Assembly: GCF_900104785.1 (NCBI RefSeq)
Contig: NZ_LT629733.1
Coordinates: forward strand, 2,769,001-2,833,000
Length of the DNA: 64,000 nucleotides
Reading direction: 5' to 3'
From: Formosa sp. Hel1_31_208
GTDB lineage: Bacteria > Bacteroidota > Bacteroidia > Flavobacteriales > Flavobacteriaceae
Shown: positions 1-64,000 of the stretch, in pieces
Position numbering within the stretch: position 1 is the first letter of the stretch
Layout of the letters: each line of letters begins with the position of its first letter
Translations under genes and position numbers: made by a program
The notes under the pieces: generated by a model
Told to the model about the DNA's origin: nothing
The model's database searches: none
The model's input: only the letters and a program-made list of their open reading frames with translations

Positions 1-47
1 GAATAGGGTAAAGAAAAAATTAAAAACAGTTTTAAATCCGTAACACT

Positions 48-686
48 ATGGATGAATTAGATATATTAAAAAAAGATTGGCAAGCCAATAATTCGAAAGA
101 CGCGTCTAAATTGACAAGTCAGGAGATCTATCCAATGATGCATAAAAAATCATCTTCGATAGTAAAAACTTTATATTACATCAGTATTGCTGAACTCTTG
201 TTCTGGGTATTGGTTAATAGTATTCCATATTTCTATTCGGAAGAGTATAGAGCTGAATTAGCGGATATGTACGGCAATAGTGCAGTAATATTGGGGCTAA
301 CGATATTCAGTTATGCTGTTATTTTAATCTTTGTGTATTTACTTTATAAGTCACATCAATCCATTTCGGTGACTGATAATGCCAAACGATTAATGGAAAG
401 CATCATTAAAACTAGAAAAATCATTAAATACTATGTGATTTACAATCTGGTTATGGCCTTTTTATCAATGACGTTTGGATTGTATTATACCATCTATGAA
501 AACCCGGAAATATCTCAGCAATTTGCTCAATTTTCAGATAAACAAATGTTCATAGCAATGCTAGTAATGGTGTTTGCTACAGCATTATTTATTTTGGTGT
601 TTTGGATCTTTTATCGAATCATTTACGGCATTTTACTTAGTCGCTTAAACAAGAATTACAAAGAACTTAAAAAACTTGAAGTCTAA
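48..686 (+). CDS. Hypothetical four-TM membrane protein
   Basis: Function not recognised. The 212-residue protein has a charged, soluble N-terminus of about 40 residues followed by four hydrophobic stretches near residues 42-62, 80-103, 128-150 and 166-197, so it is probably an inner-membrane protein. The ATG at 48 begins MDELDILKKDWQ. From memory, proteins with this start often follow a sigma-factor gene in flavobacteria, but that gene would lie before the window, so this is only inference. It is followed after 3 bases by the next gene, suggesting one transcript. The 47 bases before it hold no complete gene. Confidence 0.75.
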   Translation: MDELDILKKDWQANNSKDASKLTSQEIYPMMHKKSSSIVKTLYYISIAELLFWVLVNSIPYFYSEEYRAELADMYGNSAVILGLTIFSYAVILIFVYLLYKSHQSISVTDNAKRLMESIIKTRKIIKYYVIYNLVMAFLSMTFGLYYTIYENPEISQQFAQFSDKQMFIAMLVMVFATALFILVFWIFYRIIYGILLSRLNKNYKELKKLEV

Positions 687-689
687 TAT

Positions 690-1154
690 ATGAAACAAAT
701 AGAATTCTTAGTAGACAATCATATCATTATATATCGTTTGAACTGGTTGGGTATTGAAACGATTATAATGGATGGAAGGATTATTTCTAAAAAACTGTCA
801 CTAGGTAAAAGAGTACATACCTTTAATCTTACAGTAGATGATATAGTTCATTCATTTCATATCGAATCAAAACAAAGCTTTTCTACCAGTAGTGTGAGAA
901 TTCAATTGTTTCAAAATGGTAAACTTATAGATACAGATTATGTTGAGTTTTTTGAAAACACGAAGAAGGAGACTGCAAATTTTGATAATTCATCATTAAT
1001 GATCGGTGTCCTATTTATTGCAATGACGCTATGCTTTGGATGGTCTAAGTTATTTCTATTTGTCGGTTTGGGATTTCTTTTTGATGCTATGAGTAAAACA
1101 CATAAGGTTAACGAAAAGGCTAAAACGGATAAAAACCAACAGACTAACGATTAG
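690..1154 (+). CDS. Hypothetical protein with C-terminal membrane hairpin
   Basis: Function not recognised. The 154-residue protein has a beta-rich soluble N-terminal part (about residues 1-95) and two closely spaced hydrophobic segments near residues 103-135, followed by a Lys-rich tail. No signal peptide is visible. It begins 3 bases after the preceding membrane-protein gene and is probably cotranscribed with it. Its stop codon abuts the stop codon of the convergent acyltransferase gene with no base between them. Confidence 0.7.
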   Translation: MKQIEFLVDNHIIIYRLNWLGIETIIMDGRIISKKLSLGKRVHTFNLTVDDIVHSFHIESKQSFSTSSVRIQLFQNGKLIDTDYVEFFENTKKETANFDNSSLMIGVLFIAMTLCFGWSKLFLFVGLGFLFDAMSKTHKVNEKAKTDKNQQTND

Positions 1155-1955
1155 TTACCAATTGCGAAGTTCTCTATTCAAGCGCTCTTTTTCTTCTAGC
1201 TCCTCCTGTGGAATCACTTTTAAAAAGGAAGGATGTTGTTCAATGGCGTATTCAATCTTTTCTACGATCTCTGCTATTGATTCATTATCATAATCAATTT
1301 GAAGCGGTTCTTTAATTTCAAAAGACTGATAGACGTTTTTCTTTTTAACACGTAATCCCTTTTTATCAAACGAACGTCTAAAACCATCAATGACAATTGG
1401 AACAACGATAGGCTGATACTTTTTAATAATATGAGCAGTCCCCTTACGAATAGGTTTAAATGGTGTGGTTGTCCCTTGCGGAAATGTAACCACCCAACCA
1501 TCATCTAATGCTTTTTTTATACTCGTGATATCACTCATTTTCACTTGTCGATTCACATCTTTACCCTCAGAACGCCAAGTACGTTCAATACTTATAGAAC
1601 CTGTGTAAGCAAATATCTTTGGTATTAATCCCGACTTCATGGTTTCCTTTGCCGCAACATAGTACATATTAAGCTTTGGATTCCATAGGTAACCAACGTT
1701 TTTAATATTATCCAATCGACCACTCAAGCTAGCATTAAACACATGAAACATGGCAATGACATCAGCGAAATAAGTCTGGTGATTAGAGATAAATAATACA
1801 TTGGTATCTGGAAGGTTTTTAATGATTTCCGAACCTTCAATTTGCAAATCGTTAAAGCCTCTAAATCTGCGATGTGTAAGAAGACCTAGTATTCTGATCA
1901 ACCATTTCTTAATAAAAAGTATGTGCCCAAAAGGGTTTCTTTTAAATAATGCCAT
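1155..1955 (-). CDS. 1-acyl-sn-glycerol-3-phosphate acyltransferase-like protein (PlsC family)
   Basis: A 266-residue glycerolipid acyltransferase-like protein, expected at the inner face of the cytoplasmic membrane, moving an acyl chain to lysophosphatidate or a related acceptor. The acyltransferase block I is seen as SNHQTYFAD (His59, Asp65) and block III as FPQGT (158-162). Both differ from the usual pattern: the His-Asp spacing is HX5D instead of HX4D, and the usual FPEGT Glu is Gln. A basic, hydrophobic N-terminus (residues 10-30) could contact membrane. It may be a flavobacterial subfamily with another acceptor. It is convergent with the gene at 690-1154. Confidence 0.8.
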   Translation of the reverse strand: MALFKRNPFGHILFIKKWLIRILGLLTHRRFRGFNDLQIEGSEIIKNLPDTNVLFISNHQTYFADVIAMFHVFNASLSGRLDNIKNVGYLWNPKLNMYYVAAKETMKSGLIPKIFAYTGSISIERTWRSEGKDVNRQVKMSDITSIKKALDDGWVVTFPQGTTTPFKPIRKGTAHIIKKYQPIVVPIVIDGFRRSFDKKGLRVKKKNVYQSFEIKEPLQIDYDNESIAEIVEKIEYAIEQHPSFLKVIPQEELEEKERLNRELRNW

Positions 1956-2002
1956 TCATTTTAATTCTTAAGCGGAACGACAAACTTACAAAAATCTAAA
2001 AC

Positions 2003-2644
2003 TTATAATGTCATTTTTAACAAGTCTTTTAGTTCGCTCATCATCATAGCTGTAGCACCCCAAATCACATGCCCATTAAGTTTAAAAGCTGGCACTTCTA
2101 ATTCTACATTTAAGGAGGTCATCACTTTAACATCGGTTGTATTTGAATCATCCAAAAAATCTATAATAGGAACTTCTATCAGATCTTCGACTTCTTCTTC
2201 TTGTTTAACGAAATTTGGTGTTTGATGAGTAATTCCTAGGAATGGTGCTACCGTAAAATTACTCGGCGGAATATATAATTGTGTCATGGGTTTAATCACC
2301 TCAACCGTATTCATAAGCACACCTACCTCCTCTTGAGTTTCTCTAAGTGCAGTAAATTCTAAGTTAGGGTCTTCAGTTTCGAACTTTCCACCAGGAAAAC
2401 CAACCTGTGCCGAATGCACACCTTTATAGGTCTTTCTTAAAATTAACACCAAATGCGTTTCTACCTTATTATCAGGATAAAACAAAGCCATTACTCCTGC
2501 CCTTTTTGCATATTTCATTTTCTCCCGGTTTTCATCAATGAGTTCTTTTCTAAAGGGAGGTGACATTTTAAACTGAGAGGGTTCACCTGGTAGATTTATA
2601 TTTTTTATTTTTGATACCGATTTAATAAACGTTTCAAAATTCAT
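2003..2644 (-). CDS. NUDIX hydrolase, CoA pyrophosphatase-like
   Basis: A 213-residue NUDIX protein. The NUDIX box is visible as GFPGGKFE... followed by TALRETQEEVGV, carrying the metal-binding REtqEE core, and the sequence around it resembles the CoA pyrophosphatase (NudL/YeaB) branch, which cleaves CoA or dinucleoside polyphosphates. It is soluble and cytoplasmic, with no signal peptide. Its start codon lies only 5 bases from the start of the divergent cyclophilin lipoprotein gene, so its promoter must reach into that gene. The substrate is inferred from family resemblance only. Confidence 0.88.
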   Translation of the reverse strand: MNFETFIKSVSKIKNINLPGEPSQFKMSPPFRKELIDENREKMKYAKRAGVMALFYPDNKVETHLVLILRKTYKGVHSAQVGFPGGKFETEDPNLEFTALRETQEEVGVLMNTVEVIKPMTQLYIPPSNFTVAPFLGITHQTPNFVKQEEEVEDLIEVPIIDFLDDSNTTDVKVMTSLNVELEVPAFKLNGHVIWGATAMMMSELKDLLKMTL

Positions 2645-2649
2645 TACTT

Positions 2650-3357
2650 ATGAGGTTTTTGCTGCTAACCGCATGCTGCTTGCTATTATTCAATTGTGAA
2701 GATAAACAATCTCAAAAGAAAAGTCCTACTCAAAATACAGTTTCTAATAAGGTAGAAACTCAAACTAAGGCAAAACCAAAAGACACAACCAATACCCAAG
2801 TACCAGAAGAATTTCTCCTCACCAAAGACAATGCTATGGAATTCTTTTTGCAGTATGATAAAAAGCACAAAGAGAATAAAGTGCGTATTGTCACAGACTA
2901 CGGAAACATCGACATCTTACTATTTAATGAAACTAAATTTCATCGCTCTAATTTCATTTATCTAGCAAAAAAAGGCTATTTCGACAATACTCAATTCTAT
3001 CGCGTAATAGAAAATTATATTATTCAAGGTGGTAGTACCGATGATAGACACGTCATGCGGAAACGACGTTTTATTGGTAAATATTTATTACCTACTGATA
3101 CCAAGCGTGGATTTCATCATGACAGAGGCATGATTTCTATGCCAAGTAGTGATATTGAAAACCCATATAAGCTAGCGTCACCATATGAGTTTTTTATCAT
3201 GTTACGCGATGTGCACGAATTAGATGGCGATTATACCATCTTCGGAAAGGTCATTAGCGGATTAGACGTGGCTGACAAAATTGCTAATGTCGACACAGAT
3301 GATGCCGATTGGCCTCTTAAAAATGTCTACATACGACGTGTTGAAATTTTAGAATAA
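2650..3357 (+). CDS. Cyclophilin-type peptidyl-prolyl isomerase lipoprotein
   Basis: A 235-residue lipoprotein with a type-II signal (MRFLLLTACCLLLFNC, lipid Cys at residue 16), a polar linker, and a cyclophilin domain from about residue 75 to the end. Cyclophilin landmarks are YGNIDILLF, the FYRVIENYIIQGG block and the late FGKVISGLDVADKI block. It should catalyse prolyl cis-trans isomerisation in the periplasm or at the outer membrane and may help fold exported proteins. The catalytic region keeps FYRVI. The start is fixed by the lipoprotein signal. Confidence 0.9.
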   Translation: MRFLLLTACCLLLFNCEDKQSQKKSPTQNTVSNKVETQTKAKPKDTTNTQVPEEFLLTKDNAMEFFLQYDKKHKENKVRIVTDYGNIDILLFNETKFHRSNFIYLAKKGYFDNTQFYRVIENYIIQGGSTDDRHVMRKRRFIGKYLLPTDTKRGFHHDRGMISMPSSDIENPYKLASPYEFFIMLRDVHELDGDYTIFGKVISGLDVADKIANVDTDDADWPLKNVYIRRVEILE

Positions 3358-3450
3358 TGACGCTTAGTATCCAGTATATTTTTAAGTAATCGTTACGAGA
3401 TTTATTGAAAATTGAGTATCTTCAAGCTCATAAAATTAAACCTAATTTTC

Positions 3451-5598
3451 ATGTTCACAAAACACCTAAAAGCTGCAATCCTATGTAGCTTAATACTCTT
3501 TGCTAGCTGCAAAGAAGAAGCAAAAATCGAAGATAATAACACAATGAGTGACAACCTACTATTACAAGAATGGACTGGTCCATATGAGGGTGTGCCTGCT
3601 TTTGATAAAATGAATGTGAATGATATTAAAGACGCTGTAGAAACTGGAATGGCTCTTGGCTTAGAAGACATTGAGGCAATCGCTAATAATTCTGAAGCAC
3701 CAACATTCGAAAACACCATTGTAGCATTAGAGGCCTCTGGCGACGAATTAAATCATGTATTTACATATTACGGCATACTAAGCAGTAATATGTCATCACC
3801 AGAATTTAGAGCAATACAAAGTGAATTGGCACCTAAACTTTCCGAATACAACTCAAAAATATCGCAAAATGAAAAGCTCTTTCAACGCATCAAAGCGGTT
3901 TACGACGCGTCACAAGAAATTCCATTACCAGCAGACCAACAGCGAGTTGTTGATTTGACCTATAAACAGTTTGAAATGAATGGCGCTAACCTAAATATTG
4001 AAAAGAAAAAGCGCTATGCCGAAATCAACAAAGAACTATCGTCGTTGTACACCACATTTTCTAATAATGTACTTCATGATGAAGAGAACTATGTAACGTA
4101 TTTGAATAAAAATCAGTTGGGTGGTTTGTCAGAGTCTTTTATTAATTCCGCAGCTAAGATTGCAACCGATAAAGGGCAAGATGGGAAATACGCGATTACA
4201 AATTCTCGATCATCAATGGATCCGTTTCTTACATATTCTACAGAAAGAGAACTGAGAAAAATCGTTTGGACCAATTATTATTCAAGAGGTGATAATGGTG
4301 ACGACTATGATAATAACACCCTTATCGCCGACATTTTAAAACTCCGAAAAGAGCGTGTTGGCCTACTAGGATATGAAAATTATGCCCAATGGCGCTTGCA
4401 AGATCGAGTGGCGAAAAACCCTGAAAACGCCATGGCTTTAATGGAAGCTGTTTGGCCTGCTGCGATTGCACGTGTTGACGAAGAAGTTGCTGATATGCAA
4501 GCCATTGCAGATACTAATGGAGATAACATCACCATTAAACCTTGGGACTATCGCTACTATGCGGAAAAAGTCCGACAAAATAAATACGATCTCGACAGCG
4601 ATGAAGTAAAGCAATATTTGCAATTAGACAAACTCACCGAAGCTTTATTCTATACTGCTGGTCGTTTATTTAATTATAAATTTACACCCGTTGAAAGCGG
4701 GAAAGTTCCAGTATTTCATCCCGATGTAAACGTTTGGGAGGTTAACGATAAAGACTCTGGTAAGCATATCGGACTCTGGTACTTAGATCCATTTGCACGT
4801 CAAGGCAAGCGTTCTGGTGCATGGGCAACAACTTATAGAAGCTACACCTCCTATCAAGGAGAAACAAATGTTTTAGCGTCTAACAATTCAAATTTTGTAA
4901 AACCAGCACCAGGAGAGGCTGTACTTGTCTCTTGGGATGATGCGCAAACCTTTTTCCATGAGTTTGGTCATGCTCTGCATTTCTTCTCTAGCAACGTTAA
5001 ATACCCAACGCTAAATGGAGGTGTAAGGGATTATACAGAATTCCAATCACAACTTTTAGAACGTTGGTTATCCACTGACGACGTGATCAATCAATTCTTA
5101 GTACATCATAAAACAGGAGAACCAATTCCAGCATCCTTGGTAGAAAAAATTAAAAAAGCATCGACTTTTAACCAAGGTTTTGGCACTACTGAATATTTAG
5201 CATCGGCACTTATTGATATGAAGTTGCATTTAGCTGATCCCACTGACATTGACATTGACACATTTGAACGCGAAACATTGGCAGAGTTGAACATGCCTGA
5301 TGAATTGCCAATGCGCCATCGCACACCACATTTTGGTCACGTTTTCTCAGGCGAAGGTTATGCCACAGCTTATTATGGATACATGTGGGCAGATGTATTA
5401 ACCAGTGATGCTTCAGAAGCATTTAGAGATGCCCCAGGCGGATTTTATGATGAGGAAGTAGCTGCGAAATTAGTGAAGTATTTGTTCGCACCAAGAAATT
5501 CTATGGATCCAGCTGAAGCCTATCGCCTATTTAGAGGTCGTGATGCAAAGATTGAAGCATTAATGCGTGATCGCGGTTTCCCAGTGCCTCAGAACTAA
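3451..5598 (+). CDS. M3 family metallopeptidase lipoprotein (oligopeptidase/dipeptidyl carboxypeptidase type)
   Basis: A zinc peptidase of family M3 (Dcp/OpdA-like) that trims short peptides, here exported. The catalytic motif HEFGHALH is at residues 503-510, with the next conserved acidic/His-rich region some residues later. The ATG at 3451 gives a clean lipoprotein signal ending LFASC, so I prefer it over an upstream in-frame TTG at 3412. The length (715 residues) fits the family plus an N-terminal extension. The gene is followed by a strong hairpin at 5614-5646. Confidence 0.92.
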   Translation: MFTKHLKAAILCSLILFASCKEEAKIEDNNTMSDNLLLQEWTGPYEGVPAFDKMNVNDIKDAVETGMALGLEDIEAIANNSEAPTFENTIVALEASGDELNHVFTYYGILSSNMSSPEFRAIQSELAPKLSEYNSKISQNEKLFQRIKAVYDASQEIPLPADQQRVVDLTYKQFEMNGANLNIEKKKRYAEINKELSSLYTTFSNNVLHDEENYVTYLNKNQLGGLSESFINSAAKIATDKGQDGKYAITNSRSSMDPFLTYSTERELRKIVWTNYYSRGDNGDDYDNNTLIADILKLRKERVGLLGYENYAQWRLQDRVAKNPENAMALMEAVWPAAIARVDEEVADMQAIADTNGDNITIKPWDYRYYAEKVRQNKYDLDSDEVKQYLQLDKLTEALFYTAGRLFNYKFTPVESGKVPVFHPDVNVWEVNDKDSGKHIGLWYLDPFARQGKRSGAWATTYRSYTSYQGETNVLASNNSNFVKPAPGEAVLVSWDDAQTFFHEFGHALHFFSSNVKYPTLNGGVRDYTEFQSQLLERWLSTDDVINQFLVHHKTGEPIPASLVEKIKKASTFNQGFGTTEYLASALIDMKLHLADPTDIDIDTFERETLAELNMPDELPMRHRTPHFGHVFSGEGYATAYYGYMWADVLTSDASEAFRDAPGGFYDEEVAAKLVKYLFAPRNSMDPAEAYRLFRGRDAKIEALMRDRGFPVPQN

Positions 5599-5613
5599 AT
5601 TAAATAATATATG

Positions 5614-5646
5614 TTCCGCCTATCTTGTCTTCAATAGATAGGTGGA
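5614..5646 (+). terminator. Strong hairpin after the M3 peptidase gene
   Basis: A 12-bp stem (TTCCgCCTATCT with AGATAGGtGGAA, one G-T pair) around a 9-base loop lies 15 bases after the stop codon. It lacks a clean T tract, so it could be a weak terminator or an mRNA-stabilising 3' hairpin. Confidence 0.55.
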
Positions 5647-5703
5647 ATTATCAAAATAAAATTAAAATTCTTACGTTTAAAGACCAAATTTTACATACCA
5701 ATT

Positions 5704-6231
5704 ATGAAACCTATTTTTAAATTTCTTTGTATTGCAATATTCTCGTGTGCACTTGTCGCATGTTCATCAAGTGATGATTCTACTGAAGATTGTACTAAAA
5801 CCATTACTATTCCTCAAATTTATTTTGTCAATAATCAATCTTATAACTATGACATTTCTCAAGAAGTTCCATGTGATTTTCCAGAACCTGAAGATGCTGT
5901 TGTTGTTGAGCCTCCAACATTAGATAACTTTAACTATCAAGTATTAAGTTTCGTTTTTACACCAGATACAGGAAATAATACATCTCGCCTTCAATTTGAA
6001 ATACAACTCAATAATCCAAATGATTTTGTTGCTAATGGTGTGCCTATATTAACAATTAGTTCTGACGAATTAGAGTTTTCGGGAAGCTATTCAAACAATG
6101 CAGCTGTGCCCTGTTATCAAATAGATGCCAATTCCAATTGCATCTTAACATTTGACATGGAAGAATCTTTAGACCTGGGTGCTCCAAGTTCAGTTGAATT
6201 ATTAGATGTTGTGTATTATTTGACCAACTAA
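5704..6231 (+). CDS. Small hypothetical lipoprotein
   Basis: Function not recognised. It is a 175-residue lipoprotein with a signal peptide ending ALVAC (Cys about residue 20), followed by a Ser/Asp linker typical of Bacteroidota surface lipoproteins and an acidic, beta-rich body with four further cysteines. No enzymatic motif is visible. It is followed after 12 bases by another exported protein, so the two may be cotranscribed. Confidence 0.8.
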   Translation: MKPIFKFLCIAIFSCALVACSSSDDSTEDCTKTITIPQIYFVNNQSYNYDISQEVPCDFPEPEDAVVVEPPTLDNFNYQVLSFVFTPDTGNNTSRLQFEIQLNNPNDFVANGVPILTISSDELEFSGSYSNNAAVPCYQIDANSNCILTFDMEESLDLGAPSSVELLDVVYYLTN

Positions 6232-6243
6232 GCTTTAAAAAAT

Positions 6244-6696
6244 ATGCGAACTATTACGCTTTTATTACTATTTATTACGAGTTCATCTATGGTGTTTGCT
6301 CAAAACAACAATGACATAGAGCTGATTTCATCTACTATTGAGAATTATTATGAAGGGTATATTGAACGTGATATTAATAAACTGAATAAAGCCTTCGACA
6401 CAGTTCATGGCACAATGAAGGTACCCGTCGTTGAAAATGGCAAGATTACCGCTTATGAGAATAGGTATTTTAAGGAGCTTATGCCTAAGTGGGGAAACAG
6501 AGAAAAACTTTCTGCTGTCGCATTACAAAACTGTGCGCTGACAATTTTAAATATTGATATTGAAGATGAAACCATTGCCTCCGCGAAAATGAGTATGAAA
6601 GTGGATAAGGTCACTTATATTGATATCTTGTCGTTACAAAAAATTGATGACCAATGGAAAATTACAAATAAAATCTTCAGTGTTGACAATCAATAA
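6244..6696 (+). CDS. Exported NTF2-like / lumazine-binding-like protein
   Basis: A 150-residue protein with a signal peptide (cleavage after SMVFA-Q). The mature part (IESTIENYYEGYIERDINKL-like start, then the beta-rich DQWKITNKIF end) has the pattern of the NTF2-like superfamily, specifically the putative lumazine-binding subgroup that is frequent in Flavobacteriia. The cone-shaped fold binds small ligands, but nothing here identifies a ligand. It probably sits in the periplasm. The fold call is by resemblance and no catalytic site is claimed. Confidence 0.78.
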   Translation: MRTITLLLLFITSSSMVFAQNNNDIELISSTIENYYEGYIERDINKLNKAFDTVHGTMKVPVVENGKITAYENRYFKELMPKWGNREKLSAVALQNCALTILNIDIEDETIASAKMSMKVDKVTYIDILSLQKIDDQWKITNKIFSVDNQ

Positions 6697-6733
6697 CTTG
6701 ATCTTTAATCTCAAGCATATGAATCAAACTAAA

Positions 6734-7345
6734 TTATACTTGATTTTTATACAAACTCGGTAAACTAATCTTTAATCGCACAGCCAATAGTCTTGTAATA
6801 ATTACAATGAGGCCAGCAATTACAAATATGAAATTGGTATCTGCAACGAATTCGCGCATCAAGAAATAAGAAAAACCACCCAAAATACAAGGTGTTGCGT
6901 AGATTTCCTTTCTAAAGATAATTGGAATTTCATTACATAAGATATCTCTTAATACACCTCCAAAACAAGCGGTCATGGTACCAAGTGCAATACAAATAAT
7001 GGGATGTAAGCCTGACACTATACCCGTTTCAATACCTACAACCGTATACAAACCAATACCAATGGTATCGAACAAGAAGAGTGATTTGCGTAGGTAATTG
7101 ATTTTGTTTTTAAGTAAAACCGCAAAAACCACTGAAGCAATAATGACATAAACATAGGTCATATTTGTCATCCATGACACTGGATGAATACCAACCATCA
7201 TATCACGAAGTGAGCCTCCTCCTACTGCTGTTACAAAAGCAATAATTAACACGCCAAAGGCATCCATGCGTTTATCTAACGCAACCAAAACACCTGAAAT
7301 TGCAAAGGCAATAGTTCCTAATATATCTACGACTTGAAAAAACAT
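6734..7345 (-). CDS. TRIC-type cation channel family protein (UPF0126/YadS-like)
   Basis: A 203-residue inner-membrane protein with about seven hydrophobic segments arranged as two related halves. Each half keeps the family signature: GGGSLRDMMVG in the first half and FGGVLRDILCNEIP in the second. Bacterial TRIC proteins are trimeric monovalent-cation channels. The length matches the family, and the start MFFQVVDILGTIAFAISG is typical. It is a single gene read towards the exported proteins on its left. The physiological ion is not evident. Confidence 0.92.
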   Translation of the reverse strand: MFFQVVDILGTIAFAISGVLVALDKRMDAFGVLIIAFVTAVGGGSLRDMMVGIHPVSWMTNMTYVYVIIASVVFAVLLKNKINYLRKSLFLFDTIGIGLYTVVGIETGIVSGLHPIICIALGTMTACFGGVLRDILCNEIPIIFRKEIYATPCILGGFSYFLMREFVADTNFIFVIAGLIVIITRLLAVRLKISLPSLYKNQV

Positions 7346-7490
7346 AGGTCTTTTTTAAAACAGTTCAACAAATTTACTTTTCAAATTTGATATGTCATGA
7401 CTATTCTAGGAAAAATTGGAATTATCAAATTTCGAACTTGTTTCGAGAAAAGCGACTCACAAAATTTTCAAAGAACATTTTATTCGCCAC

Positions 7491-8234
7491 TTACATGCCT
7501 TGAGTATAGTAGTTATAATCTTTTAAGATGATATCAATAAATTCCAAATCATTTGAATTGTAACCTTTAATTTCCATGACTTCCACAATCTTTTTTCGAA
7601 GTTTGATTAAGGTCTCATAGTCTCTCGAAGCTTTGGCTTTAACATATGTTTCTTTAATAATGCGTGCATCATTATCAGAAAGTTTAATAACATTAGGATA
7701 CGTCGGTACATAACTATCATCCAACTCTTCTAATATGGTATGGCTGATATTCACATTGTTTTTAAGCGTAATCACAGACGTACCAGCTGTCATATCCCCT
7801 AGTCGTTGGCTCTTTTTACTGGTAACAATTGCAATAAGTGCCACAATACCAGACATCATATTTAAATCGATAATCCTAAAAAACCAACGCACCAAATAAT
7901 CGGCTAACGCAGCTTGGTAACCATCAATTTTGACCACTTTGATTTTCATAATGCGCTTACCAATCGTTTGACCATCTAAAAATGTTTCAAAGATTAAAGA
8001 ATAGAAAACCACTGGTAAATAGAAAGAGACGAGTATGGCTATTCTTGACCAATCATCCATGTCCTCTATTATCTTATCAATCTCAAATAAATTAAATACA
8101 ATTTGATAGGTTACCACGAGATAAGCAATCTTTATTATCCAATCAATAACGTACGCCAGAATGCGCTCACCAACACTTGCTGCGATGAAATTTATATTGA
8201 CGTTTTGTGTGGTATTTATTTGTAACTCTACCAT
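7491..8234 (-). CDS. RDD family membrane protein
   Basis: A 247-residue protein with an RDD domain: ASVGERILAYVIDWIIK (the Arg and Asp of the family name), a second TM pair near residues 65-90, and the G-Q-T-I-G-K-R-I block. A soluble C-terminal tail of about 90 residues follows. RDD proteins are integral membrane proteins, some linked to ion transport. Its start is 17 bases from the start of the divergent SpoIIM gene. This pairing of RDD and SpoIIM next to MoxR/DUF58 genes is recurrent in bacteria and argues that it is part of the MoxR system to its right. Confidence 0.9.
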   Translation of the reverse strand: MVELQINTTQNVNINFIAASVGERILAYVIDWIIKIAYLVVTYQIVFNLFEIDKIIEDMDDWSRIAILVSFYLPVVFYSLIFETFLDGQTIGKRIMKIKVVKIDGYQAALADYLVRWFFRIIDLNMMSGIVALIAIVTSKKSQRLGDMTAGTSVITLKNNVNISHTILEELDDSYVPTYPNVIKLSDNDARIIKETYVKAKASRDYETLIKLRKKIVEVMEIKGYNSNDLEFIDIILKDYNYYTQGM

Positions 8235-8251
8235 TAATTGCTTTAATTTGA

Positions 8252-9235
8252 ATGCGTATGAGAGAAGTTGCTTTTATTAAAGAAAATAAAGAAAAATGGC
8301 TCAATTTTGAAAAGGCTATTTTTGGAAAAACCCTTAAAAATCCTGATGAACTTGCATCTCTTTATATTCAATTAGTAAATGACCTATCCTACGCTCAGAC
8401 TTACTATCCCAAAAGTAAAACAATTCTTTATTTAAACAACCTCGCAGCTAAAGCATTTCAAAAAATTTATAAAACCAAACGTGAAGACACGAACAGGTTC
8501 GTACATTTTTGGAAAACTGAAGTTCCGCTTATTGTCTATGAATACCGACGATATGTGCTCTATGCTTTTATCATCTTTATAAGTTTCATGACAATTGGAG
8601 CTGTTTCTGCAGCTTACGACGATTCTTTTGTGAGATTAATTTTAGGAGATAGCTACGTGAATCAAACCCTTGAGTATATCGAAGAAGGCGACCCGGTAGC
8701 CGTGTATAAAAGTGGTAGTAATTGGGGGAGTTTTATTGGCATTACCCTAAACAACCTTTATGTAGGTATTCGCGCTTTTATTTTTGGCATATTTGGCGGA
8801 TTAGGTACGGCATTAGTTATGTTGTATAATGGTATTATGGTTGGTGCTTTTCAGTATTTTTTCTTTAAAGAAGGTGTGTTATGGGAGAGTGTTCGTGGCA
8901 TATGGATTCACGGATCTATGGAAATATTCGCCATTGTTATTGAAAGTGCCGCAGGCTTGATTCTTGGCGCTAGTATCTTATTCCCTAAAACCTATTCAAG
9001 AATAACCTCATTTAAAATGGGTGTAAAAAATGGTGTTAAGATCTTAATCAGTACCTTCCCGTTCACCATTGCTGCTGGTTTTCTCGAAGGTTATGTTACG
9101 AGGTATTCCAATATCATGCCCAACTGGTTGTCTGTTGGTATTATTTTAGTAACCCTGAGTATCATTTCATTTTACTACTTAGTATATCCATTTCTTTTAA
9201 ACAAAAAAATCAGAAAAGCCCATGCAATTATATAA
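8252..9235 (+). CDS. Stage II sporulation protein M (SpoIIM) family membrane protein
   Basis: A 327-residue protein with a cytoplasmic N-terminal helical region (residues 1-100) and several TM segments, with the SpoIIM-family landmarks NNLYVGIRAFIFGIFGG and WIHGSMEIFAIVIESAAGLILG. The organism is not a spore former, so the name records fold only. The start could be ATG 8252 or 8258. It is the first gene of a six-gene overlapping operon ending in MoxR and DUF58, and it overlaps the next gene by 14 bases. Confidence 0.9.
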   Translation: MRMREVAFIKENKEKWLNFEKAIFGKTLKNPDELASLYIQLVNDLSYAQTYYPKSKTILYLNNLAAKAFQKIYKTKREDTNRFVHFWKTEVPLIVYEYRRYVLYAFIIFISFMTIGAVSAAYDDSFVRLILGDSYVNQTLEYIEEGDPVAVYKSGSNWGSFIGITLNNLYVGIRAFIFGIFGGLGTALVMLYNGIMVGAFQYFFFKEGVLWESVRGIWIHGSMEIFAIVIESAAGLILGASILFPKTYSRITSFKMGVKNGVKILISTFPFTIAAGFLEGYVTRYSNIMPNWLSVGIILVTLSIISFYYLVYPFLLNKKIRKAHAII

Positions 9236-10163
9236 ATCCAGAGGTTTTGGTGAGTTCTTTCAAGATACCTTTGCATTTTTAAAGCAAAATGGTAGACACC
9301 TATTCAAACACTTTTTCATTGTTAATGGCATCTTTCTTTTGATCTTAATGGTCATGGGGTATTTCTTTAGTAAATTCTATACAGACATTCTTTTTGGAGG
9401 CCTTATGACAGGGAATACAAATGCCGTTGATGCATACATGAATGAAAATGTAGGGCTCTTCATTATACTAGTCTTTGTGTTTGTGATAGTAGGGCTGATT
9501 GCTGGTATTATTTCCTACTCATTTGTACCAATCTATTTGAAACTTTTTAACACCAATGAAGGTAAACAGTTTACCGCAACAGACATTATTAATGCTTACA
9601 AAGAAAATATCGGTAAAATTTTAATCTTTCTGGTTTGTAGTATTATTATTGCTATTCCTTTAATGATTTTTGTCGGGTTGATTGCTTTTGTGCTTACCAT
9701 AACAATTATAGGGATATTAGGTCTGCCTTTAGTTTTAGGAGCTGTGAGTTTATACTATCAAGGTTCGCTAATGGAATACCTAGAACACAAAAAAGGAATT
9801 TGGAGCAGCTTTGGCTATTCATGGAAACTCATGAGTTCTAAATTCTGGGCGGCCATTGGCTGCGTGGGAATTTTTTACCTAATGAGTTATATTGCCCAAA
9901 ACATCATAGCCCTCATACCTTATATCTTTTTTATTGTAGATATGGTGGCCGAAATACAACCAGGCGTTAATCCCGACCCTCAAGAACTTGGTAAATCAAT
10001 GACGGTAGTTATGCTAGCTATTTTCTTATTAACCTTCTTGGTGAGTACCTTTTTGAATATTATTGTACAACTTAATCAAGGCATTGTATTTTATAGCTTA
10101 AAAGAAGACAATGAAAATATTAATACGAAGAGTGATATTGATCTCATAGGTGCAGGTGAATAA
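9222..10163 (+). CDS. Polytopic membrane protein of the MoxR cluster
   Basis: A 313-residue hydrophobic protein with about six TM segments (near residues 30-50, 85-110, 140-190, 205-240 and 255-285). I recognise no named domain with certainty; it resembles the multi-pass proteins seen at this position in Bacteroidota SpoIIM/MoxR clusters. It overlaps the SpoIIM gene before it and the DUF4129 gene after it by 14 bases each, so it is translationally coupled and likely acts in the same membrane complex. Confidence 0.82.
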   Translation: MQLYKSRGFGEFFQDTFAFLKQNGRHLFKHFFIVNGIFLLILMVMGYFFSKFYTDILFGGLMTGNTNAVDAYMNENVGLFIILVFVFVIVGLIAGIISYSFVPIYLKLFNTNEGKQFTATDIINAYKENIGKILIFLVCSIIIAIPLMIFVGLIAFVLTITIIGILGLPLVLGAVSLYYQGSLMEYLEHKKGIWSSFGYSWKLMSSKFWAAIGCVGIFYLMSYIAQNIIALIPYIFFIVDMVAEIQPGVNPDPQELGKSMTVVMLAIFLLTFLVSTFLNIIVQLNQGIVFYSLKEDNENINTKSDIDLIGAGE

Positions 10164-10914
10164 ATATTTGTACCTACATATCATCCTATTGTTCTTCGGA
10201 ATATCCTATCACGCTCATGCATTGGATACTGACACCGCAGTTATTTTGCAAACTTTGCAAGACTCGGTCTATATCGACAAAGAACCTATAGAGAGGCGTC
10301 AATATAACGATCTTAAAGATAAATATAGCGGTAATGAATTTATCTATGAGCGGACGGTAGAGAACTCGGGGTGGTGGTCGAGATTTAAACAATGGCTATC
10401 CGATTTTTTTAAAAATCTTTTCGATATCAATTCAGATGCTAGAGCCTCAGATTTCACTGATACAGCCTTAAAGATCTTTTATATAGTCATCTTTTTATTA
10501 GTAGTCTATTTCATTGTAAAAGCCATCATTAATAAAGAAGGAAATTGGGTCTTCGGAAAATCATCCGACAAGAATATCATTCCTGTTGTTGATGTGGAAC
10601 ATAATATTCACGAAGCCGATTTCAAAACCCTGATTTCTAAAGCTGAAAGTGAGGATAATTATCGATTAGCCATTCGATATTATTACTTATGGCTACTTAA
10701 AACACTTTCTCAGGCTGAAGTTATTGAATATGATGTCGAGAAGACCAATAGTGACTACTATCTGGAAATAGACAACGAAACGATTAAAAAAGAGTTTTCA
10801 TATACCTCATATCTTTACAATTATATATGGTATGGCGAATTTGATATCGATTCCCAGCAGTTTGACAAAGCCAAAAATGCATATACTCAATTTTTAAAAA
10901 CCCTTTGGAAATGA
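10150..10914 (+). CDS. DUF4129 domain-containing protein
   Basis: A 254-residue protein with a signal peptide or N-terminal anchor (ending SYHAHA-LD), a periplasmic stretch, one TM segment near residues 112-130, and a cytoplasmic C-terminal DUF4129 domain (about residues 155-250, with YRLAIRYYYLWLLKTL). Both possible starts, 10150 and 10156, are GTG. DUF4129 proteins nearly always accompany MoxR/DUF58 genes and are of unknown mechanism. It overlaps the preceding gene by 14 bases and the following gene by ATGA. Confidence 0.85.
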   Translation: MQVNKYLYLHIILLFFGISYHAHALDTDTAVILQTLQDSVYIDKEPIERRQYNDLKDKYSGNEFIYERTVENSGWWSRFKQWLSDFFKNLFDINSDARASDFTDTALKIFYIVIFLLVVYFIVKAIINKEGNWVFGKSSDKNIIPVVDVEHNIHEADFKTLISKAESEDNYRLAIRYYYLWLLKTLSQAEVIEYDVEKTNSDYYLEIDNETIKKEFSYTSYLYNYIWYGEFDIDSQQFDKAKNAYTQFLKTLWK

Positions 10915-12107
10915 GTAGAACGCTAAAAATATATGTCGGTATTTTGGTCCTGCTATTAGTAGGCATCATCGCTATTGAATTCTCAACACCTGTCCCAATA
11001 AATTGGACCAAAACGTATAATGAGACACATAAAATCCCTTATGGTACCTTCGTGTTCTATGAGGAACTAGATTACTTGTTTCCTGAAAGTAAAGTGCAAG
11101 ATATTAAAACAACCCCTTACGAGTTTTTTGATGATTATTTCAGTTGGGAAGACAGCACCTATTTAACCACAGGCACCTATATTCTTATTGATGATTATCC
11201 TGAAATGGATAATACATCTGCTCAAGAATTGCTAGATTTTGCCTCTTTTGGTAATGATATTTTTATCTCAAGTAACTACTTCCCTGATCGCCTATTGGAT
11301 TCTCTCGGATTTAGTATTCGGAATAAATATAATTTAAAAGGAAAGGCGGAGTTTACATTAACCAATCCGCGCTTTAAAAATGACTCTATTGCTGTTGAAA
11401 AAGGCATGAGTAATATTTATTTCTCAGATATTGACACGTTGTATACCACTGTTTTAGGACATCAGAAATTTGCAGATTCCACCTATACCAACTTTATCAA
11501 AACATCTTGGGGTGATGGCTATTTCTATATTCATCTTCAACCAGTAGCTTTTACCAATTATAATTTATTGAAAAAATCAAATCAAAAGTATGTGTCTAGT
11601 GTCATGTCATATCTTAGTGACGATACCATCTACTTCGATTCCAGAAACAAAAGAGGCAAAGAACTGGGTAGTTCTCCATTACGATTTATATTTAGTCAAC
11701 CACCATTGAAATGGGCTTGGTATCTCGCTTTGATTACTACCTTACTATTTATGATCTTCAATGCCAAACGAAAGCAACGTGTTGTAAAAGTGATTACACC
11801 ACTAAAAAATACGACGGTAGATTTCACTAAAACCATCGGAAACTTATATTATGAAACTAAAGATCATAACAATCTCATAGAGAAAAAAATCACTTACTTC
11901 TTGGAGTATATACGTCGTGTCTACTATTTAGACACACAGCTTCTAGACGATAAGTTCGTCAAAAATTTATCTTTAAAATCTGGAAAAGATAACAGCGACG
12001 TTAAAAAATTAATAAACCAGATTGTATATTTAAAAGCAAAAACAAATTGTAGTGAAGGAGATTTATTACGATTAAACAACGCTATTGAAGATTTTTATAC
12101 CACATAA
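10911..12107 (+). CDS. DUF4350 domain-containing membrane protein
   Basis: A 398-residue protein with an N-terminal TM segment (residues 5-25), a periplasmic DUF4350 domain starting YGTFVFYEELDYLFP and running to about residue 260, a second TM segment near residues 270-288, and a helical cytoplasmic tail. I use ATG 10911, which overlaps the stop of the previous gene as ATGA. The DUF4350 domain has a flavodoxin-like alpha/beta look and is found with MoxR clusters. Its biochemical role is unknown. Confidence 0.85.
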   Translation: MSRTLKIYVGILVLLLVGIIAIEFSTPVPINWTKTYNETHKIPYGTFVFYEELDYLFPESKVQDIKTTPYEFFDDYFSWEDSTYLTTGTYILIDDYPEMDNTSAQELLDFASFGNDIFISSNYFPDRLLDSLGFSIRNKYNLKGKAEFTLTNPRFKNDSIAVEKGMSNIYFSDIDTLYTTVLGHQKFADSTYTNFIKTSWGDGYFYIHLQPVAFTNYNLLKKSNQKYVSSVMSYLSDDTIYFDSRNKRGKELGSSPLRFIFSQPPLKWAWYLALITTLLFMIFNAKRKQRVVKVITPLKNTTVDFTKTIGNLYYETKDHNNLIEKKITYFLEYIRRVYYLDTQLLDDKFVKNLSLKSGKDNSDVKKLINQIVYLKAKTNCSEGDLLRLNNAIEDFYTT

Positions 12108-12110
12108 TTT

Positions 12111-13205
12111 ATGGAACATTTAGACGACAAGCAGAACGAAGATTTAACGCCAAATAACGAGCAATTTGATGAGTCCTTGTTAGGTAATACATCAAAAACC
12201 AATACTTCGGAAGAAGGGGCAAGCACAGATGCTGATATTAGTTTTAAAAATCGTATCGACCTGAGTGAGCTTCAGGACGGTATTGAACTTATTAAAAATG
12301 AGATTGGGAAAGTTATCGTTGGACAAAAAGGCATGATTGATATGCTCATCGCCTCTATCTTAGCTAACGGTCACTCCCTTATTGAAGGTGTTCCCGGAGT
12401 TGCAAAAACCATTTCTGCTAAATTATTAGCCAAATCCTTAAATATTGGATTTAGCCGAATTCAATTTACGCCAGATTTAATGCCTAGTGATATCTTGGGA
12501 ACCTCTGTATTTAACATGAAAAATTCTGAATTTGAATTCAAACAAGGTCCTATTTTCTCAAATATGATCTTAATTGATGAGATCAATAGAGCACCTGCAA
12601 AAACACAAGCTGCGCTTTTTGAAGTGATGGAAGAACGCCAGATTACTATTGATGGAAACAAATATAAAATGGATCTCCCTTTTATTGTGTTGGCAACTCA
12701 AAACCCAATAGAACAGGAAGGAACGTACCGCTTACCAGAAGCACAGTTAGACCGTTTTCTTTTTAAAATAGATATTGATTATCCAAATGTAGAAGAAGAA
12801 GTAGAGATACTCGTACGTGAACAAAACCTTCAAGGCGCCCTTAAAACTGACCAAGTGACTGCACATTTAAGCAGGGCACAGATTAACAAATTTCAAGGTT
12901 TAGTAGATCAGGTGATTATTGAATCACACCTCATCAAATACATTGCAGATATGATTATCAGTACTCGTAATAATCCGTTCTTGTATTTGGGTGCTTCGCC
13001 AAGAGCATCTATTGCTATTTTAAAAGCAAGTAAAGCTTTTGCGGCCATGGACGGTCGCGATTTTGTGACGCCTGAAGATATTAAACGTTCTGCCATACCA
13101 GTATTACAACATCGTGTAATAGTGACTCCAGAGCGGGAAATGGAAGGTGTCACTACAAAACAAATTATTAAGCAAATTATTGAAGCCGTAGAAATTCCGA
13201 GATAA
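12111..13205 (+). CDS. MoxR family AAA+ ATPase
   Basis: A 364-residue cytoplasmic AAA+ ATPase. Walker A is GVPGVAKT, Walker B is ILIDEINRAP, sensor 1 is in VLATQNPIEQEGTYRLPEAQLDRF, and the C-terminal lid carries the ASPRASIAILKASKAFA block, all typical of the MoxR branch. An acidic, disordered leader of about 45 residues precedes the conserved start. MoxR proteins act as chaperones that insert cofactors or remodel partner proteins, generally with a VWA or DUF58 partner; here the DUF58 gene follows 24 bases later. Confidence 0.95.
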   Translation: MEHLDDKQNEDLTPNNEQFDESLLGNTSKTNTSEEGASTDADISFKNRIDLSELQDGIELIKNEIGKVIVGQKGMIDMLIASILANGHSLIEGVPGVAKTISAKLLAKSLNIGFSRIQFTPDLMPSDILGTSVFNMKNSEFEFKQGPIFSNMILIDEINRAPAKTQAALFEVMEERQITIDGNKYKMDLPFIVLATQNPIEQEGTYRLPEAQLDRFLFKIDIDYPNVEEEVEILVREQNLQGALKTDQVTAHLSRAQINKFQGLVDQVIIESHLIKYIADMIISTRNNPFLYLGASPRASIAILKASKAFAAMDGRDFVTPEDIKRSAIPVLQHRVIVTPEREMEGVTTKQIIKQIIEAVEIPR

Positions 13206-13229
13206 TCGAGAACCCTATAACATAAACCA

Positions 13230-14561
13230 TTGAAACGCATTAAACCCTTTTATTTACAAAACAGATTTTTCTATGCTTGCATAGGCATCATGGTATTGTT
13301 TGTTTTGAGCTTTATCTTTCCAAGAGGTTTTGCCGTTGTAAAGCTGTTACTGCTGTTATTAGTAACCCTTACCGTTTTAGATACCATTATTTTATTTGTG
13401 GCAAAAAATGGTGTTAAAGGGAATAGAAACTTACCCGAGAAGTTTTCGAATGGGGATCAAAATCCGGTGCATTTAGTGATTAATAACTACTATACGTTTC
13501 CCGTACATGTAAAAATAATTGATGAAATTCCTGAGCAATTTCAAGTACGGAATTTTAGCATCGAACGGAAACTCGACCCGTCGAGCTCATCGGAAATACA
13601 ATACCAATTAAGACCTGTAGATCGCGGTGAGTATCACTTCGGAAAATTGAATATTTACGTCACCTCTGTTTTTGGATTAATTGCACGACGCTTTATTTCC
13701 GAAGATAATGCCATGATACCAACCTATCCAAGTTTCATGCAATTGAGAAAGTATGATCTTATTGCCATTAGCAATAATTTATTGCAATATGGTATCAAGA
13801 AAATTAGAAAGATTGGTCATACCATGGAATTTGAGCAAATTAAAGAGTACGTGCTGGGTGATGATTTACGTACCATTAACTGGAAAGCGACAGCTAAAAG
13901 CAACCAATTGATGGTGAATCAATTTCAAGACGAAAAATCACAACCCGTTTATTCTATTATCGATAAAGGTCGTGTGATGAAAATGCCTTTTGAAGGTCTC
14001 ACACTTTTAGATTATGCGATCAATGCCTCATTGGTGATTTCTAACGTTGCACTAAAAAAACAAGATAAAGCTGGGATTTTAGCCTTTTCAAAAAAGGTTG
14101 AGAATATTGTAGTTGCTCAACGACGTACCTCACAAATGAATCTCATATTAGAAACACTCTACAATGTGAGTACCGATTTTTTTGAAAGTGATTACAGCAG
14201 ACTTTATGCCGATGTGAAACGAAATATCACACAGCGCAGTTTAATGCTCTTGTATACCAATTTTGAAACCTTAGATAGTCTACACCGACAATTACCGTAT
14301 TTGAAAGGTATTGCTAAAAACCATTTATTGGTGGTAATTTTCTTTAAGAATACTGAATTAAATACGCTAATTACAGAAAAAGCAGAAACCGTTCAACAAG
14401 CTTACGATAAAGTTATTGCAGAAAAATTTGCCTTTGAAAAACGACTTATCGTTAACGAACTCCAAAAATATGGCATCCAATCTATACTCACCTCTCCACA
14501 AGATTTAACCATCGATACCATTAACAAATATCTGGAAATAAAGGCGCGAGGACTCCTTTAA
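13230..14561 (+). CDS. DUF58 domain-containing protein
   Basis: A 443-residue protein with two TM segments near the N-terminus (about residues 14-52), an extracytoplasmic-like beta domain, and a C-terminal DUF58/VWA-like region (MEFEQIKEYVLGDDLRTINWKATAK at about residues 195-220). The start appears to be TTG at 13230, giving the family-like MKRIKPFYLQNRFFY; the first later in-frame ATG would cut away part of the first TM segment. DUF58 proteins are the usual partners of MoxR ATPases. It closes the operon that begins at 8252. Confidence 0.9.
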   Translation: MKRIKPFYLQNRFFYACIGIMVLFVLSFIFPRGFAVVKLLLLLLVTLTVLDTIILFVAKNGVKGNRNLPEKFSNGDQNPVHLVINNYYTFPVHVKIIDEIPEQFQVRNFSIERKLDPSSSSEIQYQLRPVDRGEYHFGKLNIYVTSVFGLIARRFISEDNAMIPTYPSFMQLRKYDLIAISNNLLQYGIKKIRKIGHTMEFEQIKEYVLGDDLRTINWKATAKSNQLMVNQFQDEKSQPVYSIIDKGRVMKMPFEGLTLLDYAINASLVISNVALKKQDKAGILAFSKKVENIVVAQRRTSQMNLILETLYNVSTDFFESDYSRLYADVKRNITQRSLMLLYTNFETLDSLHRQLPYLKGIAKNHLLVVIFFKNTELNTLITEKAETVQQAYDKVIAEKFAFEKRLIVNELQKYGIQSILTSPQDLTIDTINKYLEIKARGLL

Positions 14562-14683
14562 ATGCCCTTATACTACAATTCAACCATAACATTTGACAAT
14601 TCAGTGAGACACTTTAGGTAACATTTTATTTTCGTTTGATATTTGAGCTATTAATAACAATCAAACCATTAAAACACAATATC

Positions 14684-15097
14684 ATGAAAACTTTATTTTT
14701 AAGCTTCGCATTACTTATGTCCACTTTAGGATTCGCACAAGATACAACAGGACATTCCATTACAGTTACTGTAGAAAACTTTCTGACTAACGACGGAAAA
14801 GCAGTCATCTCGTTACATACTTCTGAAACCTTTATGAGAGGCCCAGGATTACAAAATCTAGATGCTAATATCGTAGATGGAAAAGCAACATTCACATTTA
14901 AAAACGTACAAAGCGGAGAATATGCCCTATTAGTTCTTCACGACAAAAACGGAAACAATCAAATGGATTTTGAAGATAATGGCATGCCTAAAGAAGCTTA
15001 TGGCACATCTAATAGTCCGAGAAGTTTTGGACCTCCAAACTACGATGAGGCTAAATTTAAATTAGAAAAAGACGTAGAACTTTCCATCCGACTTTAA
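14684..15097 (+). CDS. DUF2141 domain-containing exported protein
   Basis: A 137-residue periplasmic or secreted protein with a signal peptide ending TLGFA-Q and a DUF2141 domain: SITVTVENF at the start of the mature protein, then SGEYALLVLHDKNGNNQMD and GMPKEAYGTSN. The Asp/Asn-rich DKNGNNQMDFED loop looks like a metal- or calcium-binding loop. The ATG at 14684 gives a clean signal peptide. No function is established. It is followed by a bidirectional terminator shared with the TonB receptor gene. Confidence 0.88.
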   Translation: MKTLFLSFALLMSTLGFAQDTTGHSITVTVENFLTNDGKAVISLHTSETFMRGPGLQNLDANIVDGKATFTFKNVQSGEYALLVLHDKNGNNQMDFEDNGMPKEAYGTSNSPRSFGPPNYDEAKFKLEKDVELSIRL

Positions 15098-15140
15098 TAC
15101 TAATTACTGTCATCAATCGAATAGTTAGTCAATTCTTATA

Positions 15141-15174
15141 AAAAAGAGCCTTAATGGATAAGGCTCTTTTTTAT
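15141..15174. terminator. Bidirectional terminator between DUF2141 gene and TonB receptor gene
   Basis: Stem AAAAGAGCCTTA / TAAGGCTCTTTT with a 5-base loop, A-tract on one side and T-tract on the other. It can end transcripts from both converging genes. Confidence 0.85.
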
Positions 15175-17474
15175 TACCAATAGACTCTGAACATCAGATT
15201 TGGCGTTAAACCTATTGAGAATTTATCAAGCACTTCAATAGCGCTATTTAAATCGTTATTTCCTATATATTCTCTACTGATTAAATTTTTTCGATTGTAA
15301 ACATTGCGTATGGAAAACCCAACCTTAGCTCTTAATTTACTATCTCTTGAAAACCTAAACTTATAAGTTGATGAAATATCTAAACGATGATAGGTTGGTA
15401 AGCGTTGCGTATTAATACCGTCATTGAACTCTAATCCATTAACGCCATTGGTAGATTGGGTAAAGGGTTTACCTGTTTGCAAACGCCATCCTAAGGCTAC
15501 TTGAAAATTAGATAGCTTATAGCTCAATGATGATGACACGGCATGTATTACATTAGATCTTGAAGTAAAAAACTCCTCATTATTTAAGTTTTGATAGCGA
15601 CTTTCAGAATTATTAAACGAATAACTCACCCAAGTATTAAAACTGTTAAAGCGTTTTTTTAAAAACACATCAATACCAAAAATGCGTTGTTCTCCAATCT
15701 TAAACTGACTATTTTCCGGATTTAAAAACCCAAATGATAAAGCCGTAATATTATCTAAGGTCTTGTAGTAATTGTCGATATCTATGGTCCAACCGTTATT
15801 TGCATATATCAAACCTGCAGATACTTGTTTACTATTAATAATTGGAAACTCATTACCATTAGCCAAACGCCACAAACGGTTTTCTAAGGACAGATCCGAA
15901 ATGATGGTCTCATCAATTTCACTAATAATCTGATTTTTAATTTCACCAGAAACTTGAAGCTTTACATGTTTAAAAAGCGGTTTAAAAATCAACAGTCTTG
16001 GTTCAAATCTAAACGTATCTAATTCATCAAAATAAGTAGCTCGCACACCAAAAGACAAATCAAATAATTTGGGATTACTATACTCATAGTTTCCATATAC
16101 ACTGTGGGTTTGGACCACCGTTTTATCTTCGTCTAAAACAAATTCTAAATTCGTCGTGTTTAAAAATGCATAACCCACATCTTTTAGCACATATTGATAC
16201 CCAAAAGTCGCTTTATTTTGCTCATTAATCTCTTGAGTTAATTCTGTCGATATTCCTGAATCAAATATGACATTTCGTTTCTCAAAATCAGATATCTGCT
16301 GTTCATCTTCCGAAACAATATAATTATAATTAAGCTCATACTCAGAAAAATAGGCATTGGTAGATTGCGTTAATTTTGAACTCCAAACGGTATCCCATCC
16401 TAAGCCGTAACCTCTATTTAAGATCGACATTTGATCATTGAAGGTATCATTTGTTGCAGCATCAGAAACAGTATAATCTAAGTTGTTATCAATTGCAATC
16501 GCACTCGCATAGATCTTGTGTGATGAATTAGGCTGGTAATTAAGTTTGATATTATAATCGAAAAAATCAAACTCGTTATTAGGGTTGTTCCCGTTTTCTA
16601 TTTTAGTGCTTTCAAAAACCTTATCTGCCAACTGATCAAAGGTATAAGTCTGATAAAGATTGGTGTAACTAGAACGCACCGAAGCTTGAAGGCCAAGTTT
16701 GTTTTTTATGATTGGAATATTTACATAAGCATCGCCATTAATACCGTTGAATCCCATTTGCGCTCTCACCCTATTCTCAATTTTAGAAGTCGATGTCATA
16801 GAAATTACACTGGATGCTCGCTCACCATATCGCGGATGGGAACCTTTATTAATAAAACTTACTGCTTTGGTGGCATTGGGATTAAAGGGAGAGATCATTC
16901 CAAAGAGATGACCTTTATGATACATATTAATCCCATCCCAAATTAGACGGTTTTGATCCATTTTACCTCCTCGAACTAAGAATCCAGAAGCCGTTTCATT
17001 TGGACTGATAACACCTGGTAATAATTGGATACTTTCTAAGACATCAGGTTCGGTTAGACCCGGCAAAATACCCAAGCTTTGTGGTCGAATTTGATATGTT
17101 GCATCCTTTTGTTTTGATATCCCGTTTGCTAAGTAACTATTGAGTACGATCTTTTTTAATTGCTGTAAACGTATTAATTCTTTAGCGTCATTTACAATAA
17201 TATATCGTTTTGCAACCACTTCAAATTTCAGATTGATTTGATTGGATAAACTATTCAAGAGCTGCGATAAAGTGCGCTTCTCCTTAGGTAAATTAACAGT
17301 TTTGTCTTCGATAACCTGGTCTTGATAAGAAAATCGCACGTCATAAAGCGCTTCAATTTGTTCAAACGCATCTTCTACCGAATCATTATCGAAACCCATG
17401 TAAAATTTAGCCTCTTCTTGCGAAAAGGCTAAAACGGGTAAAATTAGTACAATACTAAAAATCAGTTTTCTCAC
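15174..17474 (-). CDS. TonB-dependent outer-membrane receptor with N-terminal STN signalling domain
   Basis: A 766-residue FecA-type transducer. A signal peptide ends AFS-Q; an STN domain spans roughly residues 25-97; the plug follows with LPGVISPNETASGFLVRGG and NRLIWDGINMYH; the rest is the beta-barrel ending in FRVYW, with a terminal aromatic residue. The STN domain should contact the FecR protein encoded just upstream and signal to the ECF sigma factor. There is no carboxypeptidase-like domain or SusD partner. The start overlaps the end of fecR by 4 bases. The ligand is unknown. Confidence 0.93.
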   Translation of the reverse strand: MRKLIFSIVLILPVLAFSQEEAKFYMGFDNDSVEDAFEQIEALYDVRFSYQDQVIEDKTVNLPKEKRTLSQLLNSLSNQINLKFEVVAKRYIIVNDAKELIRLQQLKKIVLNSYLANGISKQKDATYQIRPQSLGILPGLTEPDVLESIQLLPGVISPNETASGFLVRGGKMDQNRLIWDGINMYHKGHLFGMISPFNPNATKAVSFINKGSHPRYGERASSVISMTSTSKIENRVRAQMGFNGINGDAYVNIPIIKNKLGLQASVRSSYTNLYQTYTFDQLADKVFESTKIENGNNPNNEFDFFDYNIKLNYQPNSSHKIYASAIAIDNNLDYTVSDAATNDTFNDQMSILNRGYGLGWDTVWSSKLTQSTNAYFSEYELNYNYIVSEDEQQISDFEKRNVIFDSGISTELTQEINEQNKATFGYQYVLKDVGYAFLNTTNLEFVLDEDKTVVQTHSVYGNYEYSNPKLFDLSFGVRATYFDELDTFRFEPRLLIFKPLFKHVKLQVSGEIKNQIISEIDETIISDLSLENRLWRLANGNEFPIINSKQVSAGLIYANNGWTIDIDNYYKTLDNITALSFGFLNPENSQFKIGEQRIFGIDVFLKKRFNSFNTWVSYSFNNSESRYQNLNNEEFFTSRSNVIHAVSSSLSYKLSNFQVALGWRLQTGKPFTQSTNGVNGLEFNDGINTQRLPTYHRLDISSTYKFRFSRDSKLRAKVGFSIRNVYNRKNLISREYIGNNDLNSAIEVLDKFSIGLTPNLMFRVYW

Positions 17475-18397
17475 TTTGTGCTCAAATAGATGTTTCCTTT
17501 TTCTTTTTCAATATATTGTATTTGTAAAGACTTAAAGACCGTTTGTAAAGCAACGTCTTTGTCTTCATGTGTAAAACTACCCGTATAAATTAGTGTGTCA
17601 TCAACTTGCTCGGTATAGATTGAAATATCGTACTGCGATTCTAAAGCAGCAATGACATATTTCAGTGGTACACTTTTGAACGTACGCTCACCATGAATCC
17701 ATGACGGATCCGTTTCGGCAGTTTTAGATGCTTCAGCCTTAAAACCATTAATACGTCGAACGGACTGCTTAGGCATTAAAATGTAATCTTCACTAAGTGT
17801 ATTTACACTCACTTTTCCTTCAAAACAAACCACTTCAAAGTAATCGCTAACCGAATTCACATTGAACTGTGTCCCTAAAACATGTACACTTCCATTCTCA
17901 GTGTTTACTGTAAAAGTACTGCCTTTTTTTACTTTAAAATATGCTTCACCATCAAGCGTCAAAGATCGGTTTGATTCCCAATCTTCTTTATTATAGCTTA
18001 TGGTAGATTTGGAATTGATAATAACCTCAGAACCATCTAACAAGGCAATAGATTTTTGCTCACCATAATTCGTCGTGATTGTCATAACATCATCACCCAT
18101 TAAGGAAAACAATCCAAAAAGTAATATGATAGAAGCAGCAATACCAATCAACCAACTATTAGAATTCAATTGACGGACTTTCACTTTAGGCTCTGAAATA
18201 TGACGTTGAATTTTAGCAAACGATGTTGCGGTTGATGATTCTAAAGACACATGGGTATCAATACCTTTTCTTAGTTTTTGAAAGGCATCAAAATCGTCTT
18301 CAGACACTAATTGTTTTAGCTCATCATCAGTGAGCTTACCTTCCATCCACTTGGCTAGAAATGTCTCATTATCGCTATGTAAGTTTTGTTCTTTCAT
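17471..18397 (-). CDS. FecR family anti-sigma/sigma regulator
   Basis: A 308-residue transmembrane regulator with a cytoplasmic N-terminal sigma-binding part (residues 1-80), one TM segment near residues 82-99, and the periplasmic FecR domain (DGSEVIINSKSTISYN, GEAYFKVKKGSTFTVNTENG, VLGTQFNV) followed by an STN-like C-terminal part. It should transmit occupancy of the TonB receptor across the membrane. A two-part promoter-like motif at 18409-18444 sits directly before its start, 12 bases from the ATG, so fecR and the receptor are probably transcribed by the neighbouring sigma factor. Confidence 0.93.
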   Translation of the reverse strand: MKEQNLHSDNETFLAKWMEGKLTDDELKQLVSEDDFDAFQKLRKGIDTHVSLESSTATSFAKIQRHISEPKVKVRQLNSNSWLIGIAASIILLFGLFSLMGDDVMTITTNYGEQKSIALLDGSEVIINSKSTISYNKEDWESNRSLTLDGEAYFKVKKGSTFTVNTENGSVHVLGTQFNVNSVSDYFEVVCFEGKVSVNTLSEDYILMPKQSVRRINGFKAEASKTAETDPSWIHGERTFKSVPLKYVIAALESQYDISIYTEQVDDTLIYTGSFTHEDKDVALQTVFKSLQIQYIEKEKGNIYLSTK

Positions 18398-18408
18398 GAC
18401 TTATCTAT

Positions 18409-18444
18409 TACTATGACAACTACAGACTAAAAAACCCTACTTTT
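18409..18444 (-). promoter_or_regulatory. Candidate ECF-sigma promoter before fecR (copy 1)
   Basis: Reading the minus strand: AAAAGTAGGGTT (18444-18433), 12 bases, then GTTGTCATAGTA (18420-18409). The same two blocks with the same 12-base spacing occur on the plus strand at 19013-19048 before the Kazal-like lipoprotein, and nowhere else that I found in the window. Position between the sigma gene stop and the fecR start suggests a sigma-dependent promoter for fecR and the receptor. Confidence 0.7.
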
Positions 18445-18447
18445 ATT

Positions 18448-18960
18448 TTAAATATTTCCAATATCTCGCCTCATGACGATTAAAGCTTGGTGCATTCGCT
18501 TTTCCACAGCCTTTACTGAAATATCTAATTGTTGGGCAATCTCCTTATAGGTTTTCTTTTCAATTCTACTCAGTAAAAACACTTCTTTTTGTTTCGCAGG
18601 AAGCGCATTAATCGTACGCTCCAATTTTTCCATGAATTCACTTTCTATCATTATAAATTCTGGAGATTCATTGGTTTGAGAAGACGACAGAGTTGCTTGA
18701 TGTTTTCTTTTAACCGCTTGATGTTTCACCGTATTTAAAAACGAATTTGATGCCACGGTGTATAGGTAACTTTTTACTTTCTCAAATTTTACTTTACCAC
18801 AATTATCCCACAATTTAATAAATGTCTCTTGTAAGATGTCTTCGGCGGCATCAACGTCTTGAGTTTTATAGAAAACAAATCGTCTTAAATCTTTTGCATA
18901 CTTTTGGTAAAGCATTTCAAAAGTTTTAGACTGACAAATATGATGTTGCTCTTTTGACAT
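18448..18960 (-). CDS. ECF-type RNA polymerase sigma factor (FecI-like)
   Basis: A 170-residue sigma-70 family ECF factor. Region 2 is seen as LRRFVFYKTQDVDAAEDILQETFIKLWDN, and region 4 as LPAKQKEVFLLSRIEKKTYKEIAQQLDISVKAVEKRMHQAL. It lies 50 bases before fecR and forms the cytoplasmic end of the receptor-FecR-sigma relay. No copy of the AAAAGTAGGGTT motif lies in front of the sigma gene itself; a weak TAGTTTTG housekeeping -7 element is seen at 18984-18991, so sigma production may be independent of its own activity. Confidence 0.95.
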   Translation of the reverse strand: MSKEQHHICQSKTFEMLYQKYAKDLRRFVFYKTQDVDAAEDILQETFIKLWDNCGKVKFEKVKSYLYTVASNSFLNTVKHQAVKRKHQATLSSSQTNESPEFIMIESEFMEKLERTINALPAKQKEVFLLSRIEKKTYKEIAQQLDISVKAVEKRMHQALIVMRRDIGNI

Positions 18961-19012
18961 TCTGAGTTTTGATAATAACGTCTCAAAACTAAATAAAAAA
19001 AAATTAGAGAAA

Positions 19013-19048
19013 AAAAGTAGGGTTATGTTCTTGAGTGTTGTCTTAGTA
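19013..19048 (+). promoter_or_regulatory. Candidate ECF-sigma promoter before the Kazal-like lipoprotein (copy 2)
   Basis: AAAAGTAGGGTT (19013-19024), 12 bases, then GTTGTCTTAGTA (19037-19048); the second block differs from copy 1 at one base of 12, and AT-rich similarity continues for several bases. The lipoprotein ATG is 43 bases downstream. It ties this gene to the adjacent FecI/FecR system. Confidence 0.7.
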
Positions 19049-19090
19049 TTGATTAATCACTCAAAATAAATTGTTAACTATAAAAATACT

Positions 19091-20416
19091 ATGATGAAAA
19101 ATTTGAAATTATTCTTTTTAAGCTTCGTATTAATAACAGGTGTCTTAACGTCTTGTACCAATGATGAGCCTGTAATTGAAGAACAAAACATTGACGAAAG
19201 TCAAGCGATAACCACCTCTTTATCTGCATTAAGCCTTCAGTTTAATAGCCAAGGTGATGTAGAGCCAACCGATAACCCATCAGGAAATATTGTTTTTGAT
19301 TTCTGTTTTGATTTTGTTTATCCCTTAAATTTATCTTACAATACAGGAACGACAGTTACGGTAAATAGTCTTGAAGATTTAATTGCTATTATTATTAACT
19401 CAAACCAAGATTTATTTATTAACGGTATTGCATTTCCTTTTGATGTAGAAACCTATAACGATGATAGTGATGCTATTGAAATCGTTACTATTAACAATGA
19501 AGACGAATTTATTGACCTCCTAGAAGATTGTGATTTTGATAATGAATTTGATTGTGAGTGCTCTGAAGAATACGATCCGGTATGTGTGGAAATTGAAGCT
19601 CCAGACGGACAATCATTTGTAGTAACCTATCCAAATGAGTGTTACGCACTTTGTGATGGTTTTACAGAAGATGACTTCACCGAAAACTGTGAAGATGACT
19701 TCAATAATACAGGTGGATACGAATGTTTTACATTTAATTTCCCATTAACTATAGTTACCGACAACAACGAAACTATTACAGTAAACTCTCAAGCTGAGTT
19801 AGATACAGCTTTATATAACTCTTATTATTTTGATTTTGTATATCCCTTCAGCGTTACTGATGATGAAGGTGAAGTTGAAACTATAGAAGATGAAATTGAC
19901 TTTATTGAGCTCCTTGAAGATTGTTATGATGATTTCGAAGATTGTGATTGTTCAGACGAGTTTAATCCGGTATGTGTGCAGGTAACTGGTCCAACTGGTA
20001 ATATTGAAATTTTTGTTTTTCCAAATGAATGTTTCGCCTTATGTGAAGGGTTTACCGGAGAAGATTTTATAGAATGTGAAGATAATAACACAGGTGATTG
20101 TACTGAAAATGACTACGTTTTAAATTTAACGCAATGTAATCACTTTGCCTATTTTTTAAATGGTAATGATCAGCAAGCATATCTAGTTGAATTCTCAGCT
20201 AATGGTACTTTAACAATCACTAATGAAGATGAATCGTTCAGTACTACTGGGATTTGGGAATTTGGAGCTACAACAGCAGATGGTTTTGCGACAATTGAAA
20301 TTGACGCAGTAGCTGATGATTTTGATGATGTTTGGGGAATAACAGGCTGTGAAGCTGAGTTCCTTTATATGTTTTCAACGTCGCAAACTTTTGTTATCGA
20401 CGTCATTTGTGAGTAA
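19091..20416 (+). CDS. Acidic lipoprotein with two Kazal-like modules
   Basis: A 441-residue lipoprotein (signal ending VLTSC). It holds a duplicated unit: a beta-rich segment with FVYP and a TVNSLEDL/TVNSQAEL block, ending in LLEDC, then a Cys-rich module CECSEEYDPVCV...YPNECYALCDG (about residues 158-203), repeated as CDCSDEFNPVCV...FPNECFALCEG (about 291-335). PVC-V and the NEC-ALC-G spacing resemble Kazal protease-inhibitor domains. A lipocalin-like C-terminal part (TLTITNEDESFSTTGIWEF) follows. Very acidic. It probably sits on the outer membrane and may serve the divergent TonB receptor; inhibitor activity is only inferred. Confidence 0.82.
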   Translation: MMKNLKLFFLSFVLITGVLTSCTNDEPVIEEQNIDESQAITTSLSALSLQFNSQGDVEPTDNPSGNIVFDFCFDFVYPLNLSYNTGTTVTVNSLEDLIAIIINSNQDLFINGIAFPFDVETYNDDSDAIEIVTINNEDEFIDLLEDCDFDNEFDCECSEEYDPVCVEIEAPDGQSFVVTYPNECYALCDGFTEDDFTENCEDDFNNTGGYECFTFNFPLTIVTDNNETITVNSQAELDTALYNSYYFDFVYPFSVTDDEGEVETIEDEIDFIELLEDCYDDFEDCDCSDEFNPVCVQVTGPTGNIEIFVFPNECFALCEGFTGEDFIECEDNNTGDCTENDYVLNLTQCNHFAYFLNGNDQQAYLVEFSANGTLTITNEDESFSTTGIWEFGATTADGFATIEIDAVADDFDDVWGITGCEAEFLYMFSTSQTFVIDVICE

Positions 20417-20440
20417 TTATAAAAGTTGATTTTGATTATA

Positions 20441-20476
20441 AAGAAACCCTTCAAAAATATATCTGAAGGGTTTCTT
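20441..20476. terminator. Bidirectional terminator between lipoprotein gene and dps
   Basis: Stem AAGAAACCCTTC / GAAGGGTTTCTT with a 12-base loop, lying between two convergent genes (stop at 20416 and stop at 20491). Confidence 0.85.
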
Positions 20477-20490
20477 ATTTGTATACCTGA

Positions 20491-20970
20491 TTAGATACTT
20501 TCTCCTAACCATGCTTTCATCATCCATACTGTTTTTTCCTGTTGTGTTATAAAATCACTCATCATAGAATTTGTTCCTTCATCATTAGCCTCACCTGACG
20601 ATTCTAGAATTTGACGTTCAATCTTCAACAATTCAGTTAAAGAACTAACAATTAATTTCACAGCTTTTTCATCTTCGGAGATGTCTTTGCCAACCGGTAC
20701 TTTAGCTGCCTTTGAATAATCATCAAAGGTGTGTAAAGGCGTTGCTCCAAGGGTTAAAATACGTTCTGCTATTTCATCCACTTTCAAATTAGCATCTGTA
20801 TACAACTCTTCGAACTTTACATGTAAATCGAAAAAACGCTTTCCTCTTATGTTCCAGTGAATACCTCGTAAATTTTGATAATATATTTGAAAATTTGCTA
20901 AAAGCTGATTTAAATCTGTTGCGATTACTTTTGTTTTTTTGGTGTTTAAACCTATACTATTTAATGTCAT
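20491..20970 (-). CDS. dps: Dps-family ferritin-like DNA-protection protein
   Basis: A 159-residue Dps protein that forms 12-mers, oxidises Fe(II) with peroxide and shields DNA. Ferroxidase landmarks are YYQNLRGIHWNIRG, then FFDLHVKFEELYTDANLKVDEIAERI, with His, Asp and Glu ligands in the usual order; the C-terminal helix ends MMKAWLGE. Length is normal. It is divergent from oxyR with a 109-base shared regulatory gap full of TTwATGAATA boxes, which points to peroxide control. Confidence 0.95.
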   Translation of the reverse strand: MTLNSIGLNTKKTKVIATDLNQLLANFQIYYQNLRGIHWNIRGKRFFDLHVKFEELYTDANLKVDEIAERILTLGATPLHTFDDYSKAAKVPVGKDISEDEKAVKLIVSSLTELLKIERQILESSGEANDEGTNSMMSDFITQQEKTVWMMKAWLGESI

Positions 20971-20983
20971 ATCTTATATTGTT

Positions 20984-21072
20984 TTTATGAATACGAAGTT
21001 AACATGTAATTCATTAAATTTATTATAGTATTTATGAATAGTTTTTATATCTTTATAGTCTTAATGAATAGT
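20984..21072. promoter_or_regulatory. Repeated operator-like boxes between dps and oxyR
   Basis: TTTATGAATA occurs at 20984-20993 and 21031-21040, TTAATGAATA at 21061-21070, and an inverted near-copy (TTAATGAATT on the minus strand) at 21008-21017. The last two copies lie inside an 18-base direct repeat ATAGTnTTnATGAATAGT at 21025-21042 and 21055-21072, exactly 30 bases apart, i.e. about three helical turns. A near-consensus -7 element TATCTTTA is at 21048-21055. This suits cooperative binding by OxyR tetramers, but binding is inferred. Confidence 0.55.
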
Positions 21073-21079
21073 AACGCGT

Positions 21080-22018
21080 ATGACAATCACACAATTACAT
21101 TATGTACTGGCGATAGCTGAATATAAAAACTTTACCAAGGCTGCAGAAAAATGCTTTGTAACACAGCCCACACTAAGTACTCAAATTCAGAAATTAGAAG
21201 AAGAATTAGACATTCTTATTTTTGATAGAAGCAAAAAACCTATAGAACTCACAGATGTGGGTAGAAAAATTGTTCAGCAAGCCAAAAATATAGTCAATGA
21301 ATCTGATCGCATTCAAGATATTGTAGATCAGCAAAAAGGATTTATAGGAGGTGAATTTAAACTGGGTATTATTCCAACGGTAATGCCAACGCTTTTACCT
21401 ATGTTTCTGAAAAGCTTTATCAAAAAATATCCGAAAGTAAAACTCAAAATAGAAGAGCTTACCACAGAAGAAATTATTACTCGTATCATGGATGGTCATT
21501 TAGATGCCGCAATTGCTGCAACACCATTAGAACATGAAAGTATCAAAGAACGTGTCTTATATTATGAACCATTTGTGGCGTATATTCCAGATGATCATCG
21601 CCTAAAAGACAAGAAAAAAATAGCCATTTCTGATTTAGATATCAATGACATGTTACTTCTTGAAGATGGCCATTGTTTTAGGGATGGTGTTCTTAATTTA
21701 TGTAAAGCTTTTAAAAGTCATGAAGACGATCAATTTCAATTAGAAAGTGGTAGCATTGAAACTTTAGTGAAATTATCTAACGAAGGGCTTGGCATGACCT
21801 TGCTGCCTTACTTGAATACTTTAGACCTCAATGAAAAGATGTCAAGCATGCTGCATCATTTTAACGAACCCTCTCCGGCTAGAGAGGTTAGTGTTATTTA
21901 TCATAAAAGTGAATTAAAAATGCAGATTATTGACGCACTACATAAGGTAATATCGGGTATCATTAGAGGCGCCATTGCGTTTCAAAATGTAGAAATTATA
22001 AGTCCATTACCTAAATAA
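21080..22018 (+). CDS. oxyR: Peroxide-sensing LysR-type regulator OxyR
   Basis: A 312-residue LysR-family regulator with an N-terminal helix-turn-helix (residues 1-60, FTKAAEKCFVTQPTLSTQIQKLE) and a periplasmic-binding-like sensor domain. The redox segment LLLEDGHCFRDGVLNLC places cysteines at 199 and 208, the same numbers and spacing as the C199-C208 disulfide pair of E. coli OxyR, and keeps the GHCxRD context. It is divergent from dps, a classic OxyR target. It should activate peroxide-defence genes when oxidised. Confidence 0.95.
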   Translation: MTITQLHYVLAIAEYKNFTKAAEKCFVTQPTLSTQIQKLEEELDILIFDRSKKPIELTDVGRKIVQQAKNIVNESDRIQDIVDQQKGFIGGEFKLGIIPTVMPTLLPMFLKSFIKKYPKVKLKIEELTTEEIITRIMDGHLDAAIAATPLEHESIKERVLYYEPFVAYIPDDHRLKDKKKIAISDLDINDMLLLEDGHCFRDGVLNLCKAFKSHEDDQFQLESGSIETLVKLSNEGLGMTLLPYLNTLDLNEKMSSMLHHFNEPSPAREVSVIYHKSELKMQIIDALHKVISGIIRGAIAFQNVEIISPLPK

Positions 22019-22049
22019 TAATGCTCATTATTTGGAAGCGATTAAAATA

Positions 22050-22077
22050 AAAAAAGCGACTCGTAAGTCGCTTTTTT
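22050..22077. terminator. Terminator between oxyR and a small convergent gene
   Basis: Stem AAAAAGCGACT / AGTCGCTTTTT around CGTA, with A and T tracts on either side, so usable from both directions. Confidence 0.85.
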
Positions 22078-22275
22078 CTATTCTTTTAAATAAATTAAAC
22101 ATTGATCTAAGTTTGGGTTCTGCAAAATCAAAGATTTTATAAAAATCTTTAGCTCTTCAATTTCATAAGGTAATAGTCGTTGAAGTGCTTTTTGTAATTC
22201 TTTACAGAACAATGTCGCGTCAAAACTAACTTTATTAAGCACAGTTTTGGTGTACTCATACATCGCTCTTGCCAT
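22078..22275 (-). CDS. Small conserved-type hypothetical protein (65 aa)
   Basis: Function not recognised. It is a 65-residue, mostly helical soluble protein (MARAMYEYTKTVLNKVSF at the start, then LPYEIEELKIFIKSL and a C-terminal QCLIYLKE). It has proper start and stop codons, sits between two terminator-like regions, and has the look of small conserved proteins I recall from other Flavobacteriaceae, so I believe it is a real gene. It is convergent with oxyR across a shared terminator. Confidence 0.65.
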   Translation of the reverse strand: MARAMYEYTKTVLNKVSFDATLFCKELQKALQRLLPYEIEELKIFIKSLILQNPNLDQCLIYLKE

Positions 22276-22405
22276 TCTTTAATTGGGTTTAGGGTTTCTA
22301 AGTAGATTTTTTTTATAGGCTCTTTTTTAAATTATACTTCAATAAATTTAGTAAAAAAAATTTTGTGATTGAAGTTTCATTAAAATTTTAACAGCTAATA
22401 CATTG

Positions 22406-23203
22406 TTAAAATCTATTATCACCATCCAATAAATCGCCCAAACCACCAAGTATACTGCCTTCGCCTTTGCTATTTCCACCCTTAGGCAAAGAAGCTACAA
22501 TTCGTCCTGCTAATCTGCTAAACGGTAAAGACTGGATATAAACAACTCCTGGCCCTTGTAATGTTGCGAAAAACAAGCCTTCACCACCAAAAATAGTATT
22601 TTTTATTCCGCCAATGAATTCTATATCATAATCGATGTCTTGGGTAAAACCAACGATACAACCTGTATCTACTTTTATTACTTCTCCAGGCTGCAATACT
22701 TTACGAGCCATAGTGCCACCTGCATGTACAAAAGCCATACCATCTCCCTCTAATTTTTGCATGATAAAACCCTCGCCTCCGAAAAGTCCGCGACCTAATT
22801 TTTTCGTAAATTCAATTCCAACGCTTACGCCTTTTGCAGCACAAAGGAATGCATCCTTTTGACAAATAAATTTCCCTTTAAATTCAGTGAGATCTATTGG
22901 GACAATTTTTCCTGGATATGGAGATGCAAAAGAAACATTACGTTTCCCAGATAAATCATTATAAAAAGCTGTCATAAACAGACTTTCACCAGTGAGAATA
23001 CGTTTTCCAGCACCTAAAATCTTACCTAAAAACCCTTTATCTTTTTGTGAACCGTCACCAAAAATAGTTTCCATTTTGATACCATCGTCCATCATCATAA
23101 AGCTACCAGATTCTGCAACTACCCCTTCTTGAGGGTCGAGCTCTATTTCAACAAATTGCATTTCTTCTCCGTAAATTCTGTAATCGATTTCGTGTGATGT
23201 CAT
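22406..23203 (-). CDS. TIGR00266 / AIM24 family protein
   Basis: A 265-residue soluble protein of the TIGR00266 (AIM24-like) family, a beta-rich fold with repeated Gly motifs: [51 protein letters not shown] and [22 protein letters not shown]. The C-terminus is a low-complexity Gly/Ser/Asp tail. The molecular role of this family in bacteria is not established. It is followed downstream by the 65-residue gene and preceded by the DUF4442 gene on the same strand. Confidence 0.9.
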
Positions 23204-23263
23204 TTTAAATATGTTTTTAATTGATTACCTATATGTTTCTTCTTCTATGAATTTGTTACACTA

Positions 23264-23719
23264 TCAACTTTTTACTTTTAAAGTCCACTCAAAATTAAAG
23301 TCGGAAACTTGAACACCTTCTTTATTAATACCCTTAGAATTTAATGTAACCGTTTGTCCTTCTCCAGTTTTAATAGCCTTATTAATAGCACTATCAATAG
23401 CTTCTCCTTGGTGACATGTAAAAGTGATTCTACCCGTTGCTTTTTTTGTAAACAATGCATTATTACTAGCAACAAGTATAGATATGTTTTTTCCGCTTTC
23501 TTTCACTTTAGACATCACTAATGCCCCTGTGGTTAGTTCAGCTGCCATACCTTGTACGGCCCAAAACATAGATTTAAACGGATTTTGATTAATCCAACGA
23601 TGCTTTACTGAAACTGTGCATACGTCGGCTGTTATGGATGTTGTGCGCACACCACAAAAATATGCAGCAGGTAATTTGAATAATAAAAAAAGATTAAGTT
23701 TTCTTGTTGAAACAGGCAT
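23264..23719 (-). CDS. DUF4442 hotdog-fold thioesterase-like protein
   Basis: A 151-residue protein matching the DUF4442 family, related to hotdog-fold acyl-CoA thioesterases. Key blocks are RWINQNPFKSMFWAVQGMAAELTTGALVM and a beta-sheet end FNFEWTLKVKS. No signal peptide. Substrate unknown. It is transcribed towards the TIGR00266 gene with a 60-base gap and may share its transcript. It is divergent from the DUF4870 gene. Confidence 0.85.
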   Translation of the reverse strand: MPVSTRKLNLFLLFKLPAAYFCGVRTTSITADVCTVSVKHRWINQNPFKSMFWAVQGMAAELTTGALVMSKVKESGKNISILVASNNALFTKKATGRITFTCHQGEAIDSAINKAIKTGEGQTVTLNSKGINKEGVQVSDFNFEWTLKVKS

Positions 23720-23777
23720 ATTTATTGGATATTTCAGCTAATGTATTGAAAATTATTGAGACTTCTATTTGTTAATG

Positions 23778-23810
23778 TTATGTTAAATTATAGTACTGTG
23801 CGTAACATAA
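23778..23810. promoter_or_regulatory. Inverted repeat in the DUF4442-DUF4870 divergent gap
   Basis: TTATGTTA (23778-23785) and TAACATAA (23803-23810) form 8-bp arms separated by 17 bases. A TATATTTG -7 element for the plus-strand gene follows at 23827-23834. It could be an operator; no regulator is identified. Confidence 0.35.
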
Positions 23811-23863
23811 TACCTTCTTTTAGACATATATTTGTATAAGAAATTACTATATGTTTTAAAATC

Positions 23864-24310
23864 ATGCTAGACAATCATCAAAAAAACATTGCGACATTTA
23901 TTCATTTATCCACCTTTAGTCGCTTCATTATTCCTTTAGGAAATTATATTGGTCCTATAGTGTTATGGATGGTCAACAAGGATAAATCAGAATTTATAGA
24001 TAACCATGGTAAGCAAGCTATCAATTTTCAGATTTCCATTTTGCTTTACACCTTAATTATTGGAACATTAACTATTCCGTTTTTCATTTTCAAATTTTTT
24101 AATGGTTTGGACTTTGTAGATTTTCATGGATTTAATGACTTCCATATCAACATTGGAGAGCCATCTCCCTTATTATTTATTACCGGAGGTTTAGGGTTCT
24201 TAGCTATTATTGGGTTTATTTTGGAATTAGTATTTATCGTTATCGCAAGCTTAAAAGCAAGAGATGGGGAGATATATCAATATCCACTAACTATCAACTT
24301 TTTAAAATAA
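23864..24310 (+). CDS. DUF4870 domain-containing membrane protein
   Basis: A 148-residue membrane protein of the DUF4870 family, with the family's start block (ATFIHLSTFSRFIIPLGNYIGP), VNKDKSEFIDNHGKQAINFQ, and three to four TM segments. It is related to Tic20-like small membrane proteins; function is not known. The TATATTTG element at 23827-23834 is a likely -7 promoter box. It lies before the PadR-PspC-GIN gene set and is often found near such genes. Confidence 0.88.
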   Translation: MLDNHQKNIATFIHLSTFSRFIIPLGNYIGPIVLWMVNKDKSEFIDNHGKQAINFQISILLYTLIIGTLTIPFFIFKFFNGLDFVDFHGFNDFHINIGEPSPLLFITGGLGFLAIIGFILELVFIVIASLKARDGEIYQYPLTINFLK

Positions 24311-24354
24311 CAGGTTGCTAAATCAATCACATTATATCATCAATCAATCAAAAA

Positions 24355-24393
24355 ATGAACAGTTTATTAAAAATTAATCTCATCAAAATATGA
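24355..24393 (+). other. Possible 12-codon mini-ORF upstream of padR
   Basis: ATG at 24355 opens 12 codons and ends TGA at 24391-24393, which overlaps as ATGA with the start of the next mini-ORF. A very similar stretch before the GIN gene (26747-26776) lacks the ATG, so this may be chance. Confidence 0.25.
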
Positions 24394-24485
24394 CACGAGC
24401 ATCTTATCGTAAAATATTACATGACCTAAATGTCTTGAATGCGAACCGCATAAGACCTTTAAAAAACCTTAGTAGAAACTTATGA
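24390..24485 (+). CDS. Possible 31-residue leader or microprotein coupled to padR
   Basis: A 31-codon frame, basic (MTRASYRKILHDLNVLNAN at the start, five Arg and several Lys in all), with its TGA overlapping the padR ATG as ATGA at 24482-24485. Not recognised as a known protein. The overlap is the usual arrangement for translational coupling, and the space between 24310 and 24482 is otherwise empty, so it could be a small protein or a leader that sets PadR translation. It may also be a chance frame. Confidence 0.4.
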   Translation: MTRASYRKILHDLNVLNANRIRPLKNLSRNL

Positions 24486-24826
24486 AAATAGAAAACACAA
24501 AAGCACAAATGCGCAAAGGTGTATTAGAATACTGTATTTTATCAGTATTAAAAGATGATGATGCTTACGTTGCAGAAATCTTAGGTACACTTAAAGACGC
24601 TAAACTTCTTGTGGTTGAGGGAACAATTTATCCGCTTCTCACAAGACTTAAAAATGCTGGACTCCTCAATTATCGTTGGGAAGAATCCACTTCAGGGCCA
24701 CCAAGAAAATATTATGGTCTTACCGAAACAGGGCAATTATTTTTGAAAGAATTAAACACGACCTGGAACGAATTACAAAACGCAGTTAACTTAGTAACAA
24801 GAGAAAAAACAAAAAATAATGAATAA
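24482..24826 (+). CDS. PadR family transcriptional regulator
   Basis: A 114-residue winged-helix regulator of the short PadR type: MRKGVLEYCILSVLKDDDAYVAEIL, VVEGTIYPLLTRLKNAGLLNYRWEES, and GPPRKYYGLTETGQ, all family hallmarks. PadR proteins usually repress adjacent genes. It overlaps the PspC gene by 8 bases, so it very probably controls or autoregulates that operon. No clear PadR palindrome was found. Confidence 0.93.
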   Translation: MKIENTKAQMRKGVLEYCILSVLKDDDAYVAEILGTLKDAKLLVVEGTIYPLLTRLKNAGLLNYRWEESTSGPPRKYYGLTETGQLFLKELNTTWNELQNAVNLVTREKTKNNE

Positions 24827-26672
24827 AACAGTCAACATAAATTTAGCAGGTATTTTCTTCCATATTGATGAAGAAGCATACTTAAAATTACAGCGCTATC
24901 TTGAGGCTATAAAACGTTCATTTACTGACTCTCAAGGTCGATCAGAAATCATATCAGATATTGAAGCGCGTATCGCAGAATTATTTAGTGAACGTGTTCA
25001 AAACGAAAGACAAGTAATAGGTACAAAAGAAGTAGATGACGTCATCACCATTATGGGACAACCAGAAGACTATCTGGTTGATGACGAAATCTTTGAAGAC
25101 GAACCTAGACAATCGTATTCGTCTACATCGTCCTCTTCTCCTTCTAAAAAACTCTATAGAGATACAGATAACTCCTATATAGGCGGTGTATCTGCCGGCT
25201 TAGGTCATTATTTCGCAATTGATGCGTTATGGATTCGTTTAATTTGGATACTCCTCATTTTTGGTGCAGGTACAGGTGTCTTACTATATATCTTGCTATG
25301 GATCTTTGTTCCAGAAGCAAAAACTACGACTGAAAAACTCATGATGAAAGGTGAACCCGTCAATATAACAAACATCGAAAAAAAAATCAAAGATGGGTTT
25401 GACAGTGTAACCACAGCAGTTCAAAATGTAGATCTAAAAAAACAGGGAGAGAAAATCAAAGAGGGATTTGAACATGTCTCAGACTCCATTTCTGAAAGCG
25501 TAAAAAAAGTCGATTTACCAAAACAGGGTGAACGCATTAAATCAACATCTACCTCGTTTTTTGAAACTTTAGGGAACATCATTATGTTTTTCCTTAAGAT
25601 ATTTGCAAAATTCTTCGGATTAATATTAATGTTCGTTGGGGCTGTTACGATTATTTCATTAGTTGTGAGCTTACTGAGTTTAAGTTTATTAGAATCGGTA
25701 CATATTCCTGGAACCAATTTCTTTGATATAGCTGATGCTGCCAGTGTACCACTTTGGTTAATGTCACTCTTGGTCTTTTTCTTTGTAGGTATCATTGCAT
25801 TTTTCGTCTTCTATTTAGGATTAAAAATATTGATTACCAATTTAAAATCTATAGGGAATGCTGCAAAGTATACCTTACTCGGATTATGGTTGATATCTTT
25901 TGTATCCCTAATCATATTGTCGGCAAGATTCGGATTGAGTTTTAAAGAGGAAGGGTCCTTGATTAAAACGGAAAAATTAGTAACACTAACTTCCAATGAC
26001 ACCATTACTGTAAGAATGAGTAATAACGATTTGTTTGCCAGTCGATATAGTAGAAATTATGGTTTTGACACCGCCTATGATGAAAATGATAATAAAGTAT
26101 TGTACTCTCAAGGTGTGCGCCTTATTGTTAAATCTACAAAAGATAGTATCGCCAAAATTAGAATTGAACGCAGTGCCCGTGGATTTGATTTTGAAGATGC
26201 AAAAACAAGAGCAGAACGCATAAGTTACAAATACGATTTACAAGGCAAGGAGCTCTTATTAGATAGCTACTTAACAATCCCTTTAAAAGAATCTAGAAAA
26301 GGTCAAGAAGTAACTGTTACCATTTATTTACCAGAAGGCTCTGTGTTATTTGCTGATAGAAACACTTATAATTTCCACAGTAATCAATATTATTATAATG
26401 ATATTCTTGATCACGACATGGAAGAACGTCACCTTAAGATTATAACTAATGGTGTAGAATGTTTAGACTGTCCTGAAGATGAAAATTTTAAGGTCAAAGT
26501 AGATGTCGAAGACGAAGGGTCTAGTTTGCAAATTGACGAAGACGGTATCAAAGCTAAGTCTGACAATAGCAGTCTTCAAATAGATGAAGATGGTATTAAA
26601 GCCACCTCAGATGACGTTAAAGTGAATATTGACGACAGCGGCATTGAAATAACGACAGAGGATGACAATTAA
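24819..26672 (+). CDS. PspC domain membrane protein with long C-terminal domain
   Basis: A 617-residue inner-membrane protein. Residues 1-90 form a soluble N-terminal domain (MNKTVNINLAGIFFHIDEEAY, ISDIEARIAELF); PspC spans about 108-170 (LYRDTDNSYIGGVSAGLG, LLYILLWIFVPEAK); an amphipathic repeat region (NVDLKKQGEKIKEGF, KVDLPKQGERIK) follows; then three more TM segments near 245-275, 300-330 and 345-365, and a beta-rich C-terminal domain. The tail is three 16-residue repeats (568-615) built on LQIDEDGIKA. PspC proteins belong to envelope-stress systems. It overlaps padR. Confidence 0.9.
   Translation: MNKTVNINLAGIFFHIDEEAYLKLQRYLEAIKRSFTDSQGRSEIISDIEARIAELFSERVQNERQVIGTKEVDDVITIMGQPEDYLVDDEIFEDEPRQSYSSTSSSSPSKKLYRDTDNSYIGGVSAGLGHYFAIDALWIRLIWILLIFGAGTGVLLYILLWIFVPEAKTTTEKLMMKGEPVNITNIEKKIKDGFDSVTTAVQNVDLKKQGEKIKEGFEHVSDSISESVKKVDLPKQGERIKSTSTSFFETLGNIIMFFLKIFAKFFGLILMFVGAVTIISLVVSLLSLSLLESVHIPGTNFFDIADAASVPLWLMSLLVFFFVGIIAFFVFYLGLKILITNLKSIGNAAKYTLLGLWLISFVSLIILSARFGLSFKEEGSLIKTEKLVTLTSNDTITVRMSNNDLFASRYSRNYGFDTAYDENDNKVLYSQGVRLIVKSTKDSIAKIRIERSARGFDFEDAKTRAERISYKYDLQGKELLLDSYLTIPLKESRKGQEVTVTIYLPEGSVLFADRNTYNFHSNQYYYNDILDHDMEERHLKIITNGVECLDCPEDENFKVKVDVEDEGSSLQIDEDGIKAKSDNSSLQIDEDGIKATSDDVKVNIDDSGIEITTEDDN
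26520..26663 (+). repeat. Three 48-bp in-frame repeats at the end of the PspC gene
   Basis: Three 16-codon units (26520-26567, 26568-26615, 26616-26663). The first two encode almost the same peptide (SLQIDEDGIKA core) but differ at many synonymous bases; the third is diverged (VNIDDSGIEI). Confidence 0.75.
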
Positions 26673-26789
26673 CAGGTCATCCTAAGCTAACAACGGTTCA
26701 GATATTTAAATTAGAACTAATCAACCATTTTTTTAATATTTGAACCATCATCAATCAAAAACAAACAGTTTATTTTAAAACAAACAATC

Positions 26790-27518
26790 ATGACAACACT
26801 AACAAAAATTACCATAGCAGTAGTCTTAAGTATATTGCTTATGTCTTGCAACTTTGATCTTAATTTAAGTCCCGGAGTTAATGGAAATGGAAATGTACAA
26901 ACCATTGAACGCATACTTGAAGATGACTTTAATCAAATTGAGGTGAGTCGAGGTATCGATGTTTATTTAACTCAAAGTGATAGGCCTATGCTGAAAGTAC
27001 AAGCAGATGAAAATTTACATAATATTATCATTACTGAAATTGACAACGGTGTATTGAAAATATATGCTGATGAAAACATTAGCTCTTCCGAATCGAAAAA
27101 AGTAATGGTAAATGTGAATACCCTAGATTTAATAGGCGCAACCAGTGGAAGCCACGTTTATACTACAAACACTATTGAAACTAACAGCATTAAACTAAAT
27201 TCAACAAGCGGAGCCCACATCGAAATTGATTTAGATGTACAGTCAACCGCTTTGAGTTCAACTAGTGGCAGTTTTATCAAGGTATCTGGGCGCACTATAC
27301 AATTGAGTGCTAATGCTACAAGTGGCGCTAATATTAAAACCAAGTCACTCATCACCCAAAATTGCACAGCTTCTGTAACAAGTGGCGCTAATATTGTAAT
27401 ATATGCTGAAGAAAAATTAACTGCAAGTGCATCAAGTGGCGGGAACATATCTTACCATGGAGATCCGAAATCAGTAAGCAAAAGTGCCGGTGTATCTGGC
27501 AGTATAAGAAAGCTATAA
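26790..27518 (+). CDS. Head GIN domain (DUF2807) lipoprotein
   Basis: A 242-residue exported protein with a lipoprotein-type signal (LLMSC) and a GIN/DUF2807 beta-helix: IERILEDDFNQIEVSRGIDVYLTQ, then repeated turns TSGSHV, TSGAHIEI, TSGSFIKV, TSGANIKT, TSGANIVI, SSGGNISYHG. These T-S-G turns stack into a right-handed beta-helix. The family is surface or periplasmic and of unknown ligand. It follows the PspC gene after 117 bases and is probably part of the same envelope module. Confidence 0.9.
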   Translation: MTTLTKITIAVVLSILLMSCNFDLNLSPGVNGNGNVQTIERILEDDFNQIEVSRGIDVYLTQSDRPMLKVQADENLHNIIITEIDNGVLKIYADENISSSESKKVMVNVNTLDLIGATSGSHVYTTNTIETNSIKLNSTSGAHIEIDLDVQSTALSSTSGSFIKVSGRTIQLSANATSGANIKTKSLITQNCTASVTSGANIVIYAEEKLTASASSGGNISYHGDPKSVSKSAGVSGSIRKL

Positions 27519-27553
27519 CTCCTAGCTAGCAACCAATTAATCAATCATTTTTT

Positions 27554-27591
27554 AAACCATTTCAAACTTATTACTGAGTTTGGGATGGTTT
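27554..27591 (+). terminator. Terminator after the first GIN gene
   Basis: A 15-bp stem (AAACCATTTCAAACT with AGTTTGGGATGGTTT, including two G-T pairs) with an 8-base loop, followed by TTGTTTT. Confidence 0.8.
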
Positions 27592-27627
27592 TTGTTTTAT
27601 ATTTGTTCTAATACTTAATTTATTATA

Positions 27628-28461
27628 ATGAAAAACATTGCCTTATTTCTATTGATTATTTTTGGTGTTGGTTCAACTAGTTTTGCGCAAGACACCGAAA
27701 GAATAAAAGGAGATAAAAATTTAACCATTAAACAAACCTACGTTGATGGTTTTAAAAAAATTGTGATTGGTGGAGACTTTGAGGTTGAGCTATATTACAA
27801 TAAAAAACCTTCTGTAGAAATTGAAACCGACGATAATCTTCATGAATATATCAATGTACAAGTTATTGATAGTGTTCTCACAATTACAACAAAACGTGAG
27901 ATTAGAGCAAAAAAACTAGAAGTAAAAGTTAATTATGGTGATGCATTCTCTACCATTGAAGTTAAAGACAATGGGGAAGTTAGATCTGTAACATCGTTAG
28001 AATTAAACAATGCTTCATTGAAAACCAGTGGTTCTGCTAGAGCTTATTTAAATATTAAAACAAATGATTTTAATTTTATAAGCACCGACAAAACTAAGGT
28101 GAAATTAAATGTAACCGCTACAAATGTGAAAGCAGAAATTAGCGATAACACCAAATTAGATGCACTTATCAATGCAAATGATCTAAAGATAGATTTATAC
28201 CAACGTGCTAATGTGAATATCGAAGGCACAGTAGACTCTCTCAATTTGAGAACAGATAACAACTCACAGTTTAACGGTAAGAATTTCACCTCTAAAACGT
28301 GTAATATTATTGCAGAAATGGCCAGTGATATCTATGTAGAAGTTACCGAAAATATTATCATAGAAACTTCGGGTTCAAGCGAAATTTATTTGTTTGGAAA
28401 TCCGAAAATCATTATTAATAGGTTTACAGATACTGTTAAACTCCAAAAGAAAGAGAAATAG
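27628..28461 (+). CDS. Head GIN domain (DUF2807) exported protein
   Basis: A 277-residue protein with a signal peptide (STSFA-Q) and a DUF2807 region: YVDGFKKIVIGGDFEVELYYN, then a beta-helix with less regular turns, ending ETSGSSEIYLFGNPKI. It is a diverged paralogue of the neighbouring GIN lipoprotein but is not a lipoprotein and has lost most T-S-G turns. It stands behind its own terminator-separated region, so it may be expressed separately. Confidence 0.88.
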   Translation: MKNIALFLLIIFGVGSTSFAQDTERIKGDKNLTIKQTYVDGFKKIVIGGDFEVELYYNKKPSVEIETDDNLHEYINVQVIDSVLTITTKREIRAKKLEVKVNYGDAFSTIEVKDNGEVRSVTSLELNNASLKTSGSARAYLNIKTNDFNFISTDKTKVKLNVTATNVKAEISDNTKLDALINANDLKIDLYQRANVNIEGTVDSLNLRTDNNSQFNGKNFTSKTCNIIAEMASDIYVEVTENIIIETSGSSEIYLFGNPKIIINRFTDTVKLQKKEK

Positions 28462-28483
28462 ATTTATCCCTGTTTATAACACA

Positions 28484-28520
28484 AAAAAAATCCGAAATCA
28501 TATGACTTCGGATTTTTTTT
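28484..28520. terminator. Bidirectional terminator between GIN gene and trxB
   Basis: AAAAAATCCGAA / TTCGGATTTTTT with a 10-base loop, between convergent genes ending at 28461 and 28537. Confidence 0.88.
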
Positions 28521-28536
28521 GTTGTAATTCTAGACT

Positions 28537-29514
28537 TTAATATACAGGAGTAGAAACTTCAAAATCCGACTCTTTTGCTGCTAAGTAACGTTCTGCATCT
28601 AAGGCTGCCATGCATCCAGTACCTGCAGCTGTCACTGCTTGACGGTAGACATGATCTGCCGCATCACCTGATACAAAAACGCCATCAATATTCGTTTTTG
28701 CTGTTCCAGGCACATTAATTATATAACCTGTTTCGTCTAAATCTAAATAGCCTTTAAAAATATCTGTATTGGGTTTATGACCGATAGCCACGAAGAATCC
28801 TGTTGCTGGGATTTCAAACTTCTCTTTGGTTTTATTATTAAATGCTCTCACTCCAGTTACAACTTGACCATCTCCTAATACCTCATCGGTTTCGGTATTG
28901 TAAAGAATCTCAATATTAGGTGTGTTAATAACACGATTAGCCATAATTTTTGAAGCTCTAAACTCATCTCTACGAACTAGCATTGTCACTTTGGTACATA
29001 ATTTTGACAAATAGTGAGCTTCCTCACAAGCGCTATCTCCTGCTCCAACAATTACTACTTCTTGGTTTCTGTAGAAAAATCCATCACAAACCGCACAAGC
29101 AGAAACACCTCCACCTAATTTTAAATACTTTTGTTCAGACTCTAATCCTAAGTATTTAGCAGATGCGCCAGTAGAAATAATTACGGTTTTACAATGTATC
29201 TCTTTTGTATCGTTAACCCACACTTTATGTACATCTCCAGAAAAATCAACTTTAGTTATCCAACCATCACGAATATCAGTTCCAAATCGTGCAGCTTGAT
29301 TTTGTAATTCGATCATCATTGCCGGACCAGTAATTCCGTCAGGATAACCAGGAAAATTCTCAACATCATTAGTCGTTGTTAATTGACCTCCTGGCTGAGT
29401 TCCTTGATATAATACAGGTTCCATATTTGCTCTTGATGCATATATTGCTGCGGTATATCCTGCCGGTCCCGAACCTATAATAAGGCACTTTACTTTTTCT
29501 ATTGTATCAGACAT
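28537..29514 (-). CDS. trxB: Thioredoxin-disulfide reductase
   Basis: A 325-residue flavoprotein that passes electrons from NADPH to thioredoxin in the cytosol. FAD-binding GSGPAGYTAAIYASRA is at residues 14-29, the redox pair CAVC is at residues 140-143, NADP-binding GAGDSACEEAHYLS follows, and the FAD end block GVFVSGDAADHVYRQAVTAAGTGCMAALDAE is intact. Length is standard. A TACTTTTG -7 element lies upstream at 29539-29546 on the minus strand. It is monocistronic here. Confidence 0.97.
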   Translation of the reverse strand: MSDTIEKVKCLIIGSGPAGYTAAIYASRANMEPVLYQGTQPGGQLTTTNDVENFPGYPDGITGPAMMIELQNQAARFGTDIRDGWITKVDFSGDVHKVWVNDTKEIHCKTVIISTGASAKYLGLESEQKYLKLGGGVSACAVCDGFFYRNQEVVIVGAGDSACEEAHYLSKLCTKVTMLVRRDEFRASKIMANRVINTPNIEILYNTETDEVLGDGQVVTGVRAFNNKTKEKFEIPATGFFVAIGHKPNTDIFKGYLDLDETGYIINVPGTAKTNIDGVFVSGDAADHVYRQAVTAAGTGCMAALDAERYLAAKESDFEVSTPVY

Positions 29515-29538
29515 ATTCTTATTTCAATTTATATTCAA

Positions 29539-29546
29539 CAAAAGTA
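29539..29546 (-). promoter_or_regulatory. -7 promoter element of trxB
   Basis: TACTTTTG on the minus strand, 25 bases before the trxB start, matches TAnnTTTG. A TTTG at 29574-29571 lies upstream but at a longer than usual spacing (24 bases), so the -33 part is uncertain. Confidence 0.45.
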
Positions 29547-29670
29547 GGATTTTTGATGAAAACCTTACATCAAAGTTATCAACAGTTCTAATAAAGATAT
29601 TAGTAAATTCAATGCGTTTTAATTAGGTAAAGCGGTGACTAATATTATCACCGAGGTTTCTAAGCGTCTA

Positions 29671-29706
29671 AAAAAAAAAAGCTGAACAATATTGTTCAGC
29701 TTTTTT
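29671..29706 (-). terminator. Terminator of the tRNA transcript
   Basis: A perfect 20-base palindrome (29681-29700, GCTGAACAAT arm) between A and T tracts lies just 3' of tRNA-Pro on the minus strand. It could also act on plus-strand transcripts. Confidence 0.85.
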
Positions 29707-29708
29707 AG

Positions 29709-29783
29709 TCGGGGTGGCAGGATTCGAACCTGCGACCTCCGCGTCCCAAACGCGGCGCGATAACCGGGCTACGCTACACCCCG
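29709..29783 (-). tRNA. tRNA-Pro (anticodon TGG)
   Basis: On the minus strand the 7-bp acceptor stem CGGGGTG / CACCCCG closes with discriminator A; the anticodon arm is CCGCGTTTGGGACGCGG with anticodon TGG; the T-arm carries GGTTCGAATCC. No CCA is encoded. It follows tRNA-Ser by 38 bases on the same strand and ends at a strong terminator. Confidence 0.96.
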
Positions 29784-29821
29784 AATTGGCTATCTATTTC
29801 ATCCATTACAAATGAAATTTG

Positions 29822-29910
29822 CGGAGAGACAGGGATTCGAACCCTGGGTACCTATTTCTAGGTACGACGATTTAGCAAACCGCTCCTTTCGGCCACTCAG
29901 GCACCTCTCC
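29822..29910 (-). tRNA. tRNA-Ser (anticodon GCT)
   Basis: A class-II tRNA with a long variable arm (GTACCTAGAAATAGGTAC). The acceptor stem GGAGAGG pairs with the 3' end TCTCTCC (one wobble or mismatch), the anticodon loop reads TTGCTAA with anticodon GCT, and the T-arm has GGTTCGAATCC. It is the first of two tRNAs in one minus-strand transcript. Confidence 0.96.
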
Positions 29911-29954
29911 AGTTTTTTATTAGAACTTAGCATTTTTTGTTTCAAATGCGGATG

Positions 29955-29985
29955 CAAATGTAACTTTTCATTAGCAACAATACAA
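29955..29985 (-). promoter_or_regulatory. Promoter of the tRNA-Ser/tRNA-Pro transcript
   Basis: Minus strand: TTG (29985-29983), 20 bases, TACATTTG (29962-29955), a full match to the Bacteroidota -33/-7 pattern, about 45 bases before tRNA-Ser. Confidence 0.7.
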
Positions 29986-30015
29986 CAGTTTTTTGGATTT
30001 TTTTCTACGAAAATA

Positions 30016-32061
30016 TTATTCTGGGTATTCAATTCTCAGATGAAAGATATTAGCTAACTTCATTTTGAGAACTTTCTTGATAGACTGTATTTCTTTAAAC
30101 GTAATATTTGCATTTAAAAACTGATCGTCTTCCATTTGTTTACTAATAATACTCTCTACGAATTTATCGATTTTTGTGGTAGTAGGTTCTTTTAAACTCT
30201 TTGAGGCTGCCTCAACACTATCACACATCATTAATATTGCCGTTTCCTTGCTGAATGGCTTTGGACCCGGATATCTAAAATCGGCATCATTTGTTTCATC
30301 ATTCAGGTCTTTTTCTTTTCGATAAAAATAATACACCATACTCGTGCCGTGATGCGTTCTAATGAAATCTATGACACGATCTGGCAGGTTATTTTTCTTT
30401 GCAATTTCAATACCATCTAGTACATGATCAATTATAATTTCGGTGCTTTCTCTTGAAGATAATTCATCATGAGGATTAATACCTGTGGCTTGATTTTCAG
30501 TAAAATATGTAGGATTCTTCATTTTGCCAATATCATGATACAATGCACCTACTCTAATAAGCATCGCATTAGCACCTATTTCGTTAGCAGAAGCTTCCGC
30601 CAAGTTAGCCACGTTTAAAGAATGATGGAATGTTCCTGGCGCCTTATTGGAAAGCTCTTTTAAGAGTTTCGTATTGGTATCAGATAATTCTAAAAGTGAC
30701 ACATCAGATACAAGTCCGAATAGTTTTTCATAAATATATATCAACGGTTGAACGAACAATGTTGCCAAACCACAAAGCACAAAAAGCCCAAAAGTTCTAG
30801 GGTCCAAATTTGTGATATCACCTTCCTGTATCACAAAAAACGCAAAATAGGCTATGATGTAAATAAGCGTAATCTGTCCTACTGAAATAAATAAATTTGC
30901 TCTTTTATATAATTCTGAAACCGTTAATATAGTAACGATACCCGCAATGATTTGTAAAAACATATACTCATAACTATTGGGTACTATAAACCCCAAAAGA
31001 AGTACTGTTAATACATGGGCAAACAAACCTAATCTCGCGTCAAAAAAGGCTTTTAGTACTAATGGAAGAATACATAAAGGTACTACATAGACGTATTGTG
31101 CATTATAATTGATGACCAACGTAGTCAAAAGAATCATCAATAAAATATTAAAAAATATGAAGGTGACTTTGGTGTTATCTAAAAACACCTCAATTCTATA
31201 TTTTCTTAAAAATAAAAGTAACATCAATAAGGCTAAAGCAACTAATAAAGCATATGCAAATATGATGAGATTATAGTTAGATTCATTCCAAACCTGAGAT
31301 TCGTACTCTGACTCTAGCGACTTTAATTCTTCATATTTTTCTCCTTCTACAATTTCGCCTTTAGAAATGATAAGTGTTCCTTTTTCAATACTTCCTCTAA
31401 CCGTAGAAATACTACCAAGACGCTCCTGAAGTGCGTTTTGTGTAAATGAAGTATTTAGCTTTAAATTTGGTTGTATGACATCGAAAAAAACAGAAGTCAA
31501 GGCTGCGTTAAACTGTTCTAGTCCGCTATTTGAAAGGTTATCACCCAAAATATTAATAAACCCATCAAGCTTAGTGAGGTTCGCAAACTTTGTTTCTCCA
31601 AATTGTCGCTGTGCATCGAGTAAAATAACATTTTTATTGGAAGAATACTTATAGTCTTCATCTAAAACACCGAAGGTATACAGCTCATTAATAGTTCTTT
31701 CTCCAATGTCATATAAATTTCTGTGTTTAGCAATAATACTATCAGAAAATGTCTTACTAAACTGTTCCGAATAATCAGTCAAAACACTATCTATAATAGC
31801 CTTGTCGATATCAAAATATAGCGAACTCTTTTCGGTGGCTTCAATTCGTTCTTTTTCAATTTCTTCAGAAGATTTCTTAATAGCGAAGTCAAAAGGAGCC
31901 AATAAGCTTTCTGATTGCCAGGGCTTCCCTTTATCAAAATCGTATTTAAATTTTCCACTCTTCGGAAAGAGATACACAATTAAAAAGGTCGTACTTAAAA
32001 ACAATAGCACTTTATACATTAGTGCATGATTTTTATACCACTTATTCACCCAGTCATTCAT
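30016..32061 (-). CDS. 7TM-HD family membrane phosphodiesterase (PgpH-like)
   Basis: A 681-residue membrane protein with one N-terminal TM segment (residues 15-32), a large extracytoplasmic 7TMR-HDED-like domain (to about residue 265), seven TM segments (about 268-455), and a cytoplasmic HD domain with HHSLNVANLAEASA (His479) and HDIGK (His509, Asp510). The related PgpH proteins hydrolyse cyclic di-AMP, so this is a candidate second-messenger phosphodiesterase; the substrate here is inferred. It is transcribed alone, with a TACTTTTG -7 element at 32126-32133. Confidence 0.9.
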   Translation of the reverse strand: MNDWVNKWYKNHALMYKVLLFLSTTFLIVYLFPKSGKFKYDFDKGKPWQSESLLAPFDFAIKKSSEEIEKERIEATEKSSLYFDIDKAIIDSVLTDYSEQFSKTFSDSIIAKHRNLYDIGERTINELYTFGVLDEDYKYSSNKNVILLDAQRQFGETKFANLTKLDGFINILGDNLSNSGLEQFNAALTSVFFDVIQPNLKLNTSFTQNALQERLGSISTVRGSIEKGTLIISKGEIVEGEKYEELKSLESEYESQVWNESNYNLIIFAYALLVALALLMLLLFLRKYRIEVFLDNTKVTFIFFNILLMILLTTLVINYNAQYVYVVPLCILPLVLKAFFDARLGLFAHVLTVLLLGFIVPNSYEYMFLQIIAGIVTILTVSELYKRANLFISVGQITLIYIIAYFAFFVIQEGDITNLDPRTFGLFVLCGLATLFVQPLIYIYEKLFGLVSDVSLLELSDTNTKLLKELSNKAPGTFHHSLNVANLAEASANEIGANAMLIRVGALYHDIGKMKNPTYFTENQATGINPHDELSSRESTEIIIDHVLDGIEIAKKNNLPDRVIDFIRTHHGTSMVYYFYRKEKDLNDETNDADFRYPGPKPFSKETAILMMCDSVEAASKSLKEPTTTKIDKFVESIISKQMEDDQFLNANITFKEIQSIKKVLKMKLANIFHLRIEYPE

Positions 32062-32125
32062 TTGAAATCTGATTTCAGCACAGAAATACCATCTATTCCT
32101 TTGGTTCTATTTGTGCTCATACTGT

Positions 32126-32133
32126 CAAAAGTA
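32126..32133 (-). promoter_or_regulatory. -7 element of the 7TM-HD gene
   Basis: TACTTTTG on the minus strand, 64 bases before the start codon; no clear TTG at the expected upstream spacing. Confidence 0.4.
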
Positions 32134-32192
32134 AGAAAATATAATAGAATTGAGGTTATTAGTTCATAGGGGCTATTTAATTAAAAATTGAT

Positions 32193-32200
32193 TAATTTTG
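32193..32200 (+). promoter_or_regulatory. -7 element of the thiolase gene
   Basis: TAATTTTG, 25 bases before the thiolase ATG, matches TAnnTTTG. No convincing -33 TTG is present. Confidence 0.4.
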
Positions 32201-32225
32201 CAGCTAGAAAATAAAAAGATTTAAA

Positions 32226-33404
32226 ATGAGTAGAGATGTCGTAATTGTATCAACAGCAAGAACTCCAATAGGAAGTTTTTTAGGTGCTTTATCAACCATA
32301 CCTGCACCAAAACTAGGTGCTATTGCCATTAAAGGCGCATTAGATAAAATCAAGCTGAATCCAGAACTTGTGGAAGAGGTTTTAATGGGAAATGTTGTAC
32401 AAGCTGGAACTGGTCAAGCTCCTGCTAGACAAGCTGCCATTTATGCAGGTATTCCCGATTCAGTACCATGTACTACGATTAATAAAGTATGTGCCTCTGG
32501 AATGAAGGCGGTCATGCAGGCTGCTCAATCAATTGCACTTGGCGATACTGATATTATTGTAGCTGGAGGAATGGAAAATATGAGTATGATTCCACACTAT
32601 CTTCATGCAAGAACAGGAACCAAATTCGGACCTGCCACCTTGATAGATGGTATGCAAAAAGATGGATTGGTTGATGCCTATGATCAAAATGCAATGGGTG
32701 TTTGTGCCGATGCTTGTGCTACAGAATATGAGTTTTCAAGAGAGGACCAAGATACGTATGCCATTCAATCCTACCAGCGCTCTTCTGCTGCTTGGGATGC
32801 TGGAAAATTTGACAACGAAGTTGTTCCTGTTGAAGTACCACAAAGACGCGGAGAACCAATAGTGGTCTCAAAGGACGAAGAATATACGAATGTTAAGATG
32901 GAAAAAATTCCAGCGTTAAGACCTGCTTTCACCAAAGAAGGAACTGTAACCGCTGCGAATGCGTCAACTATAAATGATGGTGCCGGAGCTATGGTATTAA
33001 TGAGTAGAGAAAAGGCCGATGAATTAGGATTAACACCTCTTGCAACGATTAAAAGTTATGCCGATGCCGCACAAGAACCAAAGTGGTTTACTACTGCGCC
33101 AGCCAAAGCTTTACCAAAAGCTTTGGACAAAGCAGGCATTTCAATAAAAGATGTTGATTATTTCGAATTTAATGAAGCATTTTCTGTTGTTGGATTAGCC
33201 AATATGAAAATTTTAGGGTTAGAAGACAGTACTGTCAATGTAAATGGTGGCGCTGTCTCGTTAGGGCATCCATTAGGCTGTTCTGGCGTTAGAATTATTA
33301 TTACCTTATTGAGTGTACTTCAACAAAATAATGCAAAAGTAGGTGCTGCCGCAATCTGTAATGGTGGTGGCGGTGCATCAGCAATTGTAATAGAACGTAA
33401 TTAA
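32226..33404 (+). CDS. Acetyl-CoA C-acetyltransferase (thiolase)
   Basis: A 392-residue thiolase that condenses or cleaves acyl-CoA units (acetoacetyl-CoA type). The nucleophile Cys89 is in NKVCASGMKA, the GHPLGCSG block carries the catalytic His near residue 348, and the second Cys is in ICNGGGGASA near residue 378. NEAFS is also present. Length is standard for biosynthetic/degradative thiolases. Followed after 9 bases by the NlpC/P60 gene, probably cotranscribed. Confidence 0.95.
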   Translation: MSRDVVIVSTARTPIGSFLGALSTIPAPKLGAIAIKGALDKIKLNPELVEEVLMGNVVQAGTGQAPARQAAIYAGIPDSVPCTTINKVCASGMKAVMQAAQSIALGDTDIIVAGGMENMSMIPHYLHARTGTKFGPATLIDGMQKDGLVDAYDQNAMGVCADACATEYEFSREDQDTYAIQSYQRSSAAWDAGKFDNEVVPVEVPQRRGEPIVVSKDEEYTNVKMEKIPALRPAFTKEGTVTAANASTINDGAGAMVLMSREKADELGLTPLATIKSYADAAQEPKWFTTAPAKALPKALDKAGISIKDVDYFEFNEAFSVVGLANMKILGLEDSTVNVNGGAVSLGHPLGCSGVRIIITLLSVLQQNNAKVGAAAICNGGGGASAIVIERN

Positions 33405-33413
33405 TATAACCTA

Positions 33414-34163
33414 ATGCAATACGGAATTTGTAATCTGAGTATTGTTCCTCTTAGAGTTGAACCAAGTGATGCTTGTGAATTAGTTTCTCAAGTATTATAT
33501 GGCGAATTATTCAAAGTACTAGAACAACGTAAATCTTGGAGTAGAATTCGATTGGCATTTGACAAATATGAAGGTTGGATTGACAACAAACAGTATCTTG
33601 AAATTACAGAGGATAACTATAAGAATATAACGCAACAGCAACCGATCCTTTCTAGTGATCTCATTGAGTATGTTCAGGATGAAAACGACCAATTATACAC
33701 GATTCCGATTGGCTCATCTCTTAATGGTTTAGAATTGTTAAATCACACACATGACGGTAATTCAATAGCATTAAAACAGGACAAAACCAACCTGATCAAA
33801 ACAGCATTTACCTACCTTAATGCCCCCTACCTTTGGGGAGGAAAAACTCCGTTTGGGATAGACTGTTCAGGTTTTACTCAAATGGTATATAAAATCAATG
33901 GTTATCATTTACTTCGTGATGCATCACAACAAGCAACACAAGGTATAGCATTAAGTTTTATTGAAGAAAGTGAACCAGGTGACCTCGCATTTTTTGATAA
34001 TTCTGAAGGTCATATCACCCACGTGGGTATCATCATGGAAGATAATTACATCATTCATGCGCATGGCAAAGTTAGAATAGATCGACTAGATCACTCCGGA
34101 ATTTATAATGTAGACAAAGGAATGCATTCTCACAAATTGAGAGTTATTAAAAAGATTATATAA
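33414..34163 (+). CDS. NlpC/P60 family (C40) peptidase with SH3-like N-terminus
   Basis: A 249-residue protein with an N-terminal bacterial SH3-like half (LRVEPSDACELVSQVLYGE, SWSRIRLAFDKYEGWID) and a C-terminal C40 peptidase domain from about residue 125: YLWGGKTPFGIDCSGF with catalytic Cys151, GHITHVGI with His200, and a third polar residue in IIHAHGKVRID. Such enzymes cut peptidoglycan stem peptides at gamma-D-Glu bonds. No signal peptide is visible, so it may recycle muropeptides in the cytosol. A strong terminator follows. Confidence 0.92.
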   Translation: MQYGICNLSIVPLRVEPSDACELVSQVLYGELFKVLEQRKSWSRIRLAFDKYEGWIDNKQYLEITEDNYKNITQQQPILSSDLIEYVQDENDQLYTIPIGSSLNGLELLNHTHDGNSIALKQDKTNLIKTAFTYLNAPYLWGGKTPFGIDCSGFTQMVYKINGYHLLRDASQQATQGIALSFIEESEPGDLAFFDNSEGHITHVGIIMEDNYIIHAHGKVRIDRLDHSGIYNVDKGMHSHKLRVIKKII

Positions 34164-34196
34164 AAAAAGCGATTAGAATTCTAATCGCTTTTTTTA
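34163..34196. terminator. Bidirectional terminator after the C40 peptidase gene
   Basis: The palindrome AGCGATTAGA / TCTAATCGCT between A and T tracts, separating two convergent genes. Confidence 0.9.
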
Positions 34197-34211
34197 CGCT
34201 TATTTGCTAAA

Positions 34212-35483
34212 TTAATTTCCTGCTTCTAATTCTGCAACTTTAGCTTTCATGGCCTTAAACTTATCAGTTTCGCCAATAGCACTATATATATTCATTAGCG
34301 TTTGTGCAGCTTGAATATCTTTAGGCTTCAATTTTAAAGTTGTTTCAAGGTAAGGAATAGCAGACTCATAAATACTTGTACGTTGCGCCTTTAACTCATC
34401 ATAGCGCTTATTGTCAGCTTTTGATGTGCCTAGAGAATTCATCTCTGCTACTAAATCTTTTTCAGTACTTAATAAAAGTACAGCCATATTATTATAAGCA
34501 TCTGTATATGATGGATCTAATTCTATTGCTTTTTCATAATAAGCCATAGCTGATTCGCTATCGCCTGATTCTGCCGAAATAACTCCTAAGTTATACTGAA
34601 GTTCAGCATTATTAGGATCTTTCGCTGTAGCTTCTTGCATTAAGTCTTTAAAGCGATCTGTGTTTCCCATTTTAAGTTGCACATTGGCTTCAGAAAGCAA
34701 TAAACCTAAATCATCAGGGTTTTTCTCTCGAGCCAACTTCATAGCTTCAACTGCCTTCTCATCATTACCGTTAGCAACGTGGATTAAAGCAATATTTTTT
34801 ACAATCTCTGCAGCTTTCGAATCCGTTTTCTTATCCTTTGGAGCGATATGTGTGCCAGCTCTAACCGAATAATCTCTCAGACTTTTAGTATCAAATGGAT
34901 CTATTTCTCCAGTTTCTTTATTCGTTGCAGTGTACTGAATTGCGATTCCTTCAAAACCTAAATCTCTTAATTCTTCATAATATTTTAAAGAGGTATTATA
35001 GTCTTGTGCCGTCACCGCTGTTGATGCTGCATAATAAAGATATAAGGTGTCTTTTGGCGACATGCGATACGCCTTTTCAAAATCTGCTGAAGATTTTAGA
35101 TAGTCTTTACTTGTTAAAGATGCGTTTGCTTTCGTAAGAAAATTATTGAGCATTTGAGATTTTAAATCCTCAATCTGCCCACTATATTTCCCACTGCCAC
35201 CTTCAATAGTTCCTACCATATCAAAGCTTTCAATAGCTTTATCGATATCAGCATTTGATGCTGTACCATTCGCGTACAGCGCTTGACCCATTAAAAAATG
35301 GTATTTTGCTTTTGATTTATCATCTGCTGCACCCATCAATGACTCTGCCGATTGTAAAGCCGATTTAGCATCGGCAAAGTTTCCTGTTTTAATTGCTTTT
35401 TCAGCTGTTTTAAGTTCTTTCTTTTGTGAAAATGAAACAGTACCTACCAAAAGTGCTAGAGCAACTACAATTTGTTTTTTCAT
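34212..35483 (-). CDS. Exported tetratricopeptide-repeat protein
   Basis: A 423-residue protein with a signal peptide (ALALLVGTVSFS-Q) and about eight TPR-like helical pairs, clearest in AELQYNLGVISAESGDSESAMAYYEKAIELDPSYTDAY (about residues 292-330). TPRs mediate protein contacts in the periplasm. The gene lies 25 bases after gyrA on the same strand and is probably read from the gyrA promoter. No catalytic motif is visible. Confidence 0.88.
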   Translation of the reverse strand: MKKQIVVALALLVGTVSFSQKKELKTAEKAIKTGNFADAKSALQSAESLMGAADDKSKAKYHFLMGQALYANGTASNADIDKAIESFDMVGTIEGGSGKYSGQIEDLKSQMLNNFLTKANASLTSKDYLKSSADFEKAYRMSPKDTLYLYYAASTAVTAQDYNTSLKYYEELRDLGFEGIAIQYTATNKETGEIDPFDTKSLRDYSVRAGTHIAPKDKKTDSKAAEIVKNIALIHVANGNDEKAVEAMKLAREKNPDDLGLLLSEANVQLKMGNTDRFKDLMQEATAKDPNNAELQYNLGVISAESGDSESAMAYYEKAIELDPSYTDAYNNMAVLLLSTEKDLVAEMNSLGTSKADNKRYDELKAQRTSIYESAIPYLETTLKLKPKDIQAAQTLMNIYSAIGETDKFKAMKAKVAELEAGN

Positions 35484-35508
35484 TGTTAATTGTTTTTATT
35501 ATTAATCG

Positions 35509-38058
35509 TTATTCTTCTTCTTGGTTATTATCAAGAGTTGTGCCATCATCATTAACGTCTTCAATATCAGTGTTTTCAGAATCAATATCTTCTTCATCTT
35601 CTTTCATGACTTTTGCCACAGCGGCTATTGAATCACTCCCTTTAAGGTTAATGAGCTTCACACCTTGTGTGGCGCGTCCCATGACCCTTAAATCATTGAC
35701 TCCCATTCTTATGGCAATACCAGACTTATTAATGATCATTAAATCATCATCATCTGTCACCGTTTTAATCGCGACTAAATGACCTGTCTTCTCAGTAATA
35801 GAAATGGTTTTAACACCTTTTCCTCCACGATTCGTAATACGGTATACAGCTTCTCCATCTTCTGGATCATCAATATAACTGCGTTTTCCAAATCCTTTTT
35901 CAGAAACAACTAAAACAGATTCTTCTTGTGGATTTTCTATAGCAATCATTCCAATGACTTCATCTTTATCATTTGCTAATCGAATACCTCTCACACCTGA
36001 AGCATTTCTTCCCATTGGTCTTGTTTTCTCTTCTTCAAATCGAATTGCCTTACCAGATTTCAATGCCAACATCACTTGACTATTACCAGTAGTTAATTTC
36101 GCTTCGAGTAGTTCGTCATCCTCTTTAATTGTAATCGCATTGATTCCATTAGTACGAGGTCTAGAATACTGTTCTAAAGAGGTTTTCTTAACCTGGCCTT
36201 TTTTAGTTGCCATGATGACGTAATGACTATTGATATACTCTTCATCTTTTAAATCTTGAGTACAAATGAACGCCATAACTTTATCATCTTGCTCAATATT
36301 AATCAAATTTTGAATGGCTCTACCTTTGGAAGTCTTGCTACCTTCTGGAATTTCATAAACACGCATCCAGAAACATTTCCCTTTTTGAGTAAAGAACAAC
36401 ATGTATTGGTGATTCGTTCCTACAAATAAATGCTCTAAGAAATCTTCGTTACGCGTTGTTGATGCTTTTTGTCCAACACCACCTCTATTCTGTGTTTTAT
36501 ATTCCGTTAAAGATGTTCTTTTAATATATCCAGCGTGAGAGATGGTAATCACCACTTGCTCATCTGGAATCATATCTTCAATACTCAAGTCACCACCTGC
36601 GTATTCAATAAGTGAACGACGTTCATCACCATATTTATCTTTGATAACAAAAAGTTCATCTTTGATAATCTCATAGCGACGTTCTTTCTTATCTAAGATA
36701 TCTTTAAGATCTTCAATTGTCTTCATCAACAGGTCGTATTCAGAACGTAATTTATCTTGTTCTAATCCTGTAAGTTGACGTAATCGCATTTCTACAATTG
36801 CTTTAGCTTGTATTTCTGATAGCTTAAAGCGCTCAATTAATTTGGCTCGGGCTTCGTCTGCATTTGAAGATGCACGAATAAGCGCAATAACTTCATCTAT
36901 ATTATCTGAAGCAATAATTAAACCTTCAAGTATATGAGCACGTTCTTCCGCTTTGCGCAATTCATAAACAGTACGCCTTACAACAACATCATGTCTATGC
37001 TCTACAAAGTAATGAATCATTTCTTTCAGATTCAATAACTGCGGACGGCCTTTAACTAAGGCAATATTATTAACACTAAATGATGACTGTAACGCTGTAT
37101 ATTTATATAAGGTATTTAATACAATATTTGGAATAGCGTCACGCTTTAAAATATAAACGATACGCATTCCATTTCTATCCGATTCATCTCTAATAAGAGA
37201 AATACCATCAATTTTCTTGTCATTAATTAAATCGGCAGTCTTTTTAATCATATCTGCCTTATTGACTTGATATGGTATTTCAGTAACAATAATAGTTTCT
37301 CTACCTTGCACTTCTTCAATTCTAGCCTTTCCTCTAATCACAATTCGCCCACGACCTGTTTTAAAAGCCTCACGAACACCATCATAACCATAAATGGTTC
37401 CTCCCGTAGGAAAATCTGGTGCTTTCACATGCTGAATTAACTCATCAATCTCAATATCGTTATTATCTATATAGGCAATCGTTCCATCAATGACCTCTGA
37501 CAAATTGTGAGGTGGCATGTTAGTGGCCATACCTACTGCAATACCAGATGCTCCGTTTACAAGTAATCCTGGGATTCTAGTAGGAAGTACTGTAGGTTCT
37601 TCAAGCGTATCATCAAAATTTAATTTGTGATCAACAGTTTCTTTATCGATATCTGCCAGCATTTCTTCAGAAATCTTTTTCATTCTGGCTTCAGTATAAC
37701 GCATTGCTGCAGGACTATCACCATCAATAGATCCAAAGTTCCCTTGTCCGTCCACAAGCATATAACGCAAACTCCATTCTTGAGCCATACGCACCATGGC
37801 GTCATATACCGAAGTATCACCATGAGGGTGGTACTTACCTAATACTTCACCGACAATTCTTGCTGATTTTTTATGAGCAGTATTTGATCTAACACCTAGT
37901 TCATGCATTCCATAAAGGACACGTCTGTGAACTGGTTTTAAACCATCTCTTACATCAGGTAATGCACGTGACACAATGACCGACATTGAATAATCAATGT
38001 AGGCTGATTTCATTTCATCCTCAATGTTAATAGGAATCACTTTCTCTCCGTCTTCCAT
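35509..38058 (-). CDS. gyrA: DNA gyrase subunit A
   Basis: An 849-residue type II topoisomerase subunit that breaks and rejoins DNA. The quinolone-resistance segment reads [12 protein letters not shown] with Thr82 at the E. coli Ser83 position and Asp86 at the Asp87 position; the catalytic Tyr is in [10 protein letters not shown]. The C-terminal beta-pinwheel follows, with the GyrA box as [11 protein letters not shown], and the acidic tail ([16 protein letters not shown]) is usual. The TPR gene follows and clpC is divergent across 239 bases. Confidence 0.97.
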
Positions 38059-38315
38059 AAATATATAAATTAGATTTTTTGTAGGTTTTCAAATCGTGCT
38101 AAGATAACTATTCTCATAGTGTTTGAGAAGATTTAAGACCCAAAATTTAAAACTTTTTATTAACAAATTTTAGGGCAATTTTTAATAAGTATGTTGTTAA
38201 ATCTTTTGAATTTCTAAAGTTTTTTCACTCTATTAGTAGCAGTCCTATATTTAAGGTACAGTTTTTGCTTTTTTATAGGTAGATTTTATTATTTTTAATG
38301 CAGAAAGAGTTTACT

Positions 38316-40865
38316 ATGGATGATAATTTTTCCCCAAGAGTTAAAGATGTAATTGCATACAGCAAAGAGGAAGCATTGCGACTAGGTCACGATTTTATTG
38401 GTACCGAACATTTAATGTTAGGGCTGCTCCGTGATGGTAATGGGAAAGCAATAGATATATTGAATGCGCTGGATATAGACCTCAATCATTTAAGGCGAAA
38501 AGTCGAGATTCTAAGTCCGGCAAACCCCAATATAAGTGTAGCTTCAAATGAGAAAAAGAACTTACACCTCACACGACAAGCCGAACGCGCACTGAAAACC
38601 ACGTTTTTAGAAGCTAAATTATTTCAGAGCACGTCGATAAATACAGCACATCTTTTATTGTGCATTCTAAGAAATGAAAACGATCCTACCACGAAACTTT
38701 TAAATAAGCTCAAGGTAGATTATGATAATGTAAAAGAACAATTCAAATTTATGATAACTAATGATGATGACTATCTAGACCTTCCAAAATCAGAGTCGTT
38801 CTCTGATGACGAACCTAATGATGAAGGTGAAGCTAAAGAAAATCCGTTCGGACAATCTTCAGCGAAATCAACAAAAAAATCTAAAACACCTGTGCTTGAC
38901 AATTTTGGTCGAGATCTCACCGTAATGGCCGAAGAAGGTAAATTAGATCCTGTTGTGGGACGTGAAAAAGAAATTCAACGTGTGTCTCAAATATTGAGCC
39001 GACGTAAAAAGAATAATCCCTTATTAATCGGCGAACCAGGTGTTGGTAAATCGGCTATTGCTGAAGGACTTGCACTTAGAATCGTAAAACGTAAAGTATC
39101 AAGAATACTTTTCAATAAACGCGTCGTAACCCTTGATTTAGCGAGCTTAGTAGCTGGTACAAAATATCGTGGTCAATTTGAAGAGCGCATGAAAGCCGTG
39201 ATGAACGAATTAGAGAAGAATGATGATATTATTCTTTTTATTGATGAAATTCATACCATTGTTGGTGCTGGAGGTGCCACTGGAAGTTTAGATGCTTCTA
39301 ATATGTTTAAACCTGCCTTAGCACGTGGAGAAATTCAATGTATTGGTGCCACCACATTAGATGAATACAGACAGTATATCGAAAAAGATGGTGCCTTAGA
39401 GCGTCGTTTCCAAAAAGTTATTGTAGAACCGACTACCGTAGAAGAAACCGTAGAAATTCTTAATAATATTAAAGGAAAGTACGAAGAACATCACAATGTA
39501 GATTACACACCTGAGGCCATTCTAGCCTGTGTAAAACTTACGAATAGATATATGACCGAACGCTTTTTACCAGACAAAGCTATTGATGCTTTAGATGAAG
39601 CGGGTTCGCGGGTTCACATCACAAATATTGATGTTCCTAAACAAGTTATCGAACTTGAAAAGAAGCTCGAAGAAGTCAAGGAAACCAAAAATACAGTTGT
39701 TAAAAAACAAAAGTATGAGGAAGCCGCAAAATTAAGAGATGATGAAAAACGTCTTGAAAAGGAACTTGCTATTGCTCAAGAAAAATGGGAAGAGGAAACC
39801 AAACAGCACCGTGAAATTGTCACTGAAGACAATGTTGCAGATGTGGTGTCAATGATGACTGGCATCCCTGTAAATCGCATTGCACAAACCGAAAGTAATA
39901 AGCTTGCAAAGCTCCCTGAACTCATCAAAGGAAAAGTTATTGGTCAAGACGAGGCAGTTGCGAAGGTTGTGAAAGCCATTCAGCGTAATCGTGCCGGACT
40001 TAAAGATCCTAATAAACCCATTAGGTCATTTATATTTTTAGGGCAAACAGGCGTCGGAAAAACGCAATTAGCAAAAGTACTGGCTCGTGAACTCTTTGAT
40101 AGTGAAGACGCACTGGTTAGAATTGACATGAGTGAATACATGGAAAAATTCGCTATTTCAAGATTAGTAGGTGCACCTCCAGGATACGTCGGTTACGAAG
40201 AAGGAGGTCAATTAACCGAAAAAGTGCGTCGTAAGCCTTATGCGGTGATTTTGTTAGACGAAATAGAAAAAGCGCATCCAGATGTGTTTAATATGTTATT
40301 GCAGGTATTAGATGATGGCTATTTAACAGATAGTTTAGGTCGTAAGATCGATTTCAGAAATACCATCATCATTATGACCTCAAATATTGGTGCGCGTAAA
40401 CTGAAAGATTTCGGACAAGGCGTTGGATTTGGAACCTCTGCAAAAGCAGCACAAGCGAATGACAATTCTAGAAGCATTATTGAAAATGCGCTTAAGAAAG
40501 CTTTTGCGCCCGAATTCTTGAATAGAATTGATGATGTCATGGTCTTTAACGCTTTAGAGAAAGAAGATATCAATAAGATTATTGATATAGAATTAGCGTT
40601 TCTTGTGAAACGTATTGAAGATCTTGGCTATCAACTAAAATTAAGCAAAAAAGCGAAATCATATATCGCTGAAAAAGGCTTTGATAAAGAATATGGTGCG
40701 CGACCTTTAAAGCGTGCAATTCAAAAGTATATCGAAGATGCTTTAGCAGAAGAGATTATTAACTCACAGCTTCAAGAAGGTGACACGATTCATATGGATC
40801 TAGATACTAAACTGGATGAGTTAACGATTAAGATTGTTAAATCTGAAACACAAACAAAATCGTAG
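38316..40865 (+). CDS. clpC: ATP-dependent Clp protease ATP-binding subunit ClpC
   Basis: A two-ring AAA+ unfoldase that feeds ClpP. It has an N-terminal Clp_N repeat pair (FSPRVKDVIAYSKEEALRLG...), first Walker A GEPGVGKS, a middle region with the UVR-like AAKLRDDEKRLEKEL, second Walker A LGQTGVGKT, and a C-terminal ClpB_D2 domain with EYGARPLKRAIQ. I prefer ATG 38316 (MDDNFSPRV), the usual family start, over ATG 38298, which would add six residues. Length is 849 residues from that start. A terminator follows at 40883-40916. Confidence 0.95.
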   Translation: MDDNFSPRVKDVIAYSKEEALRLGHDFIGTEHLMLGLLRDGNGKAIDILNALDIDLNHLRRKVEILSPANPNISVASNEKKNLHLTRQAERALKTTFLEAKLFQSTSINTAHLLLCILRNENDPTTKLLNKLKVDYDNVKEQFKFMITNDDDYLDLPKSESFSDDEPNDEGEAKENPFGQSSAKSTKKSKTPVLDNFGRDLTVMAEEGKLDPVVGREKEIQRVSQILSRRKKNNPLLIGEPGVGKSAIAEGLALRIVKRKVSRILFNKRVVTLDLASLVAGTKYRGQFEERMKAVMNELEKNDDIILFIDEIHTIVGAGGATGSLDASNMFKPALARGEIQCIGATTLDEYRQYIEKDGALERRFQKVIVEPTTVEETVEILNNIKGKYEEHHNVDYTPEAILACVKLTNRYMTERFLPDKAIDALDEAGSRVHITNIDVPKQVIELEKKLEEVKETKNTVVKKQKYEEAAKLRDDEKRLEKELAIAQEKWEEETKQHREIVTEDNVADVVSMMTGIPVNRIAQTESNKLAKLPELIKGKVIGQDEAVAKVVKAIQRNRAGLKDPNKPIRSFIFLGQTGVGKTQLAKVLARELFDSEDALVRIDMSEYMEKFAISRLVGAPPGYVGYEEGGQLTEKVRRKPYAVILLDEIEKAHPDVFNMLLQVLDDGYLTDSLGRKIDFRNTIIIMTSNIGARKLKDFGQGVGFGTSAKAAQANDNSRSIIENALKKAFAPEFLNRIDDVMVFNALEKEDINKIIDIELAFLVKRIEDLGYQLKLSKKAKSYIAEKGFDKEYGARPLKRAIQKYIEDALAEEIINSQLQEGDTIHMDLDTKLDELTIKIVKSETQTKS

Positions 40866-40882
40866 GGTTACCCCTCGAAATT

Positions 40883-40916
40883 AAAAACCTCTTTTTAAAT
40901 AAAGAGGTTTTTTTTT
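40883..40916 (+). terminator. Terminator after clpC
   Basis: AAAACCTCTTT / AAAGAGGTTTT stem with a 7-8 base loop and a long T tract. Confidence 0.9.
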
Positions 40917-40949
40917 GCTTCAAATTTTAAGATTGCCTAACTTTAAAAT

Positions 40950-41315
40950 ATGGCAGATCATTTAACACTTGATTTTTGTGAGGTTCATCTCTACGATAAC
41001 TATATGGTTGTAACCGTAAATACTGGTGAAAATATCAGTTTGGAATACCATCATGTATTACAAGGTATTGCCGACACCCATTTTAAGGATACCCCTTTTG
41101 TCTATATCACACATAGAATTAATTCGTATTCTGTAGACCCTTCTGTTTATGCAGAAACTTCTAAAATCAAAAACCTTGTAGGGTTTTGTGTGGTTTCTAA
41201 AAACTATATGGCCAAGAGTGCTGCGAAGATTGAGCAGTTGTTTCTGGATAAGCCCTTTGAAATTTTCGATACGTTACCAGAAGCCATTGAATGGTCAAAA
41301 ACTATTACTAAATAA
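40950..41315 (+). CDS. Hypothetical cytosolic protein, STAS/SpoIIAA-like fold
   Basis: A 121-residue soluble protein, alternating beta strands and helices (MADHLTLDFCEVHLYDNYMV..., FVYITHRINSYSVDP, LVGFCVVSKNYMAKSAAKIEQLFLDKPFEIFDTLPEAIEW). The pattern, including a C-terminal FDTLPEAIEW helix, resembles STAS/SpoIIAA-like single-domain proteins in Flavobacteriaceae. No enzyme motif is visible. It is expressed after the clpC terminator, so independently. The fold call is inference. Confidence 0.72.
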   Translation: MADHLTLDFCEVHLYDNYMVVTVNTGENISLEYHHVLQGIADTHFKDTPFVYITHRINSYSVDPSVYAETSKIKNLVGFCVVSKNYMAKSAAKIEQLFLDKPFEIFDTLPEAIEWSKTITK

Positions 41316-41492
41316 TATCCTTTTCTTTTGTCTTAAGCGCACCTCATATGAATTCTCATATCATACTGCTGTCATCTAGACAATTTTAATAGCTAGCTTC
41401 ACAAGTCTTGGCTTCATATTACTTGAATAGATTTATTATATGCAGTAACGTGTATCCTCTCAAACTATAAACTTTGAAATAATGGTATAAAA

Positions 41493-41522
41493 AAAAGGCA
41501 GCTATTTCTAGCTGCCTTTTAG
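41493..41522. terminator. Terminator of the giant adhesin gene
   Basis: AAAAGGCAGCTA / TAGCTGCCTTTT around TTTC, 40 bases past the adhesin stop codon on the minus strand, with A and T tracts on both sides. Confidence 0.9.
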
Positions 41523-41561
41523 TTATACCCTTAGGGAATAATGTCCCTAATTATTTATCAA

Positions 41562-44500
41562 TTACTTCTTACCAGAAGATACGATCTTCTTAGTAACAGA
41601 ACCTTGATTAGTTGTCAACTTCACATAGAACAATTGGTTTGAGTATCTAGATAAATCGAAAGTCGATGTACCTTTAGATCCTGTAACATATCTAGTGTTA
41701 GTTTCAGTGAATACTAATAAACCTTTAGTATCAAATAACTCAATAGTTACGTTAGTTTCAAACTCAAATGAGTATGCAATATTAACTTCTTTATCAAATG
41801 GTACTGGATAAGCAGTAAAGTCTATCTCAGTTCCTGCAGTTCTAGCTTGAGGTGCACCACAAGCCACATTCACAGCGAATGTGAATCCTGATACAGAGCT
41901 ATCACTATCAAATGTAACGTATACTGAATCTCCAGTTGTTGTTACAGATTGACCTATTAAGTTTCCATCAAATGCGCCAAGGAATGGTGCCGTAGCATCA
42001 AGACCGTCATAAACAAATATGAAATCAAATCCTGCTTCAGTTGAACCATCAAAATTAATTGTTAATGGATCTCCTGTACTAGACGTAAATGCCCATTCTA
42101 GGAATTGATTGTTTTCAGTACCTATTACTTCAACAGTCTCTCCTGGTCCACCACATTCAACGATAGTTGCTCCAGTCTCACAAGATGCATTCACAGCGAA
42201 TGTGAATCCTGATACAGAGCTATCACTATCAAATGTAACGTATACTGAATCTCCAGTTGTTGTTACAGATTGACCAGTTAAGTTTCCATCAAATGCGCCA
42301 AGGAATGGTGCCGTAGCATCAAGACCGTCATATACAAATATGAAATCAAATCCTGCTTCAGTTGAACCATCAAAATTAATTGTTAATGGATCTCCTGTAC
42401 TAGACGTAAATGCCCATTCTAGGAATTGATTGTTTTCAGTACCTATTACTTCAACAGTCTCTCCTGGTCCACCACATTCAACGATAGTTGCTCCAGTCTC
42501 ACAAGATGCATTCACAGCGAATGTGAATCCTGATACAGAGCTATCACTATCAAATGTAACGTATACTGAATCTCCAGTTGTTGTTACAGATTGACCAGTT
42601 AAGTTTCCATCAAATGCGCCAAGGAATGGTGCCGTAGCATCAAGACCGTCATATACAAATATGAAATCAAATCCTGCTTCAGTTGAACCATCAAAATTAA
42701 TTGTTAATGGATCTCCTGTACTAGACGTAAATGCCCATTCTAGGAATTGATTGTTTTCAGTACTTAATACTTCAACAGTCTCTCCTGGTCCACCACATTC
42801 AACGATAGTTGCTCCAGTCTCACAAGATGCATTCACAGCGAATGTGAATCCTGATACAGAGCTATCACTATCAAATGTAACGTATACTGAATCTCCAGTT
42901 GTTGTTACAGATTGACCAGTTAAGTTTCCATCAAATGCGCCAAGGAATGGTGCCGTAGCATCAAGACCGTCATATACAAATATGAAATCAAATCCTGCTT
43001 CAGTTGAACCATCAAAATTAATTGTTAATGGATCTCCTGTACTAGACGTAAATGCCCATTCTAGGAATTGATTGTTTTCAGTACTTAATACTTCAACAGT
43101 CTCTCCTGGTCCACCACATTCAACGATAGTTGGAAGAGTTTCACAAGTTACTGATAACTCATATGCTCCAGTTTGTCCATTGAATCCAGACACAAATACC
43201 TTGTATTCTTGACCTTCAACAGTATCAAATACTATTTGAGAATGAAGATTACTATGTATACAATTAGTATCATTTGACGTATCATCATTATTAGCTACAC
43301 AAGTTACACCACAATCAGAATACACACTTAAGTACGTATCATACGTCGTGTTGGCACTACATGTACTAATAGTTGCTGTTTGACCAGTTCCTACTAATGT
43401 ATACCAATCACCTGAGTTACTTCCAATAGACGTACAGTCTTGATTATCGTATTCTGGAACTCCAGTTACAGATGTATCTCCGCTGATTACGTCACCACAA
43501 GCAATTTCTGCAGCTACTTCACAAGCGTCGAGGCATTCTACAGATAATTCAAATGCTCCTGTACCGCCAGCGAATCCAGATACAAAGATTTTGTATTCTT
43601 CACCTGCAACAGTATCAAATTCTATTTGAGAATGCAAATTGCTATGTACACAATTAGTGTCATTTACAGTATCATCATTATCAGCTACACAAGTAATTCC
43701 ACAATCAGAATAAGCACTTAAGTACGTATCATACGTTGTGTTTTCACTACATGTACTAACAACTATTGGACTTCCTGTTCCGACAACTGTATACCATTGA
43801 CCTAAACCTTCTCCAAAAGAAGTACAGTCTTGACCGTCTACTTGAGGGCCACCAGTAACAGATGTATCACCGCTTACAACAGCGCCACAATCTAATACCT
43901 CAGCATTATCACAAGTACTTAATTCAACAGACCATGTATACGTTACATCACAAGACGCAGTATTATCACAACCATCATTAGCTGTAAACGTACGTACTAA
44001 AGTGTAATCTCTAGTTGGTACTGAACCTACAGAATAGGTTAGGTTGTCTAAACATCCATAGTTATTACCGAAATCTTGAACTACAAAGTCTAAACTTGTA
44101 ATTCCAGTCTCCGTAAGCGTAACGATGTTACCTGCATCTCCATTTCCATTTACAGAAAGAACCGAAGTTCCTCCATCATGGTTTACGGTAACCTCTACAA
44201 GTGTATTATCTGCAATTGCAAATGACACATCAAATGCTGGTACAGCGAATGAAATAGTTGCACTAGGATCATTACCACCCACATCTGCTGAAGATTGAGC
44301 TGTGTTCCAAACTAATGAATTAGGAGTAGATAAGGCAGCACAATTAAATGTTGACGTATCTAATACTTCCCAGTTCCCAGCAGTTAATGATGCGTAAGGA
44401 GATGTGAAGTAATCATTAGTAGAAGTGTTTTGAACAGAGAAAAGTGAAGGAGCAAATAGCCCATCAAAATTCTCAGTATACGTCTCAGCAGCACTACCCT

Positions 44501-47500
44501 CATTAACTACAGATGTTAAATTATCTGAGAAATCCTGAGTATCACCACCTACTTGACAGTTGTCAGTATAAGGCGCCTTATCAGCAAATCCTGATGGCGT
44601 TTGAGTAACGACACCAAAGTCTTGACCTTCTGGGCACTCTACTATAGGATCAGTATCATCAACGATGATAAATGTACAATCGAATGGTAAAGATACGTTT
44701 CCACAAAGATCTTCAACTTCCATAGTTAATACTATAGTTGTAGAACAATCATCAGTTGGCGTAGCCACGTTGCTTACAACTCTGAAAATTAATTCATCCT
44801 CGTCAGCACAGTTATCAGTATAACATCCTAGGAAGGCAGTACCTTGACCTATGTCTCCTATACTCACTCCTGCTACAGTCCATGATGTATCTCCTGCAGA
44901 GACTTCATCACCTTGTTGTAATGAAATTACAGCATCTGCTGGGCAAGCTGCGCCAGCATCAGTACCAATAACTACAGCTTCAACAGGACATCCTCCAGTT
45001 GGAGCTTCTTCGTCTAATCCTTCATAGTTAATCTTAACAGGATCAGAAATAAGTCCACAAGCATCTTCAGCTGTGTAGATGAATACTTTCAACCACTGAC
45101 AGTCAGAACCGAATTCTTGAACTGTTTTAGTTATGATTAAATCATCAGTACTTGTACAGTTATCAGAGAACATTGCTCTCATATCTTCTGCACTTGGCTC
45201 ACCTAATTCAGCATCAAAACATAACGTTGTATTAGTAAATGAATCATCTAATTCACCGTTATAAACAGGCTTCATAGTATCAGCTCCACTATTTACGATA
45301 GTTACGTTATCTGCGAAGTTTCCACAAGAATCTTCAACAGTAAATGTGTAAGTCGCAGTCCATGCACAATCAGTACCTTCAATAATAGGCTCTAATGGTG
45401 ACACTAATACTTCTCCACATGTTTCAGTGTATGCTGCAGCGATTTGATTCATAACTTCTGGAGATACTCCAGGGTTATCACTTAAGCACTGTAATCCAGT
45501 AACACCTGTTGGTAATGTTCCTACTAATACAGGAGCACTATCATCACCACCGAAGTAGCTAATTTTGATGTTATTTGCGAAGTTATCGCAATCATCAGAA
45601 ATTGTGTATACATAGAATACTGCCCATTGACAATCTGAACTTTCAACTATAGTTTCTTCTTTAGTTACATTCACATTACCACAGTTATCTTCAAATAACT
45701 CTATGATTGTTGCAATAGATGGTCCTACTGGACGATCTGCGAAACAAGCATCAATAAATGACTCACCACCTGGTGCTTCACCTACTAACATTGGTGCAGT
45801 TTCATCAACAACAGTAACAACATGTTTAGCTGTTATTGTTCTATTACAATCATCAGTATATGTAAAGTTTACTTCAAACGTTCCACAGCTTCCTTCGAAA
45901 GCATCTGCTTCACCTTGAACTTCTCCTGCAATCTCACAAGCGCCAGTTCCACCATTTGAATATGATAAGAATTGTGGTTCATAAGTTGCTAAATCTTCAC
46001 AAGCGATAGTCACATCAATGATTTCTGCAAATACAGCTTCTGGAGCTGGTTCAACAGTAATCACTTTTTGTGCAGTAATAGTTCTATTACAATCATCAGT
46101 ATATGTCCAGTCTAAGAATAAAGTACCACCACACTCATCGTATGATCCACTTAATACAGCTGGTACAGAACCTGCGATTTCACAAGCGCCATTGCCACCA
46201 TTAGTGTAGTTCAAGAACGTTCCACCAACTACAAAGTCAGAAATTGTTAATACTCCTGGTCCTGCAACACCATCTTGACTAGTTACGCTAAATCCAATCA
46301 CATCTCCAGCAGCACAGTTTACAGAAACTGATCCTGATTGATTATCTGGCCCGTTAGAATCAGTTAACTCAATAACAGCTACTCCATTTACATAGAACGC
46401 TGGATCCCAGAATGCACTATCTGTTGTATTAAAATCCCAACTAAAGCTATAGTTTCCGCTTGTAGGACATGTAGCAGTAGCAATTACTGGTACATCGTTT
46501 GAACCATCAGCAGCTCCTGTTATAGTCATATCAGTTGCTGTAATAGCGATAGTTCCATCGGTTCCACCAGTATTAATTGACCAGTTTCCTGGTGCAAAAT
46601 CACCAACAAATCCTTCTACAATCGTAGCATTTATTACAACAGCAGCAGCTTCTTCACATGACACAGTCATATCCTCAACAGGATCGAATGCTGCCATAGG
46701 TGCTGGTTCAACAGTAATTGTCTTTTTCGCTGTGATTGTTCTATTACAATCGTCAGTGAATGTATAATCTACTTCTAATATACCACCACACTCATCGTAT
46801 GATCCAGTAACTTCACCAGCAACTTCACCAGAGATTTCGCAAGCTCCAGTTCCACCGTTAGTATAAGATAGACAACCTGGTCCACCAACAACTACGTTAT
46901 CTACATAGATGGTAAAGTCTGATGGCTCAGCCCAAGTGTTAGCAGCAGCATCCCAACCAGGGAATAATGCTAATAATCCATATGCCTGATCTCCAATGTT
47001 ACCATTAACAAGTTGATCTTGTTCAAACGACACAGTTATTGTTTGCCATTGTCCTACGTTAGTGTATGATCCAGCAGTTTCAGCAAAGTCATCTGGCGAA
47101 GTTTCTACTTTCACTAAGATATCAAATGCTTGATCTGCTAATACATCAATCTTTACAGATTTGGTATTAGTTAGATCAATATTATTGACTAAACTAGCAC
47201 CTTGCCATGGATTTCCTGCAGCTTGAGAAATAAGCTCTAATACTTGGTTATTACCATCCTGAGGATCGGCAGTAACAGCAGCACTAGCTAAACCTTCAAA
47301 TGCAGTTATTACACCTGGGTTTGTGAAGTCTTCAACTAAAGTTGAACTCACAAAAGCAGCAGCTTCTTCACATGAGATTGTCATGTCTTCAACTGCTTCA
47401 AATTCAGCTTGAGGTGCTGGTAAGACTGTAATTACTTTTTTAGCTGTGATTGTTCTGTTACAATCATCAGTATACGTCCAGTCTACTTCTAAAGTACCAC

Positions 47501-50500
47501 CACACTCATCGTATGATCCACTTAATTCACCTTCAACAGATCCTGAGATCTCACAAGTACCAGTTCCACCATTTGTATATGATAAAGAACCTGGTTCGAA
47601 TACATTAGCGTCTTCACATGTAATTTCCATGTCAATAACGTCTTCGAATTCAGCTTGAGGTGCAGGTAAGACAGTAATCACTTTCTTAGCTGTGATTGTT
47701 CTGTTACAATCATCTGTAAACGTATAGTCTACTTCTAATGTACCACCACACTCATCGTAAGTACCACTTAATTCACCTGGTACAGATCCTGAGATCTCAC
47801 AAGCGCCAGTTCCACCATTTGTATATGATAATGGCATCATACTTCCAACTGCAAAGTTTGAAATAGTTAATGTTCCAGCACCGGCAATACCGTCTTGTGA
47901 ATTTACGCTAAATCCAATCACATCTCCAGCAGCACAGTTTACAGAAACTGATCCTGATTGCGCTGATAAGCCATCATCAGTTAACTGAATCACAGCCACT
48001 CCATTTACATAGAATGCTGGATCCCAGAATGCAGAACTATCATCAGTAGTAAAGTCCCAACTGAAACTATACACTCCACTAGTAGGGCAAGTTGCTGAAG
48101 CAATTACATTGCTACCTACACCATTATTACCTCCAACAATAGTCATGTCAGTTGCAGTAATGTTTATAGATCCATCAGAACCACCTAAATCTTGTATCCA
48201 ATTTTCAGGAGCAAAATCACCTGCAAATCCTGTAGAGAAGTCGTCAACAAAAGCAGCAGCTTCTTCACATGAAATCGTCATGTCAATAACGTCTTCGAAT
48301 GCAGCAGCTGGTGCTGGTAATACAGTAACTGTATTACTTGCCGTAATTGTTCTATTACAGTCGTCAGTATACGTCCAGTTTACAAGAATTACACCTCCAC
48401 ACTCATCATAATCTGGTGTAGCTTCTCCTGTTACAGATCCAGAGATCTCACAAGCGCCAGTTCCACCATTTGAATATGTTAATGATCCTGCTTGGAAAGT
48501 ATTAGCTTCTTCACATGTAATCTCAAATCCATCTACTTGTTCAAATTCAGCCATTGGTGCTGGTTCAACAGTAACTTCTTTTTGAGCTGTAATTGTTCTC
48601 TCACAAGCATCAGTATATGTCCAGTTTACAAAAAGAGTACCACCACATTCGTCGTAAGTACCGCTTAATTCACCTGGTACAGATCCTGAGATCTCACAAG
48701 CTCCAGTTCCACCATTTGTGTAAGCTAAATCTTGTGCTTCATAAAGTGCAGCATCCTCACATGTAATAGAAAGGTTTTGAACTTCTGTAAATTCAGCAGC
48801 TGGTGCTGGTAAAACAGTAATCACTTTCTTAGCAGTGATTGTTCTATCACATTTATCAGTAAATGTCCAGTCAACTTCTAAAGTACCGCCACATTCAGTA
48901 TATGATCCACTTAATTCACCTACTACAGATCCTGAGATCTCGCAAGCTCCAGTTCCACCATTTGTATATGATAAAGAACCTGGTTCGAATACATTAGCGT
49001 CTTCACATGAAATCTCCATGTCAAAAACGTCTTCGAATACAGCAGCTGGTGCTGGATTTACTTTAACTTGTTGGTGAGCAGTAATTGTTCTCTCACAATC
49101 GTCAGTATATGTCCAATCGATAAATAATACGCCTCCACACTCATCGTATGTTCCGCTTAATTCACCTAGTACAGATCCTGAAATTTCACAAGCTCCAGTT
49201 CCACCATTTGTATATGATAATGAACCTGCTTGGAAAGAATTTGCTTCTTCACATGTAATAGTAATATTTTCAACAGCTTCAAATTGTGCTTGAGGTGCTG
49301 GTAAAACAGTAATTGTTTTCTTAGCTGTGATTGTTCTCTGACAAGCATCAGTGTAAGTCCAATCTACAAATAATTCACCACCACATTCGTCGTATGATCC
49401 ACTTAATTCACCTGGTACAGATCCTGAAATCTCACAAGCGCCAGTTCCACCATTAGTATATGATAATGAACTTGGTTCGAAAGAATTTGCTTCTTCACAT
49501 GAAATTTCCATGTCTTGAATTGCATCGAATTCAGCAGCTGGTGCAGCTAAAACAGTAATTGTTTTCTTAGCTGTGATTGTTCTCTGACAATCATCAGTGT
49601 AAGTCCAATCTACATATAATGTTCCTCCACATTCAGTGTATGATCCACTTAATTCACCTACTACAGATCCTGAGATCTCACATGCTCCAGTTCCACCATT
49701 AGAGTATCCTAATGATCCTGGTTCGAAAGAATTTGCTTCTTCACATGAAATTTCCATGTCTTGAATCGCATCGAATTCAGCAGCTGGTGCTGGTAAAACA
49801 GTAATAGTTTTCTTAGCTGTGATTGTTCTCTGACAATCATCAGTATAAGTCCAGTCTACTTCTAAAGTACCACCACACTCATCGTATGATCCACTTAATT
49901 CACCTGTTACAGATCCTGAAATCTCACATGCTCCAGATCCACCATTAGAATATCCTAATGATCCTGGCTCTAAAGAATTTGCTTCTTCACATGTAATTTC
50001 CATATCTTGAATCTCATCGAATTCAGCAGCTGGTGCTGGCTCAACATTAACTTCTTTTTGAGCTGTAATTGTTCTATTACAGTCATCAGTAAATGTCCAG
50101 TTTACAAAAAGAGTACCACCACATTCGTCGTAAGTACCACTTAATTCACCTGCTACAGATCCTGAGATCTCACAAGCTCCAGTTCCACCATTTGTATAAG
50201 CTAAATCTTGTGCTTCATAAAGCGCAGCAGCCTCACAAGTAATAGAAAGGTTTTGAACTTCTGTAAATGAAGCCATTGGTGCTGGTAAAACAGTCACTAC
50301 TTTCTTAGCAGTAATTGTTCTTTCACACTCATCTGTAAATGTATAGTCTACTTCAAGAGTACCACCACATTCTGTGTAAGATCCACTTAAAACACCTTCT
50401 ACAGATCCTTTGATATCACAAGCGCCCGCTCCACCATTACTATAAGATAGGAATCCTGGTTCAAATACATTAGCCTCTTCACATGTAATTTCCATGTCTT

Positions 50501-51719
50501 GAACTGGGTCAAATACGGCTGGAGGTGTTGGTAAAACTGTAATCGTTTGTATTTGAGACGTTGTACGTCCACAATCATCTGTTACAGAATACGTTCTTAA
50601 AATTGTTCCACCAAAGCATGTTCCATCAAATTGACTTTCATCATCAGTTACTACAACATCTACTTTATCAGTACAATTATCTGCACCTGAAACATTTTTT
50701 GTATCAGGAGCTGGAATAAGATCAGCACAAGTTACTTCAACATCTTCTGGTACTCCCGTTAATGTTGGATTTTCAAAATCTCCACCATAATAAGTAAGTA
50801 CTAAGTTTTCTGGTACAAAGTTTCCACAATCATCAGAAATTGTATACGTGTATTCTGCCATCCATTTACAGTCATCTCCTTTAGAAACTCCTGTTTTAAC
50901 AACATTTACGTTACCACAGTTATCTACAAACAATGCCGCAATATCTTCTTCAGTAGGTCCTTGTTCTTTTTCTAAAAAACATTGGTTTAAAGAATCAGTT
51001 ACTAGTGGCGGAAGCTCAACATCTTTTCCTAACATAGGAGCTTCTGTATCTCCTCCACTGTAGGTAACATCTAAATCATCTGCGAAATTTCCACAGTCAT
51101 CAGATATTGTGTATTTGTAAGTAACTGTCCAAGAACAGTCGCTACCTTCTGGAGATCCAGATTTAGTAACATTTACTTCACCACAGTTATCTGAGTACAA
51201 TGCAGTAATATCTGCAATACTTGGTCCTTCAGGAATATCGTCATAGCATAAAACTAATAGACTACCACCGGTTGGTACCTCAGCATCACCATTAAGTTCT
51301 GGTGCTGTACCATCAGCTCCGAAGTATTCAATTTTGAATTGCTCTTCGAACGCTCCACACTTAACATCGTAAGTGATTTCTTTGGTCCAGCCACAATCAT
51401 TGCCCTCTTCAGTGACAGTAATTGTTACTTCTGGTGTAACTCCGGCACATTCTTCTTGGCCTGAGTACAAATTTTGCACTTCCGCGACAGTAAATCCATC
51501 AGGTGCGTCACTTAGACAGCCACTAATTTCCGTACTTCTCGCGAAGCTTTGTTGTGCGAACAACGAACTTGTACTAAACGTCAAAAGCATGAGTAAGACT
51601 AACGTCTTCATGCTTCTACTTTGTTTAGTCATAAGATCAATGCTACAACACGATAAATTCGTGATAGATTGCCAGATTTTGGCGCGTCTACCACTTCGAG
51701 TAAAATTGCTCATAAACAT
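41562..51719 (-). CDS. Giant repetitive T9SS-secreted surface protein (3385 aa)
   Basis: A putative adhesin or matrix protein. In order: a 36-residue N-terminal extension, signal peptide core MKTLVLLMLLTFS ending FAQ (37-56); three Cys-rich modules (DNCG-VNV, SDDCGNF) and one HYR-like module; fourteen 82-residue repeats (about 403-1973; core TNGGTGACEISGSV, DECGGTL, RTITAKK) with domains nested in three; three more Cys-rich modules and an HYR-like module with another nested domain; two prepeptidase-C-terminal-like domains (about 2605-2860); four near-identical CUB-like domains (about 2864-3291); and a type A T9SS sorting tail (AYPVPFDKEVNI...VTKKIVSSGKK). Earlier in-frame starts at 51632 or 51611 are possible alternatives. 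Function is inferred from architecture. Confidence 0.93.
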   Translation of the reverse strand: MFMSNFTRSGRRAKIWQSITNLSCCSIDLMTKQSRSMKTLVLLMLLTFSTSSLFAQQSFARSTEISGCLSDAPDGFTVAEVQNLYSGQEECAGVTPEVTITVTEEGNDCGWTKEITYDVKCGAFEEQFKIEYFGADGTAPELNGDAEVPTGGSLLVLCYDDIPEGPSIADITALYSDNCGEVNVTKSGSPEGSDCSWTVTYKYTISDDCGNFADDLDVTYSGGDTEAPMLGKDVELPPLVTDSLNQCFLEKEQGPTEEDIAALFVDNCGNVNVVKTGVSKGDDCKWMAEYTYTISDDCGNFVPENLVLTYYGGDFENPTLTGVPEDVEVTCADLIPAPDTKNVSGADNCTDKVDVVVTDDESQFDGTCFGGTILRTYSVTDDCGRTTSQIQTITVLPTPPAVFDPVQDMEITCEEANVFEPGFLSYSNGGAGACDIKGSVEGVLSGSYTECGGTLEVDYTFTDECERTITAKKVVTVLPAPMASFTEVQNLSITCEAAALYEAQDLAYTNGGTGACEISGSVAGELSGTYDECGGTLFVNWTFTDDCNRTITAQKEVNVEPAPAAEFDEIQDMEITCEEANSLEPGSLGYSNGGSGACEISGSVTGELSGSYDECGGTLEVDWTYTDDCQRTITAKKTITVLPAPAAEFDAIQDMEISCEEANSFEPGSLGYSNGGTGACEISGSVVGELSGSYTECGGTLYVDWTYTDDCQRTITAKKTITVLAAPAAEFDAIQDMEISCEEANSFEPSSLSYTNGGTGACEISGSVPGELSGSYDECGGELFVDWTYTDACQRTITAKKTITVLPAPQAQFEAVENITITCEEANSFQAGSLSYTNGGTGACEISGSVLGELSGTYDECGGVLFIDWTYTDDCERTITAHQQVKVNPAPAAVFEDVFDMEISCEDANVFEPGSLSYTNGGTGACEISGSVVGELSGSYTECGGTLEVDWTFTDKCDRTITAKKVITVLPAPAAEFTEVQNLSITCEDAALYEAQDLAYTNGGTGACEISGSVPGELSGTYDECGGTLFVNWTYTDACERTITAQKEVTVEPAPMAEFEQVDGFEITCEEANTFQAGSLTYSNGGTGACEISGSVTGEATPDYDECGGVILVNWTYTDDCNRTITASNTVTVLPAPAAAFEDVIDMTISCEEAAAFVDDFSTGFAGDFAPENWIQDLGGSDGSINITATDMTIVGGNNGVGSNVIASATCPTSGVYSFSWDFTTDDSSAFWDPAFYVNGVAVIQLTDDGLSAQSGSVSVNCAAGDVIGFSVNSQDGIAGAGTLTISNFAVGSMMPLSYTNGGTGACEISGSVPGELSGTYDECGGTLEVDYTFTDDCNRTITAKKVITVLPAPQAEFEDVIDMEITCEDANVFEPGSLSYTNGGTGTCEISGSVEGELSGSYDECGGTLEVDWTYTDDCNRTITAKKVITVLPAPQAEFEAVEDMTISCEEAAAFVSSTLVEDFTNPGVITAFEGLASAAVTADPQDGNNQVLELISQAAGNPWQGASLVNNIDLTNTKSVKIDVLADQAFDILVKVETSPDDFAETAGSYTNVGQWQTITVSFEQDQLVNGNIGDQAYGLLALFPGWDAAANTWAEPSDFTIYVDNVVVGGPGCLSYTNGGTGACEISGEVAGEVTGSYDECGGILEVDYTFTDDCNRTITAKKTITVEPAPMAAFDPVEDMTVSCEEAAAVVINATIVEGFVGDFAPGNWSINTGGTDGTIAITATDMTITGAADGSNDVPVIATATCPTSGNYSFSWDFNTTDSAFWDPAFYVNGVAVIELTDSNGPDNQSGSVSVNCAAGDVIGFSVTSQDGVAGPGVLTISDFVVGGTFLNYTNGGNGACEIAGSVPAVLSGSYDECGGTLFLDWTYTDDCNRTITAQKVITVEPAPEAVFAEIIDVTIACEDLATYEPQFLSYSNGGTGACEIAGEVQGEADAFEGSCGTFEVNFTYTDDCNRTITAKHVVTVVDETAPMLVGEAPGGESFIDACFADRPVGPSIATIIELFEDNCGNVNVTKEETIVESSDCQWAVFYVYTISDDCDNFANNIKISYFGGDDSAPVLVGTLPTGVTGLQCLSDNPGVSPEVMNQIAAAYTETCGEVLVSPLEPIIEGTDCAWTATYTFTVEDSCGNFADNVTIVNSGADTMKPVYNGELDDSFTNTTLCFDAELGEPSAEDMRAMFSDNCTSTDDLIITKTVQEFGSDCQWLKVFIYTAEDACGLISDPVKINYEGLDEEAPTGGCPVEAVVIGTDAGAACPADAVISLQQGDEVSAGDTSWTVAGVSIGDIGQGTAFLGCYTDNCADEDELIFRVVSNVATPTDDCSTTIVLTMEVEDLCGNVSLPFDCTFIIVDDTDPIVECPEGQDFGVVTQTPSGFADKAPYTDNCQVGGDTQDFSDNLTSVVNEGSAAETYTENFDGLFAPSLFSVQNTSTNDYFTSPYASLTAGNWEVLDTSTFNCAALSTPNSLVWNTAQSSADVGGNDPSATISFAVPAFDVSFAIADNTLVEVTVNHDGGTSVLSVNGNGDAGNIVTLTETGITSLDFVVQDFGNNYGCLDNLTYSVGSVPTRDYTLVRTFTANDGCDNTASCDVTYTWSVELSTCDNAEVLDCGAVVSGDTSVTGGPQVDGQDCTSFGEGLGQWYTVVGTGSPIVVSTCSENTTYDTYLSAYSDCGITCVADNDDTVNDTNCVHSNLHSQIEFDTVAGEEYKIFVSGFAGGTGAFELSVECLDACEVAAEIACGDVISGDTSVTGVPEYDNQDCTSIGSNSGDWYTLVGTGQTATISTCSANTTYDTYLSVYSDCGVTCVANNDDTSNDTNCIHSNLHSQIVFDTVEGQEYKVFVSGFNGQTGAYELSVTCETLPTIVECGGPGETVEVLSTENNQFLEWAFTSSTGDPLTINFDGSTEAGFDFIFVYDGLDATAPFLGAFDGNLTGQSVTTTGDSVYVTFDSDSSVSGFTFAVNASCETGATIVECGGPGETVEVLSTENNQFLEWAFTSSTGDPLTINFDGSTEAGFDFIFVYDGLDATAPFLGAFDGNLTGQSVTTTGDSVYVTFDSDSSVSGFTFAVNASCETGATIVECGGPGETVEVIGTENNQFLEWAFTSSTGDPLTINFDGSTEAGFDFIFVYDGLDATAPFLGAFDGNLTGQSVTTTGDSVYVTFDSDSSVSGFTFAVNASCETGATIVECGGPGETVEVIGTENNQFLEWAFTSSTGDPLTINFDGSTEAGFDFIFVYDGLDATAPFLGAFDGNLIGQSVTTTGDSVYVTFDSDSSVSGFTFAVNVACGAPQARTAGTEIDFTAYPVPFDKEVNIAYSFEFETNVTIELFDTKGLLVFTETNTRYVTGSKGTSTFDLSRYSNQLFYVKLTTNQGSVTKKIVSSGKK
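41848..43131 (-). repeat. Four tandem 321-bp CUB-like repeats
   Basis: Four copies with a period of exactly 321 bp (107 codons), for example TCACAGCGAATGTGAATCC at 41870, 42191, 42512 and 42833. Copies differ at only a handful of bases: Ile vs Thr before GQSV in the last copy, and VEVLST (first two in protein order) versus VEVIGT (last two). Each encodes a CUB-like beta-sandwich (IVECGGPGETVEV, DFIFVYDGLDA, VYVTFDSDSSVSGF). Confidence 0.93.
43140..43915 (-). repeat. Two prepeptidase-C-terminal-like domain repeats in the adhesin
   Basis: Two related units of about 125 residues, each with CGxVxSGDTSVTG, WYT-VGTG, NTTYDTYLS-YSDCG-TCVA, HSNLHSQI-FDTV and a FVSGF closing strand. Sequence identity is high in protein but lower in DNA. 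Such beta-sandwich domains are common in secreted proteins. Confidence 0.75.
44030..44490 (-). other. Domain nested in an HYR-like module of the adhesin (insert D)
   Basis: Between NLTSVVNEGSAAETY and VPTRDYTLVRTFTANDGCDN, two parts of one Ig/HYR-like module, lies about 150 residues of a jelly-roll-like domain (TENFDGLFAPSLFSV, NSLVWNT, CLDNLTYSVG), i.e. a domain within a domain. Confidence 0.55.
46214..46638 (-). other. Nested domain in repeat unit 13 (insert C)
   Basis: About 140 residues inserted between SCEEAAAVV and LNYTNGGNG; closely related to insert A (GFVGDFAPGNW, SGNYSFSWDFN, DPAFYVNGVAVIEL, NCAAGDVIGFSV). Looks like a jelly-roll ligand-binding module. Confidence 0.65.
46874..47350 (-). 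other. Nested domain in repeat unit 12 (insert B)
   Basis: About 155 residues inserted between SCEEAAAFV and CLSYTNGGTG: VEDFTNPGVITAFEGL, DLTNTKSVKIDVLADQ, GQWQTITVSFEQ and DFTIYVDNVVVGG, the pattern of a carbohydrate-binding-module-like jelly roll. Unrelated in sequence to inserts A and C but at the same site. Confidence 0.65.
47832..48252 (-). other. Nested domain in repeat unit 10 (insert A)
   Basis: About 140 residues inserted between SCEEAAAFV and LSYTNGGTG: DFSTGFAGDFAPENW, SGVYSFSWDFT, DPAFYVNGVAVIQL and NCAAGDVIGFSVNSQDG. Paralogous to insert C. Confidence 0.65.
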
Positions 51720-51784
51720 AACATTTGGTTTTAAATTAAATTATTTAAACATTTATATAGACAATACAAGGATTGTCGGCAAAA

Positions 51785-51805
51785 GCACAAATACGATATT
51801 TGTGC
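51785..51805. promoter_or_regulatory. Perfect 9-bp inverted repeat upstream of the adhesin gene
   Basis: GCACAAATA, CGA, TATTTGTGC: arms of 9 bp with a 3-base centre, 66 bases before the adhesin start. It could be an operator for a dimeric regulator or an RNA hairpin in the leader. Confidence 0.45.
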
Positions 51806-52000
51806 ATAAGCTTAAAATTAAATATGACGCACTGCATAAACAGTAAATCATGTTAGGACGCGAGCGCCCTAAATTCATTAAATGTGCTAATAATCAATTG
51901 TTATGCTATTAAACAATTTTAGGTAAGAATAGTAAATTGTGTTGCTATTATTCAATTTACTACCAGTCAGAAAATGAGTAAACTCACCTCATCCTAGTTT

Positions 52001-52031
52001 CAAAAATATATTATAATGTAGTGACTGCCAA
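52001..52031 (-). promoter_or_regulatory. Promoter of the giant adhesin gene
   Basis: Minus strand: TTG (52031-52029), 20 bases, TATTTTTG (52008-52001), matching the Bacteroidota pattern with the same spacing as the tRNA and hutH promoters here. A second TAnnTTTG match (TATATTTG, 52036-52029) overlaps the -33 element. Confidence 0.55.
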
Positions 52032-52083
52032 ATATATTTATTCATTTTTTTGAAATTAAACAGTTGAACATTTTTTTCTGCAT

Positions 52084-53595
52084 TTAGTCGAAGAGCAAGT
52101 CATTTTCGATGCAAAAATCATCGATAAAATGTAATGTATCTTGTATCAAATTATAAAATACTTGATCTTCTTCAACAAACGCAACTTTAATTCTATAACT
52201 CCTTAAGAACGTTTCAATTATAGGTGACGATTTAAAAGGTCTTCTAAAATAGATGGCTTGTGATGCATTAAGTAATTCAATAGCCAAGATCCGCTCGATA
52301 TTTACAACTAAACTATAACACTGTGTTGCTGCATTTGCTCCCATACTTACATGATCTTCTTGACCATTACTCGAGACTATACTATCAACGCTTGCAGGTG
52401 TTGCTAACTGCTTATTAGCACTCACAATACTTGCTGCTGTATATTGAGGAATCATAAAACCAGAATTTAACCCAGGATTATCTACCAAGAACGTCGGCAA
52501 TCCTCTTAGACCAGATACCAATTGATAAATCCTTCTTTCAGAAATATTACCCAATTCTGACATCGCAATCTTTAAATAGTCCAAAGCCAATGCTAAAGGT
52601 TGACCATGAAAATTTCCTCCTGATATAATTTGATCTTCTTCAACGAATATGTTTGGATTATCGGTTACGGCATTAATTTCTGTTTTAAAAACGTTTCGAA
52701 CATAATCTAAAGTGTCCTTAGTTGCACCATGCACTTGAGGCATACATCTAAATGAATACGGATCCTGAACATGGTCCTTATGTTTCGAAATCAATTCACT
52801 CCCTTCTAAGAACGCTCTTACGCGTTCGGCTGTTTTAATCTGTCCTTTGTGTGGCCTTACGTAATGTACTAGGGCATTAAATGGTTCTATTCTACCATCA
52901 AATGCATCCAATGAAATACTTCCAATAAAATCGGCAAAGTAAGATAGTTTATATGATTTCATAAGAAGATGAATTCCATATGCACTCATAAATTGTGTGC
53001 CATTTAGCAAAGCTAAACCTTCCTTAGATTGCAATTGAATGGGCTCCCATCCAAATTCTGACAATACGTTCTGAGCATCTTCCTGTTTACCCTTATACAT
53101 CACCTCGCCTTTGGCGATAAGCGGCAAAGCCAAATGCGCTAGAGGAGCTAAATCTCCAGAAGCTCCTAGAGACCCTTGTGTATATATCACAGGTAATACA
53201 TCATGGTTATAAAAATCTATTAATCGCTGTACCGTTTGAAGTTGGGCACCACTATGTCCATAACTTAATGACTGAACCTTTAAGAACAACATGAGTTTAA
53301 CAATGGCTTTAGGCACTTGCTCTCCTATTCCACAAGCATGTGACATGACCAAATTCTCTTGAAGCTGTGTCAAATTCTCATTGGAAATCTTAACATCGCA
53401 TAAGGATCCAAACCCTGTATTAATTCCGTAAATAGGTTGATCTTGGTTTTTAATTTTATCATCAAGATATGTTCTGCATGTTTCAATCTTATGAATCGCT
53501 TCTTTTGAGAGTACAATTTTTTTATTCTGAATTATGATATCATTAATAGTAGAAAGTTCTAATATTTCTGAAGAGATATAATGAATGGTATCCAT
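52084..53595 (-). CDS. hutH: Histidine ammonia-lyase (aromatic amino acid lyase)
   Basis: A 503-residue lyase that deaminates histidine to urocanate in the cytosol. The MIO prosthetic group forms from Ala145-Ser146-Gly147 in GSLGASGDLAPLA. YGINTGFG (Tyr56), SHACG (His86), and the QEDHVSMG block are intact. Length is standard. The other hut genes (hutU, hutI, hutG) are not in the window, so the histidine pathway is split or the enzyme serves another role. A promoter-like pair precedes the gene. Confidence 0.93.
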   Translation of the reverse strand: MDTIHYISSEILELSTINDIIIQNKKIVLSKEAIHKIETCRTYLDDKIKNQDQPIYGINTGFGSLCDVKISNENLTQLQENLVMSHACGIGEQVPKAIVKLMLFLKVQSLSYGHSGAQLQTVQRLIDFYNHDVLPVIYTQGSLGASGDLAPLAHLALPLIAKGEVMYKGKQEDAQNVLSEFGWEPIQLQSKEGLALLNGTQFMSAYGIHLLMKSYKLSYFADFIGSISLDAFDGRIEPFNALVHYVRPHKGQIKTAERVRAFLEGSELISKHKDHVQDPYSFRCMPQVHGATKDTLDYVRNVFKTEINAVTDNPNIFVEEDQIISGGNFHGQPLALALDYLKIAMSELGNISERRIYQLVSGLRGLPTFLVDNPGLNSGFMIPQYTAASIVSANKQLATPASVDSIVSSNGQEDHVSMGANAATQCYSLVVNIERILAIELLNASQAIYFRRPFKSSPIIETFLRSYRIKVAFVEEDQVFYNLIQDTLHFIDDFCIENDLLFD

Positions 53596-53613
53596 GGTTC
53601 TATTTTACGTGAT

Positions 53614-53644
53614 CAAAAGTGAGAATTAGATTGCTACTTTGCAA
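53614..53644 (-). promoter_or_regulatory. Promoter of hutH
   Basis: Minus strand: TTG (53644-53642), 20 bases, CACTTTTG (53621-53614), one mismatch to TAnnTTTG, with a predicted short leader of about 10 bases. Confidence 0.5.
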
Positions 53645-53691
53645 GAAATGTTAATAATTAGTAAAGATTCTGATAACATCTTAAGAATCTG

Positions 53692-53699
53692 TATTTTTG
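53692..53699 (+). promoter_or_regulatory. -7 element of the TlpA-like gene
   Basis: TATTTTTG, 23 bases before the ATG at 53723, matches TAnnTTTG; no clear -33 TTG at the expected distance. Confidence 0.4.
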
Positions 53700-53722
53700 A
53701 GTTAATAAACAATTATAAAATT

Positions 53723-55102
53723 ATGAAAAAATTACTTTTTGTATTGATTGCAATTTCTGTGGTTGCTTGCCAGAAGGAACCAAAAATTGATTATGCACTT
53801 CTTTCTGGTAATGTCGAAAATTCTCAAGCTACTGTCGCGATCATTAAAAGTGCTGACTTTGAAAAAGAACTTACCATAAACACAGATGGTTCATTCATGG
53901 ATACGCTGCGTATTCCTGAAAATGGTTTTTACACCCTATCTATTGGACGTGAGTTTACACCGTTATATTTAAAATCTGGGGATAATGTTAGCCTAGGCGT
54001 TGATGCACAAAATTTCGATGAATCTATTAAGTATTCAGGTGTCGGTGCATCCGAAAATAATTACCTAGCTACTAAAACCTTGAACAATGGTAAAGTCACG
54101 GCAAATGCCGTAGATTTTTACTCTTTGGATGAAGCGGCTTTTAAGACCCAATTAGAAGAAATGCACAAAGAAAATGAATCTCAATTATCTAATTTGACTG
54201 ATGCTGATGAAGATTTTTTAGCGACTGAAAAACAAAATCTATTGTATGACAATTATGCGATGTTGAGTAATTACGTGCAACGACACGGTTACTATACCAA
54301 AAAAGAAGGCTTTGAGGTTTCTGAAGACTTCCTCCCTGAATCTCTAAAAACTATGGTTTTTGATGACGCTAAAGCTTATAAGTCATCACAGTCATATAAA
54401 AGCATGGCCTTTGATAAAGTTTTAACAGCAATGTTTGATGAACTTGGGGACGATATTACTGCAATTGGCCCAGAACAGTTAAGTGGTCTAAACGATATCA
54501 AAATTCAAGCATTAAAAAATGATGCGATTGATTACTTGGGCAACTTTTTAGTATCCCCTGGAAATTCGCAAATGGAAGCCATATACAACTTCTTCAAAAG
54601 TAATACAACCAATGACGATACGATAGCCAAATTAACCGAGACATTTGAAAAAAATAAAAATTTAGTAAAAGGTAAACCGTCACCTCAATTTGCAAATTAT
54701 GAAAACCATAAAGGTGGTGAAACATCTCTTTCTGATTTAAAAGGTAAATATGTATACATAGATGTATGGGCTACATGGTGTGGACCTTGCATAAGAGAAA
54801 TTCCTTCACTTAAAGAAGTTGAAAAGAAATTTCATAGTGAGAATATAGAATTTGTAAGCACATCTATTGATCAAGCCAAAGATCATGACAAATGGGTGAG
54901 TATGGTCAATGACAAAGAACTTGGGGGATTACAATTAATGGCAGATAATGATTGGAATTCTAAATTTGTGAAAGATTATGCAATTCAAGGTATCCCAAGG
55001 TTTATTTTAATTGACCCAGAAGGCAATATCGTAAGTGCTGATGCACCACGGCCATCTGACCCAAAATTAATTGAGTTGTTAGAGGAACAATTAAAAATGT
55101 AA
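53723..55102 (+). CDS. TlpA-like thioredoxin-domain lipoprotein
   Basis: A 459-residue lipoprotein (signal ending VVAC) with a DUF4369-like beta-rich N-terminal part (about 25-130), a helical middle region, and a C-terminal TlpA/AhpC-TSA-type thioredoxin domain with WATWCGPC (Cys353 and Cys356) and the cis-Pro in IQGIPRFILID. It should act as a periplasmic thiol-disulfide oxidoreductase. I use ATG 53723, which gives the signal peptide; an upstream in-frame start would add 28 residues. A TATTTTTG -7 element is at 53692-53699. Confidence 0.92.
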   Translation: MKKLLFVLIAISVVACQKEPKIDYALLSGNVENSQATVAIIKSADFEKELTINTDGSFMDTLRIPENGFYTLSIGREFTPLYLKSGDNVSLGVDAQNFDESIKYSGVGASENNYLATKTLNNGKVTANAVDFYSLDEAAFKTQLEEMHKENESQLSNLTDADEDFLATEKQNLLYDNYAMLSNYVQRHGYYTKKEGFEVSEDFLPESLKTMVFDDAKAYKSSQSYKSMAFDKVLTAMFDELGDDITAIGPEQLSGLNDIKIQALKNDAIDYLGNFLVSPGNSQMEAIYNFFKSNTTNDDTIAKLTETFEKNKNLVKGKPSPQFANYENHKGGETSLSDLKGKYVYIDVWATWCGPCIREIPSLKEVEKKFHSENIEFVSTSIDQAKDHDKWVSMVNDKELGGLQLMADNDWNSKFVKDYAIQGIPRFILIDPEGNIVSADAPRPSDPKLIELLEEQLKM

Positions 55103-55124
55103 ATCTCAATCAACAATCCTAAAT

Positions 55125-55156
55125 AAAAAAGCCACTTCATGAAGTGGCTTTTTTAT
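55125..55156. terminator. Bidirectional terminator between TlpA-like gene and nnr
   Basis: AAAAAAGCCACTTC / GAAGTGGCTTTTTT nearly perfect palindrome between two convergent genes. Confidence 0.9.
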
Positions 55157-55162
55157 TTAGGA

Positions 55163-56710
55163 TTATTCACTATCCACTTCCTCAACTTGTGGTGGATCTG
55201 GTTGCTTAAATAAATCAACATAGGCTTCTCCAATGGCTTCGATAATATAACTAGCTATAAGGCTTTGATAGCCTATATCTTCAATAGCTATATCTCCCGC
55301 TCTGCCATGTAAATAAACTCCAAATATAGTTGCGGCTAAAGGTTCATAATTTTGAGAAATTAATCCTGTAATAATACCTGTTAAAACATCACCAGTTCCT
55401 GCGGTTGCCATACCTGGATTTCCAGTGGAATTCACATAGTATTTGTCACCAAAAACAGTTATGGTATTCGCGCCTTTAATCACGACAATGACTTTGTGTT
55501 TTTTAGAAAACGCTTTAGTTTTTTTTAGCTTATCAAAATCATCTTTCCACGACCCTATCAATCGTTGCAATTCACCTGGATGAGGAGTTAGTACAGATTG
55601 TTCTGGCAAATATTTCAATAAGGTCTTTTTCTTCGACACAATATTTAAACCATCAGCATCAACCACCAAAGGTGTTATATTTGATTTCAAGAATTTTTCT
55701 AAAGCTGAAATTGTTGCATCATCTGTACCCATACCAATCCCTAAACCAATCACCTTAGGCTCTATATCAAAATTGATATCAGTTATCATCGTTTCATCTT
55801 TATCTGTAATCACCATCGCTTCAGGAAAAGCAGTCTGCATGATTTGATAGCCGCATTTAGGAACAAATGCAGTAACTAAACCAGCACCAACAGAGAGCGC
55901 AGCTCTACTGGCTAATAACACAGATCCTATTTTGCCATAGCTACCTCCAATAATGAGACTGTGTCCAAAATCGCCTTTATGTGCATATTTTTCCCGAGGC
56001 AAATAAATGGGCAATACTTCATTCTTACCAATTAATTCAACTTCGGTTTCGGTGACATATAAAAACTCTCTATCAATACCAATATCAAGCACTTCCCATT
56101 GCACCGAAAATTTAGACGTTTGAGGAAGAAAAAACACCAATTTAGGAGACTGAAAACTCAATGTGTAGTTCGCCCAAACCACACCATTATCATCCTCTGG
56201 AACTTTATCAGTATACACACCTGATGGAATATCAATAGACAATGTAAATGCTTGGCTGGTTTTAAAATGTACAAATAAGGCTTTTACCCAATCATTAGTA
56301 GGTCGATTTAAACCAATACCAAAGATCGCATCTACAATAATATCGTCTTTGTGAATCTCTGGAAAATCTGCTTCACAATTAAGCATTGCAGGCCAGGTTT
56401 TAGTCACTTGTTTTATCAGGTCATAATTAACGAGAAAATCCTTAGATCGCTTATCGCTGCAATTCACTACATACGTATGCACATTATAACCATGTGTAAT
56501 TAAATGTCTAGCAACAACAAGTCCATCTCCTCCATTATTTCCAATACCACAAAACACATGAATTGGGACTTGTGCCCCTTGCATTCTAATATGCAACCAG
56601 TTAAAAATTTGCATACCGGCGCGCTCCATTAATTCAGTGGAAGTAATATTTTGTTTTTTAGCTGTAAGCTGGTCACCTTCGTAAATCTGTTCTTTTGAAA
56701 ATATTTTCAT
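55163..56710 (-). CDS. nnr: Bifunctional NAD(P)H-hydrate repair enzyme (epimerase/dehydratase)
   Basis: A 515-residue cytosolic enzyme that repairs hydrated NADH and NADPH. The N-terminal YjeF_N epimerase domain (about 1-215) has the nucleotide/dinucleotide loop CGIGNNGGDGLVVARHL and a conserved Asp in DAIFGIGLNRP. The C-terminal ribokinase-like dehydratase domain (about 235-500) has GGSYGKIGSVLLASRAAL, TPHPGELQRL and NPGMATAGTGDVLTG. Both halves look intact. Convergent with the TlpA-like gene and divergent from thrABC. Confidence 0.95.
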   Translation of the reverse strand: MKIFSKEQIYEGDQLTAKKQNITSTELMERAGMQIFNWLHIRMQGAQVPIHVFCGIGNNGGDGLVVARHLITHGYNVHTYVVNCSDKRSKDFLVNYDLIKQVTKTWPAMLNCEADFPEIHKDDIIVDAIFGIGLNRPTNDWVKALFVHFKTSQAFTLSIDIPSGVYTDKVPEDDNGVVWANYTLSFQSPKLVFFLPQTSKFSVQWEVLDIGIDREFLYVTETEVELIGKNEVLPIYLPREKYAHKGDFGHSLIIGGSYGKIGSVLLASRAALSVGAGLVTAFVPKCGYQIMQTAFPEAMVITDKDETMITDINFDIEPKVIGLGIGMGTDDATISALEKFLKSNITPLVVDADGLNIVSKKKTLLKYLPEQSVLTPHPGELQRLIGSWKDDFDKLKKTKAFSKKHKVIVVIKGANTITVFGDKYYVNSTGNPGMATAGTGDVLTGIITGLISQNYEPLAATIFGVYLHGRAGDIAIEDIGYQSLIASYIIEAIGEAYVDLFKQPDPPQVEEVDSE

Positions 56711-56843
56711 ATTAACGCCTTAAAAAATAGTTGTTAAATTATCTGTTTATATCGCTTAACGGTTAATAATCAGCATTTAATTCAGTTTAAACTGAAAAAA
56801 ATGTAAAATAACCTGTTAAGTTTTTTTATTCTTGTAAAAATAA

Positions 56844-56851
56844 TACATTTG
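56844..56851 (+). promoter_or_regulatory. -7 promoter element of the thr operon leader
   Basis: TACATTTG matches TAnnTTTG. It predicts transcription start near 56858, right at the 5' arm of the inverted repeat. No clear -33 TTG is present. Confidence 0.5.
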
Positions 56852-56857
56852 AAAGGT

Positions 56858-56963
56858 ATAGACTATTATTTATGCAAAACCTAAAACAAATATCAAAACA
56901 CACCAATTTCACTATTGCTGTTGCTATAACTACTGCAACAACCCTTAGGGGTTCATAGTCTAT
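56858..56963 (+). promoter_or_regulatory. Candidate attenuator or leader RNA of thrABC
   Basis: ATAGACTAT (56858-56866) and ATAGTCTAT (56955-56963) are perfect 9-bp inverted arms enclosing the leader peptide frame. Inside lie two small hairpins: TGTTGC / GCAACA (56919-56940) and AACCC / GGGTT (56940-56953), which compete at their junction. The leader stop codon (56956-56958) is inside the 3' arm. No standard U-tract terminator is seen, so the mechanism is open. Confidence 0.5.
56872..56958 (+). CDS. Candidate thr operon leader peptide (28 aa)
   Basis: A 28-codon frame from ATG 56872 to TAG 56956-56958. Six of 28 residues are Thr and three are Ile, with the core TNFTIAVAITTATT. E. coli ThrL is a peptide of similar size rich in Thr and Ile, and both control thrABC. 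The next gene is thrA, 70 bases downstream. The residue bias and position strongly suggest a leader peptide whose translation speed reports charged tRNA-Thr/Ile levels. Confidence 0.7.
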   Translation: MQNLKQISKHTNFTIAVAITTATTLRGS

Positions 56964-57028
56964 TATTTCACATTACAAGTCCTTAATCAGGCATCAAATC
57001 ATACCCAACTCAATTATAAATAACTACA

Positions 57029-59473
57029 ATGAATGTTTTAAAATTTGGAGGAACGTCAGTTGGTTCAGCAAAGCACATAAATCAAGTCATTTCGATATTG
57101 AATACCTATTCAAAACAGGACAAGGTCATCTGCGTAGTCTCTGCCGTTGGTGGGATTACTGATAAATTGTTAAAAGCTGGAGAATTTGCACAACAAAAAG
57201 ACATCAGTTATATTAAAATTTTTGAAAATATTACCGACACTCATCACAATATTTTATCGGCTTTAATTCCTAAGGAAAATGAGCATGTATTTGCATATAT
57301 CAATAAAAAATTAGAAGAATTAAAAAGTCTTTTAGATGGTATTTTTTTAATCAATGAAGTGTCACCAAAAACATCTGACAAACTTCTGAGCTTTGGTGAA
57401 TTATTGTCCTCTTATATTATTGCTCAAACCATGATTTCGAGAGGTCTTGATTGTGTTAGAAAAAACAGCCAAGACCTAATTGTTACCAACGCTACATTCA
57501 CAAAAGCCGAAGTCAATTATGAGTTAACTAACAAAACTATTCAAGCTTATTTTTCACAAGCCAAAGAACAAATAACTATTCTACCTGGTTTTATTTCCAA
57601 GTCCGACACTGGAGAAATAACAACGCTTGGCCGTGGAGGTTCAGATTTTACAGCAGCAATTGTGGCCGCAGCATTAAAAGTAGAACGCTTGGAGATATGG
57701 ACGGATGTAAGTGGTATGTATACAACCAATCCAAAACTTGTAAAACAAGCCTTTCCAATTCAGCATTTATCCTATCAAGAAGCCATGGAATTATCGCACT
57801 TTGGTGCTAAAGTTTTATATCCTCCAACAGTACAACCTGTATTAGATTTAAATATTCCTATTTACATTAAAAACACGCTTGAACCTCAAGCAGACGGCAC
57901 AAAAATATCATTAGACGCCAATGGTAATGGCAATCCTATAAAAGGAATTACTAATATCAACAATATTGCATTACTCACCTTGCAAGGAAATGGTATGGTT
58001 GGGATTCCAGGGTTTTCAAAACGTTTATTTGAGACATTAGCCCAGGAAAAAATCAATATCATTTTCATCACTCAGGCGTCATCTGAACATTCTATTTGTT
58101 TTGGTGTTGACATCAATGATTCTCTCAAAGCAAAAGCGGTCATTGACACCACTTTTGAAAATGAAATTTCCTTACACAAAATCGATCCCATTATTGTAGA
58201 GACCGATTTATCGATTATTGCTATCGTAGGTGATAATATGAAAAACCACCAAGGAATTAGTGGTCGAATGTTTAGTACTTTAGGAAAAAATAACATCAAT
58301 ATTAGAGCGATTGCTCAAGGTGCCTCAGAGCGTAATATCTCTGCTGTAATTTCCGAAAAAGATGTCAAAAAAGCATTAAATGCACTTCATGAAAGATTTT
58401 TCGAGGTTAAAACCAAACAGCTTAATGTCTTTATAACAGGTGTTGGAAATGTTGGTGAACGCTTGGTCGAACAAATCAAACAACAACGCAAATATCTTAA
58501 AGAACAATTAAAAATTAACTTGAAGGTCGTTGGCTTATCCAATTCAAGAATGATGATATTTGATGATGGAGGTCTATCGTTAAAAGATTGGAAATCGGAT
58601 CTATCTTCCGGAGAACCAGCATCTTTAGAAGGTTTTTTACAACGTGCAAAAGATTTAAATTTACGGAATAGTATCTTTGTTGATGTGACTGCGAGTGAGG
58701 CGGTTTCAAATTTATATACAGACTATTTAAAACAGAGCATTGCAGTTGTCGCTTGTAATAAAATAGCGTGTTCAAGTAATTTTGAAAATTATAATGAATT
58801 AAAATATTTATCCAGAAAATACAATGCCCCATTTTTATTTGAAACCAATGTTGGCGCAGGTTTACCGATCATTGACACCTTAGGTCATTTAATCACTTCT
58901 GGTGATAATATCACTTCCATTCAGGCCGTTTTATCTGGAAGTCTCAATTTTGTATTTAATAATTTTGACGACTCCACAAATTTTCATGATGTTGTAAAAC
59001 AAGCTCAGAAAGAAGGTTATACTGAACCAGACCCGAGAATCGACTTGAGTGGTGTTGACGTCGCTAGAAAAATATTAATTTTAGCGCGTGAAAGCGGAAC
59101 TGAGATGAACCTTGATGATATTGAAAATGATTCCTTCCTTACGCACAATAATTTAAACAGTGTATCGGTAGAGGATTTCTATACATCGCTGCAAAAGGAT
59201 GAAGCACACTTTCAACAGCTTTACGCAAAAGCTAGAGCTAAAGGTTGTCAATTAAAATATGTTGCTGAATTCAATAAAGGAAAAGCTAAAGTAGGTCTAA
59301 AAGAAATACCTCAAGGTCATCCATTTTACAACCTAGAAGGTAAAGATAATATCGTCATGTACTACACACAGCGTTACCCAGAGCAACCCATGATTATTAA
59401 AGGTGCTGGTGCTGGTGCAGATGTGACGGCTTCTGGACTTTTTGCAGACATCATTAGAATAAGAAATAAGTAA
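57029..59473 (+). CDS. thrA: Bifunctional aspartate kinase / homoserine dehydrogenase I
   Basis: An 814-residue fused enzyme catalysing the first and third steps from aspartate to threonine. The kinase N-terminus (KFGGTSVGSAKHI; GRGGSDFTAA) runs to about residue 290, two ACT regulatory domains lie between (IPGFSKRLFETLAQEKINI; ISGRMFSTLGKNNINIRAIAQG), and the homoserine dehydrogenase part starts at about 462 (VFITGVGNVGERLVEQ) with FETNVGAGLPIIDTL and EPDPRIDLSGVDVARK. Length matches E. coli ThrA (820). The ACT domains point to feedback by threonine. It overlaps thrB at TAATG. Confidence 0.97.
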   Translation: MNVLKFGGTSVGSAKHINQVISILNTYSKQDKVICVVSAVGGITDKLLKAGEFAQQKDISYIKIFENITDTHHNILSALIPKENEHVFAYINKKLEELKSLLDGIFLINEVSPKTSDKLLSFGELLSSYIIAQTMISRGLDCVRKNSQDLIVTNATFTKAEVNYELTNKTIQAYFSQAKEQITILPGFISKSDTGEITTLGRGGSDFTAAIVAAALKVERLEIWTDVSGMYTTNPKLVKQAFPIQHLSYQEAMELSHFGAKVLYPPTVQPVLDLNIPIYIKNTLEPQADGTKISLDANGNGNPIKGITNINNIALLTLQGNGMVGIPGFSKRLFETLAQEKINIIFITQASSEHSICFGVDINDSLKAKAVIDTTFENEISLHKIDPIIVETDLSIIAIVGDNMKNHQGISGRMFSTLGKNNINIRAIAQGASERNISAVISEKDVKKALNALHERFFEVKTKQLNVFITGVGNVGERLVEQIKQQRKYLKEQLKINLKVVGLSNSRMMIFDDGGLSLKDWKSDLSSGEPASLEGFLQRAKDLNLRNSIFVDVTASEAVSNLYTDYLKQSIAVVACNKIACSSNFENYNELKYLSRKYNAPFLFETNVGAGLPIIDTLGHLITSGDNITSIQAVLSGSLNFVFNNFDDSTNFHDVVKQAQKEGYTEPDPRIDLSGVDVARKILILARESGTEMNLDDIENDSFLTHNNLNSVSVEDFYTSLQKDEAHFQQLYAKARAKGCQLKYVAEFNKGKAKVGLKEIPQGHPFYNLEGKDNIVMYYTQRYPEQPMIIKGAGAGADVTASGLFADIIRIRNK

Positions 59474-60393
59474 TGAACGAAATCAGAATTTTCTCTCCCG
59501 CTACAGTGGCCAACGTATCTTGTGGATTCGATGTTTTAGGCTTTTGCCTTGACAACATAGGTGATGAGATGGTGATAAGGAAAACAAGTAAAAAAGGGAT
59601 TCATATTACCAAAATTGAAGGCTATGAATTGCCTTTTGAAGCTGAAAAAAATGTAGCTGGCGTATCTGCTTTAGCTCTTATTGAAGACGCGCAACCTGAT
59701 TGTGGTTTTGAAATTGAAATTTACAAGCATATCAAACCTGGAAGCGGTGTTGGCAGCAGTTCTGCTAGTGCTGTTGGAAGCGTATTTGGAATTAATGAAT
59801 TGTTGGGTAAGCCCTATAACAAAACAGAGCTTACCAATTTTGCAATGAAAGGAGAAGCTTTGGCGAGTCAAAGTGAACATGCTGATAATATTGCCCCTGC
59901 AATTTTTGGTGGCTTTACCTTAGTAAAAACGGTTTCACCGCTAGAAATTATTCAGCTTCCTACGCCACACAATTTAGTAGCAGTGATTATTCATCCACAA
60001 ATTGAAATAAAAACTGCAGATGCACGAGCCCTTTTACCTAAAGAAATTCCACTTCAAGATGCGATTACGCAATGGTCTAATGTTGGAAGTTTAATTCATG
60101 CTCTGCATACGAGTGATTATGAGCTTCTCAGTAAATCGCTTATTGACGTTGTTGTTGAACCTTACCGTAGTCAGTTGATTCCTCATTTTCAGTCGGTCAG
60201 AGCTGCGGCACTAAATCATGGTGCTTTGGGTTGCGGAATTTCTGGATCTGGACCATCCATATTCAGCTTGTGTCATGGTGAAGCGGTGGCTCAAAAGGTC
60301 GTTGAAGCCATTACAAATATATATGCGAAAACCGACATCCCGTTTGAAATCTATAAATCTGAAATCAATACCGAAGGCATAAAAATCTTATAA
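59473..60393 (+). CDS. thrB: Homoserine kinase
   Basis: A 306-residue GHMP kinase phosphorylating homoserine. The ATP-binding glycine/serine loop is KPGSGVGSSSASAVG (about residues 90-105), the N-terminal FSPATVANVSCGFDVLGF and C-terminal GCGISGSGPSIFSL blocks are family hallmarks. Its ATG overlaps the thrA stop by one base (TAATG) and its stop is directly followed by the thrC ATG. Confidence 0.97.
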   Translation: MNEIRIFSPATVANVSCGFDVLGFCLDNIGDEMVIRKTSKKGIHITKIEGYELPFEAEKNVAGVSALALIEDAQPDCGFEIEIYKHIKPGSGVGSSSASAVGSVFGINELLGKPYNKTELTNFAMKGEALASQSEHADNIAPAIFGGFTLVKTVSPLEIIQLPTPHNLVAVIIHPQIEIKTADARALLPKEIPLQDAITQWSNVGSLIHALHTSDYELLSKSLIDVVVEPYRSQLIPHFQSVRAAALNHGALGCGISGSGPSIFSLCHGEAVAQKVVEAITNIYAKTDIPFEIYKSEINTEGIKIL

Positions 60394-61701
60394 ATGAATT
60401 ATTATAGCTTAAATAGAAAAGCACCCAATACTAATTTTGAAACTGCTGTCATTAAAGGATTAGCTCCTGATAGAGGTCTGTATTTTCCAGAGAAAATTAC
60501 CGCGCTCCCATCTGCTTTTTATAAAAACATTGATTCCAAATCCTATTCTGAAATTGCATTCGAAGCTATCAAACAGTTTATATGTCCGGAAATTCCTGAG
60601 CACCTTTTAAAAACCATCATAGAGGACACCTTGTCCTTTGATTTTCCTATTGTAAATCTGGATGAGAACATTTCTACATTAGAATTATTCCACGGACCAA
60701 CCATGGCTTTCAAGGATGTAGGCGCACGATTTATGGCACGATGTTTAGGCTATTTCAATCAAAATAACAACAATGATATTACCGTTCTAGTAGCGACGTC
60801 TGGTGATACTGGAGGAGCAGTAGCCAATGGATTCTTAGGTGTAAAAGGTGTTAATGTTGTCATTTTATATCCATCAGGAAAAGTTAGTAATATTCAAGAA
60901 AAACAGTTGACGACGCTTGGTCAGAATATTACTGCTTTGGAAGTTGACGGTGTGTTTGATGATTGTCAGGACATGGTAAAAAAAGCATTTTTAGATAGCA
61001 CTATTACCAGTACTATGCAATTGACCTCAGCCAATTCGATTAACGTGGCGAGATGGTTACCTCAACTCTTCTATTTCATGTTTACTTACAAACAATTGCA
61101 TCAACAGCACGAGAATATTGTGTTCTCAATTCCTAGTGGTAACTTCGGAAATATCTGTGCGGGAATGATCGCGCAACAGTTAGGTTTACCAGTAAAGCAT
61201 TTTATTGCAGCAAATAATGCGAATAATGTGGTCACCGAATATCTTAAAACCGAAGAATATCATCCTAAACCATCTGTGCAAACGATAAGTAATGCGATGG
61301 ATGTTGGAAATCCGAGTAACTTTATCCGCATAAAAGAAATCTACAAAAACGATTTTGATCAATTACGATCAAATTTATCGTCGTATAGTTATACCGATAA
61401 CGAGACCAAATCAGCCCTATTAGAGATGTATAAGCGTTATAACTACGTGGCCGATCCTCATGGTGCAATTGGATACTTAGGCTGTAAGGACTATTTAAAA
61501 ACACACCATAATGCGCACTGCGTGTTCTTAGAAACTGCACATCCAACTAAATTTTTAGATGTTGTGGAGGACGTAATTGACACTAAAGTAGATTTACCAC
61601 CACAAATACAAGCCGTCATGCATCAAGAAAAAGTAGCACTACAAATTTCTAATTATGAGCAATTGAAGACCTTTTTATTGCAATCTGTTTCGAAAACATA
61701 A
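60394..61701 (+). CDS. thrC: Threonine synthase
   Basis: A 435-residue PLP enzyme that converts O-phosphohomoserine to threonine. The PLP lysine lies in HGPTMAFKDVGARF (Lys109), and VATSGDTGGAVANGFLG and IPSGNFGNICAGMIA bind phosphate. Start and stop are contiguous with thrB, giving a compact three-gene operon. No terminator hairpin is clear before the convergent peptidase gene, which lies 28 bases away. Confidence 0.96.
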   Translation: MNYYSLNRKAPNTNFETAVIKGLAPDRGLYFPEKITALPSAFYKNIDSKSYSEIAFEAIKQFICPEIPEHLLKTIIEDTLSFDFPIVNLDENISTLELFHGPTMAFKDVGARFMARCLGYFNQNNNNDITVLVATSGDTGGAVANGFLGVKGVNVVILYPSGKVSNIQEKQLTTLGQNITALEVDGVFDDCQDMVKKAFLDSTITSTMQLTSANSINVARWLPQLFYFMFTYKQLHQQHENIVFSIPSGNFGNICAGMIAQQLGLPVKHFIAANNANNVVTEYLKTEEYHPKPSVQTISNAMDVGNPSNFIRIKEIYKNDFDQLRSNLSSYSYTDNETKSALLEMYKRYNYVADPHGAIGYLGCKDYLKTHHNAHCVFLETAHPTKFLDVVEDVIDTKVDLPPQIQAVMHQEKVALQISNYEQLKTFLLQSVSKT

Positions 61702-61729
61702 GTTGTTTTCATTAATAATTGCATCCTTA

Positions 61730-63208
61730 TTAATCTAAACTAGGTAGTTTTAACTCTCCCAAAACACTTTTTTGCTTCATTAGTTTTTCGATCTCATCTG
61801 AAGTTCTAGGGGCTTCAGCTGACAAGTTAATTGGTCCGTTTTCTGTAATTAAAATATCATCTTCAATTCGTACTGCTATCCCATGCCATTTAGGATCACA
61901 ATTACTGCCTTCTGGAATGTAAATACCTGGCTCTACTGTTATGACCATATTGGCTTGCAAAGCTCCGTAGGTGCCCGGGTCATGCACATCCAAACCAATG
62001 TGATGTGAAGTGCCATGTGGAAAATACTGTCTAGCTTCACTCGAATTTTTGACAATACCTAGCGCTATAAGTCCTTTGTAAATGACTTCTCTGGCGGCTC
62101 TATCGGGCGATTGCATTGTATTACCAATAACCGTAGCTTTTATGCCTGCTTCTTGAGCTTCATAAACAATATCATAAATAGCTTTTTGTTCTTTGGTGAA
62201 AGTTCCGTTAGCAGGAATTGTGCGCGTCACATCCGCCGTATAGCCATGGTATTCAGCTCCTAAATCCATCAACACTAAATCGTTCTCAACTTTCATTTTA
62301 TTGTTTTCGATGTAATGAAGTACACAGCCATTGTTACCAGCTCCAACGATACTAGGATATCCTTCATATTCACTTCCATATTTTTTATAAATGTACTCAT
62401 GAACGCCTTGAACTTCAGTTTCAGACATATCGGGATGCATGGCTTTCATAATTTCACGTTGCCCCATTGCCGAAATTCTAACCGCTTTTTTCAGTAATAT
62501 CATTTCCTCTGATGTTTTAACCTCTCTTAATCCGGCCATTAATGTTGACAGTGTTTTTGTGTCAGTTTTAACTGTTTCGCCTTCAACATTGCCATTAGTA
62601 TCTACTTCAATATCGTCAGATTTGTTCTTAATTGAATAGTCATTAACAAGTTTAATTTGCGTTTTAAAAGATTGTATTAAATCATATAAATCTGCACGAT
62701 TTCTCGTGTTTCTATAATCATCTCTAAAACCCATATACATAACCTTTTCAAAAGCCGTAAAGTCTATCCCAGAATTTAAAAATGCACTACCGTTGTCAAC
62801 CCTATCAAAGCCTAGTTCAGATTTAGCACCTTCAACACCTAATCTGCGCCCAGTCCACTGCTCTGCTTGTGGGTTGCGCTGTTGCACGTACAATTTTTCA
62901 TTATATGAATTTCCTTCCGTATCTATTTGATTTTCAGAGAAAATGACTAATACTGCATGTGGTTCTTTATATCCAGTGAGGTAATAAAAATTAGGGTCTT
63001 GATGATACACATAATCAACATCATTAGCTCTATTACGAACCGGATTTGCAAAAAACACGGCTACACTGTTTGATGGCATAGTCATTCTTAGGGCATCACG
63101 TCTCCCCTTATGAAAATCTTTACTCAAATAGTCTTGAGGTAAACCCTCTTGAGCATATCCAAATGCTAGTCCGATAAAAAATAAAAAAAAAGTAATAATA
63201 GGTTTCAT
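61730..63208 (-). CDS. Exported aminopeptidase P family protein (M24B)
   Basis: A 492-residue metallopeptidase with a signal peptide (LAFGYA-Q) that removes N-terminal residues before proline. The N-terminal AMP_N domain (about 30-190) precedes the M24 fold, whose metal ligands are seen as DLGAEYHGYTADVTRT (two Asp), HGTSHHIGLDVHD (His), VEPGIYIP (Glu) and AVRIEDDIL (Glu). All five are present, so it should be active. It is periplasmic, probably for peptide scavenging. It is convergent with thrC. Confidence 0.94.
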   Translation of the reverse strand: MKPIITFFLFFIGLAFGYAQEGLPQDYLSKDFHKGRRDALRMTMPSNSVAVFFANPVRNRANDVDYVYHQDPNFYYLTGYKEPHAVLVIFSENQIDTEGNSYNEKLYVQQRNPQAEQWTGRRLGVEGAKSELGFDRVDNGSAFLNSGIDFTAFEKVMYMGFRDDYRNTRNRADLYDLIQSFKTQIKLVNDYSIKNKSDDIEVDTNGNVEGETVKTDTKTLSTLMAGLREVKTSEEMILLKKAVRISAMGQREIMKAMHPDMSETEVQGVHEYIYKKYGSEYEGYPSIVGAGNNGCVLHYIENNKMKVENDLVLMDLGAEYHGYTADVTRTIPANGTFTKEQKAIYDIVYEAQEAGIKATVIGNTMQSPDRAAREVIYKGLIALGIVKNSSEARQYFPHGTSHHIGLDVHDPGTYGALQANMVITVEPGIYIPEGSNCDPKWHGIAVRIEDDILITENGPINLSAEAPRTSDEIEKLMKQKSVLGELKLPSLD

Positions 63209-63336
63209 ATGATGTCTAATTTATGTTGACGAAAATTAACAATTATTGATCGCTTCCAAAGCAAAGAATACAATATTAACATATTTTTAATCGCTTATTA
63301 AGTTTAAAAGCATTCTAAAGAATTAATATTTTTCGA

Positions 63337-63344
63337 TACTTTTG
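63337..63344 (+). promoter_or_regulatory. -7 promoter element of gcvT
   Basis: TACTTTTG, 53 bases before the gcvT ATG, matches TAnnTTTG. The -33 part is not clear. Confidence 0.4.
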
Positions 63345-63396
63345 CGTGGTGAATTTTTAATAAAACTCACAAGCGACAATCACTAAATAATAGACG

Positions 63397-64000
63397 ATGA
63401 AAAATACAGCATTAACCGAAACACATATAGCTCTTGGTGCTAAAATGGTGCCCTTTGCAGGTTATAACATGCCAGTGCAATATGAAGGCGTTAATATTGA
63501 ACATGAAACCGTTAGAAATGCAGTAGGTGTTTTTGATGTGTCACATATGGGAGAATTCTTGATTGAAGGACCGAACGCCTTAGATTTGATACAAAAGATA
63601 TCAAGTAATGACGCTTCAAAACTTACAATAGGAAAAGCACAATACAGTTGTATTCCTAATGACACTGGTGGAATTGTAGATGATTTAATCGTGTATCGTA
63701 TTAAAGAAAACACTTATCTTTTAGTCGTAAATGCTAGTAATATTGAGAAAGATTGGAATTGGATCGTTTCCAAGAACGATGTTGGGGCAGAGATACGTGA
63801 TTTGAGCGAAGACTATTCATTACTTGCTATTCAAGGTCCGAAAGCCGTTGAAGCAATGCAAACCTTATCTAGTCATGATTTATTTCAGATTGGCTTTTAC
63901 AACTTCATAGTTGGTGATTTTGCTGGCATTGACGATGTCATCATTTCGGCTACAGGCTACACAGGAAGTGGTGGATTTGAAATCTATTGTAAAAACTCGG
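63397..64000 (+). CDS. gcvT: Aminomethyltransferase, glycine cleavage T protein (partial)
   Basis: The N-terminal 201 codons of GcvT, cut by the window end. It accepts the methylamine from the H protein and transfers a methylene to tetrahydrofolate. Visible blocks are [32 protein letters not shown] (with the catalytic-region SHMGE), [19 protein letters not shown] and [12 protein letters not shown], all typical. Residues 15-35 are well conserved. No riboswitch-like structure was found in the 188 bases before it. Confidence 0.95.

Follow-up and report, generated by a model that had tools for sequence, protein, structure and literature searches.

In the ferric citrate system FecI-FecR-FecA, the receptor gene is a target of the sigma factor, and in Escherichia coli fecI and fecR lie on one transcript. 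The sigma factors of Bacteroides polysaccharide utilisation loci belong to TIGR02985. The proteobacterial ferric citrate system combines an ECF sigma factor of the FecI kind with FecR and a TonB-dependent receptor bearing an N-terminal signalling domain, as set out in PMC9249621. Polysaccharide utilisation loci of Bacteroides join an ECF sigma factor, a FecR-like anti-sigma factor and a TonB-type transporter (PMC3878776 and PMC11501099); at one of them, PUL24, a 5′ end was mapped inside the anti-sigma gene (PMC11501099). Within the flavobacteria themselves, ECF-type promoters with a conserved –10 box are described for Flavobacterium psychrophilum SM6; that strain combines a CGT box with several type IX secretion genes, and which of seven ECF factors is the reader was left open (PMC9723704). 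The prediction of ECF promoters is regarded as challenging and as needing mapped transcription starts (PMC3878776). A TGTT box has been reported for ECF-type promoters of Bacteroides, the authors' own motif test being not significant (PMC12596196).

We analyzed a stretch of 64,000 nucleotides from Formosa sp. Hel1_31_208 (contig NZ_LT629733.1, positions 2,769,001 to 2,833,000; hereafter the window), in which an earlier note had described an ECF sigma gene between two copies of a two-part motif. The features concerned are the following.

15174..17474, minus strand: TonB-dependent receptor (PF00593, 4.2e-12), with an N-terminal signalling-type domain at residues 28-93 (PF16344, 5.9e-9)
17471..18397, minus strand: FecR family anti-sigma factor/regulator (PF04773, 1.7e-19; PF16344, 5.1e-6)
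18409..18444, minus strand: predicted ECF-type promoter (D site) preceding fecR-receptor, with GTAGGGT at 18434-18440 and GTTGTCATA at 18412-18420; kept in 20 of 20 orthologous loci
18448..18960, minus strand: FecI-like ECF sigma factor, TIGR02985 (Sig70_bacteroi1; 138.8 bits, cut-off 126.4), with Sigma70_r2 and r4_2
18984..18991, minus strand: predicted housekeeping (sigma-A type) –7 box TAGTTTTG, likely promoter for the sigma gene, with TAnnTTTG in constant position
19013..19048, plus strand: predicted ECF-type promoter (U site) preceding the lipoprotein, with GTAGGGT at 19017-19023 and GTTGTCTTA at 19037-19045; kept in 20 of 20 orthologous loci
19091..20416, plus strand: surface lipoprotein of 441 aa, with a lipobox ending in TSC, repeated beta-rich modules, Kazal-like Cys-rich modules and a C-terminal beta domain

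The gene calls for sigma factor, FecR, receptor and lipoprotein all held; the Plug domain of the receptor (PF07715) scored 23.5 bits, just below its cut-off of 23.9. As in FecI-FecR-FecA, a FecR-domain regulator (PF04773, 1.7e-19) adjoins the sigma gene and the TonB-dependent receptor has an N-terminal signalling domain. With regard to transcription of the receptor by the sigma factor, a promoter is predicted ahead of fecR-receptor. In contrast to that system, fecR here has its own predicted ECF promoter, apart from the sigma gene, and a divergent surface lipoprotein gene has a second copy of it. Unlike the polysaccharide utilisation loci of Bacteroides, the locus was not seen to adjoin a SusD homologue or a glycan-active enzyme: no SusD or enzyme family was matched by the lipoprotein or by the gene past the receptor, and inspection of the remaining ORFs between 12000 and 25000 by eye revealed neither. 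Moreover, in a phylum-wide sample twin promoters were not seen other than at the window's locus. Unlike in SM6, adjacency and twin sites here point to one sigma factor. A literature search, which cannot prove absence, returned no description of the twin-promoter layout. Elsewhere in the window (41562-51719, minus strand) we observed a 3385-aa secreted repeat protein with a type IX-like C-terminal stretch, a label given by eye; its 321-bp repeat at 41867-43132 comprises 3.9 copies with 99% matches.

The motif AAAAGTAGGGTT-N12-GTTGTCWTAGTA, reported in the earlier note ahead of fecR and of the lipoprotein gene, was present exactly at 18409-18444 (minus strand) and 19013-19048 (plus strand), each site spanning 36 bases. 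The note had seen no further copy in the window, and we found none with up to three mismatches (0.00 expected from 100 shuffles). The whole-genome search that it had proposed likewise returned the pair and no further copy in the 3,098,671 bases of the one-contig genome at up to three mismatches (reversed-pattern control, 0), and a 32-base version of the motif gave the same two sites only at this tolerance. When a 16-base core was searched with two mismatches allowed, the genome yielded five matches and the reversed pattern four, so that the extra matches number about what chance would give; one, at 1493321, adjoins a paralogous sigma gene. A larger regulon in the organism's own genome was not found in these searches. 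The conserved cores within the 36-base motif are GTAGGGT and GTTGTCTTA. We read the twin sites as ECF promoters that the neighboring sigma factor probably recognizes, as part of a surface-signalling module of FecI, FecR and receptor together with which a surface lipoprotein would be induced, and we put the probability of this reading at roughly 0.88.

The lipoprotein was found in 20 of the 57 genomes searched, comprising our own, 18 of the 22 others of the genus and one of 11 from other genera of the family; none of 23 genomes from other families of the order had it. Precisely these 20 genomes also carried a sigma orthologue (at least 65% identity); outside them the best match reached 53%, and four genomes of the genus (G003, G006, G014, G021) were without both the lipoprotein and the sigma orthologue. 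Comparison of the same gaps in these relatives, also proposed in the earlier note, revealed both sites in all 20 lipoprotein-bearing loci (own included), with 0-2 core substitutions per site. The blocks GTAGGGT and GTTGTC carried 1.4-2.0 bits per base, the mid-spacer 0-0.9, and the interval from AGGGT to TGTC was 15 bases in 20 of 20 loci. The U site began 54-57 nt from the sigma start, and 12-14 nt separated the end of the –10 box of the D site from the fecR ATG in all 20 loci (in our own genome, the site ends 14 nt ahead of the fecR start), indicating that the fecR message would be nearly leaderless. Judging from these alignments, the twin sites are evidently not a product of chance.

The paralogous sigma systems offered a second line of comparison. 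Searching with the sigma factor returned 92 matches (E 1e-25 or better), spread over 30 of the 57 genomes; all 92 were used and grouped by average linkage at about 58% identity. Of these systems, a generic scan detected 87 with a site upstream and 81 with one on the fecR side (reverse-strand and shuffled controls, 3 of 92 each), counts that are in-sample because the threshold of 12.5 had been set on the genus sites already viewed. The consensus read GTAGGGT..GTTGTCTTA for the window's group, AAATAGGGT..ATGTCTTA for group 1, TTGGGACA..AGTTGTTTTA for group 2, TCAGGAG..AGTTGTTATATA for group 3 and GGTAGGA..TGTTATAT for group 4. Single-linkage clustering merged 83 of the 92 sigma factors and left 273 cross pairs, a weak null, and a within-genome test was used instead, on 86 systems in 26 genomes with at least two systems each. 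The fecR-side site of a system was the best partner of its own upstream site in 64 of the 86 systems (25.7 expected; 26 of 86 in the reversed control). This held for 20 of 20 systems of the window's sigma group; the own partner was not the best in 22 of the 86, including the second system of our own genome. That genome has three FecR systems, with both sites visible in each and with distinguishable motifs. The motif of the third system differs from the others and has two perfect sites in the genome and no more, other matches showing two to three mismatches at control level. Certain residues of the sigma factor followed the motif, for example position 149 (region 4), with V or I in 58 of 62 proteins with AGGGT and K in 12 of 12 with GGGAC; these associations are confounded by ancestry.

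These variants bear on two other explanations. Sequence conservation alone cannot separate a promoter from an operator, and the sites could be operators for some different DNA-binding regulator, either an activator or a repressor. We consider this improbable, since the two blocks are held at a constant distance in all 20 loci, the –10-like TGTC/TGTT box resembles flavobacterial and Bacteroides ECF-type promoter boxes (PMC9723704 and PMC12596196), and motif variants follow the adjacent sigma paralogue. Alternatively, the sites may be ECF promoters whose reader is a different ECF sigma factor or more than one, the neighbor not being the sole reader. Partly overlapping ECF regulons have been suggested in F. 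psychrophilum (PMC9723704), and the divergent site of our second system scores 27.3 against the fecR site of the first system and 22.8 against its own partner. The joint presence and absence of sigma orthologue and sites, however, as well as the distinguishable motifs of three sigma systems within one genome, argue against shared readers, and we hold this alternative to be unlikely, if less so than an operator.

The second FecR system of the genome lies outside the window. In the stretch G000:C1:1493320-1493442 (L137, about 2121-2243), no protein gene was found behind its divergent promoter before ffh, and an intrinsic terminator ends about 93 nt past the –10 box of that promoter. The stretch occurred in 21 of 26 loci of its sigma group (own included), and the 16 short examples aligned at a mean identity of 78%, the terminator stem hardly varying. 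Nothing in Rfam matched it at E 1 or better; its core was present once in the genome. The stretch is likely a small RNA under ECF control, a candidate proposed from its sequence. In G027, the same gap contains the gene of a 701-aa lipoprotein.

A scan of named genomes with the alignment of the lipoprotein provided 75 loci, of which 18 duplicated earlier contigs and were removed, leaving 57 new loci. The sigma gene was divergent in 33 and collinear in six; three (L243, L244, L245) had a weaker same-strand sigma match and 15 no sigma match in the DNA at hand. With the threshold of 12.5 applied unchanged, both sites were detected in 33 of 33 divergent loci (opposite-strand controls, 1 and 0 of 33), among which L216 has its fecR-side match in doubtful register and a few, such as L174 and L197, are further Psychroserpens relatives. 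The strict motif, with up to two mismatches, fitted on both sides in 27 of these loci and did not do so in six. Paired changes were seen as well: L217 and L218 carry CTGTTTTA on both sides, and L209, counted strict all the same, has TGTA on both sides. The earlier assignment of the sites to the sigma factor at 18448-18960 is thus supported by comparative evidence (co-occurrence, paralogue-specific motifs and the 33 new loci); it combines proximity with co-variation and is partly confounded by shared ancestry.

In the six collinear loci (five Flavobacterium, one Flavobacteriaceae bacterium), lipoprotein, sigma, fecR and receptor genes follow each other on one strand. GTAGGGT..GTTGTC preceded the lipoprotein gene in five of them (L234 by the scan; L224, L229, L230 and L241 by eye, with TGTCTAA), and L226 had no site there; in the short sigma-fecR gap of these loci no site was seen. 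Among the 15 loci without a sigma match, seven detached lipoprotein genes were read and five had the site (L210, L220, L231 and L236 by the scan, L235 by eye), L227 and L228 being without it. The scan found no site ahead of the lipoprotein in L243 and L244, which have the weaker same-strand sigma match. Since it is kept in most of the collinear and detached loci read, the site tracks the lipoprotein gene and not the flanks of the sigma gene, which speaks for the earlier proposal that the lipoprotein would belong to the same regulon. In the collinear order the sigma gene would be self-activated, and in the window's order it would not.

The same loci weigh on the idea that the pair is no set of promoters, and instead an inverted repeat flanking the sigma gene, formed by the ends of a mobile element or by a recombination or inversion site. 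The two copies do point away from each other on either side of one gene, and genera differ in whether the sigma gene is divergent or collinear. However, conservation is limited to two short blocks around a variable mid-spacer, the 12-14 nt spacing to the fecR ATG is held in 20 of 20 loci, the site also precedes other lipoprotein and secreted-protein genes elsewhere, and it is kept ahead of most lipoprotein genes read that are collinear or without a sigma gene in the DNA at hand. We rejected this idea, which the detached and collinear loci largely refute, and give it next to no chance. Promoters for the adjacent sigma factor stay our preferred reading.

The earlier note had also seen no motif copy ahead of the sigma gene and had inferred that this gene is driven separately, and indeed no copy was found upstream of it. 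The housekeeping box of flavobacteria has the consensus TAnnTTTG (PMC9723704). All 20 orthologues have this box 29-32 nt ahead of the sigma start codon, where about 6% would be expected from mononucleotide shuffles, and within 110 nt of the sigma start in 31 of the 33 new divergent loci, at –15 to –38. It was rarer ahead of paralogous sigma genes (2 of 14, 1 of 17 and 1 of 26). Because the box is common in the window (97 matches vs 91 expected), the evidence lies in its fixed place. A TTTG at –33 of the sigma promoter was not seen; the T run at this position overlaps the ECF –35 block of the divergent promoter. The missing motif copy and the housekeeping-type box in 20 of 20 orthologues support a separate, predicted promoter for the sigma gene.

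Across 199 genomes of the family, the exact core GTAGGGT-N13-GTTGTCTTA occurred at 23 places in 13 genomes (reversed control, 0). Five of these places belong to our own genome, G005 and G027. Judged by the ORFs around them, eight of the other 18 stand ahead of lipoprotein genes, two more form a tandem with such a site on its upstream side, two lie in the sigma-fecR gap, five precede secreted-protein genes and one is ambiguous (L283). In L291, L296, L298, L289, L297, L286 and L294, from other Flavobacteriaceae, the exact core precedes several lipoprotein or small secreted-protein genes, some sites being in close tandem and a related sigma gene adjoining in some. These recurrences in other Flavobacteriaceae would make up a more extensive regulon of this type. 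Two relatives, L072 (2967-2995, minus strand) and L073 (4920-4948, minus strand), carry the site in a GTTGTT variant ahead of a 455-aa lipoprotein gene, and the ORFs of the retrieved DNA included no sigma gene. In the phylum-wide sample of 30 loci, among the matches listed, twin sites were present at the window's locus only and at 0 of the 29 others, L256 and L258 having the fecR-side site alone. The layout is therefore a family-level feature, and its generality across the phylum was not supported.

The lipobox cysteine C22 of the lipoprotein was invariant across 19 aligned orthologues (L017, with unresolved residues, was omitted from the 20), and the Cys-rich, Kazal-looking modules differed in number between them. 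The earlier note had called the protein Kazal-like. Kazal_2 was matched in 4 of the 19 aligned relatives (best 2.4e-4) and some homologues carry Kazal-like database names, but the window's protein itself had no Pfam match, and the Kazal label is a weak one. Searched against the PDB, its structure model (mean pLDDT 67) found no fold match at E 0.001 or better and its sequence none at E 1 or better. When profiles were compared, it appeared related to the lipoproteins of our third system (97.6%) and of the G027 second system (98.7%), figures possibly inflated by acidic composition. Because the lipoprotein would be co-induced with the receptor, a natural guess is that it serves as a putative surface partner of the receptor or as a surface-protecting protease inhibitor.

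On the preferred reading, the two sites would act as –35/–10 promoters for RNA polymerase with the ECF sigma factor encoded between them, and the housekeeping-type box would serve the sigma gene. The same-strand promoter, 14 nt ahead of fecR, would drive fecR and the receptor, and the divergent promoter the lipoprotein. The receptor would sense a surface ligand and signal through its N-terminal domain to FecR; FecR would then free the sigma factor, which would induce fecR, the receptor and the surface lipoprotein and not itself. The outcome would be negative feedback through FecR without self-amplification. As the ECF –35 element of the lipoprotein promoter sits where the –33 region of the sigma promoter belongs, ECF polymerase at this promoter may in addition occlude transcription of the sigma gene.

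We propose, with confidence somewhat above even, an arrangement shared by a large group of Flavobacteriaceae, in which each FecI-like sigma gene would lie between two copies of the promoter that its product recognizes. One copy would serve the anti-sigma factor and the receptor, the other a divergent gene for a surface lipoprotein or, in one of the paralogous systems, for a conserved small RNA. Matching the flanks within a single genome could then reveal the promoter specificity of each paralogue, and in the window's group the sigma gene would stand outside its own regulon, on a housekeeping promoter overlapping the divergent ECF promoter. Many Bacteroidota have numerous ECF sigma factors with largely unknown targets, and flank matching gives a testable promoter for each paralogue from sequence alone. 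The approach also suggests that a family of surface lipoproteins, so far unstudied, belongs to such regulons. In this wiring, the anti-sigma factor and the receptor, but not the sigma factor, would be induced.
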